In this document: piece after piece, positions 1 through 42,969 of the stretch
How positions within the stretch are numbered: position 1 is the stretch's first letter
Layout: every line of letters begins with the position of its first letter
From: a virus
Direction: 5' to 3' (one strand)
Length of the DNA: 42,969 nt
IMG/VR virus record: IMGVR_UViG_3300046373_000062
Span: 1 to 42,969 of that record
Position numbers and translations under genes: made by a program
Notes under the pieces: generated by a model
Databases searched by the model: none
Seen by the model: the letters and a program-made list of their open reading frames with translations, nothing else
What the model was told of the DNA's origin: nothing

Positions 1-2
1 TA

Positions 3-31
3 TTGCTTTTGATCTAGGTTTGTGATACACT
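3..31 (+). promoter_or_regulatory. Sigma70-like promoter for the nuclease/helicase operon
   Basis: TTGCTT, 17-base spacer, TGA, then TACACT: an extended -10 promoter. Start of transcription is expected near 38, giving a leader of about 50 bases before the ATG at 89. Confidence 0.7.
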
Positions 32-61
32 GGGAGTAGAAATAAAAAGCTACTCCCTTTT
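32..61 (+). terminator. Intrinsic terminator of the SSB operon, overlapping the next promoter
   Basis: GGGAGTAG (32-39) pairs with CTACTCCC (50-57) and is followed by TTTT. The 5' arm overlaps the -10/start of the promoter at 3-31, so RNA from that promoter would lack most of the arm. The hairpin can therefore form only in read-through RNA from the SSB operon across the circle joint. Confidence 0.6.
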
Positions 62-88
62 AGCTTACAAAAACAAACAGGAGAATGA

Positions 89-991
89 ATGGCCCAGATT
101 AACTTTCCTGGCGGACAAGTCGTTGATGTGGTGTTTGACGAAAAAGCCCACACCTACGTCGTAGCCTACCAACTCGCCGATGGTAGTTTTAGTGATTATA
201 GGCCTACTCATGGTATCACCGCACCACTTGCAGTCGTGCCAAAGCCCTTTTTAACACCATGGGGCGCACGTCTAGGCGTTGATGCGTTAATAGAGCAGTT
301 TTATAATCATCCGGAGCTAGTCGATAGCTTACCGGAGTTCTACGATGATAAAAAGGCGATGGACGAGAACCAGCGCACTGAAGACAACAAACCGGTGATG
401 TCATCATATCGCTTTAAAAAGAAATATCCGTGGTATGGTGCCGCAAAAGGTGCCTACAAAGACGCCTCTACTGTTGGTAAAGAGCTAGGCACATGGTTGC
501 ATAAGTCGATTGAAGACTATTTGCGTTCAGACCGTAAGCAGCTACCTATCGTCACGCCAGAGGTGCAGGGAATGTGGGACAGCTTTATGATGTTTGATAA
601 CTTCTTTAAACCGAAGTATGAAAACCTTGAGTTTGTGGTGTACTCGCTTATTTTTGGTTACTCAGGCCAAGGCGACTTTAAGGGGTGGATGTCTGGCCGT
701 CACTGTATCGGTGACTGGAAGTCAACCAACCGCTCAGACATGAACCCTGATGGAATCTCTGTTGAATACTTCTTCCAGGTCGGTGGACTAGCCCAGGCTG
801 AGTATGAACGTACTGGCGTATGGGTTGATGACCTATTTATAGCTAATCTTGACAAGAACGGAGGTGAACCACGAGTAATCTGGGCGTCACAGTTCGGTAT
901 GGCCCCGCAAGACTGCGCTAGAGCCTATATCAGCTGTTTAAACAACTACCACACGATAAAAGACTGGGACTATAAGTTCGCAAGAAAATAA
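89..991 (+). CDS. PD-(D/E)XK family nuclease (RecB/Cas4-like)
   Basis: A 300-residue protein with the motifs of a PD-(D/E)XK exonuclease: a helix carrying H138, then D196 in a GYSGQGD loop, D209-x-K211 in the central strand, and Q230 in a following helix with a downstream Tyr. In phages this family supplies the 5'-3' resection nuclease of recombination systems. It is the first gene after a promoter and heads the operon that includes the DnaB-like ATPase and NinG-like nuclease, which suits a replication or recombination role. Ribosome site AGGAG precedes the ATG. No nearby Erf/RecT-type annealing protein is recognisable, although the 158-residue product at 1808 is a possible DNA-binding partner. 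Confidence 0.85.
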   Translation: MAQINFPGGQVVDVVFDEKAHTYVVAYQLADGSFSDYRPTHGITAPLAVVPKPFLTPWGARLGVDALIEQFYNHPELVDSLPEFYDDKKAMDENQRTEDNKPVMSSYRFKKKYPWYGAAKGAYKDASTVGKELGTWLHKSIEDYLRSDRKQLPIVTPEVQGMWDSFMMFDNFFKPKYENLEFVVYSLIFGYSGQGDFKGWMSGRHCIGDWKSTNRSDMNPDGISVEYFFQVGGLAQAEYERTGVWVDDLFIANLDKNGGEPRVIWASQFGMAPQDCARAYISCLNNYHTIKDWDYKFARK

Positions 992-1003
992 AAAGGAGAA
1001 AAT

Positions 1004-1249
1004 ATGGAAAAAGCAACAAAACAAGCGGAACCGATCGAGTCACAAAGTACAATAGATGCAGTACAAGAATTGCAAGGCTTCACGGCGAGTATTATTGCCG
1101 ACATTGAGGCACGACTACGACCCGTCCTAGGCAACTTACTTAGTGAGAGCAAGGACGTCCCTACCGACCGTCACTTATGGAGTGTTATGCACACACAAGA
1201 TTCACTCAATAACCGTCTACGCGATCTACGCGATAACATTATTTTATAG
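1004..1249 (+). CDS. Hypothetical early protein
   Basis: An 81-residue, mostly helical and fairly acidic product with no family I recognise. The start is set by a strong AAGGAGAAAAT site directly before the ATG, 12 bases after the nuclease stop. It sits in the early operon between the nuclease and two coiled-coil proteins. Function unknown. Confidence 0.75.
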   Translation: MEKATKQAEPIESQSTIDAVQELQGFTASIIADIEARLRPVLGNLLSESKDVPTDRHLWSVMHTQDSLNNRLRDLRDNIIL

Positions 1250-1257
1250 GAGAAACT

Positions 1258-1476
1258 ATGGGACTATTTAAAACAAAAACACGCAAATTAGAAGAACGTA
1301 TTGAAAGCCTAGAGGGTGAACTCGGACTATTCTATCACGTCGATAGCGATGGCTACGTAGATCACAAAGAAGAGAAAGACGGCAACTGGCGCTCTGTACT
1401 AGCACGACTGACTAAGCTCGAAGAGGCTGAAAAAGAAGAAAAATCCAGCCAGCTCCTTGGCAAAGGTGGTAAATAA
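1258..1476 (+). CDS. Small coiled-coil early protein
   Basis: A 72-residue product dominated by charged heptad-like helices at both ends (residues 8-25 and 45-65) with an acidic, aromatic middle. AGGAGAAAC precedes the ATG. Its TAA stop overlaps the next ATG by one base (TAATG), so the two are probably translationally coupled. No known family. Confidence 0.75.
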   Translation: MGLFKTKTRKLEERIESLEGELGLFYHVDSDGYVDHKEEKDGNWRSVLARLTKLEEAEKEEKSSQLLGKGGK

Positions 1477-1808
1477 TGTACTATGCAGACGAATGTGCTA
1501 AATCTGTTGAGATAAAACCCTCACGCCTAGACCCAAGCACAGAGAAAATAGCAGACCTATCATACAAACTAGGTGCTACGGAAGCCCACTACAGTCAAAG
1601 CCACACTCTCGTGCGTGAACTGAAAGAGACAACCGAGAAGCTCACTAGGGAACGTGATAGCTTTAAGCGTCTGAACCAGATCCAATCTGATGAATATGTC
1701 GAGATAAACCGCCGACACGATGAATTATATGCGAAATATGTGAAATTAGAAGCTAAAAAAGCTAAGAAAACATCAAAAGCTAAATCTGTCAAGAAGGTAA
1801 GTAAATAA
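1476..1808 (+). CDS. Coiled-coil protein with Lys-rich tail
   Basis: A 110-residue product with a long predicted coiled coil (about residues 25-95) and a C-terminal tail made almost only of Lys, Ala and Ser. The tail could contact nucleic acid. Starts in a TAATG overlap with the preceding gene and ends in another with the following gene. No family recognised. Confidence 0.75.
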   Translation: MYYADECAKSVEIKPSRLDPSTEKIADLSYKLGATEAHYSQSHTLVRELKETTEKLTRERDSFKRLNQIQSDEYVEINRRHDELYAKYVKLEAKKAKKTSKAKSVKKVSK

Positions 1809-2284
1809 TGCAATACACGATCAAGGCAGTAATGCCGTCTGGGAAGGTAGACCCTAAGTTTGGCCAGGAATTTTATGTCCAGTTCGAAGAAATGAACGAT
1901 TCACCGGCTCTATGGTTCAAATCAGCCCCAGAAACAGGCTCACAACTCGACCTCGAGCAGGTAAATGGACGATGGAAGAAGGTTAAGAAGGAATGGAACC
2001 AGTCTCATGGTGCTCCTACGGGCCAAGCAGCTCCTACGGCCGCTAAGGCACCTTACAAGGACAATAGCGATGGTATGCGTCAAGGTATGTGTATCAACAA
2101 CGCCGCCAACTATGTCAACACCCTGCAATTTGAGAAAGCACTGACTGACCGAGAGTGGGCGTCACTGATTCACTCGTATGCACAAGCTCTTTATCAGTTA
2201 GGTGATTTAAAATCTGAAGCAGATGTTCCAGAAAATGTAGCGGACGTGTTCGGCCCTGGCACGACGTCATTCAGTGAACGCTAA
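1808..2284 (+). CDS. Hypothetical protein, possible single-strand DNA-binding or recombination partner
   Basis: A 158-residue product. The N-terminal ~65 residues look like a small beta barrel (alternating strands, ending WKKVKKEW), followed by an Ala/Thr/Pro linker and a helical C-terminal domain from about residue 85. This beta-barrel-linker-helix layout and its place between nuclease and helicase suggest nucleic-acid binding, but that is inference. Coupled to the upstream gene by TAATG; its end overlaps the next gene's GTG start. Confidence 0.7.
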   Translation: MQYTIKAVMPSGKVDPKFGQEFYVQFEEMNDSPALWFKSAPETGSQLDLEQVNGRWKKVKKEWNQSHGAPTGQAAPTAAKAPYKDNSDGMRQGMCINNAANYVNTLQFEKALTDREWASLIHSYAQALYQLGDLKSEADVPENVADVFGPGTTSFSER

Positions 2285-2660
2285 TCAAATTATAACCGAG
2301 CTAGATAAGTTCCAGGCTCAGCTATTTGTGCGTCGTGACGGTGCTGTTGTGCCGTCTGATCCTGTTACATTAGCGAACAACCTGCTACGTATCCGGGGTC
2401 TCTTGATTGCTCTTGTCGATCATGTTGCTGATGCGGACTTGGACTACCGCAAAACGAAAGCAGCCCGGTTCGATAAGCTGATTAAAGAGGGAGTAAAGCG
2501 CTCTCCAGCAATGGACCAGCTCGACATGGAAGAGGACCTCATTGATAAAAAAATTACTGCGGAACGCTTACGAAACTACGCAAAATATGTTGATGGGCTT
2601 TGTACGTCGATTCAATCTGTCCTTAAAGTACAGTCAACTAGCGAGAAAAACCAATACTAA
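2274..2660 (+). CDS. Hypothetical helical early protein (GTG start)
   Basis: A 128-residue all-helical product. The start is a GTG at 2274 lying inside the last codons of the preceding gene (11-base overlap), so it is probably read by coupled translation. It precedes the DnaB-like ATPase by 27 bases. Helicase-loader-type roles are possible from position alone; no motif shows it. Confidence 0.7.
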   Translation: MNANQIITELDKFQAQLFVRRDGAVVPSDPVTLANNLLRIRGLLIALVDHVADADLDYRKTKAARFDKLIKEGVKRSPAMDQLDMEEDLIDKKITAERLRNYAKYVDGLCTSIQSVLKVQSTSEKNQY

Positions 2661-2686
2661 ATTCCTCGACGATTGGATAGTGAGAT

Positions 2687-3538
2687 ATGAACAAACAAAA
2701 CTCCCGACCTATCAGCGACCTAGCAAGTTTGCTCACAAGTTCCGAAGAGCCAAAGCCGGAAAAGCGAAAGATCAAGTTCCTGCACGAGTACGAGCCACAA
2801 GCTCTCGAGCTTCTAAAGAATAAGGGTAAGTATCAGGGAATTAGCACTGGGTACACTGGTATCGACGACCGTATGGGCTCATTTTTACCAGGGGAACTTA
2901 TCACGATTGGTGGCGACACCGGCCATGGTAAGTCTCTTCTGGCTATGAATATCGCTCAGAACGTCTATGAGAAGTACCAGGAGCCTGTATTATTCATTAA
3001 CCTGGAACTTACCGTAGAGCAGGCTGTACAGCGTTTCTACGAGCTAGGTGGCAATGAACACGATTATGCTGGTATTATGGTACAGACGCAATCGGACGTT
3101 AATTACAAGGACGTTGCAGGGCTAATGGCTGAGGCAAAAGAAGAGGGTGTTAAGCTGGTGGTTGTCGATCACCTGCACTTCTTCGATGACTCCATTGGTG
3201 ACAACGCCGCCGCAGCTATTACTAGAGTGATGAAGTACTTCAAAAAGTGCGCTGTGAAGTTTGAACTCCCTGTTATTGTATTGAGTCACGTCACCCCGCA
3301 GACTCGTTTGACCCCTGACGGTATCGAACAAGTGAAACCAGAGCTCCATAGCTTCAAAAATAGCAAGTCTATCGAGCAGATATCAGATATGGTAGGCTTT
3401 GTGTTCCGTAATCAGAAGGACACCCGATACCTCGAGTTCTATATGTGCAAGAACCGTTCCCGTGAATTAAAAAATCAGCCCGTCGAGATGATACAGGACG
3501 ATTGGCGACTAATGGAATTAACAGATTGGAAAGAATAA
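2687..3538 (+). CDS. DnaB-like RecA-fold ATPase / replicative helicase core
   Basis: A 283-residue protein that is essentially the C-terminal RecA-like domain of DnaB: Walker A GGDTGHGKS at residues 75-83, Walker B VVVD ending at D161, then a SHVTPQ sensor-type segment and a basic loop near the end. The N-terminal DnaB scaffold domain is missing; only about 50 residues precede the core, as in several compact phage helicases. Expected role: hexameric 5'-3' helicase or DnaB-type recombination ATPase at the phage fork. It is followed two bases later by the KGG protein. Confidence 0.85.
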   Translation: MNKQNSRPISDLASLLTSSEEPKPEKRKIKFLHEYEPQALELLKNKGKYQGISTGYTGIDDRMGSFLPGELITIGGDTGHGKSLLAMNIAQNVYEKYQEPVLFINLELTVEQAVQRFYELGGNEHDYAGIMVQTQSDVNYKDVAGLMAEAKEEGVKLVVVDHLHFFDDSIGDNAAAAITRVMKYFKKCAVKFELPVIVLSHVTPQTRLTPDGIEQVKPELHSFKNSKSIEQISDMVGFVFRNQKDTRYLEFYMCKNRSRELKNQPVEMIQDDWRLMELTDWKE

Positions 3539-3539
3539 A

Positions 3540-3782
3540 ATGCCTGGTACTCCTGAAGGTGCAGCAAAAACAAGACAAAAAAACTTAGAAAAGGACCCGA
3601 ATTTTTATGCCAACATCGGTAAAAAGTCGTGGAACGACCCGCAGCGTAGCCGAACGGTCGGTTTCGCCCTCCTTGACAAAGAAGAGCTCAAGGAAATCAG
3701 CCAAAAAGGTGGCAGTAAAACCAAAAAGGACTACAAAACCAACCCTATCGAATCTGAAGAAATCAGTTCAGAAGTTAGCTAA
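3540..3782 (+). CDS. Small KGG-motif (stress-protein-like) phage protein
   Basis: An 80-residue basic product beginning MPGTPEGAAKTRQKN and containing FYANIGKKSW and a QKGGSKTKKDY segment. It resembles small phage and bacterial proteins with Gly-Gly/KGG motifs usually labelled general-stress-like. Role unknown. Its second half (3607-3782) is overlapped in another frame by the NinG-like gene. Confidence 0.65.
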   Translation: MPGTPEGAAKTRQKNLEKDPNFYANIGKKSWNDPQRSRTVGFALLDKEELKEISQKGGSKTKKDYKTNPIESEEISSEVS

Positions 3783-4185
3783 CCTCTATGCCCGAAGACG
3801 CGATTGTTTTGGATCAGACGGTGCGAACTGTATATCATGCGGACTCTGGTTTAGTTTCGCAGACCTTGATGGCGGTCATTTTATACCCGCTACGAGAGCA
3901 TCCCTTCGTTTTGACGAGAGAAACATTAACGGACAATGCCACCGATGCAATCGTTTCTTACACAGTAATGCCCGGGAATACTATAAAGGAATGCTTAGAA
4001 AGTACGGAGTGGACGTCGTTCGCGATCTTGAATCCCTTGAATGGCAACCAAAAAAGTGGACAAGAGAGGAGCTCGAGGGCGTTCGAAGCTATTATAGTAG
4101 AAAACTCGCCGAGCTAGACGCTGGAATTGCCCCTAATTTACCGAAGCCACAGACCATGGTATCTCTGTTCTTTGGCGATACTTGA
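3607..4185 (+). CDS. NinG/Rap-like HNH-type recombination nuclease
   Basis: A 192-residue product with the NinG signature: Y61xxxRD, CISCG (C75, C78), a DLDGGHF segment with H91, RFDERNINGQC, and CHRCN (C111, C114, N115) followed by a helix with a Tyr pair. NinG (Rap in lambda) acts on branched recombination intermediates. The only ATG lies 176 bases inside the preceding gene, with AGGA 11 bases upstream. The first ~45 residues are Lys/Arg/Ser-rich, so a downstream non-ATG start is possible. Ends in TGA just before a strong promoter. Confidence 0.8.
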   Translation: MPTSVKSRGTTRSVAERSVSPSLTKKSSRKSAKKVAVKPKRTTKPTLSNLKKSVQKLANLYARRRDCFGSDGANCISCGLWFSFADLDGGHFIPATRASLRFDERNINGQCHRCNRFLHSNAREYYKGMLRKYGVDVVRDLESLEWQPKKWTREELEGVRSYYSRKLAELDAGIAPNLPKPQTMVSLFFGDT

Positions 4186-4210
4186 CATAACGCTACTGGT
4201 TTGCTATACT
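4182..4210 (+). promoter_or_regulatory. Strong sigma70-like promoter
   Basis: TTGACA, 17 bases, TGC then TATACT: near-consensus with an extended -10. It directly follows the NinG stop and precedes a 56-residue membrane protein. The leader can fold GAAGT...ACTTC (about 4217-4243). Confidence 0.85.
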
Positions 4211-4263
4211 ATGTCCAGAAGTTGACCTCCCAAGGACCACTTCACTAAACATAAGGAGAAAGT

Positions 4264-4434
4264 ATGCAAAACATGAAAAAGGTAGTGGGTATCACTTACA
4301 AGGTGATTGCCTTATTCGCACTCGCTCTACTCGCTTCAGCCGGTATGTTTCATTTGACCGCTGGTTTGGATGCCCGTATTGTCTGGCCATTAACCGTACT
4401 AGTCGTCGCATTTCTTGTGCGCGAACTACTATAA
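4264..4434 (+). CDS. 56-residue membrane protein with two transmembrane segments
   Basis: Short gene starting after AAGGAGAAAGT. The product has a basic start (MQNMKKVV) and two hydrophobic helices (about residues 8-28 and 38-54) separated by a short polar turn. It is the first gene behind one of the best promoters in the genome, so it is likely made early and strongly. Small two-span early proteins in phages are often inhibitors of host envelope functions or superinfection exclusion factors; here that is only a possibility. Confidence 0.75.
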   Translation: MQNMKKVVGITYKVIALFALALLASAGMFHLTAGLDARIVWPLTVLVVAFLVRELL

Positions 4435-4436
4435 AT

Positions 4437-4465
4437 TTGTAAAAACAACGAAACTATAGTAAAAT
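4437..4465 (+). promoter_or_regulatory. Putative promoter for the transglycosylase-like gene
   Basis: TTGTAA, 17 bases, TAAAAT. The -10 covers the ATG at 4464, which would make that ATG upstream of the transcript start and favour the GTG at 4509 as the true start of the following gene. Confidence 0.45.
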
Positions 4466-4508
4466 GGTAGTGTTAACAAAGGATATACAGCCTCATTCGA
4501 GGCGCATC

Positions 4509-5117
4509 GTGAAAAACCAACAACCATCTACCTTTGCTAAAACGTTGAATTATCAACGCATAAAGAAATTAGCAATCGCTCTCGTCATCGTGGTTATTGC
4601 GGCCGGTACTTATATACAGTACTTGGCACCGCACACGCTTGAAGCTAAGCAAAGGTTACAATTAGAGAGCACACAGCGTCAACTGTTAGAAACAGAGAAG
4701 AACCTGGAATTGCAGAAGGCTACGAGCCAGCAGTCACAGGACGAGAAACAGAAGCAGTTAGATCAACTCAATCAGCAACTAAAGGATACACAAGAGAAGC
4801 TCCAGGCTAAATTGTCTGTACCAAAGCCGGATGTAGCCATGGCCGCACCTGTGCCACAGCCAGTCCAGCAGAGCTATAGTGTACCAACCGATCAAGCGAA
4901 GGCGTTCATCTATTCGCACGAGTCAGGCAACCGACCAAATGCAATCAATGCAGGGTCAGGAGCCTGTGGCCTCGGCCAAGCTCTTCCGTGTAGTAAGATG
5001 CCGTGTAGTCTATCAGACTATGCGTGTCAGGACAACTTCTTCACACAATACATGCTTCAACGGTATGGATCGTGGCAGAATGCAATGTCTTTCTGGCAAG
5101 CTCACCGCTGGTGGTAA
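4509..5117 (+). CDS. Membrane-anchored lytic transglycosylase-like protein
   Basis: About 202 residues from the GTG at 4509 (GAGG six bases upstream); an ATG at 4464 in frame would add 15 residues but has no ribosome site and lies in a promoter. Order: basic start, one transmembrane helix, a long coiled coil, a Pro-rich linker, then a ~75-residue lysozyme-like domain with HESGN (catalytic Glu), GACGLGQ and a terminal SFWQAHRWW. Four Cys in the domain could form disulfides outside the cell. Similar domains occur in surface muralytic proteins of Gram-positive bacteria and Saccharibacteria. Its early position suggests wall remodelling, not final lysis, which the GH25 enzyme would do. Confidence 0.75.
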   Translation: MKNQQPSTFAKTLNYQRIKKLAIALVIVVIAAGTYIQYLAPHTLEAKQRLQLESTQRQLLETEKNLELQKATSQQSQDEKQKQLDQLNQQLKDTQEKLQAKLSVPKPDVAMAAPVPQPVQQSYSVPTDQAKAFIYSHESGNRPNAINAGSGACGLGQALPCSKMPCSLSDYACQDNFFTQYMLQRYGSWQNAMSFWQAHRWW

Positions 5118-5144
5118 GATTCTAAAAAAAGTATTAAAAAGCTA

Positions 5145-5173
5145 TTGCTTTTATGATTATCCTGTGCTACATT
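5145..5173 (+). promoter_or_regulatory. Sigma70-like promoter with long structured leader
   Basis: TTGCTT, 17 bases, TGC then TACATT. The -35 and following bases resemble the promoter at position 3. Transcription should start near 5180, leaving a leader of about 170 bases before the next gene. Confidence 0.65.
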
Positions 5174-5179
5174 AAGTAC

Positions 5180-5352
5180 AGGATATTTCATATCAAAACA
5201 AAAAACATTAAAAACTAGATCATCGTCTTTCAGTCATCCGACTAGTCATACACTACATCGGCTTGAGTGGTACCTAGAGTAGTCGGGAGTCAATTTGCTA
5301 GTCCTCTGTACGGGTGGCTGAGCGTCGGTGATTTAGGGCAGGAGAAAGAAAC
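5180..5352 (+). ncRNA. Structured 5' leader, possible riboregulator
   Basis: No reading frame. CCGACTA (5238-5244) pairs with TAGTCGG (5280-5286) around an inner CACTAC/GTGGT stem; a second GC-rich stretch follows up to the GCAGGAGAAAG ribosome site at 5338-5348. That site is an 11-base perfect complement to the linker of the predicted RNA at 36432-36508. Confidence 0.4.
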
Positions 5353-5535
5353 ATGTGGTGGTTATTAACCAGCTTTGTACTTATCTATATTAGTTCCGCC
5401 AGTATCATACTAGGACTCGTTTTCCTAGCCCTCGGTGGTAATGTGTGGCTAAATCTATCTACGATAGCCCTGGCAATTATTGCTATTACCCTTTCATTAT
5501 TTAATATCGTTCATCTTATCAACGTAGGTGTATGA
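5353..5535 (+). CDS. 60-residue membrane protein, two transmembrane segments
   Basis: Nearly all hydrophobic: spans at about residues 3-27 and 33-58 with a short polar NVWLN turn. Strong GGAGAAAG site eight bases before the ATG. The stop overlaps the next start as ATGA. Function unknown; it is another small early inner-membrane protein of this phage. Confidence 0.75.
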   Translation: MWWLLTSFVLIYISSASIILGLVFLALGGNVWLNLSTIALAIIAITLSLFNIVHLINVGV

Positions 5536-5729
5536 AGCATGAACATGTTGAGAGGCTCTCTATGCCTCCCGAGTTACAAGAGCTATACAATCAACGAGAA
5601 GACATACTACAGCGCATAGGAGTACTCGCTGTACAGCTCACGGAAGTATCTGCGGCCTACAATCAAGCAATCCTCGATAACATAAACAACAACAGGAAAA
5701 TCAATGAAGTGGAGAACTGGAATGGATAA
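5532..5729 (+). CDS. Hypothetical helical protein
   Basis: A 65-residue product, mostly one amphipathic helix (residues 12-55). Starts in an ATGA overlap with the membrane protein upstream, so the two are co-translated and may act together. No family recognised. Confidence 0.7.
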   Translation: MKHEHVERLSMPPELQELYNQREDILQRIGVLAVQLTEVSAAYNQAILDNINNNRKINEVENWNG

Positions 5730-5940
5730 CGTAGAATTTGTCAACTTTCAGCATCATAGGGAACCACGGCTGATTGAGACACCAGACTACCTACGAGCGC
5801 TGAGTGACGAACTACTCGACGACCTCCTAGCGGACTGCAACGAGCGAATACGTGAAATAACTGAACTGCAAGCCATCGTAATCCACGAAAGGGACCAGCG
5901 TGATAAAGATAAACGGCCATACCCCGATCGACCTGCGTAA
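5704..5940 (+). CDS. Hypothetical acidic helical protein
   Basis: A 78-residue product from ATG 5704 (AGGA site); a second in-frame ATG at 5722 also has a good GGAG site and may be the real start, giving 72 residues. The body, DELLDDLLADCNERIREITELQ, is a typical helical dimerisation stretch. No known family. It overlaps both neighbours. Confidence 0.65.
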   Translation: MKWRTGMDNVEFVNFQHHREPRLIETPDYLRALSDELLDDLLADCNERIREITELQAIVIHERDQRDKDKRPYPDRPA

Positions 5941-6121
5941 AGCGACTAATGTTGACCTCGAAACACTAAAAGAAGCCTGTAAAGACGAATTACAGCGAAG
6001 ATATCTAGAAGAACTACAAACAAGCCTACTAGGAGAAAACAAAAATGCTATCACCACGAATCACACGACGAATCAAGCAAGAGGTACCGATCGACGGGGC
6101 CTTCGAACTGGAGAGCACTGA
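5900..6121 (+). CDS. Hypothetical small protein (GTG start)
   Basis: A 73-residue frame from GTG 5900, inside the end of the previous gene. The first ~45 residues form plausible helices (LETLKEACKDELQRRYLEELQ). The last ~25 are overlapped by the next gene and look less protein-like. It is probably translated by coupling, but the evidence is weaker than for its neighbours. Confidence 0.5.
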   Translation: MIKINGHTPIDLRKATNVDLETLKEACKDELQRRYLEELQTSLLGENKNAITTNHTTNQARGTDRRGLRTGEH

Positions 6122-6236
6122 GAAAGAGTTCCTTAACGCCGGGAAATTCCTCCACGAAAATGGTATCAAAGAAGATGACCTCGTATCTATTCTGAAGAAC
6201 CTTTATGAGGCTACCGCAGAGGAGTACGGAGCGTGA
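6045..6236 (+). CDS. Hypothetical 63-residue protein
   Basis: Starts after AGGAGAAAAC. Basic first 12 residues, then acidic helices (KEFLNAGKFLHENGIKEDDLVSILK) that resemble a small helix-turn-helix or SAM-like fold. The stop overlaps the GTG start of the Ser/Gly-rich protein. No family recognised. Confidence 0.65.
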   Translation: MLSPRITRRIKQEVPIDGAFELESTEKEFLNAGKFLHENGIKEDDLVSILKNLYEATAEEYGA

Positions 6237-6793
6237 TTGTCTTACCTATTGCTGAACCACTATACTCACATCAAATTATTCTCGCCAAAGGTGGCGGGGG
6301 AGGCGGAGGACATGCTAGTTCTGGCGGTCATTCATCGTTTAGCTCATCAAGGAGCAGCTCTAGTAGCAGTTACAGTTCAACACGGAGTAGTTCCAGCTCT
6401 AGCTCTGGGTATAGCTCGACTCGTTCTAGCTCATCCTCAGCTGGCAAAAGTTACACATCGACTCGTACACCGATTACCCGATCGAACCTTTACAGCACAA
6501 CTACCCAAACCCAGCGAACGACAGTAATCAATAACTATAACCAAAGCTTTGTCGGCTACCACTCATTCTTTCACCCATTCGGATGGGGTTACGGTGGCGG
6601 AGATATGTGGTTCTGGATGTGGATGTTTGACCACGGTCACTATACACAGAATCAGCAAATCATCCAGGCCCAGGGTGTCACCGTACAGTCAGGTGGTGGT
6701 ATATGGCAGAATATTGTCTTTATCCTACTAGCGCTCATAATCTTGGCATTAATCGTTTGGCTTATCCGGTGGTTCTTCTGGGTCTGGTTGTAG
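6233..6793 (+). CDS. Ser/Gly-rich low-complexity protein with C-terminal membrane anchor
   Basis: A 186-residue product from GTG 6233 with three distinct parts. Residues 20-75 are runs of Gly then Ser/Tyr/Arg repeats (SSSSS, YSSTRS). Residues 100-135 are rich in Phe, Trp, Tyr, His and Met (WGYGGGDMWFWMWMFDHGH). Residues 158-185 form a hydrophobic helix at the C-terminus with WLIRWFFWVWL. This is a tail-anchor layout with a flexible, probably disordered front. No family recognised. It could be a surface or membrane-disturbing protein. Confidence 0.65.
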   Translation: MIVLPIAEPLYSHQIILAKGGGGGGGHASSGGHSSFSSSRSSSSSSYSSTRSSSSSSSGYSSTRSSSSSAGKSYTSTRTPITRSNLYSTTTQTQRTTVINNYNQSFVGYHSFFHPFGWGYGGGDMWFWMWMFDHGHYTQNQQIIQAQGVTVQSGGGIWQNIVFILLALIILALIVWLIRWFFWVWL

Positions 6794-6796
6794 CGT

Positions 6797-8455
6797 ATGA
6801 AGACACCAGCAGAAGAAGTAGGCTTTGTCGTCGGCGGTCAATACAGGTTACAAGATGAACATAACACCTTTAATTTTTCCGCCGGAACTACGCTGACATT
6901 TAACGAAGACGATGGTAGTATCAACCCCTGGTTTATACAAGACGACCCAAATGACCGCTGGCCGATTGAACTAAGTTATTTCTTTAAAACAGGACAAACA
7001 AAACTAACACAGGAACAAATAGATATGGCATGGACAGAGATAGAAGAATTCAAGCCCGGAGATAAAGTTTCAACACCTCACGGTGACGCTAATGTTATTC
7101 AAGCCTATGAAAATAATATTACTTACGAAGTACCAGGCGGCTGGAGATACAATGAAGGCAGGTCACGAATTAAGAAGATCGAAACACAGGGAGAAAAACA
7201 AACAGAAGAAAAAGGAGAAAGAGTGGAATTTACTACAGAAGATATTGGCAAATCTGTCAAGAAGAAGAAAGATGGTAAGCTTGGCAAGATTGTCGATGTT
7301 AACAGCCGAAACGTCCGCGTTGAATGGCAAACCGGCCTGAAAGAAAGCATCAATAAAAAAGAAGCTCATAATCATATTGAGAAAACCGAAGATCAAGCTA
7401 AAAACGAAGAGAAGGCAGTCGAGCAAAAGACCAGCAACATGGCTGATAGTATGTTCGCCCTCCTCGAGGTAGAGCGCAAGGTCCGAGAGAAGATTGACGA
7501 AAAAGTAGACGAAGGCCTGAAAGAAATCAAGGAAATCGCTGAGTCAAAGCGTACTCTTGAGATTAAAAAGGGTGATGAGACCCGTGAAGTCAAGGGTACG
7601 AAGCACAAACAGCTCGAACAACTCATTGAATATGCGGCAGCTCGCCTTAACCCACTTCTTGTTGGTATGGCCGGTACAGGTAAGACACACGCCGCAGAAC
7701 AAGCCTCAGACGCTCTGGGACTCCGCTTCTTCTCCATCTCAGTAGGAGCACAGACCACGAAGACAGATATTATGGGGTATATGTCAGCCAACGGTGACTA
7801 TATCTCGACCCACTTCCGTGACGCCTACGAGAATGGTGGTATCTTCCTCATGGACGAGATTGACGCTGGTAACGCGAACGTCCTCATTACCATCAACGCA
7901 GCTCTATCGAACGGTATCGCGGCTTTCCCAGATACAATGGTAAAGAAGCACGATGATTTCATCTTTATCGCTTCAGCAAACACCTTCGGGAACGGTGCTA
8001 ACCGCCAGTATGTCGGCCGTAACCAGCTTGACGCCGCTACTCTCGACCGCTTTGCAGTGATTGAATGGCTGATCGACGATGATCTAGAGCGTTCACTAGC
8101 TCGTGGCGAACAAGGCAACGCATGGTATGAAGCAGTTAAAGAAACTCGTAAGTATGTTGCTGATCGTAGCATCCGGGCCCTTATCAGCCCACGTGCTACA
8201 CAAAAGGGCTCACTACTCATCTCACTGGGTAAAAGCGCAGAGGAGGCCGCTAACGCCACTCTCCTGAGCTCCGTACCAGAAGATAAGAAAGCGGACATAC
8301 TGAAGATTGCGCTCGACGTCTTTAACAGGAACCTAATCCCAAAAGGTAAAGCCAAACCTGCTCAAGCACCAAAGAAGAGCAGTGAGGGCATTGCAGTCCA
8401 GGGTAATGTAATATTTGGCGGTGGTATTGGCACCCTAGGGAGCTTACCCTTCTAA
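6797..8455 (+). CDS. MoxR/CobS-like AAA+ ATPase
   Basis: A 552-residue protein. The N-terminal third has two small SH3/KOW-like barrels (GDKVSTPHGDANV... and DIGKSVKKKKDGKLGKI), a charged helical linker follows, and the AAA+ module begins near residue 270: Walker A GMAGTGKT at about 290, Walker B IFLMDEID at about 350, sensor ASANTFG, and an arginine-finger-type LDRF. This is the MoxR/CobS clade, whose members remodel or load cofactors into partner proteins. The next gene, coupled by TAATG, is the likely partner. An internal start site at 7223 may yield a shorter form. Confidence 0.8.
   Translation: MKTPAEEVGFVVGGQYRLQDEHNTFNFSAGTTLTFNEDDGSINPWFIQDDPNDRWPIELSYFFKTGQTKLTQEQIDMAWTEIEEFKPGDKVSTPHGDANVIQAYENNITYEVPGGWRYNEGRSRIKKIETQGEKQTEEKGERVEFTTEDIGKSVKKKKDGKLGKIVDVNSRNVRVEWQTGLKESINKKEAHNHIEKTEDQAKNEEKAVEQKTSNMADSMFALLEVERKVREKIDEKVDEGLKEIKEIAESKRTLEIKKGDETREVKGTKHKQLEQLIEYAAARLNPLLVGMAGTGKTHAAEQASDALGLRFFSISVGAQTTKTDIMGYMSANGDYISTHFRDAYENGGIFLMDEIDAGNANVLITINAALSNGIAAFPDTMVKKHDDFIFIASANTFGNGANRQYVGRNQLDAATLDRFAVIEWLIDDDLERSLARGEQGNAWYEAVKETRKYVADRSIRALISPRATQKGSLLISLGKSAEEAANATLLSSVPEDKKADILKIALDVFNRNLIPKGKAKPAQAPKKSSEGIAVQGNVIFGGGIGTLGSLPF
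7208..7225 (+). promoter_or_regulatory. Internal ribosome-binding site and GTG inside the AAA+ gene
   Basis: AAAAAGGAGAAAGA directly before an in-frame GTG at 7223 (codon 143). The site matches the phage's best early ribosome sites. Use of it would give a ~410-residue ATPase without the first SH3-like barrel. Confidence 0.45.
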
Positions 8456-9456
8456 TGATCGACCGTGACGGAACACTGAAACTACACCAATGGTCTGGTG
8501 GTTACGTCGGCGAGGTGCAAGTCAAGAAACCACTTGGCTACCTCGCTCCCCAGACACTCTTCGCCCAGTTCGATGGCCTCGATATAATGCTTGATTATGT
8601 CGAGAAAGAAATGCCAGTTGCTAAACGAGAAAAGAGTTCGGAGAACGGCGGCGGGGACTTCAACGCATTCAAGAGCTATGAAGAAGCCCTCCATGTATTC
8701 AGGAAGAACCCACAAAGTATCGTAAAGTTTGACCCCGCGCAGCTTGCTATCAAGGATGACACCGAATCGGGTATCCTCGTTGACTATGACGTAGTGGGTG
8801 ACTACATCGACATGGGGCGCTTTATGGAAGGTATCCCGGAATCATGGGGATCAATGCACAATGGCAACTCTCGTAATCGACGTGCCAATATCGTCATTAA
8901 CATGACTCAGGTATGGATGATGAAGGTAGAGGACATTATACACCGCCAGGAACGCGTCAGCCGCCTTGTAGACGCTCTAGAAGCGGGTGGAGTACGTACT
9001 CAGGTGACGGGTATCATCAGCGATAGGTGCCAGCATGTCGAAGTCATCGTAAAACACCACCATGAACCGCTCAATATCACCGATATGGCTGTAATTTCTC
9101 ACCCAGAGTTCCTTCGCCGGATACTCTTCCGAGTCTGTGAGTATTCAAAAACGTTCGAGTACGGATACGGCAACGCTATTGTATTCGACCAGAGTGTGAC
9201 ACCGACTATGCTCATCCCGGAGAATAACGATGAACTGTGTATCTTTGTCGGCTCAAATCTTGTGAGTATTCCTAAGATTAATGAGTCATTTGATAAACTA
9301 GAACGGCTTCTTGTCTGGGAAATGAGCAAGCCCGTGCCTGAGGTCCAAAGCGTGAAGTTGTCAGAGAATGGTATCTATTTCGAAGCTAATGGCTACCGAG
9401 CCTCTGATGAAATCATCCGTGAGGGACAAGAAATACTAAGAAGGAAGGAGGAATAA
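8455..9456 (+). CDS. Probable partner protein of the MoxR-like ATPase
   Basis: A 333-residue soluble protein starting in a TAATG overlap with the AAA+ gene. It has no clear von Willebrand A MIDAS motif, the usual MoxR partner fold, but its position and the mixed alpha/beta pattern around residues 140-230 (RANIVINMTQVW..., RLVDALEAGGVRTQVTGII...) match phage proteins regularly paired with CobS-like ATPases. A CQHVEVIVKHHHEP stretch could bind metal. I infer that it is the substrate-engaging subunit; its function is not known. Confidence 0.65.
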   Translation: MIDRDGTLKLHQWSGGYVGEVQVKKPLGYLAPQTLFAQFDGLDIMLDYVEKEMPVAKREKSSENGGGDFNAFKSYEEALHVFRKNPQSIVKFDPAQLAIKDDTESGILVDYDVVGDYIDMGRFMEGIPESWGSMHNGNSRNRRANIVINMTQVWMMKVEDIIHRQERVSRLVDALEAGGVRTQVTGIISDRCQHVEVIVKHHHEPLNITDMAVISHPEFLRRILFRVCEYSKTFEYGYGNAIVFDQSVTPTMLIPENNDELCIFVGSNLVSIPKINESFDKLERLLVWEMSKPVPEVQSVKLSENGIYFEANGYRASDEIIREGQEILRRKEE

Positions 9457-9524
9457 TGGAACTACTGGCTTTTATAGGCGCACTTGTCGTCATAGCTATC
9501 ATATTCGATGTACTCTTCAGCTAA
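9456..9524 (+). CDS. 22-residue membrane microprotein
   Basis: Starts in a TAATG overlap behind AAGGAGGAATA, one of the strongest ribosome sites here. The product is a single hydrophobic helix (MELLAFIGALVVIAIIFDVLFS). It is too short for a domain assignment. The strong site and coupling to the ATPase pair argue it is translated. Confidence 0.55.
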   Translation: MELLAFIGALVVIAIIFDVLFS

Positions 9525-9562
9525 ACCCCTACTTAAACAAACATCCTAAAGGAGAAAATAAA

Positions 9563-9769
9563 ATGAACAAGAAAAAAGAAATTACCCTGATCCTTATGGC
9601 ACTCGTGGCCACTAGCAAAGAAGTATTCGCCGACGCACGTGAAGTACAGAAGGTCTACCGTGATGATCCAGTTCGTCAGGACCGTGAACTTGATAAGATT
9701 GCAAAGGGTGCCGCCGAGCTCGTAGAAGATGTAGCAGCCCTCATTGACTCACTTTACGACGAAGAATAG
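9563..9769 (+). CDS. Hypothetical 68-residue helical protein
   Basis: AAAGGAGAAAATAAA precedes the ATG. The product has a basic N-terminus with a weak hydrophobic helix (ITLILMALVATS) and an acidic helical remainder. The next gene starts on the base after its stop codon. No family recognised. Confidence 0.7.
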   Translation: MNKKKEITLILMALVATSKEVFADAREVQKVYRDDPVRQDRELDKIAKGAAELVEDVAALIDSLYDEE

Positions 9770-10027
9770 ATGATTGCAGAGGTCGTATTCAGACCAGCGA
9801 AAAGTATGCCACTCTATCCAACTAGGGTGGCTACTTCTCCTTGGCGACGTATTAAAGTATCTACCGGCGAGACTATCAAACTCGAACCGCAGGTGATACA
9901 ATGGAAAGGTAAGACGCTCTGGGTGGGCGACTTCGAACTGTTTAAGATGATTATTAAGGACTGGATGAAGCGCTATAACTGGTCAAAAGACCAAGCCTTC
10001 GATGAATATTTCGATATGTCGGCATAA
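9770..10027 (+). CDS. Hypothetical 85-residue protein
   Basis: Begins immediately after the upstream TAG. N-terminal half is beta-rich and basic (RVATSPWRRIKVSTGETIKLEP), C-terminal half helical with a W-rich segment. Possibly nucleic-acid binding by composition only. Last clear gene before a small transcription unit of 40 codons. Confidence 0.65.
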   Translation: MIAEVVFRPAKSMPLYPTRVATSPWRRIKVSTGETIKLEPQVIQWKGKTLWVGDFELFKMIIKDWMKRYNWSKDQAFDEYFDMSA

Positions 10028-10065
10028 AATGCCCCATGTGTGATATATTTCACAGTCATAACTTA

Positions 10066-10090
10066 CCACTAGCCTTATAGTCTCTAGTGG
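10066..10090 (+). promoter_or_regulatory. Hairpin abutting the ribosome site of the 40-residue gene
   Basis: CCACTAG (10066-10072) pairs with CTAGTGG (10084-10090), immediately before GAGGTTACAAA-ATG. The fold would place the GGGAGG ribosome site at or in the stem. A weak TGA-TATATT -10 lies at 10041-10049. Confidence 0.4.
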
Positions 10091-10101
10091 GAGGTTACAA
10101 A

Positions 10102-10224
10102 ATGAAAAAGAAGTGGGGATTACACAAGCGGCGAAGGTTTCTGTCTTATCTAGAGAGCAACCTATCCGTAAAACTAGGGGAAAGAATAGACAAGAAAACT
10201 ATTGACACAGAACCAATAGCTTGA
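10102..10224 (+). CDS. 40-residue basic protein
   Basis: Starts after GGGAGGTTACAAA. The product begins MKKKWGLHKRRRF and has a net positive charge; it could bind nucleic acid. The last 23 bases, including the TGA, overlap the next promoter (-35 at 10202). No family recognised. Confidence 0.5.
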   Translation: MKKKWGLHKRRRFLSYLESNLSVKLGERIDKKTIDTEPIA

Positions 10225-10230
10225 TACTAT
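10202..10230 (+). promoter_or_regulatory. Strong promoter of a small RNA unit
   Basis: TTGACA, 17 bases, TGA then TACTAT. It is followed about 120 bases later by a strong intrinsic terminator with no convincing gene between. Confidence 0.8.
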
Positions 10231-10236
10231 TGGATT

Positions 10237-10378
10237 GTGCCATTAGCGCACTTGAGAAATGCACATAACTGAGAGATTTATGTGTGTGAAGTGGAAGGTT
10301 TCAACACCTCGTTAGGCTACCTTTTGGGAGGGGTACCTAACAAAGAGCGGAGAGCTACTGCGAGGGCTCTCCGTTTTC
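10237..10378 (+). ncRNA. Candidate ~140-nt small RNA at the convergent junction
   Basis: Bounded by the promoter at 10202-10230 and the terminator at 10348-10380. Three stems: CACTT/AAGTG (10249, 10289) enclosing CACATAA/TTATGTG (10262, 10278); GTTAGG-c-TACC/GGTACCTAAC (10311-10341) with loop TTTTGGGAGG; and the terminator. A GTG-started frame from 10282 runs through the terminator and is not credible. The loop is complementary to the leader of the tRNA operon at 11041-11192. Confidence 0.65.
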
Positions 10379-10380
10379 TA
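10348..10380 (+). terminator. Strong terminator at the early/late convergence
   Basis: CGGAGAGC (10348-10355) pairs with GCTCTCCG (10366-10373), followed by TTTTCTATT. The same stem covers the last codons of the - strand gene ending at 10355 and may also serve that strand, though its U-tract is poorer there. Confidence 0.85.
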
Positions 10381-10495
10381 TTGTTTGCAATGCTAAATGA
10401 CCGAGTGAGATTATTCTTTCGAATATCTCGAATATCCGTTGATCTGATTCTTCGTAGAGATTATCGACCCATTGTTCTAGTTCACGCTTCTCCAT
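10355..10495 (-). CDS. 46-residue acidic helical protein
   Basis: Start chosen at the ATG at 10495 (GAGGACTGGGATA upstream), which overlaps the end of the preceding gene by 14 bases; a longer frame from 10549 lacks a ribosome site. Product MEKRELEQWVDNLYEESDQR... is helical and acidic. Its stop lies in the terminator stem. Function unknown. Confidence 0.55.
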   Translation of the reverse strand: MEKRELEQWVDNLYEESDQRIFEIFERIISLGHLALQTIENGEPSQ

Positions 10496-10835
10496 TATCC
10501 CAGTCCTCAGGAAATGTGTCGGCAGTACTGAGGTCTTTAGCAAGGGCATTATGAAGTGTTTCAGCGTCCATCTCGGAGACGCGGGGCATATTTAGAATTT
10601 GTGGGAACTCATTATCAACAATGAACTCTTCTAGGCGGGCATATTGGTCAGGGAGAATAGCTTTATAGACATACATGCCTTTTTGCTCTTCATCCTCTTC
10701 TGCTTTGTCAAACGTTGTAAAGACGTGGTTATACATCGCTAGCTGGCCTAAGAATGTAAAGAGAGTAGTATTGTCGCGGCGGAACTGGCGTTCGTATCCG
10801 CCGTAAGTAAAGTTGATAACGGGTTCGTTTTCCAT
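10482..10835 (-). CDS. Hypothetical 117-residue protein
   Basis: Acidic soluble product, beta-rich at the start (NFTYGGYERQFRRDNTTLF) and helical later. It has no good Shine-Dalgarno but an AAACAAACACT leader typical of this phage, and a TGC-TATACT -10 about 45 bases upstream. It is the last larger gene of the late strand. No family recognised; ends in TGA. Confidence 0.65.
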   Translation of the reverse strand: MENEPVINFTYGGYERQFRRDNTTLFTFLGQLAMYNHVFTTFDKAEEDEEQKGMYVYKAILPDQYARLEEFIVDNEFPQILNMPRVSEMDAETLHNALAKDLSTADTFPEDWDNGEA

Positions 10836-10851
10836 AGTGTTTGTTTCCGTT

Positions 10852-10868
10852 AGCGTAAGACGCTTTTT
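10852..10868 (+). terminator. + facing terminator inside the late strand
   Basis: AGCGT-AAG-ACGCT followed by TTTTTAT. It faces against the direction of the surrounding - strand genes. Confidence 0.4.
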
Positions 10869-10879
10869 ATGTTAAATGC

Positions 10880-10885
10880 AGTATA
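10880..10885 (-). promoter_or_regulatory. Extended -10 promoter for the 117-residue gene
   Basis: TGC-TATACT on the - strand, right after a - strand terminator. No good -35 at 17 bases, so strength depends on the extended -10. Confidence 0.45.
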
Positions 10886-10896
10886 GCACAACCGCA

Positions 10897-10922
10897 ATAA
10901 AAATACCAGCCCGAAAGCTGGT
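10897..10922 (-). terminator. Terminator of the first tRNA operon
   Basis: ACCAGC...GCTGGT on the - strand, followed by ATTTTTATT. It closes the unit that contains the two tRNAs at 11041-11192. Confidence 0.8.
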
Positions 10923-11040
10923 GAATAATTTCTGAGGAGGAGTACGCTACACTCCTGTGGGCCGACCTAAGCTTACAGAGCCAATCGTAACCTAGTATCT
11001 GTGTCAGGCACCTACGATTTTTTTGCCATTTCCTCGTGTT
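10923..11040 (-). ncRNA. Structured RNA tail between tRNAs and terminator
   Basis: About 118 bases with no gene. On the - strand AATCGTA/TACGATT (11019-11013 with 10989-10983) forms one stem and AGGAGT/ACTCCT a second. It lacks a T-loop, so it is not a third tRNA. It is either a processed by-product of tRNA maturation or a small RNA. Confidence 0.35.
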
Positions 11041-11114
11041 GTACAACGGGTGGACTCGAACCACCGACTTCCGGGTTTGACGCCCGGCGCTCTAGCCAAC
11101 TGAGCTACGTCGTA
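11041..11114 (-). tRNA. tRNA with anticodon UCA (UGA-reading?) and unusual G33
   Basis: Full cloverleaf: acceptor TACGACG/CGTTGTA with one G-T, D-stem GCTC/GAGC with GG in the loop, anticodon stem CCGGG/CCCGG, T-stem GGTGG/CCACC with loop TTCGAGT. The 7-base anticodon loop is CGTCAAA, so by standard numbering the anticodon is TCA (34-36), which would read UGA. Position 33, nearly always U, is G. CCA is not encoded. Identity is uncertain; it could be an opal-suppressor-type tRNA, or one not active as an elongator. Confidence 0.7.
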
Positions 11115-11117
11115 TTA

Positions 11118-11192
11118 TGGTAGCAGGTATGGGAGTTGAACCCATCTGGGATGCTTATGAGACATCCAACCTCACCGGAAGTAGAACCTGCA
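11118..11192 (-). tRNA. tRNA-Met (CAT)
   Basis: Acceptor TGCAGGT/ACCTGCT with a U-U mismatch at 1-72, A73 and encoded CCA; anticodon stem GATGT/GCATC with loop CTCATAA, anticodon CAT; T-arm ATGGG-TTCAACT-CCCAT. The D-stem is weak (three pairs). The unpaired 1-72 position recalls initiator tRNAs, but the three GC pairs of the initiator anticodon stem are absent. Could also be a CAT tRNA-Ile read after modification. Confidence 0.75.
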
Positions 11193-11371
11193 TTATATGG
11201 CGGGGCGGCTAGCGTGGCACTTGCCGCCCCTTTTTGTTTTGGTGCTTTTTAGCTAGCAGATATAGCGTACTTGGCCAACCGAGAGGTAGTCTATTACGAG
11301 AGACTAAGTGTGAGGTGGGGTTTTGGGAGGGTTACATTGAGAGTTGAGGAAGGTGCAATCTGTTACTCCTA
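11193..11371 (-). ncRNA. Leader of the first tRNA operon
   Basis: About 175 bases without a gene between the promoter at 11372-11400 and tRNA-Met. It contains CTGTTA-ggag-TAACAG near the transcript start, AGTCT/AGACT, a C-rich stretch CCCTCCCAAAACCCC, and an AUG-UAA start-stop pair. The C-rich stretch pairs with the loop of the candidate RNA at 10237-10378. Confidence 0.4.
11202..11240 (+). terminator. + facing GC-rich terminator upstream of tRNA-Met
   Basis: GGGGCGGC (11202-11209) pairs with GCCGCCCC (11223-11230), followed by TTTTTGTTTT on the + strand. On the - strand it has no U-run, so it acts against antisense transcription entering the exonuclease gene. Confidence 0.7.
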
Positions 11372-11400
11372 ACAGTAGCACAGATAAGCACTACCGTCAA
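11372..11400 (-). promoter_or_regulatory. Promoter of the first tRNA operon
   Basis: TTGACG, 17 bases, TGC then TACTGT on the - strand, directly after the exonuclease stop codon. Confidence 0.7.
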
Positions 11401-11402
11401 GA

Positions 11403-12140
11403 CTAATTTACGTATTCTACAACTGCTTTTTGTGCAGTCCGTGCTTGGCACCAGCCAAAACAGTCCTGGCACTGGAAACGAGCGACGCTAGTGGTCTTAT
11501 TGTGCTTAAGTCCACGGCTCTGAAGATGGGTGCCACCACACTTAGGACAAGCGTCTGGGCGTCCTTCAATGACGTTTAGTGCAGGGTGGTTATCCATCCA
11601 TGGCAACAGCTTAAGATAGACCTGTTCAAGGAGAATGACGTCTTGCTTATTGTAGGCTAACATCTTCTTCCAGGCCTTTGGTTCACCGTTCATACAGCCT
11701 AGCCAGGTATCAAAACCACCAGTTTCAGCTTTACGGCCGACGCCGAGTGATTTACCGAGGTCATCGAGCTTATTGCTATTGAACTTGAAGTATCTGCGGG
11801 CGACTTTTAGCGTGTCGATAGTCTTGTATGGGGATGGCGGGGTGAGTCCGTATTGCATGAACTTGACATTCATCATCCGCTGGTCGAACTTATCCCCGTT
11901 ATGGGCGATAACAATATCAGCCTGGTCAAATAGGTTCCAGAGACGCAGTACAAGTGCTTCTTCAGTTACCTTATCTTGACCGACGGCGATAGTCTTCTTC
12001 TCGCCAAGCCACTTATACGAAAAAGAGAGGAGGTCCCACTCCTTCTCGAATGTAATTACTGTTTGGTCATACTTGCCATAGACATAGCCGAGGTTGGGGC
12101 CTGACTCAATGTCATAAAGCAAAATCTTGCTTTTCTTCAT
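11403..12140 (-). CDS. DnaQ-like DEDDy 3'-5' exonuclease with zinc ribbon
   Basis: A 245-residue protein. Exo I D10-x-E12 (LYDIESG), Exo II N81...D86 (HNGDKFD) and Exo III Y163-xxx-D167 (YNKQDV) are the DEDDy RNase-H-fold nuclease residues. A C-terminal zinc ribbon follows: C198PKC201 and C224QDC227. In this family the fold is used for proofreading or nucleic-acid turnover. It has its own promoter and lies downstream of lysis genes, away from the early replication genes, which is odd for a replication enzyme and may indicate late DNA or RNA processing. Confidence 0.85.
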   Translation of the reverse strand: MKKSKILLYDIESGPNLGYVYGKYDQTVITFEKEWDLLSFSYKWLGEKKTIAVGQDKVTEEALVLRLWNLFDQADIVIAHNGDKFDQRMMNVKFMQYGLTPPSPYKTIDTLKVARRYFKFNSNKLDDLGKSLGVGRKAETGGFDTWLGCMNGEPKAWKKMLAYNKQDVILLEQVYLKLLPWMDNHPALNVIEGRPDACPKCGGTHLQSRGLKHNKTTSVARFQCQDCFGWCQARTAQKAVVEYVN

Positions 12141-12185
12141 TTTTACATTTACCTGTTTATTTTTTAGCCTAAATATGCTACTGGT

Positions 12186-12214
12186 AGGTTATCACAGTAT
12201 TGTGAAAATGTCAA
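12186..12214 (-). promoter_or_regulatory. Promoter of the exonuclease gene
   Basis: TTGACA, 17 bases, TGA then TAACCT on the - strand, 45 bases before the ATG. Confidence 0.7.
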
Positions 12215-12217
12215 TGC

Positions 12218-12619
12218 TTACTTGAGGCGGGAGTACTCAGCGGACAGTGTGTCCCAGAGTTCAGGAGTAATAACATTATAGCGTGGCAACGCAGCTGAAC
12301 CATAGCGTAGCGGTGTTTGGTCCTGATAGGCATCGTAGAGCACATCCATAACGTCAGTAATATCAGGGAGTGGTGACGGCTCGTAGATAGCGTGATAGAC
12401 GGCGTGGGTGTCTTTTAATAAGGGGAACTGATTCGGGGCGAGGTCCCGCCAGGTCTGCGTGATAGCAAATTGGCCCATACGACGGGCAGTCCAGCAAATA
12501 TGATGATTGTTCCAGTTCTCCTGTTTAGTAGGATCGAGAACACTTCTAGGCAAAGAGAGCTCATGGGGTGACACCGGGAATCCATTAATATGTGGTGATT
12601 CACGCTTAAGTCGCTCCAT
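12218..12619 (-). CDS. Conserved phage protein with NHH...W motif (HNH-like?)
   Basis: A 133-residue product. Start taken at 12619 because AAAGGAG sits six bases upstream; an ATG at 12625 lies too close to it. The core NWNNHHICWTARRMGQ...WRDLAPNQFPLLKDTHAVYHAIYEPSPLPD resembles proteins common in phages of Actinobacteria and related groups that carry an HH-W motif then a spaced H-xx-HA, a possible degenerate HNH or zinc site. Activity unproven. It follows the holin in the lysis cluster. Confidence 0.65.
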   Translation of the reverse strand: MERLKRESPHINGFPVSPHELSLPRSVLDPTKQENWNNHHICWTARRMGQFAITQTWRDLAPNQFPLLKDTHAVYHAIYEPSPLPDITDVMDVLYDAYQDQTPLRYGSAALPRYNVITPELWDTLSAEYSRLK

Positions 12620-12646
12620 GAGCATCTCCTTTAGGAATTTAGAATG

Positions 12647-12811
12647 TTAGGCAGGTTGGTTGGTCTGTGCAGTTACGTAAGCGTTTGCGCCTATGTAAGC
12701 AAGTACGACAGTTACGAGTCCGAGGTAATCACCATGTGCGTAACACACTAATGCGGTACCAAGTGCAAGCAAGAATTTGCGGCTCAGTAAGTTGGAAAGT
12801 AGTTGTTTCAT
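12647..12811 (-). CDS. 54-residue putative holin
   Basis: Starts after AAAGGATATAT, 31 bases downstream of the endolysin stop. The product has a basic start (MKQLLSNLLSRK), two hydrophobic segments (about residues 13-24 and 31-47) separated by a short HGDY turn, and a polar tail: class II holin layout. Small two-span proteins next to a GH25 endolysin are typically holins that open the membrane for enzyme release. The coiled-coil membrane protein at 13761-14078 is an alternative or second lysis factor. Confidence 0.7.
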   Translation of the reverse strand: MKQLLSNLLSRKFLLALGTALVCYAHGDYLGLVTVVLAYIGANAYVTAQTNQPA

Positions 12812-12822
12812 ATATATCCTTT

Positions 12823-12843
12823 AGACGGTAAGCGTCTTTTTTT
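12823..12843 (+). terminator. + facing terminator beside the endolysin stop
   Basis: AGACG-gtaag-CGTCT followed by six T on the + strand. It faces against the late genes. Confidence 0.5.
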
Positions 12844-13759
12844 ACTTTTTAAGTTCGTAATTCCAAATGAATGTAAGGAATTTCAAAATGTTGGTGAGAA
12901 TAACGGCCAGTAGGCTTGGTTTTGGCGTAGCGACTGGTGTTTCTGCGGCTGGAGATGGATCAATAGTCGGTTCAGGAATAACAGGTGTCTCTACGGGCGT
13001 CTGAATAGGCTCTTGGTTATCCGTAACAGGGGTAGGAGTAGGCTCTGGTGCAATAACCGGTGCTGGATCGGCTACTTGTGGCGCTGGAGCTGGTGTTGGA
13101 TCAGGTTGGGGAGCCGGTTGGGTGACTGCGGGTTGACTAACGCCAGCATAAGCGTCCCAGCCAGTATTATCGAGGTAAGCAATATCGCAATCCAAGTCGC
13201 CCGCGTATCCATTCAAGTGTCCTTTCGAAGTCCATTGCCACATAAAGTAGAATGGCCAGTGAGTGACATTAGGTGGGTTGCCCGCACCGCTCATGTCGTA
13301 GTTATTGTCAATTTCGTAGTCTGAGTACTTTGCAGCGATTAGGCCATAATCACCGGCTACGGCTGAAGACCAGTCGTAAGCGTTTTCAACGTATTCTGAC
13401 ATATAGATAGCTGGTTTATAGCCAATGCGTGACTCAACTTGGCGTAGGAAAGCGAGTGCAGCGTTCGTATCTGCAACACCACTCCCCTCCCAGTCAAGAA
13501 CGAAGATAGCTTCACGGATATAGCCCGCACAGTTGTCAACGAAGAAGTTAGCCTGGGCTACTGGGTCCACACCAAAATCAAAGAAGTGGTAAATCCAAAT
13601 CTTTTTGCCAGCATTCTTAGCTTGCTGGAACCAGTAATCGCAATCAGCGTTTACATAGTTGGTACCTTCAGTTGCTTTAATACCTACGAAGTCGTAGCTG
13701 ATATTGGTGAGGTCAAGGCCTCTTTGCCAGCCGCTAATGTCTATACCGTTTAATGCCAT
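12842..13759 (-). CDS. GH25 endolysin (N-acetylmuramidase)
   Basis: A 305-residue protein. Residues 1-205 form a GH25 lysozyme barrel: D7 in GIDISGWQ, the catalytic D89-x-E91 in VLDWEG, and the terminal YFMWQW strand. GH25 enzymes cut the MurNAc-GlcNAc bond of peptidoglycan. Residues 210-280 are a Pro/Thr/Gln/Val linker with PTPAP and TPV-type repeats. The last ~25 residues are a hydrophobic helix with a basic end (LLAVILTNILKFLTFIW) in place of a usual wall-binding domain. AAAGGAG precedes the ATG. It lies between the two membrane proteins of the lysis cassette. Confidence 0.9.
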   Translation of the reverse strand: MALNGIDISGWQRGLDLTNISYDFVGIKATEGTNYVNADCDYWFQQAKNAGKKIWIYHFFDFGVDPVAQANFFVDNCAGYIREAIFVLDWEGSGVADTNAALAFLRQVESRIGYKPAIYMSEYVENAYDWSSAVAGDYGLIAAKYSDYEIDNNYDMSGAGNPPNVTHWPFYFMWQWTSKGHLNGYAGDLDCDIAYLDNTGWDAYAGVSQPAVTQPAPQPDPTPAPAPQVADPAPVIAPEPTPTPVTDNQEPIQTPVETPVIPEPTIDPSPAAETPVATPKPSLLAVILTNILKFLTFIWNYELKK

Positions 13760-13760
13760 G

Positions 13761-14078
13761 TTAGTTCTCCTTTTTGTTTATCGCGTTTGTAATCAACTCA
13801 ATGATTTCTTTTTGAGTATTGACAATCTCTTTAATAGCTGTTGCAATATCACCAAGTGGAATGGTCTGGAGTACGTCAACACGACCTTGAAGGGTAGAGA
13901 TTTGCTTCCCCTTCTCGGCGTCGTTATATTCAAGGTCCTTGAGGCGCTTCTCTTGGCTATCTACATAGGCTTTGTAGTTGTCAATGGTCTGCTTTGGTAG
14001 TCGAGAAAAGATGTACATGGTTCCCCCGGCAACTAGCGCAACGAATCCGAAGATAGTGATGATTAAGTTAATATCCAT
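13761..14078 (-). CDS. Membrane-anchored coiled-coil protein of the lysis cassette
   Basis: A 105-residue product. Start taken at the ATG at 14078 (MDINLIITIFGF...), which overlaps the fibre stop as TAATG; a TTG 33 bases upstream is less likely. One N-terminal transmembrane helix (residues 3-25), then a coiled coil to the end. This resembles phage hemolysin-XhlA-like or holin/spanin-type accessory proteins found next to endolysins, acting at the membrane during lysis. Exact role uncertain. Confidence 0.7.
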   Translation of the reverse strand: MDINLIITIFGFVALVAGGTMYIFSRLPKQTIDNYKAYVDSQEKRLKDLEYNDAEKGKQISTLQGRVDVLQTIPLGDIATAIKEIVNTQKEIIELITNAINKKEN

Positions 14079-15769
14079 TAGAGATACGCACACTCTGCTA
14101 TTAAATGACAATAAGAGGTTGTACCAAGAAAAATCATACTACTCGTGTTAACTCCAGCGAGTCTTCCGTAGACGTTATATGTGGTCTGGGACGCTAGTTG
14201 TATAGAGAGCGGGGTCCTTACGTGAAGCTGTCTAATAAAGTACTGCGTAGACACAGAGTCACTATATAAATATGCCCCTAGCGGATTACTATCGTCGCCG
14301 ACAGGTAGGGCGGTAGCTACCTTTAATCGTCCATCAATCTGTATAGCCGCCCCGCTGAGCACTTCTACTGCTCCAGAGTAGCCTACGTTCCTCCATGCTC
14401 CAGTAGGAACGACAAGACGGAGTATTCCAGATTCATACCAGGTGTTCGCCGCACTTATATTCCAACTTGGCCCACTTCCTATAACTGAAACGACGGACCA
14501 CCTACTACTGTCCACTGGAAAGCCGTATGGAGCACGAGCAGTTGAGTAGTAAAAGTTAGCTAGAACTCCTATTGATGGGATACCGCCACCGCTTCCAGCG
14601 AATGCAGTTATCTGACTACTGGTGATATTAGTTGCAATAAGGTACTCAGTTGGGCTAAACGGATTCCCGGCATAAGTAGCGATAGCTCCACCTGATGGAG
14701 TGAGGCTATTAGCATTAACAGTGAGATCATTGAAATTGCCATTCCCTAAACAGTAAAATACAAGGCCTGTTTCAGAGCCGGTAAGTATATTAGACATATT
14801 ATCCCTGATCTGTGCAGCAGTTCTAACGGTAGACCAGACGCGAGCATTCGACACCTTACCGTTAAGCGGATTTGTAGCGCCATTGTAGGCTCCCATTTGT
14901 AAATTACCAGTCTGTGTAATTGCTGTGCTAGTGCCATTCGTATATACGCTCGGGACAGCTACTCCATCTATATACAAGGTCCCAGTACCGGTAGACAGTG
15001 TCATATTACCAGCAACGTGAGTCCATTTGCCGAGTGGAATTGACTGATAGGAGTTTAGCTCATCGTTAGTTAGTCCCGTAGCCTTCCCCCATATACGGAG
15101 TCTTCCGTCGGGTTGCATATCAAAGATAAACCCGCCTGTCGAGCCATCATACTTGCTAATGATCGTACCAGCTGAGTAACTGTCGACATAGACCCAAGCT
15201 TCAATCGTGAAATTATCAGTGAAGCTGAAGCCAGCGGGTGATGCCTTACTTGCATATTGTGAACTTGCGGCAACGAACTGTATACTCTGTGTTGGAGTGC
15301 CAGCAGGTCGATCGAACCTCAGTTTCATACCCGGCGTAACGACACCGGTCAAGTCAGAAGAGGTGGACAGTATATATTCTTTCTGGCCGTTGTGTTGCAC
15401 ATAAGTTGGTGCTTGTCCAAGAGTTGTCCAACCCGTTTTAGTGGTATCATAGAGTGAACCACTCTTAAGCATACGAAGCATGTAGGCAACAGGGGCCATA
15501 ATGATCGTCGTACCTGTTAAGTGACTTGTGGCAGTCGTGCCATCCCAGCCGCGTCCATCTGAAGGTAGCGTAATCGTCGAACTGGTTTTACCGGTATAGA
15601 AGATAATCTCCCGGTTGGTAGTTGAATCTGGGTCAATAACAAGAATACCCTCAACTGGCGTCGGTACGGTATCGAGCGTTAACGTGAGCGAACTGGCAGT
15701 AATATCACTCTGCAAGGTGGCAGAGTAATAGTTCTGGAAATCGAAGTTGTTTGTAGGAGTTGTGGCCAT
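14078..15769 (-). CDS. Tail fibre / receptor-binding protein with LamG-like lectin domain
   Basis: A 563-residue protein. The N-terminal ~120 residues are a virion-attachment region (LTLDTVPTPVEGILVIDPDS...). Residues ~165-345 match a concanavalin-like LamG domain: YASKASPAGFSFTDNFTIEAWVY, GKWTHVAGNM, GTLYIDGV, LNGKVSNARVWSTVRTAAQI. The C-terminal part is beta-rich and ends in a small receptor-type domain. Such fibres bind host surface glycans. Own promoter upstream; the start has AAAAAACAAAC but no clear Shine-Dalgarno. Confidence 0.8.
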   Translation of the reverse strand: MATTPTNNFDFQNYYSATLQSDITASSLTLTLDTVPTPVEGILVIDPDSTTNREIIFYTGKTSSTITLPSDGRGWDGTTATSHLTGTTIIMAPVAYMLRMLKSGSLYDTTKTGWTTLGQAPTYVQHNGQKEYILSTSSDLTGVVTPGMKLRFDRPAGTPTQSIQFVAASSQYASKASPAGFSFTDNFTIEAWVYVDSYSAGTIISKYDGSTGGFIFDMQPDGRLRIWGKATGLTNDELNSYQSIPLGKWTHVAGNMTLSTGTGTLYIDGVAVPSVYTNGTSTAITQTGNLQMGAYNGATNPLNGKVSNARVWSTVRTAAQIRDNMSNILTGSETGLVFYCLGNGNFNDLTVNANSLTPSGGAIATYAGNPFSPTEYLIATNITSSQITAFAGSGGGIPSIGVLANFYYSTARAPYGFPVDSSRWSVVSVIGSGPSWNISAANTWYESGILRLVVPTGAWRNVGYSGAVEVLSGAAIQIDGRLKVATALPVGDDSNPLGAYLYSDSVSTQYFIRQLHVRTPLSIQLASQTTYNVYGRLAGVNTSSMIFLGTTSYCHLIAECAYL

Positions 15770-15826
15770 GTTTGTTTTTTCTTAGCGCCGGAGCGCCTGT
15801 TTCTTTTGAAACTTAGAGTTATCTAT

Positions 15827-15855
15827 ATTTTACACTAATATTGACAAAAAGTAAA
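15827..15855 (-). promoter_or_regulatory. Promoter of the fibre/lysis genes
   Basis: TTTACT, 17 bases, TAAAAT on the - strand, directly after the large ejection protein. The leader holds a GTTTC-aaaa-GAAAC hairpin. Confidence 0.55.
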
Positions 15856-15857
15856 GA

Positions 15858-18800
15858 CTAGTCTGCTACGGAGTTGCGTAGAGTCGTTAACTTAATGGTG
15901 CGGAATGGAGCAGCAGTGACACGGGTTCCACCCTTGGTAGGAGTAACCTGTGGCGCTTTGAACTTGACAGTCGATACAGGATTCAGTCGAGCACCTGCAC
16001 TAAAGTCTGGAGCGGCAGCTGGTTTAGCAACTTGAGGAACGATTGATTGAAGGCGTTGACGAACCACACTTGATCCACTACCACCGTAGCCAAAGCCACC
16101 TCCACCAGATGAACCAACATAGTTAGCTGGAAGACCGAGGCTATATGCATTACGGAAGGTTTTTGAGAACTTCAGTGAGCTTTCAAGACCCGAGCTGTAG
16201 AGCTGATTATCCAGGGCGATAGCATCACTCAGGTCTTGTTTACCGACTTTACCATCACGAATCAACGTCTTGACATCAGCACTACCACCAGAGTTATAGA
16301 GGTCCTGAACATTCTCGTTGTAGTTAAGCTGTGCAGCCTTTGACTGGAATGATCGTGCCTTTTGGCGTAGGTCGATATCAGTGTACTCTGGGTGAGCGTG
16401 GATATCATTCTCGTATTCAGAGTAGAGCTTTGATAGGGCATTTGATGGTTTGAATTCCTGGAGGCCATTTGAGCGTTGGCTATTGACAAGCTGAGCGATA
16501 GCACTTGCATTTTGGTCAGGGGCAGCCTTTAGCCATGCAGCCTGTTCACCCTTCGTCATAGAGTTCCAGTTACGGTAGAAGTCTTGAGCTTGTTGGCTTT
16601 GAGCACCATCAGGAACCGCAGCACCATCGTGAGCGAGTGTAGAAGCTTTCTTTTGCAGGTCAAGGATTTGGTTGTATTTATCCTGAGTAATCTTACCGTC
16701 AAGTTGGTAATCACGAAGTTGGGTTGCGTTTAATTTGAATAGTGCTTGGTCCTGGGTTGATAGAGTACGTTCGAATTGAGCACGGACTGCACCCGGGCGG
16801 GCATTATCAATAATAGCTTGACGAGTCAGATCATCGGCACCAGGAGGGATGTTTACCGTCATTGGTTGACCGTTTTTGTCAAGAATTACCTTACCGTTAT
16901 AGTCAGTAACCATATTAGGCTGAACTGGGCCAGTATAGGTTTGGTCAGCAGCGTTTGGCATGGCGCTAGGATCACCCTTATACTTAGTTGGAATCTGGCC
17001 ATAGTTCTGAGCCGAGACACCGAACATGTCTGGTAGGTTCATTAGGAAGCCTTTAGCGAGGTCGCCTGGGTTTGTAGGGCTACCAATGTCATTAGCTGTA
17101 TCGACGACACCACTGATTGAGAGTGGTACAAGTGTATTTGCGATATCACCAGCAACATTGACCGGTTTGCCACCACGGTCCTGGCCAGAGATGATGTGGC
17201 CGAGGGTCGCAAGCATTGGGTTTTCCTTATTCTGGAACATATCAAAGAGGATACTTAGGCGGTTAGGCGTAAGTGGTCCCTTAGCTGGCGCTTCTGCGTT
17301 ATTCATGTTAGCAAGGTCCTGGAGACCATAGCCGAACTTCGTTACTTTACCAGTTTCAGAGTTCATCTTCTCACCACTGATTTCGCGGGCAAGCAGTACA
17401 AGGTTTTGCTGAAGACCACCGAGGACGTCGTAGCGCTCGTTACCCATCTTGATCTTCATGAAGTCGGAACTTCGTGGGTCCCAGTCAACTGTAACACCAG
17501 GAGCGAGGCTTGCAAGACCGAGAACAGTACCAGCAGTGGCAGCAAACGATGCAGCATTCTGAAGGGCATATTTACGTGCTACTGGATCGAGTTTTGCGTA
17601 GTATACAGGGTTAAGCATGTCTAGGCGTGATTTCCACAGCTTAGGAGAGAAGAGAGCAGCTTGGAGTGTTGTACCGTGCTGTTCGAAGAATTTACCTAGG
17701 TCGCCGCGACCAGTGAAGGTATTGATATATTTAGCAACACTAGCTTGTTCTTCAGGGGTAAGGTCACGGCCGAGGGCTTGCGCTTCATCACTATTGATAC
17801 GATCAAATACGTTAGCACGAAGGTCAGTCAGGAATCCGGTATAGGCACGTTCTGAGCCACCAATACCAGGTACTTTGTTCATTAAGTGAGAAACAAATTG
17901 CTCCTCGGTACCGTCAAGCGCTTCTGTACCTGTTACGGCCAGTTTAGCATCAAGCATGTTCTGGTAGTTTGGACGAGCGGCGATAGCCGCCATACCCTCT
18001 TCGAAGTTCTTTTCTTTTGCGAAGTACTTGAATTGCTGGGTCATAGCTTGTCCCCATTCCTTAGGGAAGCGAGTGGCCATAGAGCCACCCTGACGGAGTG
18101 AACCAGAAAGGTCGAGCGTTGCCATAATACCCTTAGGAATACCAGCAATCTGGCCAGCCATATTCGCAAATCGTTCACCCTTGCCTGTAGTGTTAACCAC
18201 AGCTTCTTTAGCAGCATCAGCAACGTCATTACCAAGGTAAGTGCGAAGTAGGTTAATTTGGCCTGGAGTTGGCGCACCAACGCGGCCCTTGAGACCTTGA
18301 CCTGATACGGCTTGGTGGATAGCGTCTTCGACGTTCGTAAGAGTAGCAGGATTACGTGCGAGACGTGCGTCAGCTTGGACCTCACGAGACAGCTGGTCAA
18401 TAATGCTAGCGTGGTCGCCTTCAATACCAGGGTAGCCACCTGTGTGGTTATAAGCACCGCCCATCGCCTTTAGGCGAGCCTGGGTTGCAGCAGTGCCAGC
18501 AAGTCCATCGGTAGCATTGGTAGCCTTAGCGAAGCGTTGAGCACGTAGTGCAGTCAGGTTTTGTGCATCAGCCTTTGATTGGTGTTCCATTGATTGAAGA
18601 CCATCAATAAGTGCTTGACGGGCATCGCTAACAGGAGCCTGGGTGTCAGTGTTAACACCAGCTTCTTTCATAGTGTCAATATGCTCTTGTAGAAGTGGCA
18701 TGTCAGTGGCAGGAGCTTCACCCTTTGCCTCAGCAGCGACAGCTTCATGTGGCAGTTCAGCACCAGCAGCTTTCATTGCAGCTAAGTCTTCAGCAGGAAT

Positions 18801-20609
18801 GGCAGTTCCGTCAGTGGCAGTCGTATCTTTAGGAGCTGAAGTATATTTAGCAGTGACGTCTTCAGCTGGGAAATCGTTAATACCATTTTGGCGAGCAGCT
18901 TCAAGGCGGTGACGGCCATCTTCGATAACTGTCTTACCATCTTCGGTAGTACGATACTGAATTGGACGAGCGGAACCATTATCAATCTCGCCAGCAGCGC
19001 GTTCGAGGCCACCTGGCTTAATACCTACTGGAGCGTTCTCAAGTGAGTTCTGAGCGAGTTTACTGAGCTCTGGGATGGTTATCTGTGGGTTTCCACCGGC
19101 AGCTTGAATAGCCGCCTGATCTTCAGGAGGTAACTCGGTTGCACTAGCCTCAGCCGGTACATTAGTTTGTACTTGAGACCCGCCGCCAGCTTTAGCGTAG
19201 AACTCTTCTGGAGTCATCCCATTGAGGGCAGATTTTGCAGCAGCCGCATCATCACCACTCAGGTGTTGTACGTAGGTAGAGAAATCTTCTGGAGTAGAGA
19301 AATGGCCAACCTGTGATTCAAGAGCGAGGACAGGATCAGGGGCACCGTCTGGGTGATAGCCACCAGGAAGTTGCGCCTGCGTAGGATGCATTGGATCAAG
19401 CATCGGCAGGGTGCTTTGTTGTCCACTACTATCTTTGGCACTTTGAGCGATAATATCACGAGCAACATCTTTCGAACCACCAACGCCAAGTTCCTTAAGA
19501 GTATTGGCAATAGCGTCTTTATTGGTTTCAGCCGCGAGATAAGTAGCGATTTCAGGAGAGGTACCAAGGACTTGTTGAATAACAGATGGATTACTCGTAT
19601 CAGCGATAGCCTGAGCTGTAGCATCTTTACCGCTTGTAAATAGGCTTGTGATACCGTGAATAGCTTTACCGGCGAGATTACCGATAGCTCCACCGATAGC
19701 GCCACCTGCACCACCACTAATGACATCTTGTGCAGTCGTGTTTGTACCATTAGCCAGCCCAGAAAGACCGCCCAGACCTGCATTGACAGCTGTATCGGCC
19801 GCTAGACCACCGACAGTACCGGCAAACCCACCAGCCGCTTCAGCGCCAGGCAGAACGTAGCTCGCACCTTCGGCAGCAGCACCGAGTGAACGAAGAGCCC
19901 TGTCGCCAGCACCCTTATCCTGCATACCACCAGTGAAGGTAGAAAGACGATTCTGGTTATCGTTAGTCTGTTTGACATATTGATCCTGAGAGATAACACC
20001 GGAGTGATAGAGAGCGTCATTAATATCTTGGCTGATTGGGGTGCCATTCATAAGAGCGCCCGCAGAGTCAGCGAGGTTTTGTCCAAAGTTGAGTGTATGG
20101 TCAACGACTTGATGACCGAGGTCGCCTAGGAATCCAAGGTAGCCATTGAGTGACGTATCAGTGTTTTTGACACCAGCGTTATTAATAGCATGGAGAGCAG
20201 CAGCAGCTTCAATCTGTTTATTCTTGATATTCTGGTCACCCATGTTCAGGTTCATAGAAGCATCGCTTGATAGCTGATTAACAAGGTCTCGCTGGCCATT
20301 TGAATCAGCGTTGTTATAGTCATCAAGATACTGTTGCATCGTCTTACCAGTTGATGGCAATTTAATGGTATAGAGGTCTTGACCATTAGACTGGTTATTA
20401 CCCATGTTACCAGAATTTGAATTAGAACCCGGGTCGTTGTTTACAGAGACGGCAGGCTGATCGGGGTTTGTGTTTAACCACGAAGCACTCAGCGTCGGTT
20501 GCTGAGGAGCATTGCCGACACTAAGGTTGAGAGATTGTGATGGTGCAGCCGCAACCCTAAGTGATGGGCTGGAGATTTGCGCCATTTGGAGCCGTTGCTG
20601 TTGATCCAT
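15858..20609 (-). CDS. Giant internal virion / ejection protein with ParB-Srx-like domain
   Basis: A 1583-residue protein, the largest here. Order: disordered Asn/Gln/Ser N-terminus; glycine-zipper stretch near residues 295-320 (GGAGGAIGGAIG) typical of membrane-inserting ejection proteins; a ParB/sulfiredoxin-like domain around 525-595 with the DGRHRLEAAR signature; Ala/Glu-rich linkers; a long helical region at ~830-1200 resembling phage large polyvalent protein domains; and a Gly-rich C-terminal stretch near 1500. By size and position after the nozzle it should be packaged in the capsid and injected with the DNA. AGGAGG precedes the ATG. Confidence 0.8.
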   Translation of the reverse strand: MDQQQRLQMAQISSPSLRVAAAPSQSLNLSVGNAPQQPTLSASWLNTNPDQPAVSVNNDPGSNSNSGNMGNNQSNGQDLYTIKLPSTGKTMQQYLDDYNNADSNGQRDLVNQLSSDASMNLNMGDQNIKNKQIEAAAALHAINNAGVKNTDTSLNGYLGFLGDLGHQVVDHTLNFGQNLADSAGALMNGTPISQDINDALYHSGVISQDQYVKQTNDNQNRLSTFTGGMQDKGAGDRALRSLGAAAEGASYVLPGAEAAGGFAGTVGGLAADTAVNAGLGGLSGLANGTNTTAQDVISGGAGGAIGGAIGNLAGKAIHGITSLFTSGKDATAQAIADTSNPSVIQQVLGTSPEIATYLAAETNKDAIANTLKELGVGGSKDVARDIIAQSAKDSSGQQSTLPMLDPMHPTQAQLPGGYHPDGAPDPVLALESQVGHFSTPEDFSTYVQHLSGDDAAAAKSALNGMTPEEFYAKAGGGSQVQTNVPAEASATELPPEDQAAIQAAGGNPQITIPELSKLAQNSLENAPVGIKPGGLERAAGEIDNGSARPIQYRTTEDGKTVIEDGRHRLEAARQNGINDFPAEDVTAKYTSAPKDTTATDGTAIPAEDLAAMKAAGAELPHEAVAAEAKGEAPATDMPLLQEHIDTMKEAGVNTDTQAPVSDARQALIDGLQSMEHQSKADAQNLTALRAQRFAKATNATDGLAGTAATQARLKAMGGAYNHTGGYPGIEGDHASIIDQLSREVQADARLARNPATLTNVEDAIHQAVSGQGLKGRVGAPTPGQINLLRTYLGNDVADAAKEAVVNTTGKGERFANMAGQIAGIPKGIMATLDLSGSLRQGGSMATRFPKEWGQAMTQQFKYFAKEKNFEEGMAAIAARPNYQNMLDAKLAVTGTEALDGTEEQFVSHLMNKVPGIGGSERAYTGFLTDLRANVFDRINSDEAQALGRDLTPEEQASVAKYINTFTGRGDLGKFFEQHGTTLQAALFSPKLWKSRLDMLNPVYYAKLDPVARKYALQNAASFAATAGTVLGLASLAPGVTVDWDPRSSDFMKIKMGNERYDVLGGLQQNLVLLAREISGEKMNSETGKVTKFGYGLQDLANMNNAEAPAKGPLTPNRLSILFDMFQNKENPMLATLGHIISGQDRGGKPVNVAGDIANTLVPLSISGVVDTANDIGSPTNPGDLAKGFLMNLPDMFGVSAQNYGQIPTKYKGDPSAMPNAADQTYTGPVQPNMVTDYNGKVILDKNGQPMTVNIPPGADDLTRQAIIDNARPGAVRAQFERTLSTQDQALFKLNATQLRDYQLDGKITQDKYNQILDLQKKASTLAHDGAAVPDGAQSQQAQDFYRNWNSMTKGEQAAWLKAAPDQNASAIAQLVNSQRSNGLQEFKPSNALSKLYSEYENDIHAHPEYTDIDLRQKARSFQSKAAQLNYNENVQDLYNSGGSADVKTLIRDGKVGKQDLSDAIALDNQLYSSGLESSLKFSKTFRNAYSLGLPANYVGSSGGGGFGYGGSGSSVVRQRLQSIVPQVAKPAAAPDFSAGARLNPVSTVKFKAPQVTPTKGGTRVTAAPFRTIKLTTLRNSVAD

Positions 20610-20620
20610 TTAGCCTCCTA

Positions 20621-21661
20621 TTAGGCAGGTTGGTTTTGGTTCTGGTTTTGTGGAACTGTGGCAGCGCCAGCAGCTAAGTCAGTGTGGAAGCCTTGGAGAA
20701 GTTTGGCTTGTTCATCTGGAGTAAGTTGAGCACTAGCGATAAGCTTTGTACCGATAGCGGCTTTCGTACCAGAGTCAGCAGTACCACCTAGGATAGACGA
20801 AAGGGTAGTCTTAAGCTGTTGAGCACGAGTGCTACTTGGTGCGATTTGCTCGAGGGCAGACATGTTTTGCGTCTGAGTATTGTTATCAGCGCCTTGGCCC
20901 TTAAGCTGTGCGATTTGGTTATCAATCGAGTTACGAAGCGTAATAAGGTTAGTAGGCTCAGTTTCGTTTTGGATACGCTCTGCGATAGTGTCCATAGCGC
21001 TTTTACCAGCATCGTATTGAGAGTGTTGCTGTTGATCCCATGCACCAACCTTCGCAAGGTTATCACGAAGTTCTTGGCCAAGAGAGTCAATCTGTTGGTT
21101 GCCAGCGGCAGTAATAGAGTCCTGGGCGTTGCCACGGTATGAGCTATCGAAGCTACCGTTACCTGCAAATGCAGCACCAGTCTGGTCGTTTTGGAGACCG
21201 ACCTGGCGGGTTAGATCAGTTGATTCGTTCTTAAAGCGGTCATTAAGGTTGCCGGTTTGCTGAGCAGCTGAGGCGTCTGCGGTACCGTATCGGCCGTTAT
21301 ATATGTCTTTTACTTGCTGGATCTGGCCCATGATATCACCACGGATTTGTGCGGCTTGTGCAGCCTTAGCAGCGGCGGCCGCAGCAGCAGCTTGTGCAGC
21401 TGGGTCAGCTTGTGCAACACCAGTACTTGCTGTACCTGCGTTTGCATTCGTAACAGGTGCGTTAGTAGCTGGGTCCATGTAGTTCATTGGATTGCCTGTT
21501 GGCTGAAGATTAAGACCTTGCGAACCCTGGATAGGGGTCGTACTAACTTGCATAGGTGAACCACCGCCTTGGAGCGATATACCGGTACCGCCACCTTGGA
21601 GGAAGCTTCCGTTCGCTACGCCGTTAGTCGGGATGTAGCCACCTTGAATAGGAATTCCCAT
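20621..21661 (-). CDS. Internal virion protein (ejection protein partner)
   Basis: A 346-residue protein. The first ~75 residues are Gly/Gln repeats (IPIQGG, SLQGGG, PIQGSQG), then an Ala-only helix (~88-105), then helical Gln/Asn/Asp-rich repeats. Low complexity, few aromatic residues, and its place just before the giant ejection protein indicate an internal core or ejection component. It follows its own promoter; AAAGGAAAATAAACAA precedes the ATG. Confidence 0.65.
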   Translation of the reverse strand: MGIPIQGGYIPTNGVANGSFLQGGGTGISLQGGGSPMQVSTTPIQGSQGLNLQPTGNPMNYMDPATNAPVTNANAGTASTGVAQADPAAQAAAAAAAAKAAQAAQIRGDIMGQIQQVKDIYNGRYGTADASAAQQTGNLNDRFKNESTDLTRQVGLQNDQTGAAFAGNGSFDSSYRGNAQDSITAAGNQQIDSLGQELRDNLAKVGAWDQQQHSQYDAGKSAMDTIAERIQNETEPTNLITLRNSIDNQIAQLKGQGADNNTQTQNMSALEQIAPSSTRAQQLKTTLSSILGGTADSGTKAAIGTKLIASAQLTPDEQAKLLQGFHTDLAAGAATVPQNQNQNQPA

Positions 21662-21711
21662 TTGTTTATTTTCCTTTAGTTATCTTTATTTTAGCGTTCG
21701 CATTTGTTCAT

Positions 21712-21740
21712 ATTATATCACAGATTTGACTAAATGTAAA
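21712..21740 (-). promoter_or_regulatory. Strong promoter of the ejection-protein genes
   Basis: TTTACA, 17 bases, TGA then TATAAT (consensus extended -10) on the - strand. The -35 overlaps the last codons of the nozzle gene. Confidence 0.85.
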
Positions 21741-23412
21741 TCTTCTTGCTACTGTCGAATACGAAGTGACTCTTTGGATAGTAAGCATAGACGGTTCCGA
21801 GTATCACGAAGTTCTCATTTAGGCGGTTATTATACACCTTATAGCGAATAGTTCGTGAGTCGAGGTTGAGTCCAATACTCTCCGGGTCATCGACAAAGCT
21901 TGTGATTTGACCAGTCACAGCAGTCTTACCGTCAGTACCGAGACGTGAGTTGGAGCCGAATTGTCGGAGACCTATACCACGAGTTGAGCCTGAACCGATG
22001 ATTGCTGTACCGACTGTGGTAGCACCATCCTGGTAGACAGTGAATGTAATTTGCCCGTTCAATCGACGGAACATAATACGGAGGTCCACCCAGAACTTTG
22101 TTAAGTCAGGCTCATCAGCAGCAAACGCTTTAGCTGTCGCCCAGGCTTCAATAGCCACGCCATTGTCGTTATACGTACCTTCAGAGCGGAGATAGACCTG
22201 TGTACCACCATCATCAAGGAAGTAGAGCCCTTGCTTGTTGTTAATGTCCATGTAGCGGACCATTGCTTGAGCGTTGAAGTTCTTCCAGAGCACGAAGGCA
22301 TCAAAGCGAGTGTCATAGACTACCTGGTTTGTGATAGCGTTACTTGAACCCATTGGCGCTGATAAGATGTATTTATAGTTATAGTAAGCACCGTTACAGC
22401 GGGTTAGGTAGTTCGTGTTGATGGTGTCCATAGTCGGCTGAATACGGATAGAAATAACACGAGTACGAATTGTCGAGCCGGAGCTTGAGATATAGCCTTG
22501 TTGGTTGCCAAGGATACGGATACCTTCACGGCTGAGGAAGTAGATATCGTTTTCAACTGCGACGATACTCTTATGACTGACTGTGCCGGTTGCATAGGTA
22601 ATAGGGGTAACGGTTGGGTTGCCATTTGAGTCGAAAGCTAGCTGATAGACTGAGCGCTCTTTAAAGATAACTACGAGGTCCTGGAAGAGTCCAAGGCCAG
22701 TGATCTTATCACCATCGTTCTTACGGACGTCAATAACGTTAGCTTCAGTCAGGGCAGGCGTACCGGCAAAGACCGTAGCACCTGGTACGTTAGGGTTGCC
22801 GTTTTCGGCATCGTTTGTCGAGTCAGGCTGTGGCTGTGTACCACCGGTCGTAACGGTGAAATCAGATGCGTCGGTAATGTTCGAAATATAGAGTCGGCTC
22901 GGTTGTCCTGGGACACCAGACGCAATGTGCTTATTCTGGTAGTAAACGGAAAAAGACGCCTTTGGCATTGTGCCTGGGCGTGTGACTGTTGTGCCATCGA
23001 AGTAGGAGCCACCGTCTGCACCGTTCCAAATAAAGAGCTTAAGACGAGCCTGAGTGAAGGCAACGTCATTACCTGGTGTGAAAGTTGAACCAGCAGCCGA
23101 GTTCCATGCGGTACCGTTAAAATACTTTAAGACACCATTATCTATCGTTACCATCTGGTTTACGACTTCAGTACGATAGACACCAAGTCCACGGGCAGCG
23201 GTTAATCCAGAGCCAATAGGAACATAACCCGAACGTTTACGGAGTACACCGCCTTCGTCGAGTTCACAGTTCATGATATCAGACCATTCCTTGTCGTCAA
23301 TCAGTGTTGGTGAGACAAGGTTATTAAGCCCTTTAGAAGGGTTGAGAATTACTTTACGTTGTGGCGGATGAACGCGCTTAGTCGGGATTTTACCCTGCTT
23401 GGCAACACTCAT
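21730..23412 (-). CDS. Tail nozzle / stabilisation protein (P22 gp10 or T7 gp12-like)
   Basis: A 560-residue all-beta protein with the layout of podoviral nozzle proteins: an N-terminal extension (NPSKGLNNLVSPTLIDDKEWSDIMNCELDEGGVLRKRSGY), propeller-like repeats (LGVYRTEV.., KLFIWNGADGGSYFDG, DLVVIFKERSVYQLAFD, NDIYFLSREGIRILG), then a C-terminal beta domain. It forms the tail tube exit below the adaptor. Coupled to the adaptor upstream with AGGAG before the ATG. Ends in TAG within the next promoter. Confidence 0.8.
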   Translation of the reverse strand: MSVAKQGKIPTKRVHPPQRKVILNPSKGLNNLVSPTLIDDKEWSDIMNCELDEGGVLRKRSGYVPIGSGLTAARGLGVYRTEVVNQMVTIDNGVLKYFNGTAWNSAAGSTFTPGNDVAFTQARLKLFIWNGADGGSYFDGTTVTRPGTMPKASFSVYYQNKHIASGVPGQPSRLYISNITDASDFTVTTGGTQPQPDSTNDAENGNPNVPGATVFAGTPALTEANVIDVRKNDGDKITGLGLFQDLVVIFKERSVYQLAFDSNGNPTVTPITYATGTVSHKSIVAVENDIYFLSREGIRILGNQQGYISSSGSTIRTRVISIRIQPTMDTINTNYLTRCNGAYYNYKYILSAPMGSSNAITNQVVYDTRFDAFVLWKNFNAQAMVRYMDINNKQGLYFLDDGGTQVYLRSEGTYNDNGVAIEAWATAKAFAADEPDLTKFWVDLRIMFRRLNGQITFTVYQDGATTVGTAIIGSGSTRGIGLRQFGSNSRLGTDGKTAVTGQITSFVDDPESIGLNLDSRTIRYKVYNNRLNENFVILGTVYAYYPKSHFVFDSSKKIYI

Positions 23413-24060
23413 CTAGAAGTCTCCTGTTGATCGTCCCGTTAGGAACTGACGGCTCCTGTGACGTTTACGAGCTCGTGTGACCTGCTCAGCAGCAATATCT
23501 TTGGCGAGACGTTGTTGGAAGATGGCTTCGTCCTGTGAAATATCGGCATCAGGGTTTTGCGAAAGCTTCACGAAACGACGAGCACCATAGGCGAGCGTCA
23601 TAGCACTTGGATAAGGAACGCCGACCGTATTAGCTGAGTCAAGTACAGGTGCAGTTTGCTGAAAGCTAACCGCAACAGCGCCAGGTTGAGTGTCTTTTGT
23701 CTTCAGTAAGAAGGAACCGTCCGGCTGGGCAGTAATCCAAAAAGCAAAGTCACCATCAATTACCAGGTCTTTATCGCCAGGTTCAATCTCGTTTAGGGTA
23801 TACTGCGTACCACCTGGGTCGGTATAAAGGACGTCAAGTGGGTGTGAGTTATCATAGAGAGTTGGCAGTGTTGCAATACCGCTCGCAATAGGAACGGTAG
23901 CGGTTGTCCGGGCGAATCGCCACGGATAGGCTTTGTAGGCTTCCTCTATCGTTTTCTGCAAGAAGTCAGCACGAGCACCAGAGGTGGTAGCATTGACGGT
24001 GCGTTCGCCCATCAGATAGGCGATAGATTGCAAAAGGCCGGTTTGATAGAGTAGTGTCAT
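23413..24060 (-). CDS. Head-tail adaptor protein
   Basis: A 215-residue protein with the pattern of podoviral adaptors (P22 gp4 / T7 gp11 type): helical N-terminus with AYPWRFARTTATVPIASGIATLPTLYDNSHPLDVLY, a beta domain, and a C-terminal helical arm (YGARRFVKLSQNPDADIS...). It bridges the portal and nozzle. AAAGGAAGTCTCA precedes the ATG; the nozzle gene starts directly after its stop. Confidence 0.75.
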   Translation of the reverse strand: MTLLYQTGLLQSIAYLMGERTVNATTSGARADFLQKTIEEAYKAYPWRFARTTATVPIASGIATLPTLYDNSHPLDVLYTDPGGTQYTLNEIEPGDKDLVIDGDFAFWITAQPDGSFLLKTKDTQPGAVAVSFQQTAPVLDSANTVGVPYPSAMTLAYGARRFVKLSQNPDADISQDEAIFQQRLAKDIAAEQVTRARKRHRSRQFLTGRSTGDF

Positions 24061-24071
24061 TGAGACTTCCT

Positions 24072-24449
24072 TTAGTAGTTACGTGCGATCCTATATTCGG
24101 GGAATGCTTCCCACAGCTGTTTGCCGATAAGTGGGGTTGAGGCGTTATTACGTGCATTCATCTCAACTTTAAGTTCTGGGTCAAGCTTCACGAGTGCCGA
24201 GAAGACAGGCCCATAGATTTTCATCGAATTTCGCATGACACCAGTCTTTGAAGATGCAAACTTATTCTCTGTCGCCTCCCTCAACTCTTTACACGCCTCA
24301 CAGTGTTCTTTTTCGGCTTCCACAAGCCAGGGTTTTAGTTCAAGGATAAGTTTTTTAGTGAGTCGCCATTTCTCTGGTCGAGCGGCGTTCTCTATTGCTT
24401 CAATAGCTTTAAGGTGTTTTTGTTTTTGTTCCGGGGTAATATCAAACAT
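24072..24449 (-). CDS. Hypothetical virion-region protein
   Basis: A 125-residue helical protein with a CEAC motif (EKEHCEACKELREATE). It lies between capsid and adaptor, where podoviruses often encode a small head-completion or connector protein, but no family is recognisable. Strong GGAGG site before the ATG. Confidence 0.65.
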   Translation of the reverse strand: MFDITPEQKQKHLKAIEAIENAARPEKWRLTKKLILELKPWLVEAEKEHCEACKELREATENKFASSKTGVMRNSMKIYGPVFSALVKLDPELKVEMNARNNASTPLIGKQLWEAFPEYRIARNY

Positions 24450-24463
24450 ACGAGTCCTCCAAT

Positions 24464-24486
24464 GGGAGCTCCATATAGAAGCTCCC
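24464..24486 (-). promoter_or_regulatory. Hairpin after the major capsid gene
   Basis: Perfect 7-base stem GGGAGCT/AGCTCCC with no U-tract. Position suggests a 3' stabiliser of capsid mRNA or a partial terminator that sets the capsid to adaptor ratio. Confidence 0.5.
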
Positions 24487-24494
24487 TAGCAAAA

Positions 24495-25436
24495 CTAGTC
24501 TACTTGCTTAAGGAAAGCGTTAGCAGCTTGGTTGCGGCTTTCGAGCGTAAGCTCAGCGAGGATTTCCTTAGATTGGAAGTCACCCGTGATAGCCAGGTCT
24601 TGTGTGAACGGACGGCGGTACCATGCAGTACCCCAGAAGTCTTCGTCAAGAGCCAGGACGTCGAATGCGGTCGAACCAACAGTCTGTGTGCTGTAGTCAC
24701 CAGTGATGGTGATGTGGCGGTGTGGGAACAGTTTAACCAGTTTAGCGGTGTCGCTTGAGTAAACGTCAATAGCGTTAGTCAGGCGGCGATCTTCAAGATC
24801 AACAGTACGTTGCATACCAGTTGGGCCAGTAAAGCCACTGATGCGGCGCTTACCAGTCATAGCTGTGTAAACAGAGTCGATTTCTGCACCGTTAGCCCAT
24901 ACAGCCTGGAAGCTGTCGTTCAGGACGCTTTCAGTAAGGGTAGCAGCAGCATAGTTCGAAGTGACACTTGTGATCCAAGATTTGACACCACGGAGGCGAC
25001 GAGCGTTGGCAGCAGCGTTTGAAGCAGCACCAGATGCGATCGTACCACGGACAAGAGCGAACTCAATGTCGTTTTTCAGAGCTTTCATCTTTTTAACAAG
25101 TTCGCGGCTCAGGCGTTTGCCACCAACACGCTTTAGGTTATCAGCGTTTTCTGAACCTGATACGGTTGCAGTCTTCGCGAAGATTTGCGTGATGTTTTGT
25201 GGACGAGTTGGATCATTTGACTGATCGAGAGGAGCTACACCGGCTTCAGGCTGAGCGTTGTCGCCTACAGTCTCAAGTGTGTCGATTGTCCACTCGTGAA
25301 GGGTGTTGTTTGCTGGACCCTGCATCAGACCACTAAGTAGCTGAGTGTCAGTTGGTTCAAGCATGTTCATGACGTCAAGCAGTGATTCACGGCGAGCGAC
25401 GTCAGGATAAGTATATACGTAACCACCTACGGCCAT
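24495..25436 (-). CDS. Major capsid protein (SU10/DUF5309-like HK97 fold)
   Basis: A 313-residue protein resembling the SU10 major capsid family: an N-terminal helix (REsLLDVMNMLEPTDTQLLSGL), the HEWTIDTLETVGDNAQPEAG strand, a long spine helix (GKRLSRELVKKMKALKNDIEFALVRG), NARRLRGVKSWI, and a C-terminal beta domain (DVLALDEDFWGTAWYRRPF). It builds the icosahedral shell. Follows the acidic scaffold gene and is transcribed from the promoter at 26559. AAAGGAATATAATACA precedes the ATG. Confidence 0.85.
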   Translation of the reverse strand: MAVGGYVYTYPDVARRESLLDVMNMLEPTDTQLLSGLMQGPANNTLHEWTIDTLETVGDNAQPEAGVAPLDQSNDPTRPQNITQIFAKTATVSGSENADNLKRVGGKRLSRELVKKMKALKNDIEFALVRGTIASGAASNAAANARRLRGVKSWITSVTSNYAAATLTESVLNDSFQAVWANGAEIDSVYTAMTGKRRISGFTGPTGMQRTVDLEDRRLTNAIDVYSSDTAKLVKLFPHRHITITGDYSTQTVGSTAFDVLALDEDFWGTAWYRRPFTQDLAITGDFQSKEILAELTLESRNQAANAFLKQVD

Positions 25437-25462
25437 TGTATTATATTCCTTTGTTTGTTATG

Positions 25463-26338
25463 TTAACTAAGTTTGCCGTCTTTGTCCCATTGTGCGAACA
25501 ATTCTGCAAAGGCTTCATCGTCACCGGCCTTCAGGCGTTTGGTCAGGTGAACATCCTTCGTAGAGTCGGACTTCTTCTTTGTCGAACCCTTAGTTTCAAC
25601 AGCAGCATTCTTTTGGACTTTGATTGAAGTCTTGGCACTTTGGATACCGTCGGCTTTTGCCTTGGCTACCTTATCGGCAACTTGCTTCGTAGACAGTCCT
25701 AATGCTTCTTTAACCATTTTGGCAGCTTCGTATGAGTTAGTGTCTTTGCCTGTTTGGAGGCCTGCTAATCGAATGCTCTCAACCATAGTACGAACGGCCG
25801 CATTGGTCTTCATTTCTGGGAGAATCTTTTCGGCAGCATCAAGCGCACGTGATTCATTCGTCTCAACCCATTGCTGGTACTGCATCTGATGAACGGCAGA
25901 CTGGATGACGTATTGCTGGTATTCCTGCGGCGTCATGTTCGTGATATAGCCTTGGTCGTCATACTCTGGTTGGCGTAAGTTTAGCTTAGGCTCTGGTATG
26001 AATCGAGGGGCGTTTTTATCCTCGTCGGTCGTCTCTTCAGTTGAAGCATCTTCTTCTGTTGATTCTTCTTGTGAAAGTTCGTCGGAACTGTCCTCTACCT
26101 CGGTGTCCGATTCGTCGTCAGATTTACGGTTAAAATCCTGAGTATCTTCGACGTCCTCATCTTCTTCGGCTGGATCAGCTTCCTCTTGTGTTTCAGATTT
26201 TGTTTCCTTTACCTCGGGAGTTTTAGCTTCCTTTGGCTCTGGTTTTGCAACTTCTTTAACGGGTGCTGTTTTTTGGTGCAGCGCACTCTCTTCAGTGTCA
26301 ATTATATCTAGGACACTACCTAGTGACTCATCGTCCAT
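25463..26338 (-). CDS. Capsid scaffolding protein
   Basis: A 291-residue, very acidic protein (long Glu/Asp/Ser/Thr tracts at residues 30-105) with a helical C-terminal region ending in a basic, KRLKAGDDEAFAELFAQW-type segment. Acidic disordered body, helical basic C-terminus and position directly before the capsid gene are characteristic of scaffolds, which guide procapsid assembly and then leave. GGAGACAAT precedes the ATG. Confidence 0.8.
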   Translation of the reverse strand: MDDESLGSVLDIIDTEESALHQKTAPVKEVAKPEPKEAKTPEVKETKSETQEEADPAEEDEDVEDTQDFNRKSDDESDTEVEDSSDELSQEESTEEDASTEETTDEDKNAPRFIPEPKLNLRQPEYDDQGYITNMTPQEYQQYVIQSAVHQMQYQQWVETNESRALDAAEKILPEMKTNAAVRTMVESIRLAGLQTGKDTNSYEAAKMVKEALGLSTKQVADKVAKAKADGIQSAKTSIKVQKNAAVETKGSTKKKSDSTKDVHLTKRLKAGDDEAFAELFAQWDKDGKLS

Positions 26339-26378
26339 ATTGTCTCCATGTAAGCTATAAAAGCCTTACGTAAGTTTT

Positions 26379-26606
26379 TTATTGCGGGCGGACGTACCAA
26401 CCGAGGCCACACTTCTGGTTCTTACAGCCGTAGTACACGGCGTCACCGATTGTGTCTTCGAAGTCTGGTATCAGCTCCGTATGTTCGCAAGTAACATCAT
26501 TGATAGGCGGTATATTAACCGTATCTACAACAATTTCATGTCCATCATTAGTAATGTCATTATAACCTAGTTGTGACGAATTGTCAACATTATTGTTAGA
26601 ATCCAT
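26379..26606 (-). CDS. Small zinc-ribbon-like protein
   Basis: A 75-residue product from the ATG at 26606 (AGGAG seven bases upstream); a longer frame from 26660 has no ribosome site. C-terminal CEHTELIPDF...YYGCKNQKCGLGWYV offers C-x-H and C-xxxx-C ligands for one metal. The N-terminus is Asn/Asp-rich. A promoter for the scaffold lies within it. Role unknown; perhaps a minor head protein or regulator. Confidence 0.65.
   Translation of the reverse strand: MDSNNNVDNSSQLGYNDITNDGHEIVVDTVNIPPINDVTCEHTELIPDFEDTIGDAVYYGCKNQKCGLGWYVRPQ
26559..26587 (-). promoter_or_regulatory. Promoter of scaffold and major capsid genes
   Basis: TTGACA, 17 bases, TATAAT on the - strand: perfect consensus hexamers and spacing, the best match in the genome, located inside the small zinc-ribbon gene. 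It fits the need for high capsid expression. Confidence 0.85.
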
Positions 26607-26895
26607 TATCGTACTCCTCGAGAGCCTCCTCGAGCTTACCTTTGTAGTTCTCATCAGCAAGAATCTGAATCGACTTAAGGAGCCGCTGATTAGCCCGTAG
26701 CCAGGCGTTTTCAGCGACGTATCCTAAGTGGTCTTTAACATACTTGTCACTAGTAATCTTACGGAGCGACTGGTTGACATTAACGGCGAGTAGTTCTTCT
26801 AGGAGTCGGCCGTGTTCTGTGTCGAAAAAGTGTGCGGCTTTAAGCGCTTGGCTGAGTTGCTTCTGGAGCTTGAGTTGTTTGCTGTCCGTTTCCAT
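26596..26895 (-). CDS. Hypothetical helical protein after the portal
   Basis: A 99-residue all-helical product overlapping the end of the portal gene by 56 bases. Ends with an acidic helix (GKLEEALEEYDNGF). No family recognised. Its last codons overlap the start of the next small gene. Confidence 0.65.
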   Translation of the reverse strand: METDSKQLKLQKQLSQALKAAHFFDTEHGRLLEELLAVNVNQSLRKITSDKYVKDHLGYVAENAWLRANQRLLKSIQILADENYKGKLEEALEEYDNGF

Positions 26896-28867
26896 TAGGG
26901 GTGCTTCCTGGGGTATTTCCTGTTAAATATTTACCATGTGCGTTGCCGTGTTGCATCGCTTCAGTGATTGCGCCAAGTTGGTGAGTCGGGCTTGGTTGGA
27001 GGCCAAACATCTGTTCAATCTGGGCTTGGACATCTGATGGAGCATCTTTATAGCTGAAGTTCAGGAGTTCCTTTGGATCACGTTGTTGATTGTCTTGTGG
27101 GATCTGAACACCACTATCAAGGAGGTAGCGTTCGACATCGCGTCGGCTGAACAGCTGAGCAGTATCTTCTACCATTGCAGTAAAGTTAAAGCGTGGTACG
27201 TCCTGCGGTGTTTTGAAGACACCAGCTTGTTCGATAGCGGCTTTCTGGATAAGGAGCATGTCTTGGATGAAACGGTCGTTAGCGTCCATCTTGTCCTGCT
27301 TAGACAGTGGCACCATCGAGTCATCATCAATATCCAGTTCAAGTTCACCTTGGTAGTCGCTTGGAACTACAACATCAGGCGTTTGCTTACCATTGACACT
27401 ACGGCGAATTTCTTGTGGATCATCTGAGAACTGTTGGAGGTTTGATAGCCAGATGCGGCCGACAACCTTCATAGACTGCTTGAAGTTATCACGGAAGAAA
27501 CCAATCTTTGTGGTAGCGGCTTCAGTGATAGTGCGGACACCATAGGCGGTACCCTGTGTCTTGTCGTTGCTATCATTCGGATTACCTGTCGCATAAGGAC
27601 TAAAGGTAGCTGAGTCGATACCCTTCTCAAGGACGTTCATGACAACCGATAGCTGTTGTGGGTTTGGTTCAGGGAACTTAAACTGCTTAGGAGCCTCACC
27701 GGTATAGGTAACTTCTCCACCTGGTTCGATGATGAAGTCATTGGTGAGGGTACCATCTTCGTACATCAACATAGACTCAATAGAGAGGTTCCAGTTATCG
27801 AGGTAGTGATTAAACAGGTCGTTTGTGGCACTCTGGAGAGTACGGTTATTTTCGAAGAGTGATTCACCAAATGGCGAGAAGCTTTTGCGGCGGCAGTAGA
27901 ATGGAACGAGTGGGAAGAAGTCGTGCCAGTATGGGACGCTTGGTTTGCGGATTTCGACCCATGGTTTGCTTTCAGAGTCGTTCTCAGAGGTGCCATCAAC
28001 AGCTAGACCTTCTGCATAAGTAGTCAACACAATGCCATCAGCGGTGCGTTCGTAACACTCGTAATACGTGACCATATCTACGGTATCATCCATTGCAACC
28101 ATACTGAGCTCGTTGATAACACGGTCACGTGACTGGTTGTAAAGACTGAACTCATCGACTGGTTCGCGAGGGCCGGTGTCTACAGAGTCGAGGTTCTCGT
28201 AAAGGCCAGAGGCTTCCATGTCAACTAGGGGCTTATAACCACGGACAATAACGTAAGGAGCCTTAAAGAAGCTAGGAGCATCAGCAACGAACACATTAAA
28301 GTAGTTGACTGGCTCGAATCCGTTATGGCCGGTTTGTTGCGTCTTCTCGACGTAATTCTCGTTATCCATGTTACCTTGCTCATCAAACTTGCGGGCAAAG
28401 GATTTCTTCTCTTGGAACTCCCATGGAACGTAAGCGTAGCCAGTACCAGCAACAACAGCGTCAACGAGTGGATCGAATACCTTAAGCTTCATTGGCTCTT
28501 CGTGAGCACACTGGTAGTCATAAGCAAGCTTAGCTTCGATACGTGAAGCACGGTCGCGAACGGCCTGAGGGATGGTGAAGTTACCACTCTCATCAATTTC
28601 AATCTCGTTATTGATCGTCACCTGGAAGTCAGGCACGACGTTGGACATGTGTGAAATAAGGTCCCACGCCTTGCTCGCGAGAACAGGGACATAGACTTTC
28701 GATTTCCATGGAGAGATTTTCTGGCGGTCGAACGACGCATACATGATATCGTAGTACTTAGCGGCGTCCTCGAACATCTGGCGTTGCTTGATTTTTCGGT
28801 TCTCAAAGCGCTGTTGCCATGTAGAAGCAGAAGTATATTTCTTCTCTCCCTTTTTATTTTTAGCCAT
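26840..28867 (-). CDS. Portal protein
   Basis: A 675-residue protein with the podoviral portal pattern: basic helical N-terminus (TWQQRFENRKIKQRQMFEDAAKYYDIMY), KSKVYVPVLASKAWDLISHM, a central region with DPLVDAVVAGTGYAYVPWEF, the long crown-stem helices near 430-480 (TEAATTKIGFFRDNFKQSMKVVGRIW), and a Gln/Pro/Thr-rich C-terminus. The dodecameric ring is the DNA gate and docks the terminase and adaptor. AAGGAAAATAA precedes the ATG; it has its own promoter. Confidence 0.85.
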   Translation of the reverse strand: MAKNKKGEKKYTSASTWQQRFENRKIKQRQMFEDAAKYYDIMYASFDRQKISPWKSKVYVPVLASKAWDLISHMSNVVPDFQVTINNEIEIDESGNFTIPQAVRDRASRIEAKLAYDYQCAHEEPMKLKVFDPLVDAVVAGTGYAYVPWEFQEKKSFARKFDEQGNMDNENYVEKTQQTGHNGFEPVNYFNVFVADAPSFFKAPYVIVRGYKPLVDMEASGLYENLDSVDTGPREPVDEFSLYNQSRDRVINELSMVAMDDTVDMVTYYECYERTADGIVLTTYAEGLAVDGTSENDSESKPWVEIRKPSVPYWHDFFPLVPFYCRRKSFSPFGESLFENNRTLQSATNDLFNHYLDNWNLSIESMLMYEDGTLTNDFIIEPGGEVTYTGEAPKQFKFPEPNPQQLSVVMNVLEKGIDSATFSPYATGNPNDSNDKTQGTAYGVRTITEAATTKIGFFRDNFKQSMKVVGRIWLSNLQQFSDDPQEIRRSVNGKQTPDVVVPSDYQGELELDIDDDSMVPLSKQDKMDANDRFIQDMLLIQKAAIEQAGVFKTPQDVPRFNFTAMVEDTAQLFSRRDVERYLLDSGVQIPQDNQQRDPKELLNFSYKDAPSDVQAQIEQMFGLQPSPTHQLGAITEAMQHGNAHGKYLTGNTPGSTPNGNGQQTTQAPEATQPSA

Positions 28868-28926
28868 TTATTTTCCTTTTTGTTTGGGTGTTGTAAAGAT
28901 GACCTAATTGGTCTGCATTTACACAC

Positions 28927-28955
28927 ATTATATCCTAAAATTGCAATTTATGCAA
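28927..28955 (-). promoter_or_regulatory. Promoter of the portal gene
   Basis: TTGCAT, 17 bases, TATAAT on the - strand, 60 bases before the portal ATG. Confidence 0.75.
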
Positions 28956-28960
28956 GTATA

Positions 28961-29323
28961 CTATGTAAGGTTCATACCAAGACGTGCGGCAATCTCGTCT
29001 GTTGTCGTCATCCAACTTGTGTGATGGATAGCCTTGTCATCTATGTAAAGGTCAGCCATTGGCTTCTTACCAGTGACTTCAGAGACACGGACCATATGGC
29101 GTTGACACCATTCAATAATCGTCTGGCGGCCTACGTCGCTAGTTGCTCGGGCGCTAAAGATGATGAGTCGAAAACCTTTATTAGCTAGAAAGTCCATCGT
29201 ATCGAGTGCATCAGGGAGTGGCTTCTTCGTCACTGGGTCAGCGAGTACCCCGTCAAAGTCAATAGCAATCGTAGCTTTTGGTGCAGCTGGTCGCTTCTTT
29301 TTAGGTATAGGAATTGCCTTCAT
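28961..29323 (-). CDS. HAD-family phosphatase
   Basis: A 120-residue single-domain HAD hydrolase: nucleophile motif D22-x-D24-GVL, motif II S58ARA, and motif IV D95D96 in LYIDDKA. Small phage HADs of this size usually act on nucleotide or polynucleotide phosphates. Starts in a TAATG overlap with the methyltransferase gene, suggesting a linked pathway with the methyltransferase and glycosyltransferases. Confidence 0.8.
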   Translation of the reverse strand: MKAIPIPKKKRPAAPKATIAIDFDGVLADPVTKKPLPDALDTMDFLANKGFRLIIFSARATSDVGRQTIIEWCQRHMVRVSEVTGKKPMADLYIDDKAIHHTSWMTTTDEIAARLGMNLT

Positions 29324-30009
29324 TACTTATAATAGACGCAGATTTGTTCGCCAACCTGGGTCATCTCCTGGATGCGGGTTTCGCCAATCTCTTTAGGCAT
29401 TGACGTAGCCTTACGAATGTGTCCAAATTTGTTTTCTTTTTCATAGTCCTCTGGTTGCATCGTATAGAGACGGATGTGACAGGTATTCTGCTCATCATCA
29501 AGCCCATAGATAGGACCCTCGAATTCAGGGGTAGAGAGGAGTACTGAGCCGCCTGGAGCCAGAACTTTGTCAATAAGCTTGAGTAGCTTAGGCACATCCT
29601 CGACGTGTTCGATTACTTCAAATAGGGTGATAACATCGAACTTCTTTTTCTGACGAGCGAGCTGGGTGAGTATTACTTCAGCTGATCCTTGCTCGAATTT
29701 TGCGGGCAGATCACCTGTCCTCTCCTTTGCAAGTCTGATTCCATCCACCGATAGGTCGATTCCCATGACGGTAGTTTGGAGCTTCCGAGCAACCGTAAGT
29801 GCAAATGAACCATCAAGACAGCCAATGTCAAGGAGATTCTTTGGTCCAATCGCCTGTATATGGTCGATAGCCCATTTAAATCTTGGATAAACTGTGTCCA
29901 CGCTTGTTGCAAGGTCTGCATCAATCGGACGAAAGAAGTGGTTCTCATAAAATTCCTCGTAGTTGTCTGGTGTAAAATTCTTATCGTTCTTGTTCTGGTC
30001 CCCTTGCAT
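29323..30009 (-). CDS. SAM-dependent methyltransferase (class I, UbiG-like)
   Basis: A 228-residue protein with Rossmann motif I LLDIGCLDGSFA (D61), acidic motif II GIDLS, motif III DVITLFEVIEHVEDVPKLL, and LAPGGSVLLSTPE. Substrate unknown. Neighbours (glycosyltransferases, HAD) suggest modification of a glycan, nucleotide or virion component. AAAGGACGCCTTA precedes the ATG, inside the end of the preceding gene. Confidence 0.8.
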   Translation of the reverse strand: MQGDQNKNDKNFTPDNYEEFYENHFFRPIDADLATSVDTVYPRFKWAIDHIQAIGPKNLLDIGCLDGSFALTVARKLQTTVMGIDLSVDGIRLAKERTGDLPAKFEQGSAEVILTQLARQKKKFDVITLFEVIEHVEDVPKLLKLIDKVLAPGGSVLLSTPEFEGPIYGLDDEQNTCHIRLYTMQPEDYEKENKFGHIRKATSMPKEIGETRIQEMTQVGEQICVYYK

Positions 30010-30211
30010 TAAGGCGTCCTTTCTTCATATCTGTACGCATTTTCTGTAGCATCTTCCGGCGAATAGGGCGTGGAATATGTACTGGTACTAGTTGGCGTTT
30101 TCCATCTGGGCCAAATTCACCCTCTGGCAACATAGCCAAGAATGGCCGGGTGAATTGTTTCTCTTTTTCTGGTTGCTCTTTACGAAGCTGTCGTGCTACT
30201 CGTCCGTTCAT
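29981..30211 (-). CDS. Small basic protein
   Basis: A 76-residue Arg/Lys-rich product (MNGRVARQLRKEQPEK... RPIRRKMLQKMRTDMKKGR), overlapping both neighbours (32 and 29 bases). GGAG seven bases before the ATG. Probably nucleic-acid associated by composition; no family recognised. Confidence 0.6.
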   Translation of the reverse strand: MNGRVARQLRKEQPEKEKQFTRPFLAMLPEGEFGPDGKRQLVPVHIPRPIRRKMLQKMRTDMKKGRLNARGPEQER

Positions 30212-30773
30212 TGATCTTCTCCTTGATTACGTTTGACCATTGTTTTGCGACATCAGCCCACGATGTATTCGGGACTGGTGTACCTGTTCGCTTTTCCCTG
30301 AGGCCAGCCACGACTGCGGCAATGAACTCAGCTTGAGCATCTTTATCTTTTGAAATGTTCTGTGAGTCTATCTTGCGTCCGCTCTGAACCGTCTCTGCGA
30401 GTGCAGCAACAGAGGTGACGACTGGATAACAGCCTGCTTCCTGGGCCTTAAGTGCGGTGATACAGTGGATTTCTTCGAACTCAGTTGGATACGCCCATAC
30501 CTGTGTTTCTTGCATTGCCTTGGCTAGTTCTTCGTGTGAGACCCGGCCATGGACGGTAACGCCCTGATCTTTAAGCTGTTCAAACTTCTCCTCCATACGG
30601 AAGTAAAAGTCATCTTCGCCTTGGATAGCAACCCAGCTTTCCCAGCCGTAGTAGACGTCTAGCGTCGCGTCCGGGACATGTTCACGGATCGTAGGCCACA
30701 TATCAAGTAGGGTCTCAAGGCCGCGATAGTATGCACTAAAGTAACCAACACTGTTAGTCTTCTTTTTTATCAC
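30180..30773 (-). CDS. C-terminal half of a GT4 (GT-B) glycosyltransferase
   Basis: A 197-residue product that corresponds only to the nucleotide-sugar-binding Rossmann domain of a GT4 enzyme: SAYYRGLETLLDMWPTI, PDATLDVYYGW, VTVHGRVSHEELAKAM, and the E-x-E...E nucleotide-binding segment near residues 98-112 with AYPTEFEEIHC...EAGCYPVVT. The N-terminal acceptor domain is absent and is instead found at the end of the protein at 32453-34120, beyond GroEL. Start is a GTG at 30773 overlapping the GroEL end by 20 bases. It probably works with that protein as two chains. Confidence 0.75.
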   Translation of the reverse strand: MIKKKTNSVGYFSAYYRGLETLLDMWPTIREHVPDATLDVYYGWESWVAIQGEDDFYFRMEEKFEQLKDQGVTVHGRVSHEELAKAMQETQVWAYPTEFEEIHCITALKAQEAGCYPVVTSVAALAETVQSGRKIDSQNISKDKDAQAEFIAAVVAGLREKRTGTPVPNTSWADVAKQWSNVIKEKINERTSSTTAS

Positions 30774-32322
30774 TGTCTTCTTCCTTTCGGGCGATAAGTA
30801 CGCCAGCCGTTAGTGCTGAACCAGCAACAGAGGTAGCGTTCAAGACAGCCTGTTTAATAACGAGTGCAGGGTCGATGATACCGTGTTCCTTTAGGTTGAC
30901 TGGTGTTTCAGGGTCGCCCATGATATCATAGCCCATACCAAACTCAAAGCCTTCAAGCTGTTTAAGCTGAACACCATAGCGAAGTCCGGCATTTTCCATC
31001 AGGACCTTGAATGGTGCCTTGAGCGCTTCACGAAGGAGTTTATCACCGTCGCTATCGCCAAGTAGTTCAGATGCAAGACGGATATAGGTCATACCACCAC
31101 CAGGAACAACACCTTCTTTGAGTGCGGCCTCTGTCGCGGCAACAGCGTCATCAATGAGGTATTTACGCTCTTCAGCTTCCATTTCAGTGTTGCCACCAAC
31201 ACGGATTTGGCCAACCTTAGCTCGCAGTTGTGCAATACGTTTTTCAATCTTACTGCGGTCGAACTCAGTCTTTGTTTTGTCTAGCTTAGCTGATAGGTCG
31301 GTGATGTATTCAGTAACGTCCCTACCGCCAGTAATAATCGTTTCCTCAGGGGTAGATACGATTTCTTCGCAAGTACCAAGTTCTTCTACGGTAATGTCAG
31401 TAATCTTCTTCTGGAATTTTTTACCAGTAACTTCAGTACCGGTGAATGCCGCGAGGTCACGGAGTAGTTCCATACGTTGTTCGCCAAATCCAGGCGCTTT
31501 AATGCCGATGACAGTAAACTCATCAATATGGCTTAGTGACCACTGAAGAAGGTCTTCGCGGAAGTCATCAGCGATGATAACGAGTGACGAGTGGCCGAGG
31601 TTGAACAGTTCGTTCGTCAGGGCGATAGTATCTTTCAGGCCAACAGTCCCGTGGTAAAGCAGGATGTGAGGGTGTTCGATACGGGTAGTCTGGGTGCGCT
31701 GGTCGAGAATCATCATTGGGCTTAGAAGTCCTTTATCGAATACGTAGCCTTCGACAATTTCATACTCAGTCGCAGGTTTCGTACCGAGTTCGACGACAAC
31801 CATACCATCCTTACCTAAGGTGTGGTACATTTCGCCGATTTTTTCACCAATCTCTTTGCTTTCACTTGAGATAGTAGCGATTTCTACCGCAGCTTTCTTG
31901 GTTTTAATCGGTTCAGCGAAGCGTGGGAGTGCATCTAGAACAGTTTCCGCAGCTTTGTCAAGTTCACGACGAAGCATCATTGGGTTTTTGCCGTTCTCAA
32001 TCATCTGCATACCACCACTCATCAGGTGATAGGTCAGAATAGTCGAAGTGGTCGTTCCATCACCTACATTATCATTCGTTTTGCTCGAGCTTGACTTAAT
32101 CATCTCGATACCAATTTCAGCGCCAGGTGAGAGTCCATCGACATTTTCGATTGACTTAGCGACAGTCACGCCGTCATGGGTAACAATCGGTGCGCCATAG
32201 GCACCAATGAATGCATTCTGGCCTTTTGGACCGAGCGTCGTCGATACAGCCTCGTAGAGAAGCTTTGCGCCGTCTAGCAGCTGTTCTTTGGCTTGTTTGC
32301 CAGTGATTACAACCTTCTTCAT
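30754..32322 (-). CDS. groL: GroEL-like chaperonin
   Basis: A 522-residue chaperonin from the ATG at 32322 (GCAGGTGA upstream, TAATG overlap with the preceding small gene). A TTG at 32343 would add seven residues but is unlikely. Family motifs: TTLGPKGQNA, the ATP loop VGDGTTTSTIL, and GVVPGGGMTYIR. The C-terminus ends KEEDSDKKED without the GGM tail of cellular GroEL. No GroES gene is visible, so it would use the host co-chaperonin or none. It probably folds virion proteins. It sits between the two halves of a glycosyltransferase. Confidence 0.9.
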   Translation of the reverse strand: MKKVVITGKQAKEQLLDGAKLLYEAVSTTLGPKGQNAFIGAYGAPIVTHDGVTVAKSIENVDGLSPGAEIGIEMIKSSSSKTNDNVGDGTTTSTILTYHLMSGGMQMIENGKNPMMLRRELDKAAETVLDALPRFAEPIKTKKAAVEIATISSESKEIGEKIGEMYHTLGKDGMVVVELGTKPATEYEIVEGYVFDKGLLSPMMILDQRTQTTRIEHPHILLYHGTVGLKDTIALTNELFNLGHSSLVIIADDFREDLLQWSLSHIDEFTVIGIKAPGFGEQRMELLRDLAAFTGTEVTGKKFQKKITDITVEELGTCEEIVSTPEETIITGGRDVTEYITDLSAKLDKTKTEFDRSKIEKRIAQLRAKVGQIRVGGNTEMEAEERKYLIDDAVAATEAALKEGVVPGGGMTYIRLASELLGDSDGDKLLREALKAPFKVLMENAGLRYGVQLKQLEGFEFGMGYDIMGDPETPVNLKEHGIIDPALVIKQAVLNATSVAGSALTAGVLIARKEEDSDKKED

Positions 32323-32456
32323 TATTTTGTCACCTGCGTCCAATCATTAAGTTGTAGGTTCCAGTAATAAAGCATATTGTCGTTGCCAAGTCCGTAAACT
32401 AGACCGTTCGGGCTAACAGCGATCTGTAGGATGGTTGGTGTGGTTGTTGGTGTCAT
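32322..32456 (-). CDS. 44-residue tectonin/propeller-blade-like protein
   Basis: A short gene with a full AAAGGAG site seven bases before the ATG, coupled on both sides: ATGA with the glycosyltransferase stop and TAATG with the GroEL start. The product contains one blade-like unit, ILQIAVSPNGLVYGLGNDN then LYYWNLQLNDWTQV, as in tectonin/beta-propeller repeats. It may be a remnant or a real small partner of GroEL or the glycosyltransferase. Confidence 0.65.
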   Translation of the reverse strand: MTPTTTPTILQIAVSPNGLVYGLGNDNMLYYWNLQLNDWTQVTK

Positions 32457-34120
32457 TTTACATCTCCTTTGAATTGTTCTTTTGCAATACCATTTCCAAC
32501 AATCTGGAATTTGGCGTCTGGGTGTTTATCGGCGTATAAGTCGGCATGGAATTTAGACTTGACCATGTGAATTACCTCTGGGTCGGTGCTAATCATCTCT
32601 TGTGGGATGATATCGTGAACGTCCGCGAGTTTTACGCGGGCTTTGACTGTATCAAGGAAAGTAGGAGCTCGCCAGGCTACAAAGACATTGAAGTTGTCAC
32701 GGACGTCTATCTCCTTCCACGGAGTCCAGATAACGCCATCGACATTCATTCGTTCAGGTACTTCGCCAAATACTGTGACATTGTATCCTAGCTTTGCAAG
32801 CTCTGGCGTCAAGTAGACGATAGCTTCTTCTGAGCCACCCATACCCTTGCCGAGTGTTTGCGGACCCCATTCTTCGTAGCCCTCTCCACAGAAGATAACG
32901 ATGCTCTTAGAGTCCCACGTCTTCGCTGGTGTTGCTATATTACGCAATGCACGAAGCCTTTTGTCAAACTTCATGTCTGGTACAAGAGCATTCCATAGGG
33001 CAGATTCACTGGTAAAGAATTTGCGGACCTTTGGCAACATCTTAATAAATGTCTCGGCGTCAGCTTCTTCGATAAACCCTTCCATCAAATCCTGAGCGTA
33101 TTCGTTCTTCGGAATGAGTCGGAGCCATTGAAGTGCGTTATTATAGTTCTTCAGCATAAACTCCGCCTGTGCAGCAACGAGGATAGCTCGTTCGCGGCCA
33201 GTTGGGTCCCAGATAGTGAGAGTCGCTGGGTCCGGTTTAGCAACAGACACCTTCACCCATTCGAGTGCTTCTTTCCATTGCTCTTGGTCGGCACAGTATT
33301 GTGCGAGGAGCCAATAACCCATCGGGTAAGCTGGGGTGTGGACAGTTGCTTTTGTAGCGTACTCGAAAGCGAGCGGGTAGTTCTCAAGCTTATAGGCAGA
33401 TTCACTAATGAAGTTAAGTGCCCGGTAGACGTCATCACGATTGCCTGAGCGTGGAATGAACTCCATAAATTGTTCAATACACTTCTCGTAATTGCCTAGT
33501 GAGAAATTCGATCCGGCGAGGTACATCAGATAGCGTTCGTCATCTGTTGCGGCGTATGCCTTTTCAAGAATCTTATAGTTGCGGAGGCCTGAGGTTTTGG
33601 GATGGTCGGCATCAGTGTGATGGATAACCATTGGGCTTTCCATGACGTGTGACACTTTAGGCTTCTCGATAATGAAAGTTTCGTGCACCCATCCCTTCCA
33701 AGCACCACGAGTTCTCTTGACAAGTCGCTCTCTTGAGTGTTTAGCTATACAATTTCCTTGGTCGTCTTGTGCGTAGTTGTACGGCAAGAAGATTTCGTCA
33801 AGGTTATTTGCCTCTGCTAGCGACACAAGTTCAGGTATAGTGCTGAAATCAAAAAAATCGTCAGCATCAATCCAAAAGCAGTAATCAGTAGTAGACTTTG
33901 AGAAGTTTGCATTGCGGGCCTCATCGAAGCGGTCAGTCCACTTCCTATAAAATACATTGATATTCGAGTGGTCTTTGACGTACTGGGTGAGCTCAGCGGC
34001 CGTTGCCTTATCTGATACGGTAAGGTTAATCTGGTCGAAGAACTTGTAAGCATTGGCAATGATGGTTTGGACATTCTCCAACTCATCTTTTACTATCATC
34101 TGAAGGCTTACTGTTGCCAT
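32453..34120 (-). CDS. GT2 glycosyltransferase fused to TPR and GT4 N-terminal domain
   Basis: A 555-residue three-part protein. Residues 1-~160: GT2 (GT-A) domain, SLQMIVKDELENVQTII with the D85-A-D87 metal site in FWIDADDF and WVHETFI. Residues ~180-380: TPR-like helical repeats. Residues ~405-555: the N-terminal Rossmann domain of a GT-B/GT4 enzyme (IVIFCGEGYEEWG, GMGGSEEAIVYLTPELAKLGYNVTVFG, VFVAWRAPTF, KSKFHADLYADKHPDAKFQIVGNGI). The chain ends at the usual interdomain linker; the matching C-terminal domain is encoded at 30180-30773. Likely adds sugars to a surface, virion or DNA target. Ends in TGA. Confidence 0.8.
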   Translation of the reverse strand: MATVSLQMIVKDELENVQTIIANAYKFFDQINLTVSDKATAAELTQYVKDHSNINVFYRKWTDRFDEARNANFSKSTTDYCFWIDADDFFDFSTIPELVSLAEANNLDEIFLPYNYAQDDQGNCIAKHSRERLVKRTRGAWKGWVHETFIIEKPKVSHVMESPMVIHHTDADHPKTSGLRNYKILEKAYAATDDERYLMYLAGSNFSLGNYEKCIEQFMEFIPRSGNRDDVYRALNFISESAYKLENYPLAFEYATKATVHTPAYPMGYWLLAQYCADQEQWKEALEWVKVSVAKPDPATLTIWDPTGRERAILVAAQAEFMLKNYNNALQWLRLIPKNEYAQDLMEGFIEEADAETFIKMLPKVRKFFTSESALWNALVPDMKFDKRLRALRNIATPAKTWDSKSIVIFCGEGYEEWGPQTLGKGMGGSEEAIVYLTPELAKLGYNVTVFGEVPERMNVDGVIWTPWKEIDVRDNFNVFVAWRAPTFLDTVKARVKLADVHDIIPQEMISTDPEVIHMVKSKFHADLYADKHPDAKFQIVGNGIAKEQFKGDVK

Positions 34121-34408
34121 TTAGTCGTCTCGCTTTTTACGGTTTTCATTTACTACCCGGTTGACAATCTTGAGAGATCGTTGGTAGCTTTTCAGGTTTC
34201 CTGTGGCTTTTCCGAGCCGCCACTCAGCTTCTAAGTTGGTGAGCTCTGGAGTGTTGACAAACACTAGAACTTCTCGTTTGTAATCGTTTGGGTCTTGTTT
34301 AGACCCGACAATCTTCATACCGTTGTAATGCAGAAACGCAGCATACGGTGTGTCAGAAGTCTTGTATGGTTCGAGCTTAGTTAAGGGCTCGTCCGGTATC
34401 TGGATCAT
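34121..34408 (-). CDS. DUF5659-like hypothetical protein
   Basis: A 95-residue product. Start at the ATG at 34408 (AGGA upstream), overlapping the TerL stop by 32 bases; the longer open frame upstream is antisense-like sequence within TerL. The pattern YKTSDTPYAAFLHYNGMKIVG...VFVNTPELTNLEAEWRLG...YQRSLKIVNRVV resembles DUF5659, often found near phage packaging genes. Function unknown. Confidence 0.65.
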   Translation of the reverse strand: MIQIPDEPLTKLEPYKTSDTPYAAFLHYNGMKIVGSKQDPNDYKREVLVFVNTPELTNLEAEWRLGKATGNLKSYQRSLKIVNRVVNENRKKRDD

Positions 34409-35714
34409 AGTATCGCTTCCTTTTTTCGCGTTGCACTGGCTTTGCTCGGTCGATAGCCAAGTATCGAAGGGCGTCCATTGCGTGATTATTTTTATCTTCA
34501 GGGACGTTGGTGATTTCGCCGTACTGGTCTCGAATCCACGAGTAGCTTTCGAACTCACGGATGGTGTTCTTGCACTTAGCGTGGATGAACAGCTTCGGCT
34601 TGCCCGTACCTTCGCGGATTTTAATGAGGGATTGCACCTCTTTAATACCGTTAAAGATAGAGTCAGCACCTTTCTTACCGGCAGTAATGCGGAAGCGGCG
34701 AGCTCTTAGTGATTCAAGTTCGAACCGGGCAGCACCGTCACCGATAATGCGGGTGAAGTGGTCAGACCCCATCTTGTCTCGAAGGACATAGACCAGTTGA
34801 TCGAGGTGTAAGTCTTGTTGGTAAATCTCGTCATAAATCCACCAGTTGCCGTCATAGTCAAGCTTGACAAGCACTGCGGCCGTTGGGTCAGTCATACCGA
34901 AGTCGATTCCCAGAGCAAAGGTTCCGTTAACTGGCATATCATTAATGTCATGGAAGACGTGTTGTTTGTGGTCAAATTCACCGTAGATAAGTTGCGTAGG
35001 GTTGGTAAACTCAGCCATCCACTCCTGGTTGAATTGGTCAAGCTTGCCTTCTTTTTCGTACTCACGGCGGGTTTGGTCGAACTCTTCTCGAGGGAAGTAG
35101 TCGTTGTCAAGTGCAGTCGCATGAGAGTAGTAGTACATCTCAGGGTCGTTTTGTGCAGTCTGACAGAGGTCGAAGAAGTGATTATAGACACCATTCGGCG
35201 TGGAAATAAAGATAGCCCATCCGTTACGGTCAGATAGGGCAGGACGAATAATCGTATCATAGAGATACTTACCGTCGTTCATGAAGGCGAACTCGTCCAT
35301 GACAGCACCAGAAATACCAGTACCACGGAGTGAGTCTGGGTTATCGGCACCTTTTAATTCAATACGAGTAGGGGGAAGGTCTGGGTCATGGTTAATCGTA
35401 ATAGGACCGGCCTGGGTTTCAATCGTGATTCCCGTCAAATGGTCAAAGGTAATAGACAGTTCTTGTTCGTTGAACGTCATAAAGTCACCCTTGTAGCGCT
35501 TACAGATATCACGCCAATAGATTGACTTAGCCTGTTTGTAAGTTGGGGCGATGATGTAATATGTACCTTGGCGGAGCATTCCCTCGAGCACGACCTTTTC
35601 CCAGACGGCTACGGATTTACCAGTACGGCGTCCCCAGTTGAGAACTTTGTAGCGGTGTGCATCGGCCAGGAAATCTTTTTGCTTCTGATGAGGATTCGGC
35701 AGTATTAACGCCAT
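34377..35714 (-). CDS. terL: Terminase large subunit
   Basis: A 445-residue packaging motor. ATPase: Walker A G28RRTGKS34, Walker B VMD140E141FAF, coupling motif FISTPNG. Nuclease: D271 in LGIDFGMTD276P, with further acidic residues toward the C-terminus (HAMDAL). It cuts and pumps DNA into the procapsid through the portal. First gene of the late block, behind its own promoter; the small subunit lies ~4 kb away at 39927. Confidence 0.92.
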   Translation of the reverse strand: MALILPNPHQKQKDFLADAHRYKVLNWGRRTGKSVAVWEKVVLEGMLRQGTYYIIAPTYKQAKSIYWRDICKRYKGDFMTFNEQELSITFDHLTGITIETQAGPITINHDPDLPPTRIELKGADNPDSLRGTGISGAVMDEFAFMNDGKYLYDTIIRPALSDRNGWAIFISTPNGVYNHFFDLCQTAQNDPEMYYYSHATALDNDYFPREEFDQTRREYEKEGKLDQFNQEWMAEFTNPTQLIYGEFDHKQHVFHDINDMPVNGTFALGIDFGMTDPTAAVLVKLDYDGNWWIYDEIYQQDLHLDQLVYVLRDKMGSDHFTRIIGDGAARFELESLRARRFRITAGKKGADSIFNGIKEVQSLIKIREGTGKPKLFIHAKCKNTIREFESYSWIRDQYGEITNVPEDKNNHAMDALRYLAIDRAKPVQREKRKRYYDPDTGRALN

Positions 35715-35782
35715 GATACATATTCCATTTTTGTTTTAGTTTTCGAGTGCGGAGTACGCTTTTTACTCGTTAATTACTTATC

Positions 35783-35811
35783 AGTATAGCACAAACTTGA
35801 CAAAAAGTCAA
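35783..35811 (-). promoter_or_regulatory. Late promoter for terL and downstream genes
   Basis: TTGACT, 17 bases, TGC then TATACT on the - strand, between the tRNA terminator and the terL start. Confidence 0.8.
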
Positions 35812-35827
35812 TATGAATCGAAGACAT

Positions 35828-35854
35828 GAAAAAGCCCCGCAGGTGCATCGGGGC
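35828..35854 (-). terminator. Terminator of the Trp/Asn/Gln tRNA operon
   Basis: GCCCCG...CGGGGC on the - strand followed by TTTTTC; it separates the tRNA operon from the late promoter. Confidence 0.85.
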
Positions 35855-35919
35855 AATCTCATACAAATCAACAAAACAAGCGGGTTACTTTATTTTGCTT
35901 ATTAATAATATCATGTATA

Positions 35920-35996
35920 TGGCACTTTCGCTAGGACTTGAACCCAGATTGACGGGACCAAAACCCGTTGTCCTACCTAATTTAGACGACAAAAGT
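35920..35996 (-). tRNA. tRNA-Gln (TTG)
   Basis: Acceptor ACTTTTG/CGAAAGT, D-stem GTCT/GGAC, anticodon stem ACGGG/CCCGT with loop TTTTGGT (anticodon TTG), T-arm CTGGG-TTCAAGT-CCTAG, G73 as expected for Gln, CCA encoded. Confidence 0.92.
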
Positions 35997-35999
35997 ATG

Positions 36000-36075
36000 T
36001 GGCACCCACGGCTGGATTCGAACCAGCAACCCCTTCGTTAACAGCGAAGTGCTCTACCTGTTGAGCTACATGAGT
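36000..36075 (-). tRNA. tRNA-Asn (GTT)
   Basis: Acceptor ACTCATG/CGTGGGT, D-stem GCTC/GAGC, anticodon stem CTTCG/CGAAG with loop CTGTTAA (anticodon GTT), T-arm GCTGG-TTCGAAT-CCAGC, G73 and encoded CCA. Standard cloverleaf. Confidence 0.95.
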
Positions 36076-36144
36076 ATGTAAGGTGCAAGGGAAGTGTTTA
36101 GTTGCGACTCCCGCCTGGTCTGGCTCCCTTTACCATGATGAGTA
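36076..36144 (-). ncRNA. Stable hairpin between tRNA-Asn and tRNA-Trp
   Basis: About 69 bases with AAGGGAG pairing to TTCCCTT around a 30-base, partly paired interior. The stem length equals a tRNA acceptor stem but there is no T-loop or anticodon arm. It is either a decayed tRNA or a processing spacer. Confidence 0.4.
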
Positions 36145-36216
36145 TGGCACAGGAGGTAAGAGTTGAACTTACTAGCGGTCGGTTTTGGAGACCAACTTCG
36201 CACCTTGCGCTCCTGT
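36145..36216 (-). tRNA. tRNA-Trp (CCA) with a minimal D-arm
   Basis: Acceptor ACAGGAG/CTCCTGT (fully paired), anticodon stem TTGGT/ACCGA with loop CTCCAAA (anticodon CCA), T-arm GTAAG-TTCAACT-CTTAC, G73 and encoded CCA; A1-U72, G5-C68 and G73 fit Trp identity. Only 14 bases lie between acceptor and anticodon stem where about 19 are usual; they can fold as CGCA-agg-TGCG, without U8, A9 or G18G19. Total 72 bases with CCA. Confidence 0.75.
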
Positions 36217-36218
36217 TT

Positions 36219-36242
36219 ATAAAAATAGCCCTTTGCGGGCTA
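36219..36242 (-). terminator. Attenuator-type terminator directly before tRNA-Trp
   Basis: TAGCCC-gcaaa-GGGCTA followed by TTTTTAT on the - strand, ending three bases before the tRNA-Trp 5' end. As no promoter lies between, tRNA transcription must pass it. Confidence 0.75.
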
Positions 36243-36267
36243 CTATTCTCTTGACTATCAGAAAAAG

Positions 36268-36324
36268 CTACGCCCCGGAGGTGTATTCGTTAGAGCTATT
36301 CTGATTTTGCCAAGTAGTCTTCAT
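36268..36324 (-). CDS. Possible leader peptide rich in Trp, Gln and Asn codons
   Basis: An 18-codon frame, MKTTWQNQNSSNEYTSGA, between the promoter (36405-36433) and the terminator (36219-36242). It contains one Trp, two Gln and three Asn codons, exactly the three amino acids served by the tRNAs that follow. A stem pairs 36294-36303 (codons 8-10) with 36259-36269 after the stop; alternative pairings with the terminator arms exist (AATAGC with GCTATT). No Shine-Dalgarno is evident, which weakens the case that it is translated. Confidence 0.45.
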   Translation of the reverse strand: MKTTWQNQNSSNEYTSGA

Positions 36325-36404
36325 GTGTATGATGTGGTTTAGTTATCGAGTGCCCGTTTGCTGTTCTAGCACAGAAGGCCGGACCGAAAGAAGCTTGTGG
36401 TTGT

Positions 36405-36433
36405 ATATTACCACAGAAACTATTTTTTGTCAA
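36405..36433 (-). promoter_or_regulatory. Promoter of the Trp/Asn/Gln tRNA operon
   Basis: TTGACA, 17 bases, TGG then TAATAT on the - strand. Expected start near 36398, about 180 bases before tRNA-Trp. Confidence 0.8.
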
Positions 36434-36508
36434 TAAGGAACGCCGGACCACAGGGGAAGTCCGGCGCAGGAGAAAGGCCACGATCTGAAGACCCCGACAG
36501 ATCATGAC
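36432..36508 (-). ncRNA. Candidate ~75-nt small RNA with anti-Shine-Dalgarno linker
   Basis: Bounded by the promoter at 36515-36543 and a terminator-like stem CGCCGGAC/GTCCGGCG (36441-36466) followed by TTCCTTATT. A first stem GATCT/AGATC lies at 36482-36503. The unpaired linker reads GGCCUUUCUCCUGC, complementary to AGGAGAAAG, the core of several early ribosome sites in this genome. The frame crossing it (36296-36505) is not protein-like. Confidence 0.6.
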
Positions 36509-36514
36509 TAGTAC

Positions 36515-36543
36515 ATTATAACATAAGCTTCGTGATATGTAAA
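36515..36543 (-). promoter_or_regulatory. Promoter of the small RNA at 36432-36508
   Basis: TTTACA, 17 bases, TGT then TATAAT on the - strand; consensus extended -10. Confidence 0.8.
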
Positions 36544-36547
36544 GCTT

Positions 36548-36709
36548 TTATTGGCAACCTTCGCATTGCGTCAGATCAGCTGGGTCGAGCGGGGCGGCAC
36601 CTGGGTTAGTTTTCTGGTGCTGGACCTGCGCTTCTTGCATAGCCTTGTCGATGGCGGCAAGCTTTTCCTCGAGAGTCATGTCCTCGTTGATGATGTTGTT
36701 TGCGTTCAT
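36548..36709 (-). CDS. 53-residue protein with C-terminal CEGCQ
   Basis: Start at the ATG at 36709 after AAAGGAAAAAC. The product is an acidic helix (EDMTLEEKLAAIDKAMQEAQVQ), then a Pro-rich stretch and a terminal CEGCQ that could bind metal or form a disulfide. Preceded by a long, structured, gene-free region. No family recognised. Confidence 0.6.
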   Translation of the reverse strand: MNANNIINEDMTLEEKLAAIDKAMQEAQVQHQKTNPGAAPLDPADLTQCEGCQ

Positions 36710-37080
36710 GTTTTTCCTTTCTGTTTTAGGGTATGAGCCCCCCTTCCCGGTGGTAGGGAGTGGGAGGGATAACAAAAGCTACAAAGACTGAGAGCGGGGC
36801 GAGGTTTGTGGGTCGGGTAACTGGTACTTTCTCTACAAACTCTTTTCGTAGCAGGGGCTCTTTCCGATTACTACGCCGGTGGTCGTTGCCGTCTCATCTT
36901 TCTCTTTAGTGGGTAATCGGCTTATCTACCTCTGTTGAAGTAGCACCACTGCTCGGCGGTCGAGGTTCGGAACTCGTTGCCACCTTTCGCCATTACCTAT
37001 GATTGAACACTAACTGGGAGTTAACTGCGAGCTTGGATTTGGGTGGAAGCCTTAACCACCTGTAGATTATGTGTTTGTTT
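36710..37080 (-). ncRNA. Gene-free, heavily structured region (candidate large RNA)
   Basis: About 370 bases with no credible frame. Paired arms include CCGATTAC/GTAATCGG (36864, 36913), GTTTGT/ACAAAC (36804, 36835), AGAGC/GCTCT (36791, 36857), CGAG/CTCG (36961, 36973), TAACT/AGTTA (37011, 37019) and GGTGG/CCACC (37042, 37056). On the - strand the loops are purine-rich (GCGAAAGG, GGCAACG, AAAGAGAAAGA), favouring that strand as the RNA. Next to tRNAs this recalls ornate phage RNAs such as GOLLD or ROOL, but it is shorter and I recognise no such motif. Confidence 0.45.
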
Positions 37081-37082
37081 CC

Positions 37083-37111
37083 TTGACTTTTTTGAGAGTA
37101 TGTGATATTAT
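37083..37111 (+). promoter_or_regulatory. Promoter of a ~47-nt RNA
   Basis: TTGACT, 17 bases, TGA then TATTAT. A weaker - strand -10 (TATAAT at 37107-37112) overlaps it and could drive the structured RNA at 36710-37080. Confidence 0.75.
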
Positions 37112-37117
37112 AACAAC

Positions 37118-37165
37118 ATATCTTGGGAGAGCCGGGACACTGCGACGTGTCCCCTTTCTTTTTGT
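37118..37165 (+). ncRNA. Very short terminated transcript with repeated TATCTTGGGAGAGC
   Basis: Promoter at 37083-37111 and terminator GGGACAC-tgcgac-GTGTCCC-CTTTCTTTTT (37134-37163) define an RNA of roughly 47 nt. Its 5' end carries TATCTTGGGAGAGC (37119-37132), repeated exactly at 37181-37194. Confidence 0.6.
37134..37163 (+). terminator. Intrinsic terminator of the ~47-nt RNA
   Basis: Perfect 7-base stem GGGACAC/GTGTCCC with a six-base loop, then a T-rich tract. Confidence 0.85.
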
Positions 37166-37239
37166 CGTGGAAGGCTTCGCTATCTTGGGAGAGCAAAGCG
37201 TGGTACCATTTAATCACAGATACCGACATAAAACAATTC

Positions 37240-37268
37240 TTGACATTTAACGGATCGTGTGTTAGTAT
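37240..37268 (+). promoter_or_regulatory. Strong promoter
   Basis: TTGACA, 17 bases, TGT then TAGTAT. The ~80-base leader can fold GTGAG/CTCAC and GAACTT/AAGTTC (37330-37367); the latter is followed by TTTT and may be a weak terminator. Confidence 0.75.
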
Positions 37269-37356
37269 TAAGGGGCATACAGCATTTAGCCAAAGTACGT
37301 GAGTTCATCGGCTCACTTACTGCTAACTGGAACTTACAGATGGGGCTTCTCTACTA

Positions 37357-37533
37357 ATGGGAAGTTCTTTTGATATCAGCCCTCGCCAATATCGCATAAT
37401 CCGCTGGCAAAGTCTTGGGTGGGACTGTTGTTCACCTCATAGAGGGTGTAATCGGCGCTACAAATCGCACCATACGAAGAAGGCTTGGCAATTAAATCCA
37501 AAAAGACGCAGAAAAGTGTTGACAAATCGGTAA
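37357..37533 (+). CDS. Possible 58-residue basic Cys/His protein
   Basis: Frame of 58 codons, rich in Arg, Lys, His and Trp with CC-xx-H-xx-C (residues 24-31), a conceivable zinc-binding nucleic-acid protein. No Shine-Dalgarno, and the ATG lies in a CTTC/GAAG hairpin, so translation may be conditional or absent. An antisense frame (37376-37678) covers the same bases and is less convincing. Confidence 0.4.
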   Translation: MGSSFDISPRQYRIIRWQSLGWDCCSPHRGCNRRYKSHHTKKAWQLNPKRRRKVLTNR

Positions 37534-37547
37534 TGGTTTGATACACT
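37519..37547 (+). promoter_or_regulatory. Strong promoter with ~290-nt leader
   Basis: TTGACA, 17 bases, TGA then TACACT; expected start near 37554. Confidence 0.85.
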
Positions 37548-37552
37548 AGTGT

Positions 37553-37843
37553 TAGAAATAAAGAAACCTTCCACGGAATCAATATTTCTAGAGTAACCGG
37601 CTTCCCTCGCCGGGAAAACAAAAACTCAAAACACACACTTTTCGATAAGTCTCGGGTACCGATATTTGACCCAAGCACAGTTCTTTTCCGGCTCCTCTGT
37701 TTAAATAGAAACCGGCCCGTGTTTTGAGCAATTAAGTCTTTTAGCTTGGATGTTCGGATACGTTGATGCTACCGCCTAGGTTCCAGTAGTACCAATGCCC
37801 GGACGTCCTTGAGCTAAAGAACTTAATTTGAGAGCGCTATTAT
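37553..37843 (+). ncRNA. Large structured 5' leader RNA
   Basis: Gene-free leader with nested helices: TAGAAATA/TATTTCTA (37553, 37583); CCGGC/GCCGG (37597, 37609); CTCAAAACAC/GTGTTTTGAG (37625, 37719) enclosing CTcGGGT/ACCCaAG (37651, 37669); and a ~27-pair arm joining 37730-37757 to 37799-37828 with an inner GCTAC/GTAGT. Loops are A-rich on this strand. It ends 15 bases before the next ATG. No known riboswitch class recognised. Confidence 0.6.
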
Positions 37844-38116
37844 ATGTCATCATTTGTACTAGGCGCTGTATCGCCACAAAACCTTATGAACTGGATCAAA
37901 GTTAATGATGCTACGTCTCTTAAGGGTACCGTCGGTGATTCATGGCGAGCTTATCTGTCGTCTCATGGCGGCACAGGTTCAACCTTTTACGATCTGGAGA
38001 CATCATACCTGCGTAATCTTGGTATTACTGTCGGGACACTACAGGATAGATGGAATACGCAGATAGTATCGGCCGGAAAAAACGGCCACGAGAAAGCCCG
38101 CAACTACTTTAAATAG
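37844..38116 (+). CDS. Hypothetical 90-residue early protein
   Basis: Soluble product with conserved-looking turns (LSSHGGTGSTFYDLETSYLRNLG) and a basic end. Translation start has only GAGAG upstream and lies just after the large structured leader, so its expression may be controlled by that RNA. No family recognised. Confidence 0.7.
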   Translation: MSSFVLGAVSPQNLMNWIKVNDATSLKGTVGDSWRAYLSSHGGTGSTFYDLETSYLRNLGITVGTLQDRWNTQIVSAGKNGHEKARNYFK

Positions 38117-38139
38117 TAAAACAACAGGAGATAAATGAT

Positions 38140-38439
38140 ATGTGGAGCGGAGACCAGGGATTAAACGACTCATTAGAGCAGACCAATAGCCCACAAGAGC
38201 CTGACCAATACGAAGATAAAGAGGAAGAAGTCTACGCGCCAGTAGTCTTACCTTTCAAAGAACGCACTAGCGGCGGCAGGTTTTACACACAAGAGCAGAT
38301 TGACCAACTCATCACCCAGAAACAGGTGGAGGCCAAGCTCGAGGGTATAGAAATTGCTTTCGACTCACATGACTACGATGGTATCCGAAAGATAGAGTCT
38401 GAGTTACGGTCGCAACTAACTAAACAGAAAGGTAAGTAA
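38140..38439 (+). CDS. Hypothetical acidic early protein
   Basis: A 99-residue product: acidic disordered start (DQYEDKEEEVY), a YTQEQIDQLITQKQVEAKLEG helix, and a basic tail. AGGAG nine bases before the ATG. No family recognised. Confidence 0.7.
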   Translation: MWSGDQGLNDSLEQTNSPQEPDQYEDKEEEVYAPVVLPFKERTSGGRFYTQEQIDQLITQKQVEAKLEGIEIAFDSHDYDGIRKIESELRSQLTKQKGK

Positions 38440-38440
38440 G

Positions 38441-38869
38441 ATGAAAACAGCAGTACACTTCTCCTCAGCGACCGACTTATGGTCAACGCCACAAGACTTC
38501 TACGACACGCTGAACGACGAGTTTGGGTTCACGCTCGATCCATGTGCTACACACGATAACGCTAAAACGCTCATGTACTACACCGAAGAAGACGACGGTT
38601 TAGCGCAAGACTGGACTGGTGAAATTGTGTTTATGAATCCACCATACGGCCGAGTGATTGGCGATTGGATGAAGAAAGCCAAGGAGAGCAACGCAACTGT
38701 TGTGTGTCTCGTACCTGCTCGTACTGATACTCGCTGGTGGCACGATCATGTTATAGGAGGCGGTGCTGAGGTGCGTTTCATTAAGGGAAGGCTCAAGTTT
38801 GGTGGACAGAAGAACAGTGCGCCATTCCCTAGTGCAGTAGTAATATTCAGGAGAAGCGACAATGACTAG
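38441..38869 (+). CDS. Phage N-6-adenine DNA methyltransferase (Dam-like)
   Basis: A 142-residue protein of the phage adenine methyltransferase family: WSTPQDFYDTLNDEFGFTLDPCATHDNAK, the catalytic NPPY at 66-69, VVCLVPARTDTRWWHDHV, and EVRFIKGRLKFGG...APFPSAVVIF. It methylates adenine in DNA, which may protect the phage from restriction or mark replication. The short length is normal for this phage type. Confidence 0.9.
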   Translation: MKTAVHFSSATDLWSTPQDFYDTLNDEFGFTLDPCATHDNAKTLMYYTEEDDGLAQDWTGEIVFMNPPYGRVIGDWMKKAKESNATVVCLVPARTDTRWWHDHVIGGGAEVRFIKGRLKFGGQKNSAPFPSAVVIFRRSDND

Positions 38870-39155
38870 CCTCACCCCACAAGAGCCGACGGCGCAAGAG
38901 ACACAGATACGTGGCCTGATTACTGCTATGGCAGTTAGGAACTACCCCAGCGCAACCGGCATTATTGAGGATGTAGATATTGCTATGCAACTCATCGAAG
39001 CTGAAGCCATCCGCCGTGAACAAGCATTAGCTCAGAGAGTGTGGAGCGCGCACACATCTAAAAAGATTTACGCTGGAGATATACTATTCGATACTCTCAG
39101 ACCATATATATGGGACGAAAGTAAGAATGACTTTATCCACCAAGGAGGCAAGTAA
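38862..39155 (+). CDS. Hypothetical helical protein
   Basis: A 97-residue product whose ATG overlaps the methyltransferase end by 8 bases and whose stop overlaps the next start (TAATG). Helical; no family recognised. Confidence 0.65.
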   Translation: MTSLTPQEPTAQETQIRGLITAMAVRNYPSATGIIEDVDIAMQLIEAEAIRREQALAQRVWSAHTSKKIYAGDILFDTLRPYIWDESKNDFIHQGGK

Positions 39156-39406
39156 TGAAATACTGGGACATTAAACCTCTCACTAAGCAAGAACGTATTC
39201 ATAACGCCCAGAATCGTGTTGAACGGGCAAAACGAGTATTGATACGGGAATTGGAGAAGACAGACCCTAGGCACGCTGTATTAATGCACAAGAGGCTATC
39301 CCCACTGCAATTCTCTACGCAACGTACGGAATTCATCTATGTCGATCAATATGGTAGGGTTGTAGACAGGCCAACACCTCGTCAGGGATTTACACTGATC
39401 TGCTAA
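39155..39406 (+). CDS. Hypothetical basic protein
   Basis: An 83-residue product: basic helices (ERIHNAQNRVERAKRVLIRELEK) then a beta segment (RTEFIYVDQYGRVVD). Coupled by TAATG after AAGGAGGCAAG. No family recognised. Last gene before a ~520-base gene-free stretch. Confidence 0.65.
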   Translation: MKYWDIKPLTKQERIHNAQNRVERAKRVLIRELEKTDPRHAVLMHKRLSPLQFSTQRTEFIYVDQYGRVVDRPTPRQGFTLIC

Positions 39407-39926
39407 TAATGTTAATATAAAAATAGCCCTCTAGTTTATTTGTCTATTCTAGAGGACGAAGGGGCACCTTACTGGCGGGTGTCTCTTTTTATGTTGCGTA
39501 GCAACCGGCGCTATGCGCTTTTAATTTGTATTTTATTTATGCCATGATATATTTAGGGGAGGGAAGTATTAAATATACCGGCCTTATATATTTTGATTTG
39601 AAATTTTTATACCCCCTATGATATAAAGGTACTATATTTAGTACCATGCGCTTGCGCTAAAGAGTTCCTTTTTTTATATTGGATGTGTTTACACAGAGGG
39701 GGGCGCTTTTTCTCACTGAGGTGGGATGGTACCTAATCAACTAGCGGGGTACCGGGGGCATTAAAGAGCAAGTGTAGGTATGTATGACCGTCACCCTCCG
39801 GCGGCTCAGCTCTTGACATATATATGTATACATGGTCATGACCTCTGATAGCGTATAGTGTTTTAACGTCGCACAATATACATTTGACGACATAAGGTTA
39901 TTAGGCCTGTGAGATGAGTGTATATG
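39407..39926 (-). other. AT-rich gene-free region: TerS transcript tail and possible origin
   Basis: No convincing frame on either strand. Contains AT-rich blocks (39520-39690), inverted repeats GGTAC/GTACC (39627-39646 area), TGTGTTTACACA (39684-39695), repeated GCGC pairs, and the perfect 10-base palindrome GGTCATGACC (39834-39843) at the -10 position behind a TTGACA (39813-39818). An origin, replication control site or long 3' untranslated RNA are all possible. Confidence 0.4.
39411..39455 (-). terminator. Terminator of the TerS transcript
   Basis: CCTCTAG...CTAGAGG on the - strand followed by GCTATTTTTATATT. It lies about 470 bases beyond the TerS stop. Confidence 0.7.
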
Positions 39927-40436
39927 CTACTCAGTGTCCGGCAACGCCTTGGGCGGGACGCTAGAGGGTATGTAGTGCGCACCGATACGAACACCAGTTA
40001 AATCAAGCTTAACCTCTACAGTTCTAGCGGTTGTTTCATTGCGTTGAATGGCTTTGCCCTCGGTACGATCTAGTACATCTTGTGACGCTTTTAGTGCAAT
40101 ACTTTCGTTCTGCGACTCTATCAATGTAACTATTCGCGTCTTCGCCTTCTTTACGGCACTCTCTTTATAGATTTGTACATTTGGCTTCGCTAATAGTGCT
40201 GAGGCTGTCGCACGTGCGCTATCGCGATTGGTTGTGCCATGTATATCTATATACGCTTGTGTTTGACTTAACTTAGGGTTCTCTAGTAAGTTGTCTACTA
40301 GTTGTTTTGTCTTTGGCTTTAGACCTAACTGCTTAGCTAGTCGTGTCTTTTCTTGTTCGGCCGTCAGTTTTGGCGCATTACCGGCTTTCTTATTCTTGCC
40401 ACGATCTGCGCGGTTATTGTTCGCTTTTACTGCCAT
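39927..40436 (-). CDS. terS: Terminase small subunit-like protein
   Basis: A 169-residue protein: basic N-terminus (NNNRADRGKNKK), then the helix-turn-helix pattern of small terminases (LKPKTKQLVDNLLENPKLSQTQAYIDIHGTTNRDSARATASALLAKPNVQIY) and a long helix with ALKASQDVLDRTEG. It should recognise packaging DNA and recruit TerL. Unusually it is encoded ~4 kb from terL, alone on the - strand inside the early block, with its own promoter. A general DNA-binding regulator is the alternative. Confidence 0.75.
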   Translation of the reverse strand: MAVKANNNRADRGKNKKAGNAPKLTAEQEKTRLAKQLGLKPKTKQLVDNLLENPKLSQTQAYIDIHGTTNRDSARATASALLAKPNVQIYKESAVKKAKTRIVTLIESQNESIALKASQDVLDRTEGKAIQRNETTARTVEVKLDLTGVRIGAHYIPSSVPPKALPDTE

Positions 40437-40450
40437 TTAATCATTACCTG

Positions 40451-40474
40451 TCTATTGTTGGTCTATCTATTGTT
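40451..40474 (-). promoter_or_regulatory. Direct repeat in the terS leader
   Basis: TCTATTGTT at 40451-40459 and 40466-40474, between the -10 and the terS start; 15-base spacing could allow binding of a dimeric regulator. Confidence 0.3.
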
Positions 40475-40477
40475 ACT

Positions 40478-40507
40478 ATTATACCATATCAGCTAGCAAT
40501 ATGTCAA
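40478..40507 (-). promoter_or_regulatory. Promoter of terS
   Basis: TTGACA, 18 bases, TGG then TATAAT on the - strand; consensus hexamers. Confidence 0.8.
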
Positions 40508-40570
40508 TAGCTCGACCTCTGTTACGGCCTATTATCCCAATAAAATCGCAAAAAAAGTCTATAAAAAGTA

Positions 40571-40599
40571 TTGACTCTATCAAGTTACTGGTTTATGAT
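40571..40599 (+). promoter_or_regulatory. Promoter of the rightmost early operon
   Basis: TTGACT, 17 bases, TATGAT; ~93 bases before the ATG at 40699. Diverges from the terS promoter. Confidence 0.65.
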
Positions 40600-40698
40600 A
40601 AAGACAGTCGAACGACGCACAACACCAAAGCAGATAGCAGGGTTGAAGCGTACAACTAGACGAAGCCACCCAATAACGAAGCAATAAGGAGAAAGACA

Positions 40699-41154
40699 AT
40701 GCAAGACCTTTACACTAAAGAAGCACAAGAGCGCCGCGATCGTTTCAACACCATCATTAGTAAAATAGATATGGTATTAATGAACAAAATCCCCGAGGTT
40801 GATGATTCGATCTGGGAGAACTGGGAAGATAGCCGCCCGGAAGATAATTGCGACGTTATAGACATATCTAACGCTAGCGACGAGGTTCGCAAGCAAGCAC
40901 CTGAAGGTATGGACTATTACTGCCAAGAGCACAGCCAATATACTGACATATCAGACCAGTGCGATAGCTATGGAGAGGGTGTTGAAGTCTACCAGTGGTA
41001 CGCCGTTAATAGTGTTGACGCTGAATATCTAGCAGACCACAAGCAGTATATTACTTATAGCGACGCGCTAGATACGTATTTCTTAGCCATTACTCACTTC
41101 GGTACGGCCTGGGACTATGTAGATAGCATGGTTGACGACATTCTAGGAGAATAA
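40699..41154 (+). CDS. Acidic early protein, possible DNA mimic
   Basis: A 151-residue product with a strong AAGGAGAAAGACA site, first behind a promoter. After a short basic start it is very rich in Asp and Glu (VDDSIWENWEDSRPEDNCDVIDI; DISDQCDSYGEGVEVYQWY; YVDSMVDDILGE) with few Lys/Arg. Small acidic early phage proteins are sometimes DNA mimics that block host nucleases; this is inference from composition. No family recognised. Confidence 0.7.
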   Translation: MQDLYTKEAQERRDRFNTIISKIDMVLMNKIPEVDDSIWENWEDSRPEDNCDVIDISNASDEVRKQAPEGMDYYCQEHSQYTDISDQCDSYGEGVEVYQWYAVNSVDAEYLADHKQYITYSDALDTYFLAITHFGTAWDYVDSMVDDILGE

Positions 41155-41160
41155 CTGACA

Positions 41161-41191
41161 GGGTGGGGCGGTTTGCGAGGCCGCCACACCC
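41161..41191 (+). promoter_or_regulatory. Strong GC hairpin after the acidic gene
   Basis: GGGTG-g-GGCGG pairs with CCGCC-a-CACCC (ten pairs, one mismatch), no U-tract. Probably mRNA 3' protection or partial termination. Confidence 0.5.
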
Positions 41192-41210
41192 ATAAAAGAA
41201 AGAAAACACT

Positions 41211-41282
41211 ATGAAAAAAGCACTCTATACTGTAATAATGGTAGCATTAGTAATCATAACCGCGTATGTATACGCAATCTAG
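41211..41282 (+). CDS. 23-residue membrane microprotein
   Basis: MKKALYTVIMVALVIITAYVYAI as a single hydrophobic helix with a basic start. Ribosome site weak (AAAGAAAG). Second of two tiny one-helix genes in this genome; translation not certain. Confidence 0.45.
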   Translation: MKKALYTVIMVALVIITAYVYAI

Positions 41283-41293
41283 GAGACAAAGCA

Positions 41294-41356
41294 ATGACTC
41301 ACGTACAAATCAACCACATCGGGATTAGCTTCAAAGTAAAGGTGACACGAAAATGA
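41294..41356 (+). CDS. 20-residue peptide gene
   Basis: AGGAGACAAAGCA precedes the ATG; product MTHVQINHIGISFKVKVTRK. Stop overlaps the next ATG (ATGA), so it may mainly serve to couple translation of the following gene. Confidence 0.4.
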   Translation: MTHVQINHIGISFKVKVTRK

Positions 41357-41529
41357 GCAACCGTGATCTATTGGAAACAGTCTATGACATTCTAGCGAAT
41401 AATGAAGTAGCGCAACAGGCCCGCGAAGAAGTCGCCCGACGCATTGACCATATCGACTACGATGTACACGAAATTGTCTTCGATGGTGGTAAAGTAATAT
41501 TAGCATTAGCCGACTTACGAGGTGAATAG
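41353..41529 (+). CDS. 58-residue hypothetical protein
   Basis: Starts in the ATGA overlap. Helical product (LLETVYDILANNEVAQQAREEVARRI) with a C-terminal beta-turn-helix (DGGKVILALADLRGE). No family recognised. Confidence 0.6.
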   Translation: MSNRDLLETVYDILANNEVAQQAREEVARRIDHIDYDVHEIVFDGGKVILALADLRGE

Positions 41530-41531
41530 TC

Positions 41532-41747
41532 ATGAAAACATTAATTATAATCTGGGGACTGGTCGCCATCGCTGGCACGGTCGTAACAGTCTACATTGTC
41601 TCGGTTATCTCTGACGCAACGTTGACACCAACCGCAACGGCTTCAACACATCAGACCATGAAGGTATCAGATCACCCTACAAACGCTAAATACAACTACA
41701 ACCCACAGCAGACCATTGACGGCACACAGTTGCAGGGCGGCTTCTAA
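41532..41747 (+). CDS. Small membrane or secreted protein
   Basis: A 71-residue product with one N-terminal hydrophobic helix (residues 3-27) and a polar Thr/Asn/Gln-rich tail that would lie outside the cell. Stop overlaps the next start (TAATG). No lipobox. Role unknown. Confidence 0.65.
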   Translation: MKTLIIIWGLVAIAGTVVTVYIVSVISDATLTPTATASTHQTMKVSDHPTNAKYNYNPQQTIDGTQLQGGF

Positions 41748-41899
41748 TGTGGTGGATACCTTTAGTAGCCCTTGTAATGATTATGTTGATCTTACAGCCA
41801 ACCAATAATAGGGGCTATGTCAATAAGAAGAAAGTAATCGCGAATAGAATTGCTAAGGCCCACCAGATTCTAGAGGAAAAAGATGGACGCACGAATTAA
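41747..41899 (+). CDS. 50-residue membrane-anchored basic protein
   Basis: Coupled start (TAATG). One hydrophobic helix (MWWIPLVALVMIMLILQ), then a cytoplasmic-type basic region (NKKKVIANRIAKAHQILEEK). Overlaps the next gene by 17 bases. No family recognised. Confidence 0.6.
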   Translation: MWWIPLVALVMIMLILQPTNNRGYVNKKKVIANRIAKAHQILEEKDGRTN

Positions 41900-42314
41900 G
41901 ATAGGTAGGGAGACCCGCCAAAAGCTTGACAACCCCGTACTAGACGAAGCCGCAAAGCGTAAGCTACGTATGCAGAGGGTTATAGAGTTCATTGACAAGA
42001 CGCCACCCGGTAAGCCCATTAAGAACACCGACGTTATTCTGTCCGCTGGCTATGATGTATCAGATAACAACGATTATGCAAACGGATATTATCTCATAAA
42101 ACAGATGATTGAGCAAGGCATGATTGCCCGACAGAGTGAACCACGTAAACAAACGGCTTACTACAAAGTCATCAAAAGCACCTTAGAGGCCACTAGCCGC
42201 ATACGTACCTACTCACTGAGTAACTTAGAGAAAGAAGCAAAGGAGTTTTTATGGAATACGGGTAGCGACAGCTTAAGGGAATTTGTCAACTATAAGGTGG
42301 GGCAAGATGGATAA
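41883..42314 (+). CDS. Possible winged-helix regulator
   Basis: A 143-residue basic product. Residues 28-98 have the helix-helix-strand pattern of a winged helix (RVIEFIDKTPPGKPIKNTDVILSAGYDVSDNND...YLIKQMIEQGMIARQSEPRKQTAYYKVI). It could bind DNA as an early regulator or replication factor. GGAAAAAG precedes the ATG. Family not recognised. Confidence 0.65.
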   Translation: MDARIKIGRETRQKLDNPVLDEAAKRKLRMQRVIEFIDKTPPGKPIKNTDVILSAGYDVSDNNDYANGYYLIKQMIEQGMIARQSEPRKQTAYYKVIKSTLEATSRIRTYSLSNLEKEAKEFLWNTGSDSLREFVNYKVGQDG

Positions 42315-42462
42315 AATAGTAACCTATCACGTAGAGATAACCGGCAAGAACCCAGAGCCCTACACATTACCGGCGATCGAAGTGCTACTACTGCATTTCA
42401 TCAAGATTATGCAAAAGGCCTATCCGAAAATGAATATAACTGTATCGAAAGACAAGGAGTAA
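42307..42462 (+). CDS. 51-residue hypothetical protein
   Basis: ATG inside the end of the previous gene (8-base overlap). Small alpha/beta product (IVTYHVEITGKNPEPYTLPAIEVLLLHFIKIMQ). Ends four bases before the SSB start, whose ribosome site AAGGAG overlaps its last codons. Confidence 0.55.
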   Translation: MDKIVTYHVEITGKNPEPYTLPAIEVLLLHFIKIMQKAYPKMNITVSKDKE

Positions 42463-42466
42463 GGAA

Positions 42467-42829
42467 ATGGCAAAATCAATCAATCAGGCAGTACTATTAG
42501 GAAATTTAACAGCAGACCCAGACTTTAAGACGTTACCAAGTGGCCAAGGTGCTGTACGCTTTTCACTAGCGCTAAACCGTTCATACCCAGACAAAGAGGG
42601 TCAGACCGTAGAGGTGACAACCTATCTCGACGTGGTTGCATACGGCAAGCTAGCCGAGCAAGTATCTGAACGCCTCACAAAGGGCAGTCGGGCACTCGTC
42701 GAAGGGCGCATTGACAACCGCACATGGGACGATAAAGAAACTGGCCAACGTCGTAGTAAGTACGAAATTCTTGCGAATGACGTTACATTCTTGGATCAGT
42801 CTAAGAGTATAGAGGTACAAGGCGAATAA
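42467..42829 (+). CDS. ssb: Single-stranded DNA-binding protein
   Basis: A 120-residue OB-fold SSB: INQAVLLGNLTADPDFKTLPSGQGAVRFSLALNRSY, TYLDVVAYGKLAEQVSERLTKGSRALVEGRI, WDDKETGQRRSKYEILANDVTFL. It coats ssDNA during replication. The acidic interaction tail of cellular SSB (DDDIPF-type) is missing; the chain stops just after the OB fold. Directly upstream of the terminator/promoter at the circle joint. Confidence 0.93.
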   Translation: MAKSINQAVLLGNLTADPDFKTLPSGQGAVRFSLALNRSYPDKEGQTVEVTTYLDVVAYGKLAEQVSERLTKGSRALVEGRIDNRTWDDKETGQRRSKYEILANDVTFLDQSKSIEVQGE

Positions 42830-42842
42830 TCTAGAAAAATGG

Positions 42843-42969
42843 TATTGCTTTTGATCTAGGTTTGTGATACACTGGGAGTAGAAATAAAAAGCTACTCCCT
42901 TTTAGCTTACAAAAACAAACAGGAGAATGAATGGCCCAGATTAACTTTCCTGGCGGACAAGTCGTTGAT
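42843..42969. repeat. Terminal direct repeat, right copy
   Basis: Second copy of the 127-base end repeat; it carries the same promoter, hairpin and first codons of the PD-(D/E)XK nuclease. The nuclease reading frame is cut by the window end only because the circle was opened here. Confidence 0.95.

Follow-up and report, generated by a model that had tools for sequence, protein, structure and literature searches.

The locus described here, in which a chaperonin gene stands between the two halves of a phage glycosyltransferase (GT), lies in an IMG/VR virus record of 42,969 bases, hereafter called the window. Four genes of the minus strand, GT-N, orf44, groEL and GT-C, follow one another between the large terminase gene on one side and the portal gene on the other (table 1), and their junctions consist of an ATGA (GT-N/orf44), a TAATG (orf44/groEL) and a 20-nt overlap (groEL/GT-C). 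The order and coordinates of the four ORFs and these overlaps agree with the first-pass annotation of the locus, which further proposed that a single chaperonin cassette had been inserted at a domain boundary and had left a GT-B enzyme in two chains. The likely start of groEL is the ATG at 32322, which shares 1 nt with the stop of orf44; the listed start is a TTG upstream, at 32343. GT-N terminates with the residues ...FQIVGNGIAKEQFKGDVK followed by the stop (its chain end is given as ...GNGIAKEQFKGDVK in the feature list) and GT-C, which has a GTG start, encodes a protein opening with VIKKKTNSVGYFSAYYRGLETLLDMWP. The position of the neighboring SAM methyltransferase is kept by synteny in the groEL relatives and in many intact relatives. 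Elsewhere in the window, a tRNA-like gene on the minus strand (11041-11114) has the anticodon UCA and is called tRNA-SeC by ARAGORN, yet it is only 74 nt long with G at position 33; it is a possible opal suppressor. TGA stops occur in only 3 of the 39 listed window ORFs, GT-N being one of the three, and long read-through of a TGA was seen in no gene.

Table 1. Features of the split glycosyltransferase locus and its flanks (window coordinates)
Feature	Coordinates	Strand	Description and basis
Large terminase, upstream flank	34377..35714	-	Synteny; annotated so in relative MW202497
GT-N chain (555 aa)	32453..34120	-	GT2 ~36-128, TPR ~184-300, GT4/GT-B N-terminal Rossmann domain from ~398; Pfam/PHROG
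ATGA stop/start overlap, GT-N/orf44	32453..32456	-	Sequence
orf44, 44-codon gene	32322..32456	-	Conserved small family; homologues in other loci
groEL (522 aa from ATG 32322)	30754..32322	-	Cpn60, group I-type; Pfam/PHROG
groEL/GT-C overlap, 20 nt	30754..30773	-	GT-C GTG start; AAGGAAG-like SD inside groEL
GT-C chain, GT4/GT-B C-terminal Rossmann domain	30180..30773	-	YPTEFEEIHCITALKAQEAG motif; Pfam Glyco_trans_1_4 6e-11
SAM methyltransferase beside GT genes	29323..30009	-	Pfam Methyltransf_23 9e-20; synteny
Portal protein, downstream flank	26840..28867	-	Synteny; annotated so in relative MW202497

The two GT genes are best understood from their uninterrupted counterparts. Single-ORF homologues with matching synteny are present in L029 (753 aa), L045 (761 aa) and L054/L056/L059/L061 (735-745 aa), and the intact ORFs of the sister phages (L029, L045, L027/L061, L054, L056, L059) are collinear with GT-N followed by GT-C, with neighbors matching those of the window, namely a small gene before and a methyltransferase after; the portal proteins of several of these phages are 47-51% identical. 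GT-N aligns collinearly with residues 1-565 of the intact L029 protein and GT-C is 62% identical to its C part, so that both GT-B domains are found among the window genes by alignment to intact homologues. The earlier view of GT-N as the N-terminal domain of a GT4 enzyme captured a domain that is indeed there, including its GMGGSEE motif, but it was incomplete, since GT-N is a full GT2-TPR-GT4N protein; Pfam matches it with Glycos_transf_2 (2e-11) and TPR, and weakly with Glyco_transf_4 at residues 427-486 (0.07). A side observation concerns the L029 terminase (411-1865), which is far from that of the window (E 6e-13) even though the GT, the methyltransferase and the portal that flank it show close similarity; the terminase may have been exchanged.

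The position of the cut was examined on structural models; the structure job did not include rows L007 and L008. In the AF2 model of the intact L029 protein (mean pLDDT 89), residues 412-753 form a GT-B fold of two Rossmann domains and a linker (VIA-align Z 29.5 with MshA and 27.6 with PimA), and the cut falls in the short coil between the last helix of the N domain (561-564) and the first strand of the C domain (574-578). GT-C alone is predicted to be a compact Rossmann domain (pLDDT 92), its model matching PimA and the isolated C domain of glycogen synthase. By homology, GT-N and GT-C are one GT2-TPR-GT4 glycosyltransferase cut at the GT-B interdomain linker. The proposal of a single GT-B enzyme in two chains, divided at a domain boundary, is therefore borne out by the intact homologues and by the coil in the L029 model: full-length collinear genes exist uninterrupted in related phages, the halves are not always separate genes, and the C-terminal piece does not come from a GT family other than that of the N-terminal piece. 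In the classical E-x7-E motif of GT4 enzymes the first Glu is kept and the second is replaced by Lys (EIHCITALKAQ) in the split and intact rows examined; because intact relatives share it, this Lys appears to be a trait of the subfamily and not a consequence of the split.

The layout with groEL between the halves recurs in ten distinct phage contigs, the window included, which derive from independent metagenomes and from the complete circular genome MW202497. That nine other distinct phage contigs share the gene order, and that the single-ORF homologues are collinear, indicates that the window layout is more than chance. These contigs form one clade (support 100/99) whose nearest neighbors in the 39-row tree, L054/56/59/61 and L029/45, are intact, and every relative of the window groEL found at 59% identity or above sits between GT halves. 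The N chains of the clade stop 0-8 residues past GNGIxxxQF and the C chains begin 5-13 residues ahead of SVGYF. The groEL/GT-C overlap is found in 9 of the 10 contigs, with identical phase; in the remaining one, L009, another ORF separates groEL from GT-C, and a groEL-GT-C fusion by frameshift, to which the constant phase might have pointed, was set aside given this intervening ORF. The GroEL protein is a group I-type Cpn60 (Pfam 5e-47) that aligns over its full length with solved GroELs, and its ATPase-site motifs GPKG, DGVTVAK, GDGTT and DDA are invariant in the alignment of the ten members; in the phage collection, its identity to GroELs from beyond its own clade does not exceed about 35%. 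No gene for GroES/Cpn10 was found in the window record, and a host GroES could serve the window GroEL. No endonuclease remains in the gap of the groEL clade. Directly after the portal gene of L001 lies an ORF (7898-8227) resembling, by eye, an endonuclease VII/HNH protein, and MW202497 has a recombination endonuclease VII annotated in a comparable position.

The gap between GT-N and groEL is variable. It contains orf44 in the window, L004 and L024, a small helical-looking ORF plus orf44 in L001 and L003, the small helical-looking ORF alone in L012 and L014, HExxH-type ORFs in L007 and L009, and nothing in L013. The HExxH-type ORFs are at 5353-5643 in L007 (LLHEILHAIN; no Pfam family matched) and at 5729-6016 in L009 (LIHEVIHALN). 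orf44, which has no Pfam or PHROG match, belongs to a family with the consensus xIIQIxxxxxxxYGLGxDGxLYYWNxxxNDWTxV and with homologues in L001, L003, L004, L024, L078 and L079, and weaker ones in L065 and L100. Its homologue is the sole cargo in L078/L079 (E ~1e-13), from whose gap groEL is absent, and a match to the family is lacking in five of the ten groEL contigs (L007, L009, L012, L013, L014). Because of this variable gap content, orf44 and groEL are to be seen as genes that occur independently and not as the one cassette that the first-pass annotation made of them. The family keeps to the vicinity of this GT, though not to one position, for an orf44-family gene lies right downstream of the intact GT gene in L100 (8299-8406) and at the end of the GT-C gene in L065 (1758-1868). 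A possible homology of orf44 with the second small ORF of the L063-type inserts was discarded despite their visual likeness, since profile comparison gave it 1% probability.

Splits at this linker are also found in further lineages. Viral contigs were scanned with the C half, the N half and a second subfamily, and the loci retrieved, mostly on metagenomic contigs, were sorted by HMM. Fifty distinct loci of the first set are intact, being single ORFs with linkers of 3-16 residues, and no cut was found along the N chain between the GT2, TPR and GT4N domains (73 loci). The cargo of the split loci comprises two small ORFs (L058, L060, L062-L064), these two ORF types with a DNA methylase (L057, L066), one small ORF (L065, L155), small ORFs (L149), an unassigned ORF of 170 aa (L134) and a SAM methyltransferase (L157). 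An O-methyltransferase or a FkbM methyltransferase, two kinds in all, is in frame with GT-C (L165/168/169, L166), and the fusion adjoins a separate GT-N. Splits free of cargo have an ATGA overlap of N and C in L151, L152, L161, L164, L167, L170, L174, L189 and L191, and a longer overlap in L077, L083, L159, L190 and L193. HNH endonucleases occupy the gap in three separate lineages, L069 (with NUMOD3), L160 and L180. The HNH gene of L069 ends with a repeat of the GT-N end (KWHRDNVSKLPEEKVFITSNGL vs NWHRENIDHVLREKIFVTSNGI), with 23 of 33 nt matching against a background mean of 9.8 (sd 2.5); the repeat looks like flanking target sequence that was carried along, and L069 is a single case, no such repeat being seen by eye in L180 or L160. 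The sister of L180 in the 103-row tree is the intact L140, and of all the cases this pair points most cleanly to an endonuclease as putative cutter. Bacterial genomes yielded only two weak loci as a source of the GT, and no host was inferred.

How often the state changed was estimated from two trees. The 39-row bootstrapped tree has 7 changes between split and intact (6-7 across bootstraps), and the 103-row quick tree, with 38 split and 65 intact rows, needs 9, of which the starred branches force 8; these changes may be splits or re-fusions, since the counts do not separate gains from losses. In AU tests, for which the groups were named after inspection of the tree, a single origin of the 20 main-group splits was rejected (p 4e-4), as was the grouping of the groEL clade with the small-ORF clade (p 1.6e-55). 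One split clade of seven members in the 103-row tree has no cargo in four of them and an HNH gene, an O-methyltransferase and FkbM in the others, which on this topology means that the cargo turned over while the split persisted. Judging from these phylogenies, the linker is a gene-in-gene slot that has been used repeatedly; one isolated accident would not give this pattern. The claim of an inserted chaperonin cassette stands insofar as groEL and the 44-codon gene do lie between the halves; as the origin of the split, a single cassette insertion is not supported in the form proposed, in view of the loose association of orf44 with groEL, the lineages split by other cargo or by none and the at least 8-9 changes of state.

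Selection on the halves was evaluated by dN/dS in pairs with unsaturated dS only, namely L062/64, L063/64, L060/62, L078/79 (N only) and L004/13 (C only), and overall the ratio of the split halves was 0.05-0.10. In the small-ORF clade the N halves gave 0.08-0.09 and the C halves 0.05-0.09; the L078/L079 N half gave 0.075 and, within the groEL clade, the L004/L013 C half gave 0.096. An intact pair had 0.061, and GroEL 0.095 in its one measurable pair (L001/L003). dS was saturated in the comparisons of the window's GT-N, GT-C and GroEL, and the groEL-clade pairs tried gave the same outcome for their N halves; the argument for selection in the window is therefore one of conservation only. Across the groEL clade the C parts have a mean identity of 76% vs 58% for the N parts, the C:N divergence ratio is 0.59 vs 0.87 in the intact sisters, so that the C domain is not relaxed, and the EIHCITALKAQ motif is kept. 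Both halves of the split genes look constrained, purifying selection being visible mostly in the other split lineages, and because of this a two-chain enzyme is most likely.

The explanation that we consider quite probable as a whole combines a repeated cut at the linker, two constrained chains, a slot for exchangeable cargo and groEL as a passenger. A GT2-TPR-GT4 gene, a single ORF in sister phages, would have been cut at the GT-B linker into two ORFs that are both apparently translated, either by the insertion of an endonuclease or by a small change leaving a stop that overlaps a start; some of the cuts, at least, would probably be the work of HNH homing-type endonucleases. Non-covalent reassembly of the two chains into the GT-B cleft is most likely, and the cut junction would then offer an insertion slot within a translationally coupled operon, where further insertions would be harmless and genes could come and go. 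GroEL is best read as cargo, a passenger that the ancestor of the groEL phage clade would have acquired. Of this, the layout, the homology, the recurrence, the selection on both halves in the measurable pairs and the place of the linker on a model are observed, while we infer the heterodimer, the translational coupling, homing as the cutter, the dispensability of groEL for the GT and the sequence of steps by which the groEL clade arose. In more general terms, we lean towards the view that the GT-B linker is a recurrent site of splitting and cargo docking in phages: the enzyme would tolerate the two-chain state, endonucleases would cut at the linker, and the coupled gap would take up auxiliary genes such as chaperonin and methyltransferases, let them be exchanged and at times see them joined to the C half. 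Because the GT sits among packaging and head genes, our guess is that its target is a virion or host-surface glycan.

Within the groEL clade the split might have arisen differently, by the insertion of groEL itself at the linker, with or without orf44. We regard this as a tentative possibility, since all members of the clade are split and their nearest neighbors intact, no groEL-free split is seen inside the clade and groEL directly abuts GT-N in L013; but in other lineages the split has orf44 as its sole cargo or none at all, no mobility function is known for groEL and the style of overlap is alike whatever the cargo. The absence of groEL from the gap of many split relatives, and the exchangeability of the cargo, also make it unlikely that groEL is functionally linked to the GT by folding the two-chain enzyme or its virion substrate, with the nested order kept for dosage. 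Such a link would fit the order kept in all ten groEL contigs, nine of them with the groEL/GT-C overlap, and the lack of GroES in the window makes a dedicated client conceivable.

We give very little credence to a rejoining of the halves by intron splicing, a split intein or programmed frameshift or bypass. No Rfam intron or other RNA element was detected in the window (gathering threshold) or in 11 related loci (E 0.5), the Pfam scan of the window proteins returned no intein family, the inserts are coding genes without relation to one another whose starts and stops overlap, and L009 has an extra ORF between groEL and GT-C; in favor, the overlaps of L077/L083 place C in the +1 frame of N, where a frameshift is conceivable. 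A decaying gene, of which the C half would be a relic and the enzyme dead, is highly improbable in the light of the low dN/dS of the split halves where measurable, the higher identity of the C part across the groEL clade, the retained motif and the start and SD-like sequence that GT-C has of its own, even if a split resembles a first disabling event.

Reports of split enzymes in phages have presented them as exceptions linked to homing endonucleases, and our literature search found no description of a split phage glycosyltransferase. Here one tree holds a series of states, namely intact, empty cut, endonuclease, small ORFs, methyltransferases, chaperonin and cargo fused to the C half, which makes it possible to test in what order these states arose and how well a GT-B enzyme tolerates being cut. 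It also carries a warning for annotation, since GT halves get called two unrelated glycosyltransferases.

Among known systems, phage-encoded GroEL without GroES has been reported, for example EL gp146 (PMC7185714), which the window resembles in having a phage Cpn60 and no co-chaperonin gene found, and from which it differs in that its groEL sits inside a split gene. In the intact homologue, residues 412-753 share their fold with MshA, PimA and sucrose-phosphate synthase (Z 27-30, VIA-align), which are single chains, whereas here the fold is joined to GT2-TPR and divided at the linker. GT-B enzymes with N and C domains on separate chains, as here, are represented by Alg13/Alg14 and EpsE/EpsF, which have the active site between the chains and for which splitting and re-fusion are known; according to the parts of PMC8993221 drawn on here, these are GT1/GT28-like with one ancient split proposed, whereas the present enzymes are GT4 with many splits, and the variable cargo between halves seen here is not described for them in those parts. 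Endonuclease-associated exchange of cargo at fixed sites recalls the HEG-islands and the nuclease genes at exchange boundaries (PMC10448857), unlike which most cargo states here are without an endonuclease. The nearest parallels, together with Alg13/Alg14, are the split genes reviewed in PMC2988022, which include T4 gene 60/39 with mobA, the split gene 43 of phages 25/44RR, the split topoisomerase genes of T4-type phages and nrdA of the Aeromonas phage Aeh1, which is split by mobE and reported to retain function as two chains. As in Aeh1 nrdA, a single-ORF phage enzyme gene has become two ORFs with a gene between them, and as in the endonuclease insertions of that review, stop and start overlap and HNH genes are found at this linker in L069, L160 and L180. 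The two-chain state, reported to work in Aeh1, is predicted here from sequence and models; and unlike Aeh1 nrdA, the window has a chaperonin as cargo in an insert holding orf44 and groEL only, with no endonuclease, and many lineages share a cut at this one linker, their cargo being exchangeable or absent.

Follow-up and report, generated by a model that had tools for sequence, protein, structure and literature searches.

A putative leader-peptide attenuator before a phage tRNA operon, with codons that match the operon's own tRNAs

Results

A minus-strand tRNA operon with a short leader frame

The window, the whole stretch of 42,969 bases that we analyzed, is a virus record that carries terminase, portal, capsid, and phage GroEL genes. 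A tRNA operon is encoded on the minus strand, where it precedes the terminase gene. A sequence-only reading of this DNA had placed a promoter, an 18-codon frame, a terminator, genes for tRNA-Trp, tRNA-Asn, and tRNA-Gln, and a last terminator in that order, and our analysis recovered the same arrangement:

36405..36433, minus strand: sigma-70 type promoter, TTGACA-17-TAATAT, TG-extended
36352..36392, minus strand: 5′-UTR element with TTCTTT, stem P1 (GTCCG/CGGGC), inner hairpin CTGT/ACAG, and an AGCAAAC strand
36268..36324, minus strand: leader peptide frame MKTTWQNQNSSNEYTSGA, from ATG at 36324 to TAG at 36268, with homologous frames in five relatives
36220..36244, minus strand: terminator hairpin 3:4 (36244-36224), AGTAGCCC-gcaaa-GGGCTATT, followed by a short U-run
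36145..36216, minus strand: tRNA-Trp, CCA anticodon, very short D arm (read directly, with a below-cut-off model score)
36000..36075, minus strand: tRNA-Asn (GUU), clear
35920..35996, minus strand: tRNA-Gln (UUG), clear
35828..35853, minus strand: terminator 3′ of the tRNA genes, GCCCC..GGGGC TTTTT, identified by eye

The promoter had been called a good one, which its hexamers, 17-base spacing, and TG at 36433-36405 bear out, and promoters of like kind occupy the equivalent place in L002, L003, L004, L005, and L037. The 3:4 hairpin alone has a computed energy of -12.0 kcal/mol. A simple terminator scan returned no entry for the 36244-36224 hairpin on the minus strand, probably because the stem takes up two T's.

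The tRNA-Asn and tRNA-Gln genes are supported by sequence and structure, and nearby genes for terminase, portal, and capsid mark the genome as that of a phage. In the tRNA-Trp gene, the acceptor and T stems are perfect and the CCA end is encoded. ARAGORN did not detect it, and it matched only the tRNA-Sec model, at a below-cut-off 24.2 bits; its tiny D arm explains why the standard models overlook it. Since a proper tRNA-Trp is found at the equivalent place in L002 and L005, we regard this as a probable tRNA gene, with the short D arm as a caveat. The earlier statement that exactly Trp, Gln, and Asn tRNAs are encoded holds for the operon but not for the window, which contains two more tRNA-like genes at 11041-11192 (minus strand), outside the operon. 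One is a tRNA whose UCA anticodon reads UGA and whose position 33 is, unusually, a G; it adjoins a tRNA-Met-like gene with a short D arm.

The layout is shared by five relatives

Using terminase to gather relatives, we found five phages that share the window's layout of promoter, 5′ element, short frame, terminator, and tRNA cluster. Their terminases are 73-85% identical, while the leader sequences are largely different. The tRNA clusters and leader peptides are:

L002: tRNAs Trp Pro Asn Gln; leader MSKLWQPSTTNPQPNDLVVGV
L003: tRNAs Pro Tyr Leu Asp Asn His Gln; leader MTNYQLNQPDTNSTQ
L004: tRNAs Pro Tyr Asp His Asn (Asn by Rfam and by eye); leader MSNFNQHQPQNYDPHSDGAGV
L005: tRNAs Trp Pro Leu Asp His Asn Gln; leader MTNLNQHQPYFDLDTYGVSI
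L037: tRNAs Pro Asn Gln; leader MTKHYNNQPQDITIA

An intrinsic terminator follows the leader ahead of the first gene in 6/6 phages, that of L002 overlapping the end of tRNA-Trp; in terms of position, it precedes the first tRNA in each relative except L002, where it is placed after tRNA-Trp. L031 (MW202497), L034, and L038 have neither a tRNA cluster at this locus nor a leader frame. All three retain the 5′ element, and L031 and L038 retain the terminator too. When 2.9 million viral contigs were searched with a promoter-plus-element DNA pattern, the expected relatives were recovered, with no additional tRNA operon of this type. Scans with terminase, portal, GroEL, and the DNA pattern indicate that the group is nearly exhausted in IMG/VR. 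A nucleotide search of phage records gave matches at the tRNA level only, and two genome scans (terminase profile and GroEL) found no host or prophage.

Approximately 75 nt separate the promoter from the leader frame. The 5′ element in this region has the general form TTCTTT, a stem of variable sequence, an inner hairpin, and AGYAAAC. Its shape is kept in nine phages with differing P1 sequences, as judged from single folds, its MAFFT alignment being poor. We considered whether the element marks every promoter of the phage and rejected this: promoter-linked copies occur only here, at the tRNA-less counterparts, and before the L034 terminase gene. The element may set pausing or translation. The sequence GCACTCGAWAACTAAAMC is present twice on the minus strand, at 36336-36353 in the leader 5′ region and at 35733-35750 in the terminase 5′ region.

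The leader frame and its start

The 18 codons of the window's leader specify M K T T W Q N Q N S S N E Y T S G A, with W5, Q6, N7, Q8, N9, and N12 as control codons. Across the six phages, the reading frame is gapless over the first codons and all leaders (6/6) end in TAG. The gap from stop to terminator is 25 nt in four phages, 29 nt in L004, and 54 nt in L002. Substitutions by codon position (85, 84, and 110) lean to the third, with counts too few for reliance.

The leader's start and stop are conserved but, as the sequence-only reading had remarked, no Shine-Dalgarno site is present at its start, compared with 30 of the 44 listed window frames that have one by a loose pattern. The latter count led us to reject the idea that this phage does not use Shine-Dalgarno sites. 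Since such sites are used elsewhere in the phage, their absence at the leader counts against translation there. The terminase gene, likewise the first after its promoter, also has no clear Shine-Dalgarno site.

Leader codons track the downstream tRNA set

With five relatives that have both tRNA clusters and leaders, we could examine whether leader codons and tRNA sets co-vary. Among the 104 leader residues of the six phages, 49 are cognate to the tRNA set of their own operon. Dinucleotide shuffles, which preserve the A/C-rich composition, gave 28.7 cognate residues (sd 4.0), and 0/5000 reached 49; A/C-rich composition alone as the source of the Asn, Gln, Pro, and His codons was rejected on this basis. 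Off-frame translations were mostly poorer in cognate residues. When the tRNA sets were permuted among the six phages, the observed presence/absence agreement over the first 14 residues was reached in 8/720 permutations, a test that ignores phylogeny in leaders related by descent. Of the 49 cognate residues, 46 belong to codons at which, by prediction, stalling would have an effect, a positional count that is inflated because late leader codons are partly fixed by the G-rich antiterminator.

Pro is found in the leaders of exactly the five phages with tRNA-Pro. Trp codons occur only in phages with tRNA-Trp, although they are missing from L005 despite its tRNA-Trp, and Asn and Gln codons are present in all six leaders. 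There are also mismatches: the L004 leader has Gln codons without a tRNA-Gln, the L037 leader has His, Tyr, and Asp codons whose tRNAs are absent from its operon, and L003 has tRNA-His with no His codons in its leader. Overall, residues track tRNA sets across the six phages, and the loss of these codons in relatives with the same tRNAs, which the sequence-only reading had named as evidence against an attenuator, was not what we found.

A different explanation is that an independent small RNA is produced from the promoter, 5′ element, and terminator, with the tRNAs arising by read-through or processing and the frame being an accident of A/C-rich sequence. The promoter, element, and terminator are present in L031 and L038, where both the tRNAs and the leader frame are missing, which fits this idea, as does the fact that A/C-rich DNA favors Asn, Gln, His, Pro, and Thr codons. 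However, composition-keeping dinucleotide shuffles never reach the codon match or the switching described below, and the frame, the TAG, and the spacing are conserved. We therefore consider this explanation very unlikely.

Predicted folding depends on ribosome position

We folded the RNA ahead of the ribosome with the ribosome set at each codon in turn. Two further structures compete with the terminator:

36250..36314, minus strand: 1:2 hairpin, CTTGGC/GTCAAG (36314-36309 : 36255-36250), with a second part ATCAGAA/TTCTGAT (36305-36299 : 36263-36257)
36237..36275, minus strand: 2:3 antiterminator, GGGC 36275-36272 : GCCC 36240-36237, with a second part TTTTCT 36265-36260 : AGAGAA 36251-36246

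In the folding, the 1:2 hairpin forms when no ribosome is on the leader, and 2:3 is favored with a ribosome on codons 4-14, before the 3′ arm of the terminator is made. A stem over codons 8-10 had been described previously; an alternative stem does exist, but it covers codons 4-10 and its other arm lies past the stop. In the free leaders of the group, the start of the frame pairs with the segment after the stop and the terminator also forms, a pattern that is less clear in L002.

When a ribosome occupied codons 6-10, upstream RNA was paired with the terminator's 5′ arm in 0.67-1.00 of the ensemble, as assessed ahead of synthesis of the 3′ arm. Moving the ribosome to the stop codon mostly removed this pre-pairing (0.01-0.30), and the terminator formed (0.91-0.98). 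The difference in pre-pairing averaged 0.74 for real leaders and 0.15 for shuffled leaders (z 5.9, 0/200), and the difference in terminator formation was 0.50 for real and 0.03 for shuffled leaders (z 7.1, 0/200). Footprints of 11-17 nt left the direction of the switch unchanged. Thus, folding by ribosome position, a check proposed with the original reading, gave a switch in the direction that attenuation requires, far beyond shuffles, in silico.

The strength of the switch varies among phages. It is cleanest in L037, where CGTAGGGTT pairs with AGCCCTACG. For the window, the computed energies of antiterminator and terminator are close (-13.6 and -12.0). In L003, the terminator wins at equilibrium even under a stall (P 0.94), so that its switch would have to be kinetic, depending on folding order. 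In L002, the leader frame extends into tRNA-Trp at its 5′ acceptor strand, and the partner 3′ acceptor strand doubles as the terminator's 5′ arm. With the ribosome at codon 13, we predicted an extended tRNA stem, GTAGGGGTGT:GCGCCCCTGC, and a terminator probability of 0.09; with the ribosome at the stop codon, the terminator was back (0.94). Since the frame ends inside tRNA-Trp and the acceptor strand is shared with the terminator, the folded tRNA-Trp itself appears, in these models, to be the antiterminator.

A riboswitch that works without translation, in which a protein or ligand on the 5′ element sets the hairpins, could account for the conservation of that element's shape in nine phages, those without a leader frame included. 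The switching segments, however, lie in and around the frame and outside the 5′ element, and Rfam riboswitch matches are absent. The T-box covariance model likewise gave no match in the window or relatives at the gathering threshold and none at E<=1 in the window leader region. We judge such a riboswitch marginally less probable even than a small RNA. Rfam leader families (Trp, His, and similar) also gave no match.

Discussion

A model for ribosome-mediated control of the tRNA operon

Our data support a model, to which we assign a probability of about 0.85, in which a ribosome-mediated attenuator controls the phage tRNA operon by sensing decoding speed at codons for the same tRNAs. The conserved layout, frame, stop, and spacing, the codon match, and the computed dependence of folding on ribosome position all argue for it, in agreement with the attenuator suggested by the sequence-only reading; leader translation and actual read-through of the terminator are steps that we infer. 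A ribosome would trail RNA polymerase through the leader frame. If Trp, Gln, and Asn tRNAs were plentiful, it would reach the TAG and cover segment 2, allowing the 3:4 terminator to stop transcription before the tRNAs. If any control tRNA were scarce, the ribosome would wait in codons 4-12, leaving the start of the frame unable to pair with segment 2; the freed segment 2 would instead pair with the terminator's 5′ arm (2:3), letting transcription continue into the tRNA genes. With zero translation, 1:2 would form and the terminator would remain on. As new tRNAs would relieve the stall, the operon would be self-limiting.

The natural trigger would most likely be the loss of host tRNAs in the infected cell, caused for instance by the host's own anticodon nucleases, and not starvation for amino acids. 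The shortage of charged tRNAs proposed earlier is thereby narrowed: a missing tRNA molecule is the more sensible signal, since supplying more tRNA does not make up for a missing amino acid. Both host defenses that cleave tRNAs and phage tRNAs that withstand such cleavage or stand in for the lost tRNAs have been described (PMC10264068, PMC11555353). From these defenses, and because the operon's product is tRNA, we infer that what the leader detects is the loss of tRNA in an infected cell. More tentatively, and with somewhat less than even odds, the system may be an on-demand, self-limiting counter to tRNA depletion, in which matching tRNAs are released upon loss to host defense and shut off when levels are restored. 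One leader would read several tRNA families (Trp, Pro, Tyr, Leu, Asp, His, Asn, and Gln across the group), with codons rewritten whenever the tRNA cluster is altered; in one phage, the leading tRNA would now serve as antiterminator.

Alternatively, the leader could be an attenuator that responds to slow translation or amino-acid starvation in general, with codons that are slow in the host and phage tRNAs that serve those slow codons. The N/Q/H/P core common to leaders, even without cognate tRNAs (Gln in L004; His, Tyr, and Asp in L037), is consistent with this possibility. Yet Pro codons follow tRNA-Pro, Trp codons follow tRNA-Trp with one exception, and amino-acid starvation is not relieved by more tRNA, making a general sensor rather unlikely, albeit the strongest of the competing explanations.

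Relation to known attenuators

The proposed tRNA-operon attenuator resembles the trp/his-type attenuators of enterobacterial amino-acid operons (PMC1183508) in having a leader peptide with control codons, mutually exclusive 1:2, 2:3, and 3:4 pairings, a stop that overlaps or adjoins segment 2, a terminator directly before the operon, and codons cognate to what the operon supplies. It differs in that tRNA genes rather than biosynthetic enzymes are controlled, the carrier is a phage, each leader contains codons for several amino acids and this set varies with the tRNA set, a tRNA would act as antiterminator in L002, and a Shine-Dalgarno site is absent.

In ilv-type leaders, control codons for several amino acids are present in one leader, and any of them can stall the ribosome. 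The ilv operons are among those listed in PMC1183508. Our leaders share with them the use of multiple amino acids in one leader but differ in that the product is a decoding tRNA, such that feedback would act on tRNA rather than on amino acid. T-box riboswitches also couple the state of tRNA to terminator read-through; however, they sense uncharged tRNA directly by base pairing and have no leader peptide.

The reason for tRNA genes in phages has been a matter of debate for more than 50 years (PMC10264068). Work on tRNA clusters with which phages offset the depletion of host tRNAs (PMC10264068, PMC11555353) similarly treats phage tRNAs as a supply during infection; its subject is tRNA sequence and supply, and a text search of both papers found no mention of attenuation. 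Full-text literature searches, whose coverage excludes most subscription journals, found no earlier description of such an attenuator. If our model is correct, it would extend leader-peptide attenuation from biosynthetic genes to tRNA genes, and leader codons that name the downstream tRNAs would be the phage's own statement of when those tRNAs are needed, namely when these codons decode slowly. The question of why phages carry tRNAs would then be linked to one that is simple to test: the loss of which tRNA opens the operon?

Other features

Several other conserved features were noted in the window and its relatives. A large RNA-like stretch (GGCTGCACGGCTAGGAC ... AGTGCAGAGGG), with no Rfam match, occurs near the tRNA cluster and terminase in L002 (3700-3930), L004 (3640-3880), and L031 (330-560, opposite strand). 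A variant is present in L034 (360-690), L037 (4290-4640), and L038 (4410-4750), and the stretch was not found in the window. A conserved structured leader, GAGGG..CGTCTCTC..CAATGGGGGCTTCGG..CACTCCC..AAGCCCCC, precedes tRNA-Met in L003 (2720-2850) and L037 (3370-3500) and is also found in L034 (230-350), L031 (1370-1510), and L002 (3000-3110); it had no Rfam match in L002, L003, or L031. The phage-encoded GroEL (30754-32343, minus strand) is conserved in the whole group at 59-71% identity.

Just upstream of the operon, at 36440-36543 (minus strand), is a small-RNA-like gene of approximately 70 nt with a strong promoter (TTTACA/TATAAT) and a strong terminator. It is also present in L003, L004, L005, L031, L034, and L038. 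Its conserved YTTTCTCCT stretch resembles an anti-Shine-Dalgarno sequence, potentially able to base-pair with AGGAG sites.

Follow-up and report, generated by a model that had tools for sequence, protein, structure and literature searches.

A small RNA (sRNA) encoded by the phage analysed here belongs to a real and apparently uncatalogued sRNA family of related, uncultured phages, and an anti-Shine-Dalgarno function of this family is probable. Comparison of seven phages suggests with good probability that it is a trans-acting antisense RNA which would occlude Shine-Dalgarno sites of the phage's early mRNAs, foremost that of a membrane-protein gene.

The sRNA Gene and Its Predicted Transcript

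The window, the whole stretch of DNA that was analysed, represents a phage genome of 42,969 bases with a terminal repeat of ~127 bases. Early genes are located on the plus strand, those for terminase and structural proteins on the minus strand, together with a gene for a GroEL-like chaperonin (30754-32343; Pfam Cpn60, E=5e-47), which is annotated in phage MW202497 too. The sRNA gene of ~78 nt occupies positions 36432-36509 of the minus strand, its start being deduced from the promoter and its end from the terminator. The initial annotation had proposed an RNA of ~75 nt with two hairpins and a linker, defined by a promoter and a terminator-like stem and transcribed from the late/tRNA strand. 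Both signals were recovered by a consensus scan, RNA folding agreed with the architecture, which recurs in six relatives, and the strand was correctly assigned; the sequence itself carries no sign of late expression.

The sRNA promoter (36515-36543, minus strand) consists of the −35 element TTTACA (36543-36538), a 17-nt spacer and the −10 element TATAAT (36520-36515) preceded by TG, and matches the consensus at 11 of 12 positions. Two promoters were found by the consensus scan, compared to 0.4 expected in shuffled sequence, and the −10 region of the sRNA promoter is kept in all seven phages. On the same strand follow the 5′ hairpin of 11 bp (GUCAUGAUCUG..CAGAUCGUGGC, 36477-36508), the anti-Shine-Dalgarno linker CUUUCUCCU (36468-36476) and the terminator hairpin with its U-rich tail (GCGCCGGAC..GUCCGGCGU, 36432-36467); folding of the window RNA predicted the linker to be unpaired between the two hairpins. 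The GC-rich, terminator-like stem detected by the consensus scan (36467-36440) comprises 10 pairs and is followed by the tail TCCTTATTGA. This U-tail is weak in the window (5 T in 9), and the copy in MW202497 has a perfect TTTTTTC tail at the same position, representing a textbook intrinsic terminator. The element is equipped with its own promoter and intrinsic terminator, the copy of L166/G007 being cut at the contig end and retaining the −10 element only.

Conservation in Related Phages

Relatives were gathered by a terminase search and a GenBank search. The same succession of promoter, hairpin, linker and hairpin was found in six more phages (L003/G002, L004/G003, L005/G004, MW202497, L166/G007 and L170/G009), in all six upstream of the terminase. 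Since it occupies the same place in relatives that are otherwise ~69% identical, and this only where the DNA is alignable, the element is more than a chance arrangement. It is absent at the equivalent position of L002/G001 and L169/G008, whose contigs are partial, and is therefore dispensable in the phage group. At this place in L002 (~3480-4000) a similar promoter is kept, but a protein gene (start ATGGCAAACCTACATCCC) is present.

Rfam covariance models matched nothing in window positions 36200-36560 up to E=10, and in the relatives they detected only tRNAs at the gathering threshold; therefore, a relation to any Rfam family was not detected. A structural filter applied to 820 occurrences of TTTCTCC in the DNA searched recovered the sRNA family. 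The remaining passes had no promoter and terminator context on inspection, and no convincing member was found among them outside the phage group. DNA-pattern matches outside the group were dismissed as chance, the one in L034, for example, lying within a repetitive gene. Alignment of the terminase against a bacterial genome collection revealed no relative.

The fold of hairpin, linker and hairpin is predicted for all seven RNAs, with a mean unpaired probability of the linker of 0.89-1.00. The linker reads [C/U]UUUCUCCU in all seven, eight of its nine positions being invariant, and its mean pairwise identity is 0.95 compared to 0.57, 0.64 and 0.55 for the stem arms. The initial annotation had regarded conserved stems around a variable linker as evidence against its proposal; the opposite was found (95% identity for the linker, 55-64% for the stem arms). 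As the linker is kept while the stems are rewritten, we conclude that this RNA has a working part which is single-stranded and conserved. Stem pairs were counted on a hand alignment of the seven RNAs, because MAFFT misplaces the stems of G002 and G009. Compensatory changes are found in stem 1, where pair 6 is G-C, U-A, A-U or C-G, pair 3 is C-G or G-C, and pairs 4, 5, 8 and 9 each occur as three standard pair types; misfits are few (A-C in G007, U-U in G003/G004). Promoter, structure, covariation and linker conservation, as well as the complementarity described below, are directly evident from the sequence.

A possible loop-loop kissing interaction in the window (GGGG with CCCC) was taken as chance because it is not conserved in the relatives. 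Pairing extended through GUGGC, whose complement AGGAGAAAAGCCAC resembles a Shine-Dalgarno sequence with spacer and AUG, was likewise rejected: five of the seven phages have GUGGC paired at the base of stem 1, and the sequence reads GCGGU in G007 and AACGC in G009. Target ranking was restricted to the unpaired linker, because genome-wide duplex ranking including GUGGC was dominated by GC-rich chance matches.

Complementary Ribosome Sites and the Candidate Target

The complement of the linker, AGGAGAAA[A/G], comprises a Shine-Dalgarno core and spacer. On the plus strand of the window, AGGAGAAAG at 4254-4262 forms 9/9 Watson-Crick pairs with the linker and ends one base before the ATG of a 56-aa protein. 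Further candidate sites are GCAGGAGAAAG at 5338-5348 (AGGAGAAAG at 5340 preceded by GC, 11/11) before ORF 5353-5535, and AGGAGAAAG at 40687-40695 before ORF 40699-41154. Another AGGAGAAAG at 7213-7221 precedes a GTG which may not be a real start, since the site lies in frame inside ORF 6797-8455. All four complementary sites listed in the initial annotation are real, two of them being shifted by two bases (4254 for 4252 and 7213 for 7211). The 8/9 matches claimed for several other sites correspond to AGGAGAAAA, found at 994-1002 before ORF 1004-1249 and similarly at 6031 and 9550, all on the plus strand.

Complementarity alone is weak evidence, because many Shine-Dalgarno sites would pair with any sequence containing UCUCCU. 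Ranked by energy among 256 NNNNCUCCU variants, the linker is an unremarkable 75th. Since a CU-rich linker will to some extent match Shine-Dalgarno sites trivially, more weight is given to the conservation pattern and the case of G009 than to the match counts. A general ACTCCC motif in leaders was dropped as its enrichment was weak.

Among 68 gene families represented in four or all of the five complete phages, the strongest average complementarity to the linker was that of an early membrane protein of 56-61 aa, which every one of these five sRNA-bearing phages possesses. In the window it is the above 56-aa protein with two predicted membrane helices (4264-4434, plus strand), which has a promoter TTGACA-17-TATACT at 4182-4210 on the same strand. 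The leaders contain AGGAGAA in 5/5 complete phages, and the worst family member (−9.2 kcal/mol) is still below every other family mean except that of the second. An equally good best family was obtained with 6 of 300 shuffled linkers (about p=0.02), and the family was chosen after ranking all 68; the ranking by itself is therefore only suggestive. All six members, from the five complete phages and G009, have a TTGACA-17-TATACT-like promoter and a leader of 24-70 nt, and their duplexes with the linker range from −10.0 to −18.1 kcal/mol. The G003 site comprises just 7 bp and is 23rd in the ranking of that genome. With two hydrophobic segments in 56-61 aa, the protein is small and hydrophobic like the targets in type I toxin-antitoxin systems; comparison with Pfam and PHROGs gave no convincing match.

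The sRNA of G009 has wholly different stems and a longer unpaired linker, GCUUUUCUCCU. At the syntenic locus of this phage, between the exonuclease and a 309-424-aa gene, the small protein has a diverged counterpart (profile E=0.004), which is the best profile match among partial contigs. Its leader carries AGGAGAAAAGC, an 11-bp match to G009's own RNA (−18.1 kcal/mol). Simple arithmetic gives a chance expectation of about 0.014 copies of this 11-mer in 29.7 kb, for both strands and even base composition. Apart from the antisense of the sRNA itself, the contig contains only one other copy, ~50 nt before the likely GTG start of the exonuclease. This linker-complementary AGGAGAAAAGC is present away from the start codon in the exonuclease leader region of both G004 and G009. 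A hairpin was also observed in the leader of the exonuclease gene (window 24-60, plus strand, GGGAGUAG..CUACUCCC; G004 160-195, GGAGUUAGG..CCUAACUCC; G009 ~6785). In a way similar to the match of linker and site in G009, position 1 of the window linker is C, and 4/7 of the window's AGGAGAAAR start sites end in G, compared to ~1/10 in the other phages, the seven window sites being a small sample.

Because its linker matches the translation start of the membrane-protein gene in each phage, the RNA probably blocks translation of this gene. We propose that the sRNA is a stand-alone gene of a phage group, giving rise to a transcript of ~63-80 nt that would extend from its own sigma-70 promoter to the intrinsic terminator. 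The two hairpins would serve as scaffold and end protection, and the unpaired CUUUUCUCCU between them would be the working part. On early mRNAs of the phage itself, this linker is predicted to pair with the Shine-Dalgarno region and spacer (AGGAGAAA) immediately preceding start codons, which would block 30S loading, as judged from established knowledge of bacterial sRNAs. The most consistent target would be the mRNA of the early two-helix membrane protein; in the window phage, regulation probably extends to several further early genes that have AGGAGAAAR sites. From the features described we infer transcription, pairing in vivo, repression, timing and the role of the target. It is doubtful, though worth considering, that RNA and membrane protein constitute a phage-borne regulatory pair comparable to type I toxin-antitoxin systems with separated genes, co-evolving via linker and ribosome site, as the 11-bp match in G009 might indicate, and widened to a set of early genes in the window phage.

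Alternative Explanations

The initial annotation had suggested that the RNA shuts off early translation. In its broadest form, the RNA would silence the majority of early genes of the phage, and perhaps genes of the host as well, upon expression of the late strand, on which the sRNA gene is indeed located. Binding to the linker is stronger for early than for late leaders in the window (mean −8.2 compared to −5.2 kcal/mol, p=0.002). Of 300 shuffled linkers, not one binds the early leaders equally well, so that complementarity is here better than for shuffled sequence. In six phages, perfect AGGAGAAAR start sites, counted without gene calls as AGGAG ending 4-12 bases ahead of a start codon, are early in 17 cases and late in one, an in-gene TTG. 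However, the contrast between early and late leaders is not significant in any of the five other phages singly and is absent in G002 and G009 (pooled p=0.049), and G004 has no perfect AGGAGAAAR start site at all. Moreover, there is no sign of late timing, because sRNA and candidate target have promoters of one and the same sigma-70 type. Consistency across phages is found for one early gene, rather than for all early genes. What stands of the suggestion is a discrete RNA gene whose exposed and conserved linker can pair with ribosome sites of early genes; the idea that early translation is generally shut off late in infection finds backing in the window phage alone, and we consider it unlikely.

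Three further readings were considered. The element might be the leader or attenuator of a tRNA array, the second hairpin acting as a regulated terminator and the linker as part of an alternative structure or as a protein-binding site. A tRNA does begin a few bases past the terminator in G003, G007 and G009, but MW202497 has no tRNA genes, a second promoter precedes any tRNA in the window, G002 and G004, and the linker is unpaired in every fold and has no conserved partner within the transcript; this explanation is quite improbable. Even less probable is a decoy function, in which the pyrimidine linker, U- and C-rich and exposed in every copy, would capture an RNA-binding protein of host or phage (Hfq-like or S1) instead of mRNA; the invariant CUCCU and the 11-bp extension in the G009 target are more readily explained by base pairing than by a loosely defined pyrimidine site. 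Finally, the plus strand, which carries AGGAGAAARGCCAC, might be the functional one, with AGGAGAAAGGCC as ribosome-binding site or as DNA element. An ATG follows the motif only in G002, no promoter was found on the plus strand, and the promoter and U-rich tail of the RNA fit the minus strand only, which leaves this reading with hardly any likelihood.

Several further features concern tRNA genes and their surroundings. A second promoter in the window, TTGACA-17-TAATAT, precedes a leader (36433-36219, minus strand) ending at an intrinsic terminator near the array. This leader holds an ORF of 15-21 codons without Shine-Dalgarno sequence, which also occurs just upstream of the arrays of L002, L003, L004, L005 and L169; MW202497 and L170, which have no arrays, possess a similar leader without such an ORF. 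In the six array-bearing phages the leader peptide is rich in amino acids of the downstream tRNAs (49 residues observed, 22 expected, z 6.6), and own tRNA sets do better than swapped ones (12/720 permutations), both statistics being inflated by peptide relatedness. Ribosome-mediated attenuation of a phage tRNA operon is possible. The Trp-Asn-Gln array of the window starts with a tRNA-Trp-like gene (anticodon CCA, 36149-36215, minus strand) missed by ARAGORN and Rfam. A tRNA with UCA anticodon (11041-11114, minus strand; SeC according to ARAGORN) is located beside a tRNA-Met; as only 1/20 long window ORFs ends in TGA, it is conceivable that it acts as a UGA-reading suppressor. Between tRNA array and terminase, a conserved structured-looking segment of ~300 nt (AATAAGTTGCTACGCACGGCTAAGGCCATCG ... 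TAGTGCGGAGGGG) was observed in L166 (~350-700), L169, L170, L002 and L004; it is absent from the window and has no Rfam match at the gathering threshold.

Comparison with Known Systems

If our interpretation is correct, a phage group encodes a small translational repressor directed against its own early mRNAs, with structure, pairing region and candidate target conserved. In our judgement it is unusual for an sRNA target to be backed by comparison across relatives. The system would provide a compact test case for how a 9-nt anti-Shine-Dalgarno linker chooses among similar ribosome sites, and would draw attention to a membrane protein that is as yet unstudied and whose amount seems to be under phage control.

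In type I toxin-antitoxin systems with a separately encoded RNA, such as istR/tisB and ohsC/shoB, the RNA prevents a very small, hydrophobic membrane protein from being translated. The candidate target of the phage sRNA is a protein of this kind as well, and its gene has a promoter of its own; the predicted pairing, however, is short and located at the ribosome-binding site, and the RNA seems to have further targets.

Phage-encoded antisense RNAs acting at ribosome-binding sites are exemplified by c4 RNA of phages P1 and P7, which blocks the ribosome-binding site of the phage gene ant (PMC12197685). In contrast to the sRNA described here, with its exposed linker between hairpins, c4 has its role in the heteroimmunity of temperate phages, and its pairing involves sequences presumed to lie in loops. 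Other phage small RNAs, 24B_1, OOP, VpdS and PreS, regulate phage or host mRNAs, and many phage sRNAs reviewed stem from temperate phages or prophages (PMC12197685). The phage sRNA shares with these four that it is phage-encoded, and matches no Rfam family. No phage anti-Shine-Dalgarno sRNA of this design was found in the largely open-access literature searched.

The closest resemblance is to the streptococcal csRNAs of the CiaRH regulon, which possess an unpaired anti-Shine-Dalgarno region, in many of them between two stem-loops, and which repress translation of comC, control being restored when complementarity is restored (PMC3091779, PMC4507080). These RNAs of 51-202 nt are host genes of the CiaR regulon, and 53/61 contain the anti-start codon CAU (PMC3091779, PMC4507080). 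Two stem-loops with an unpaired anti-Shine-Dalgarno region between them are common to both, whereas the sRNA described here is a phage gene, its 9-nt linker lacks CAU, and its candidate targets are phage genes. None of the seven linkers contains an anti-start codon, be it CAU or anti-GUG/UUG. On the best reading, the phage sRNA would work like csRNAs but is not one of them, the anti-start codon being missing and the host possibly a different one. The mechanism would be of a known kind, while no precedent for the family, for its setting in phages or for a target likely dedicated to it was found in the literature and databases searched.
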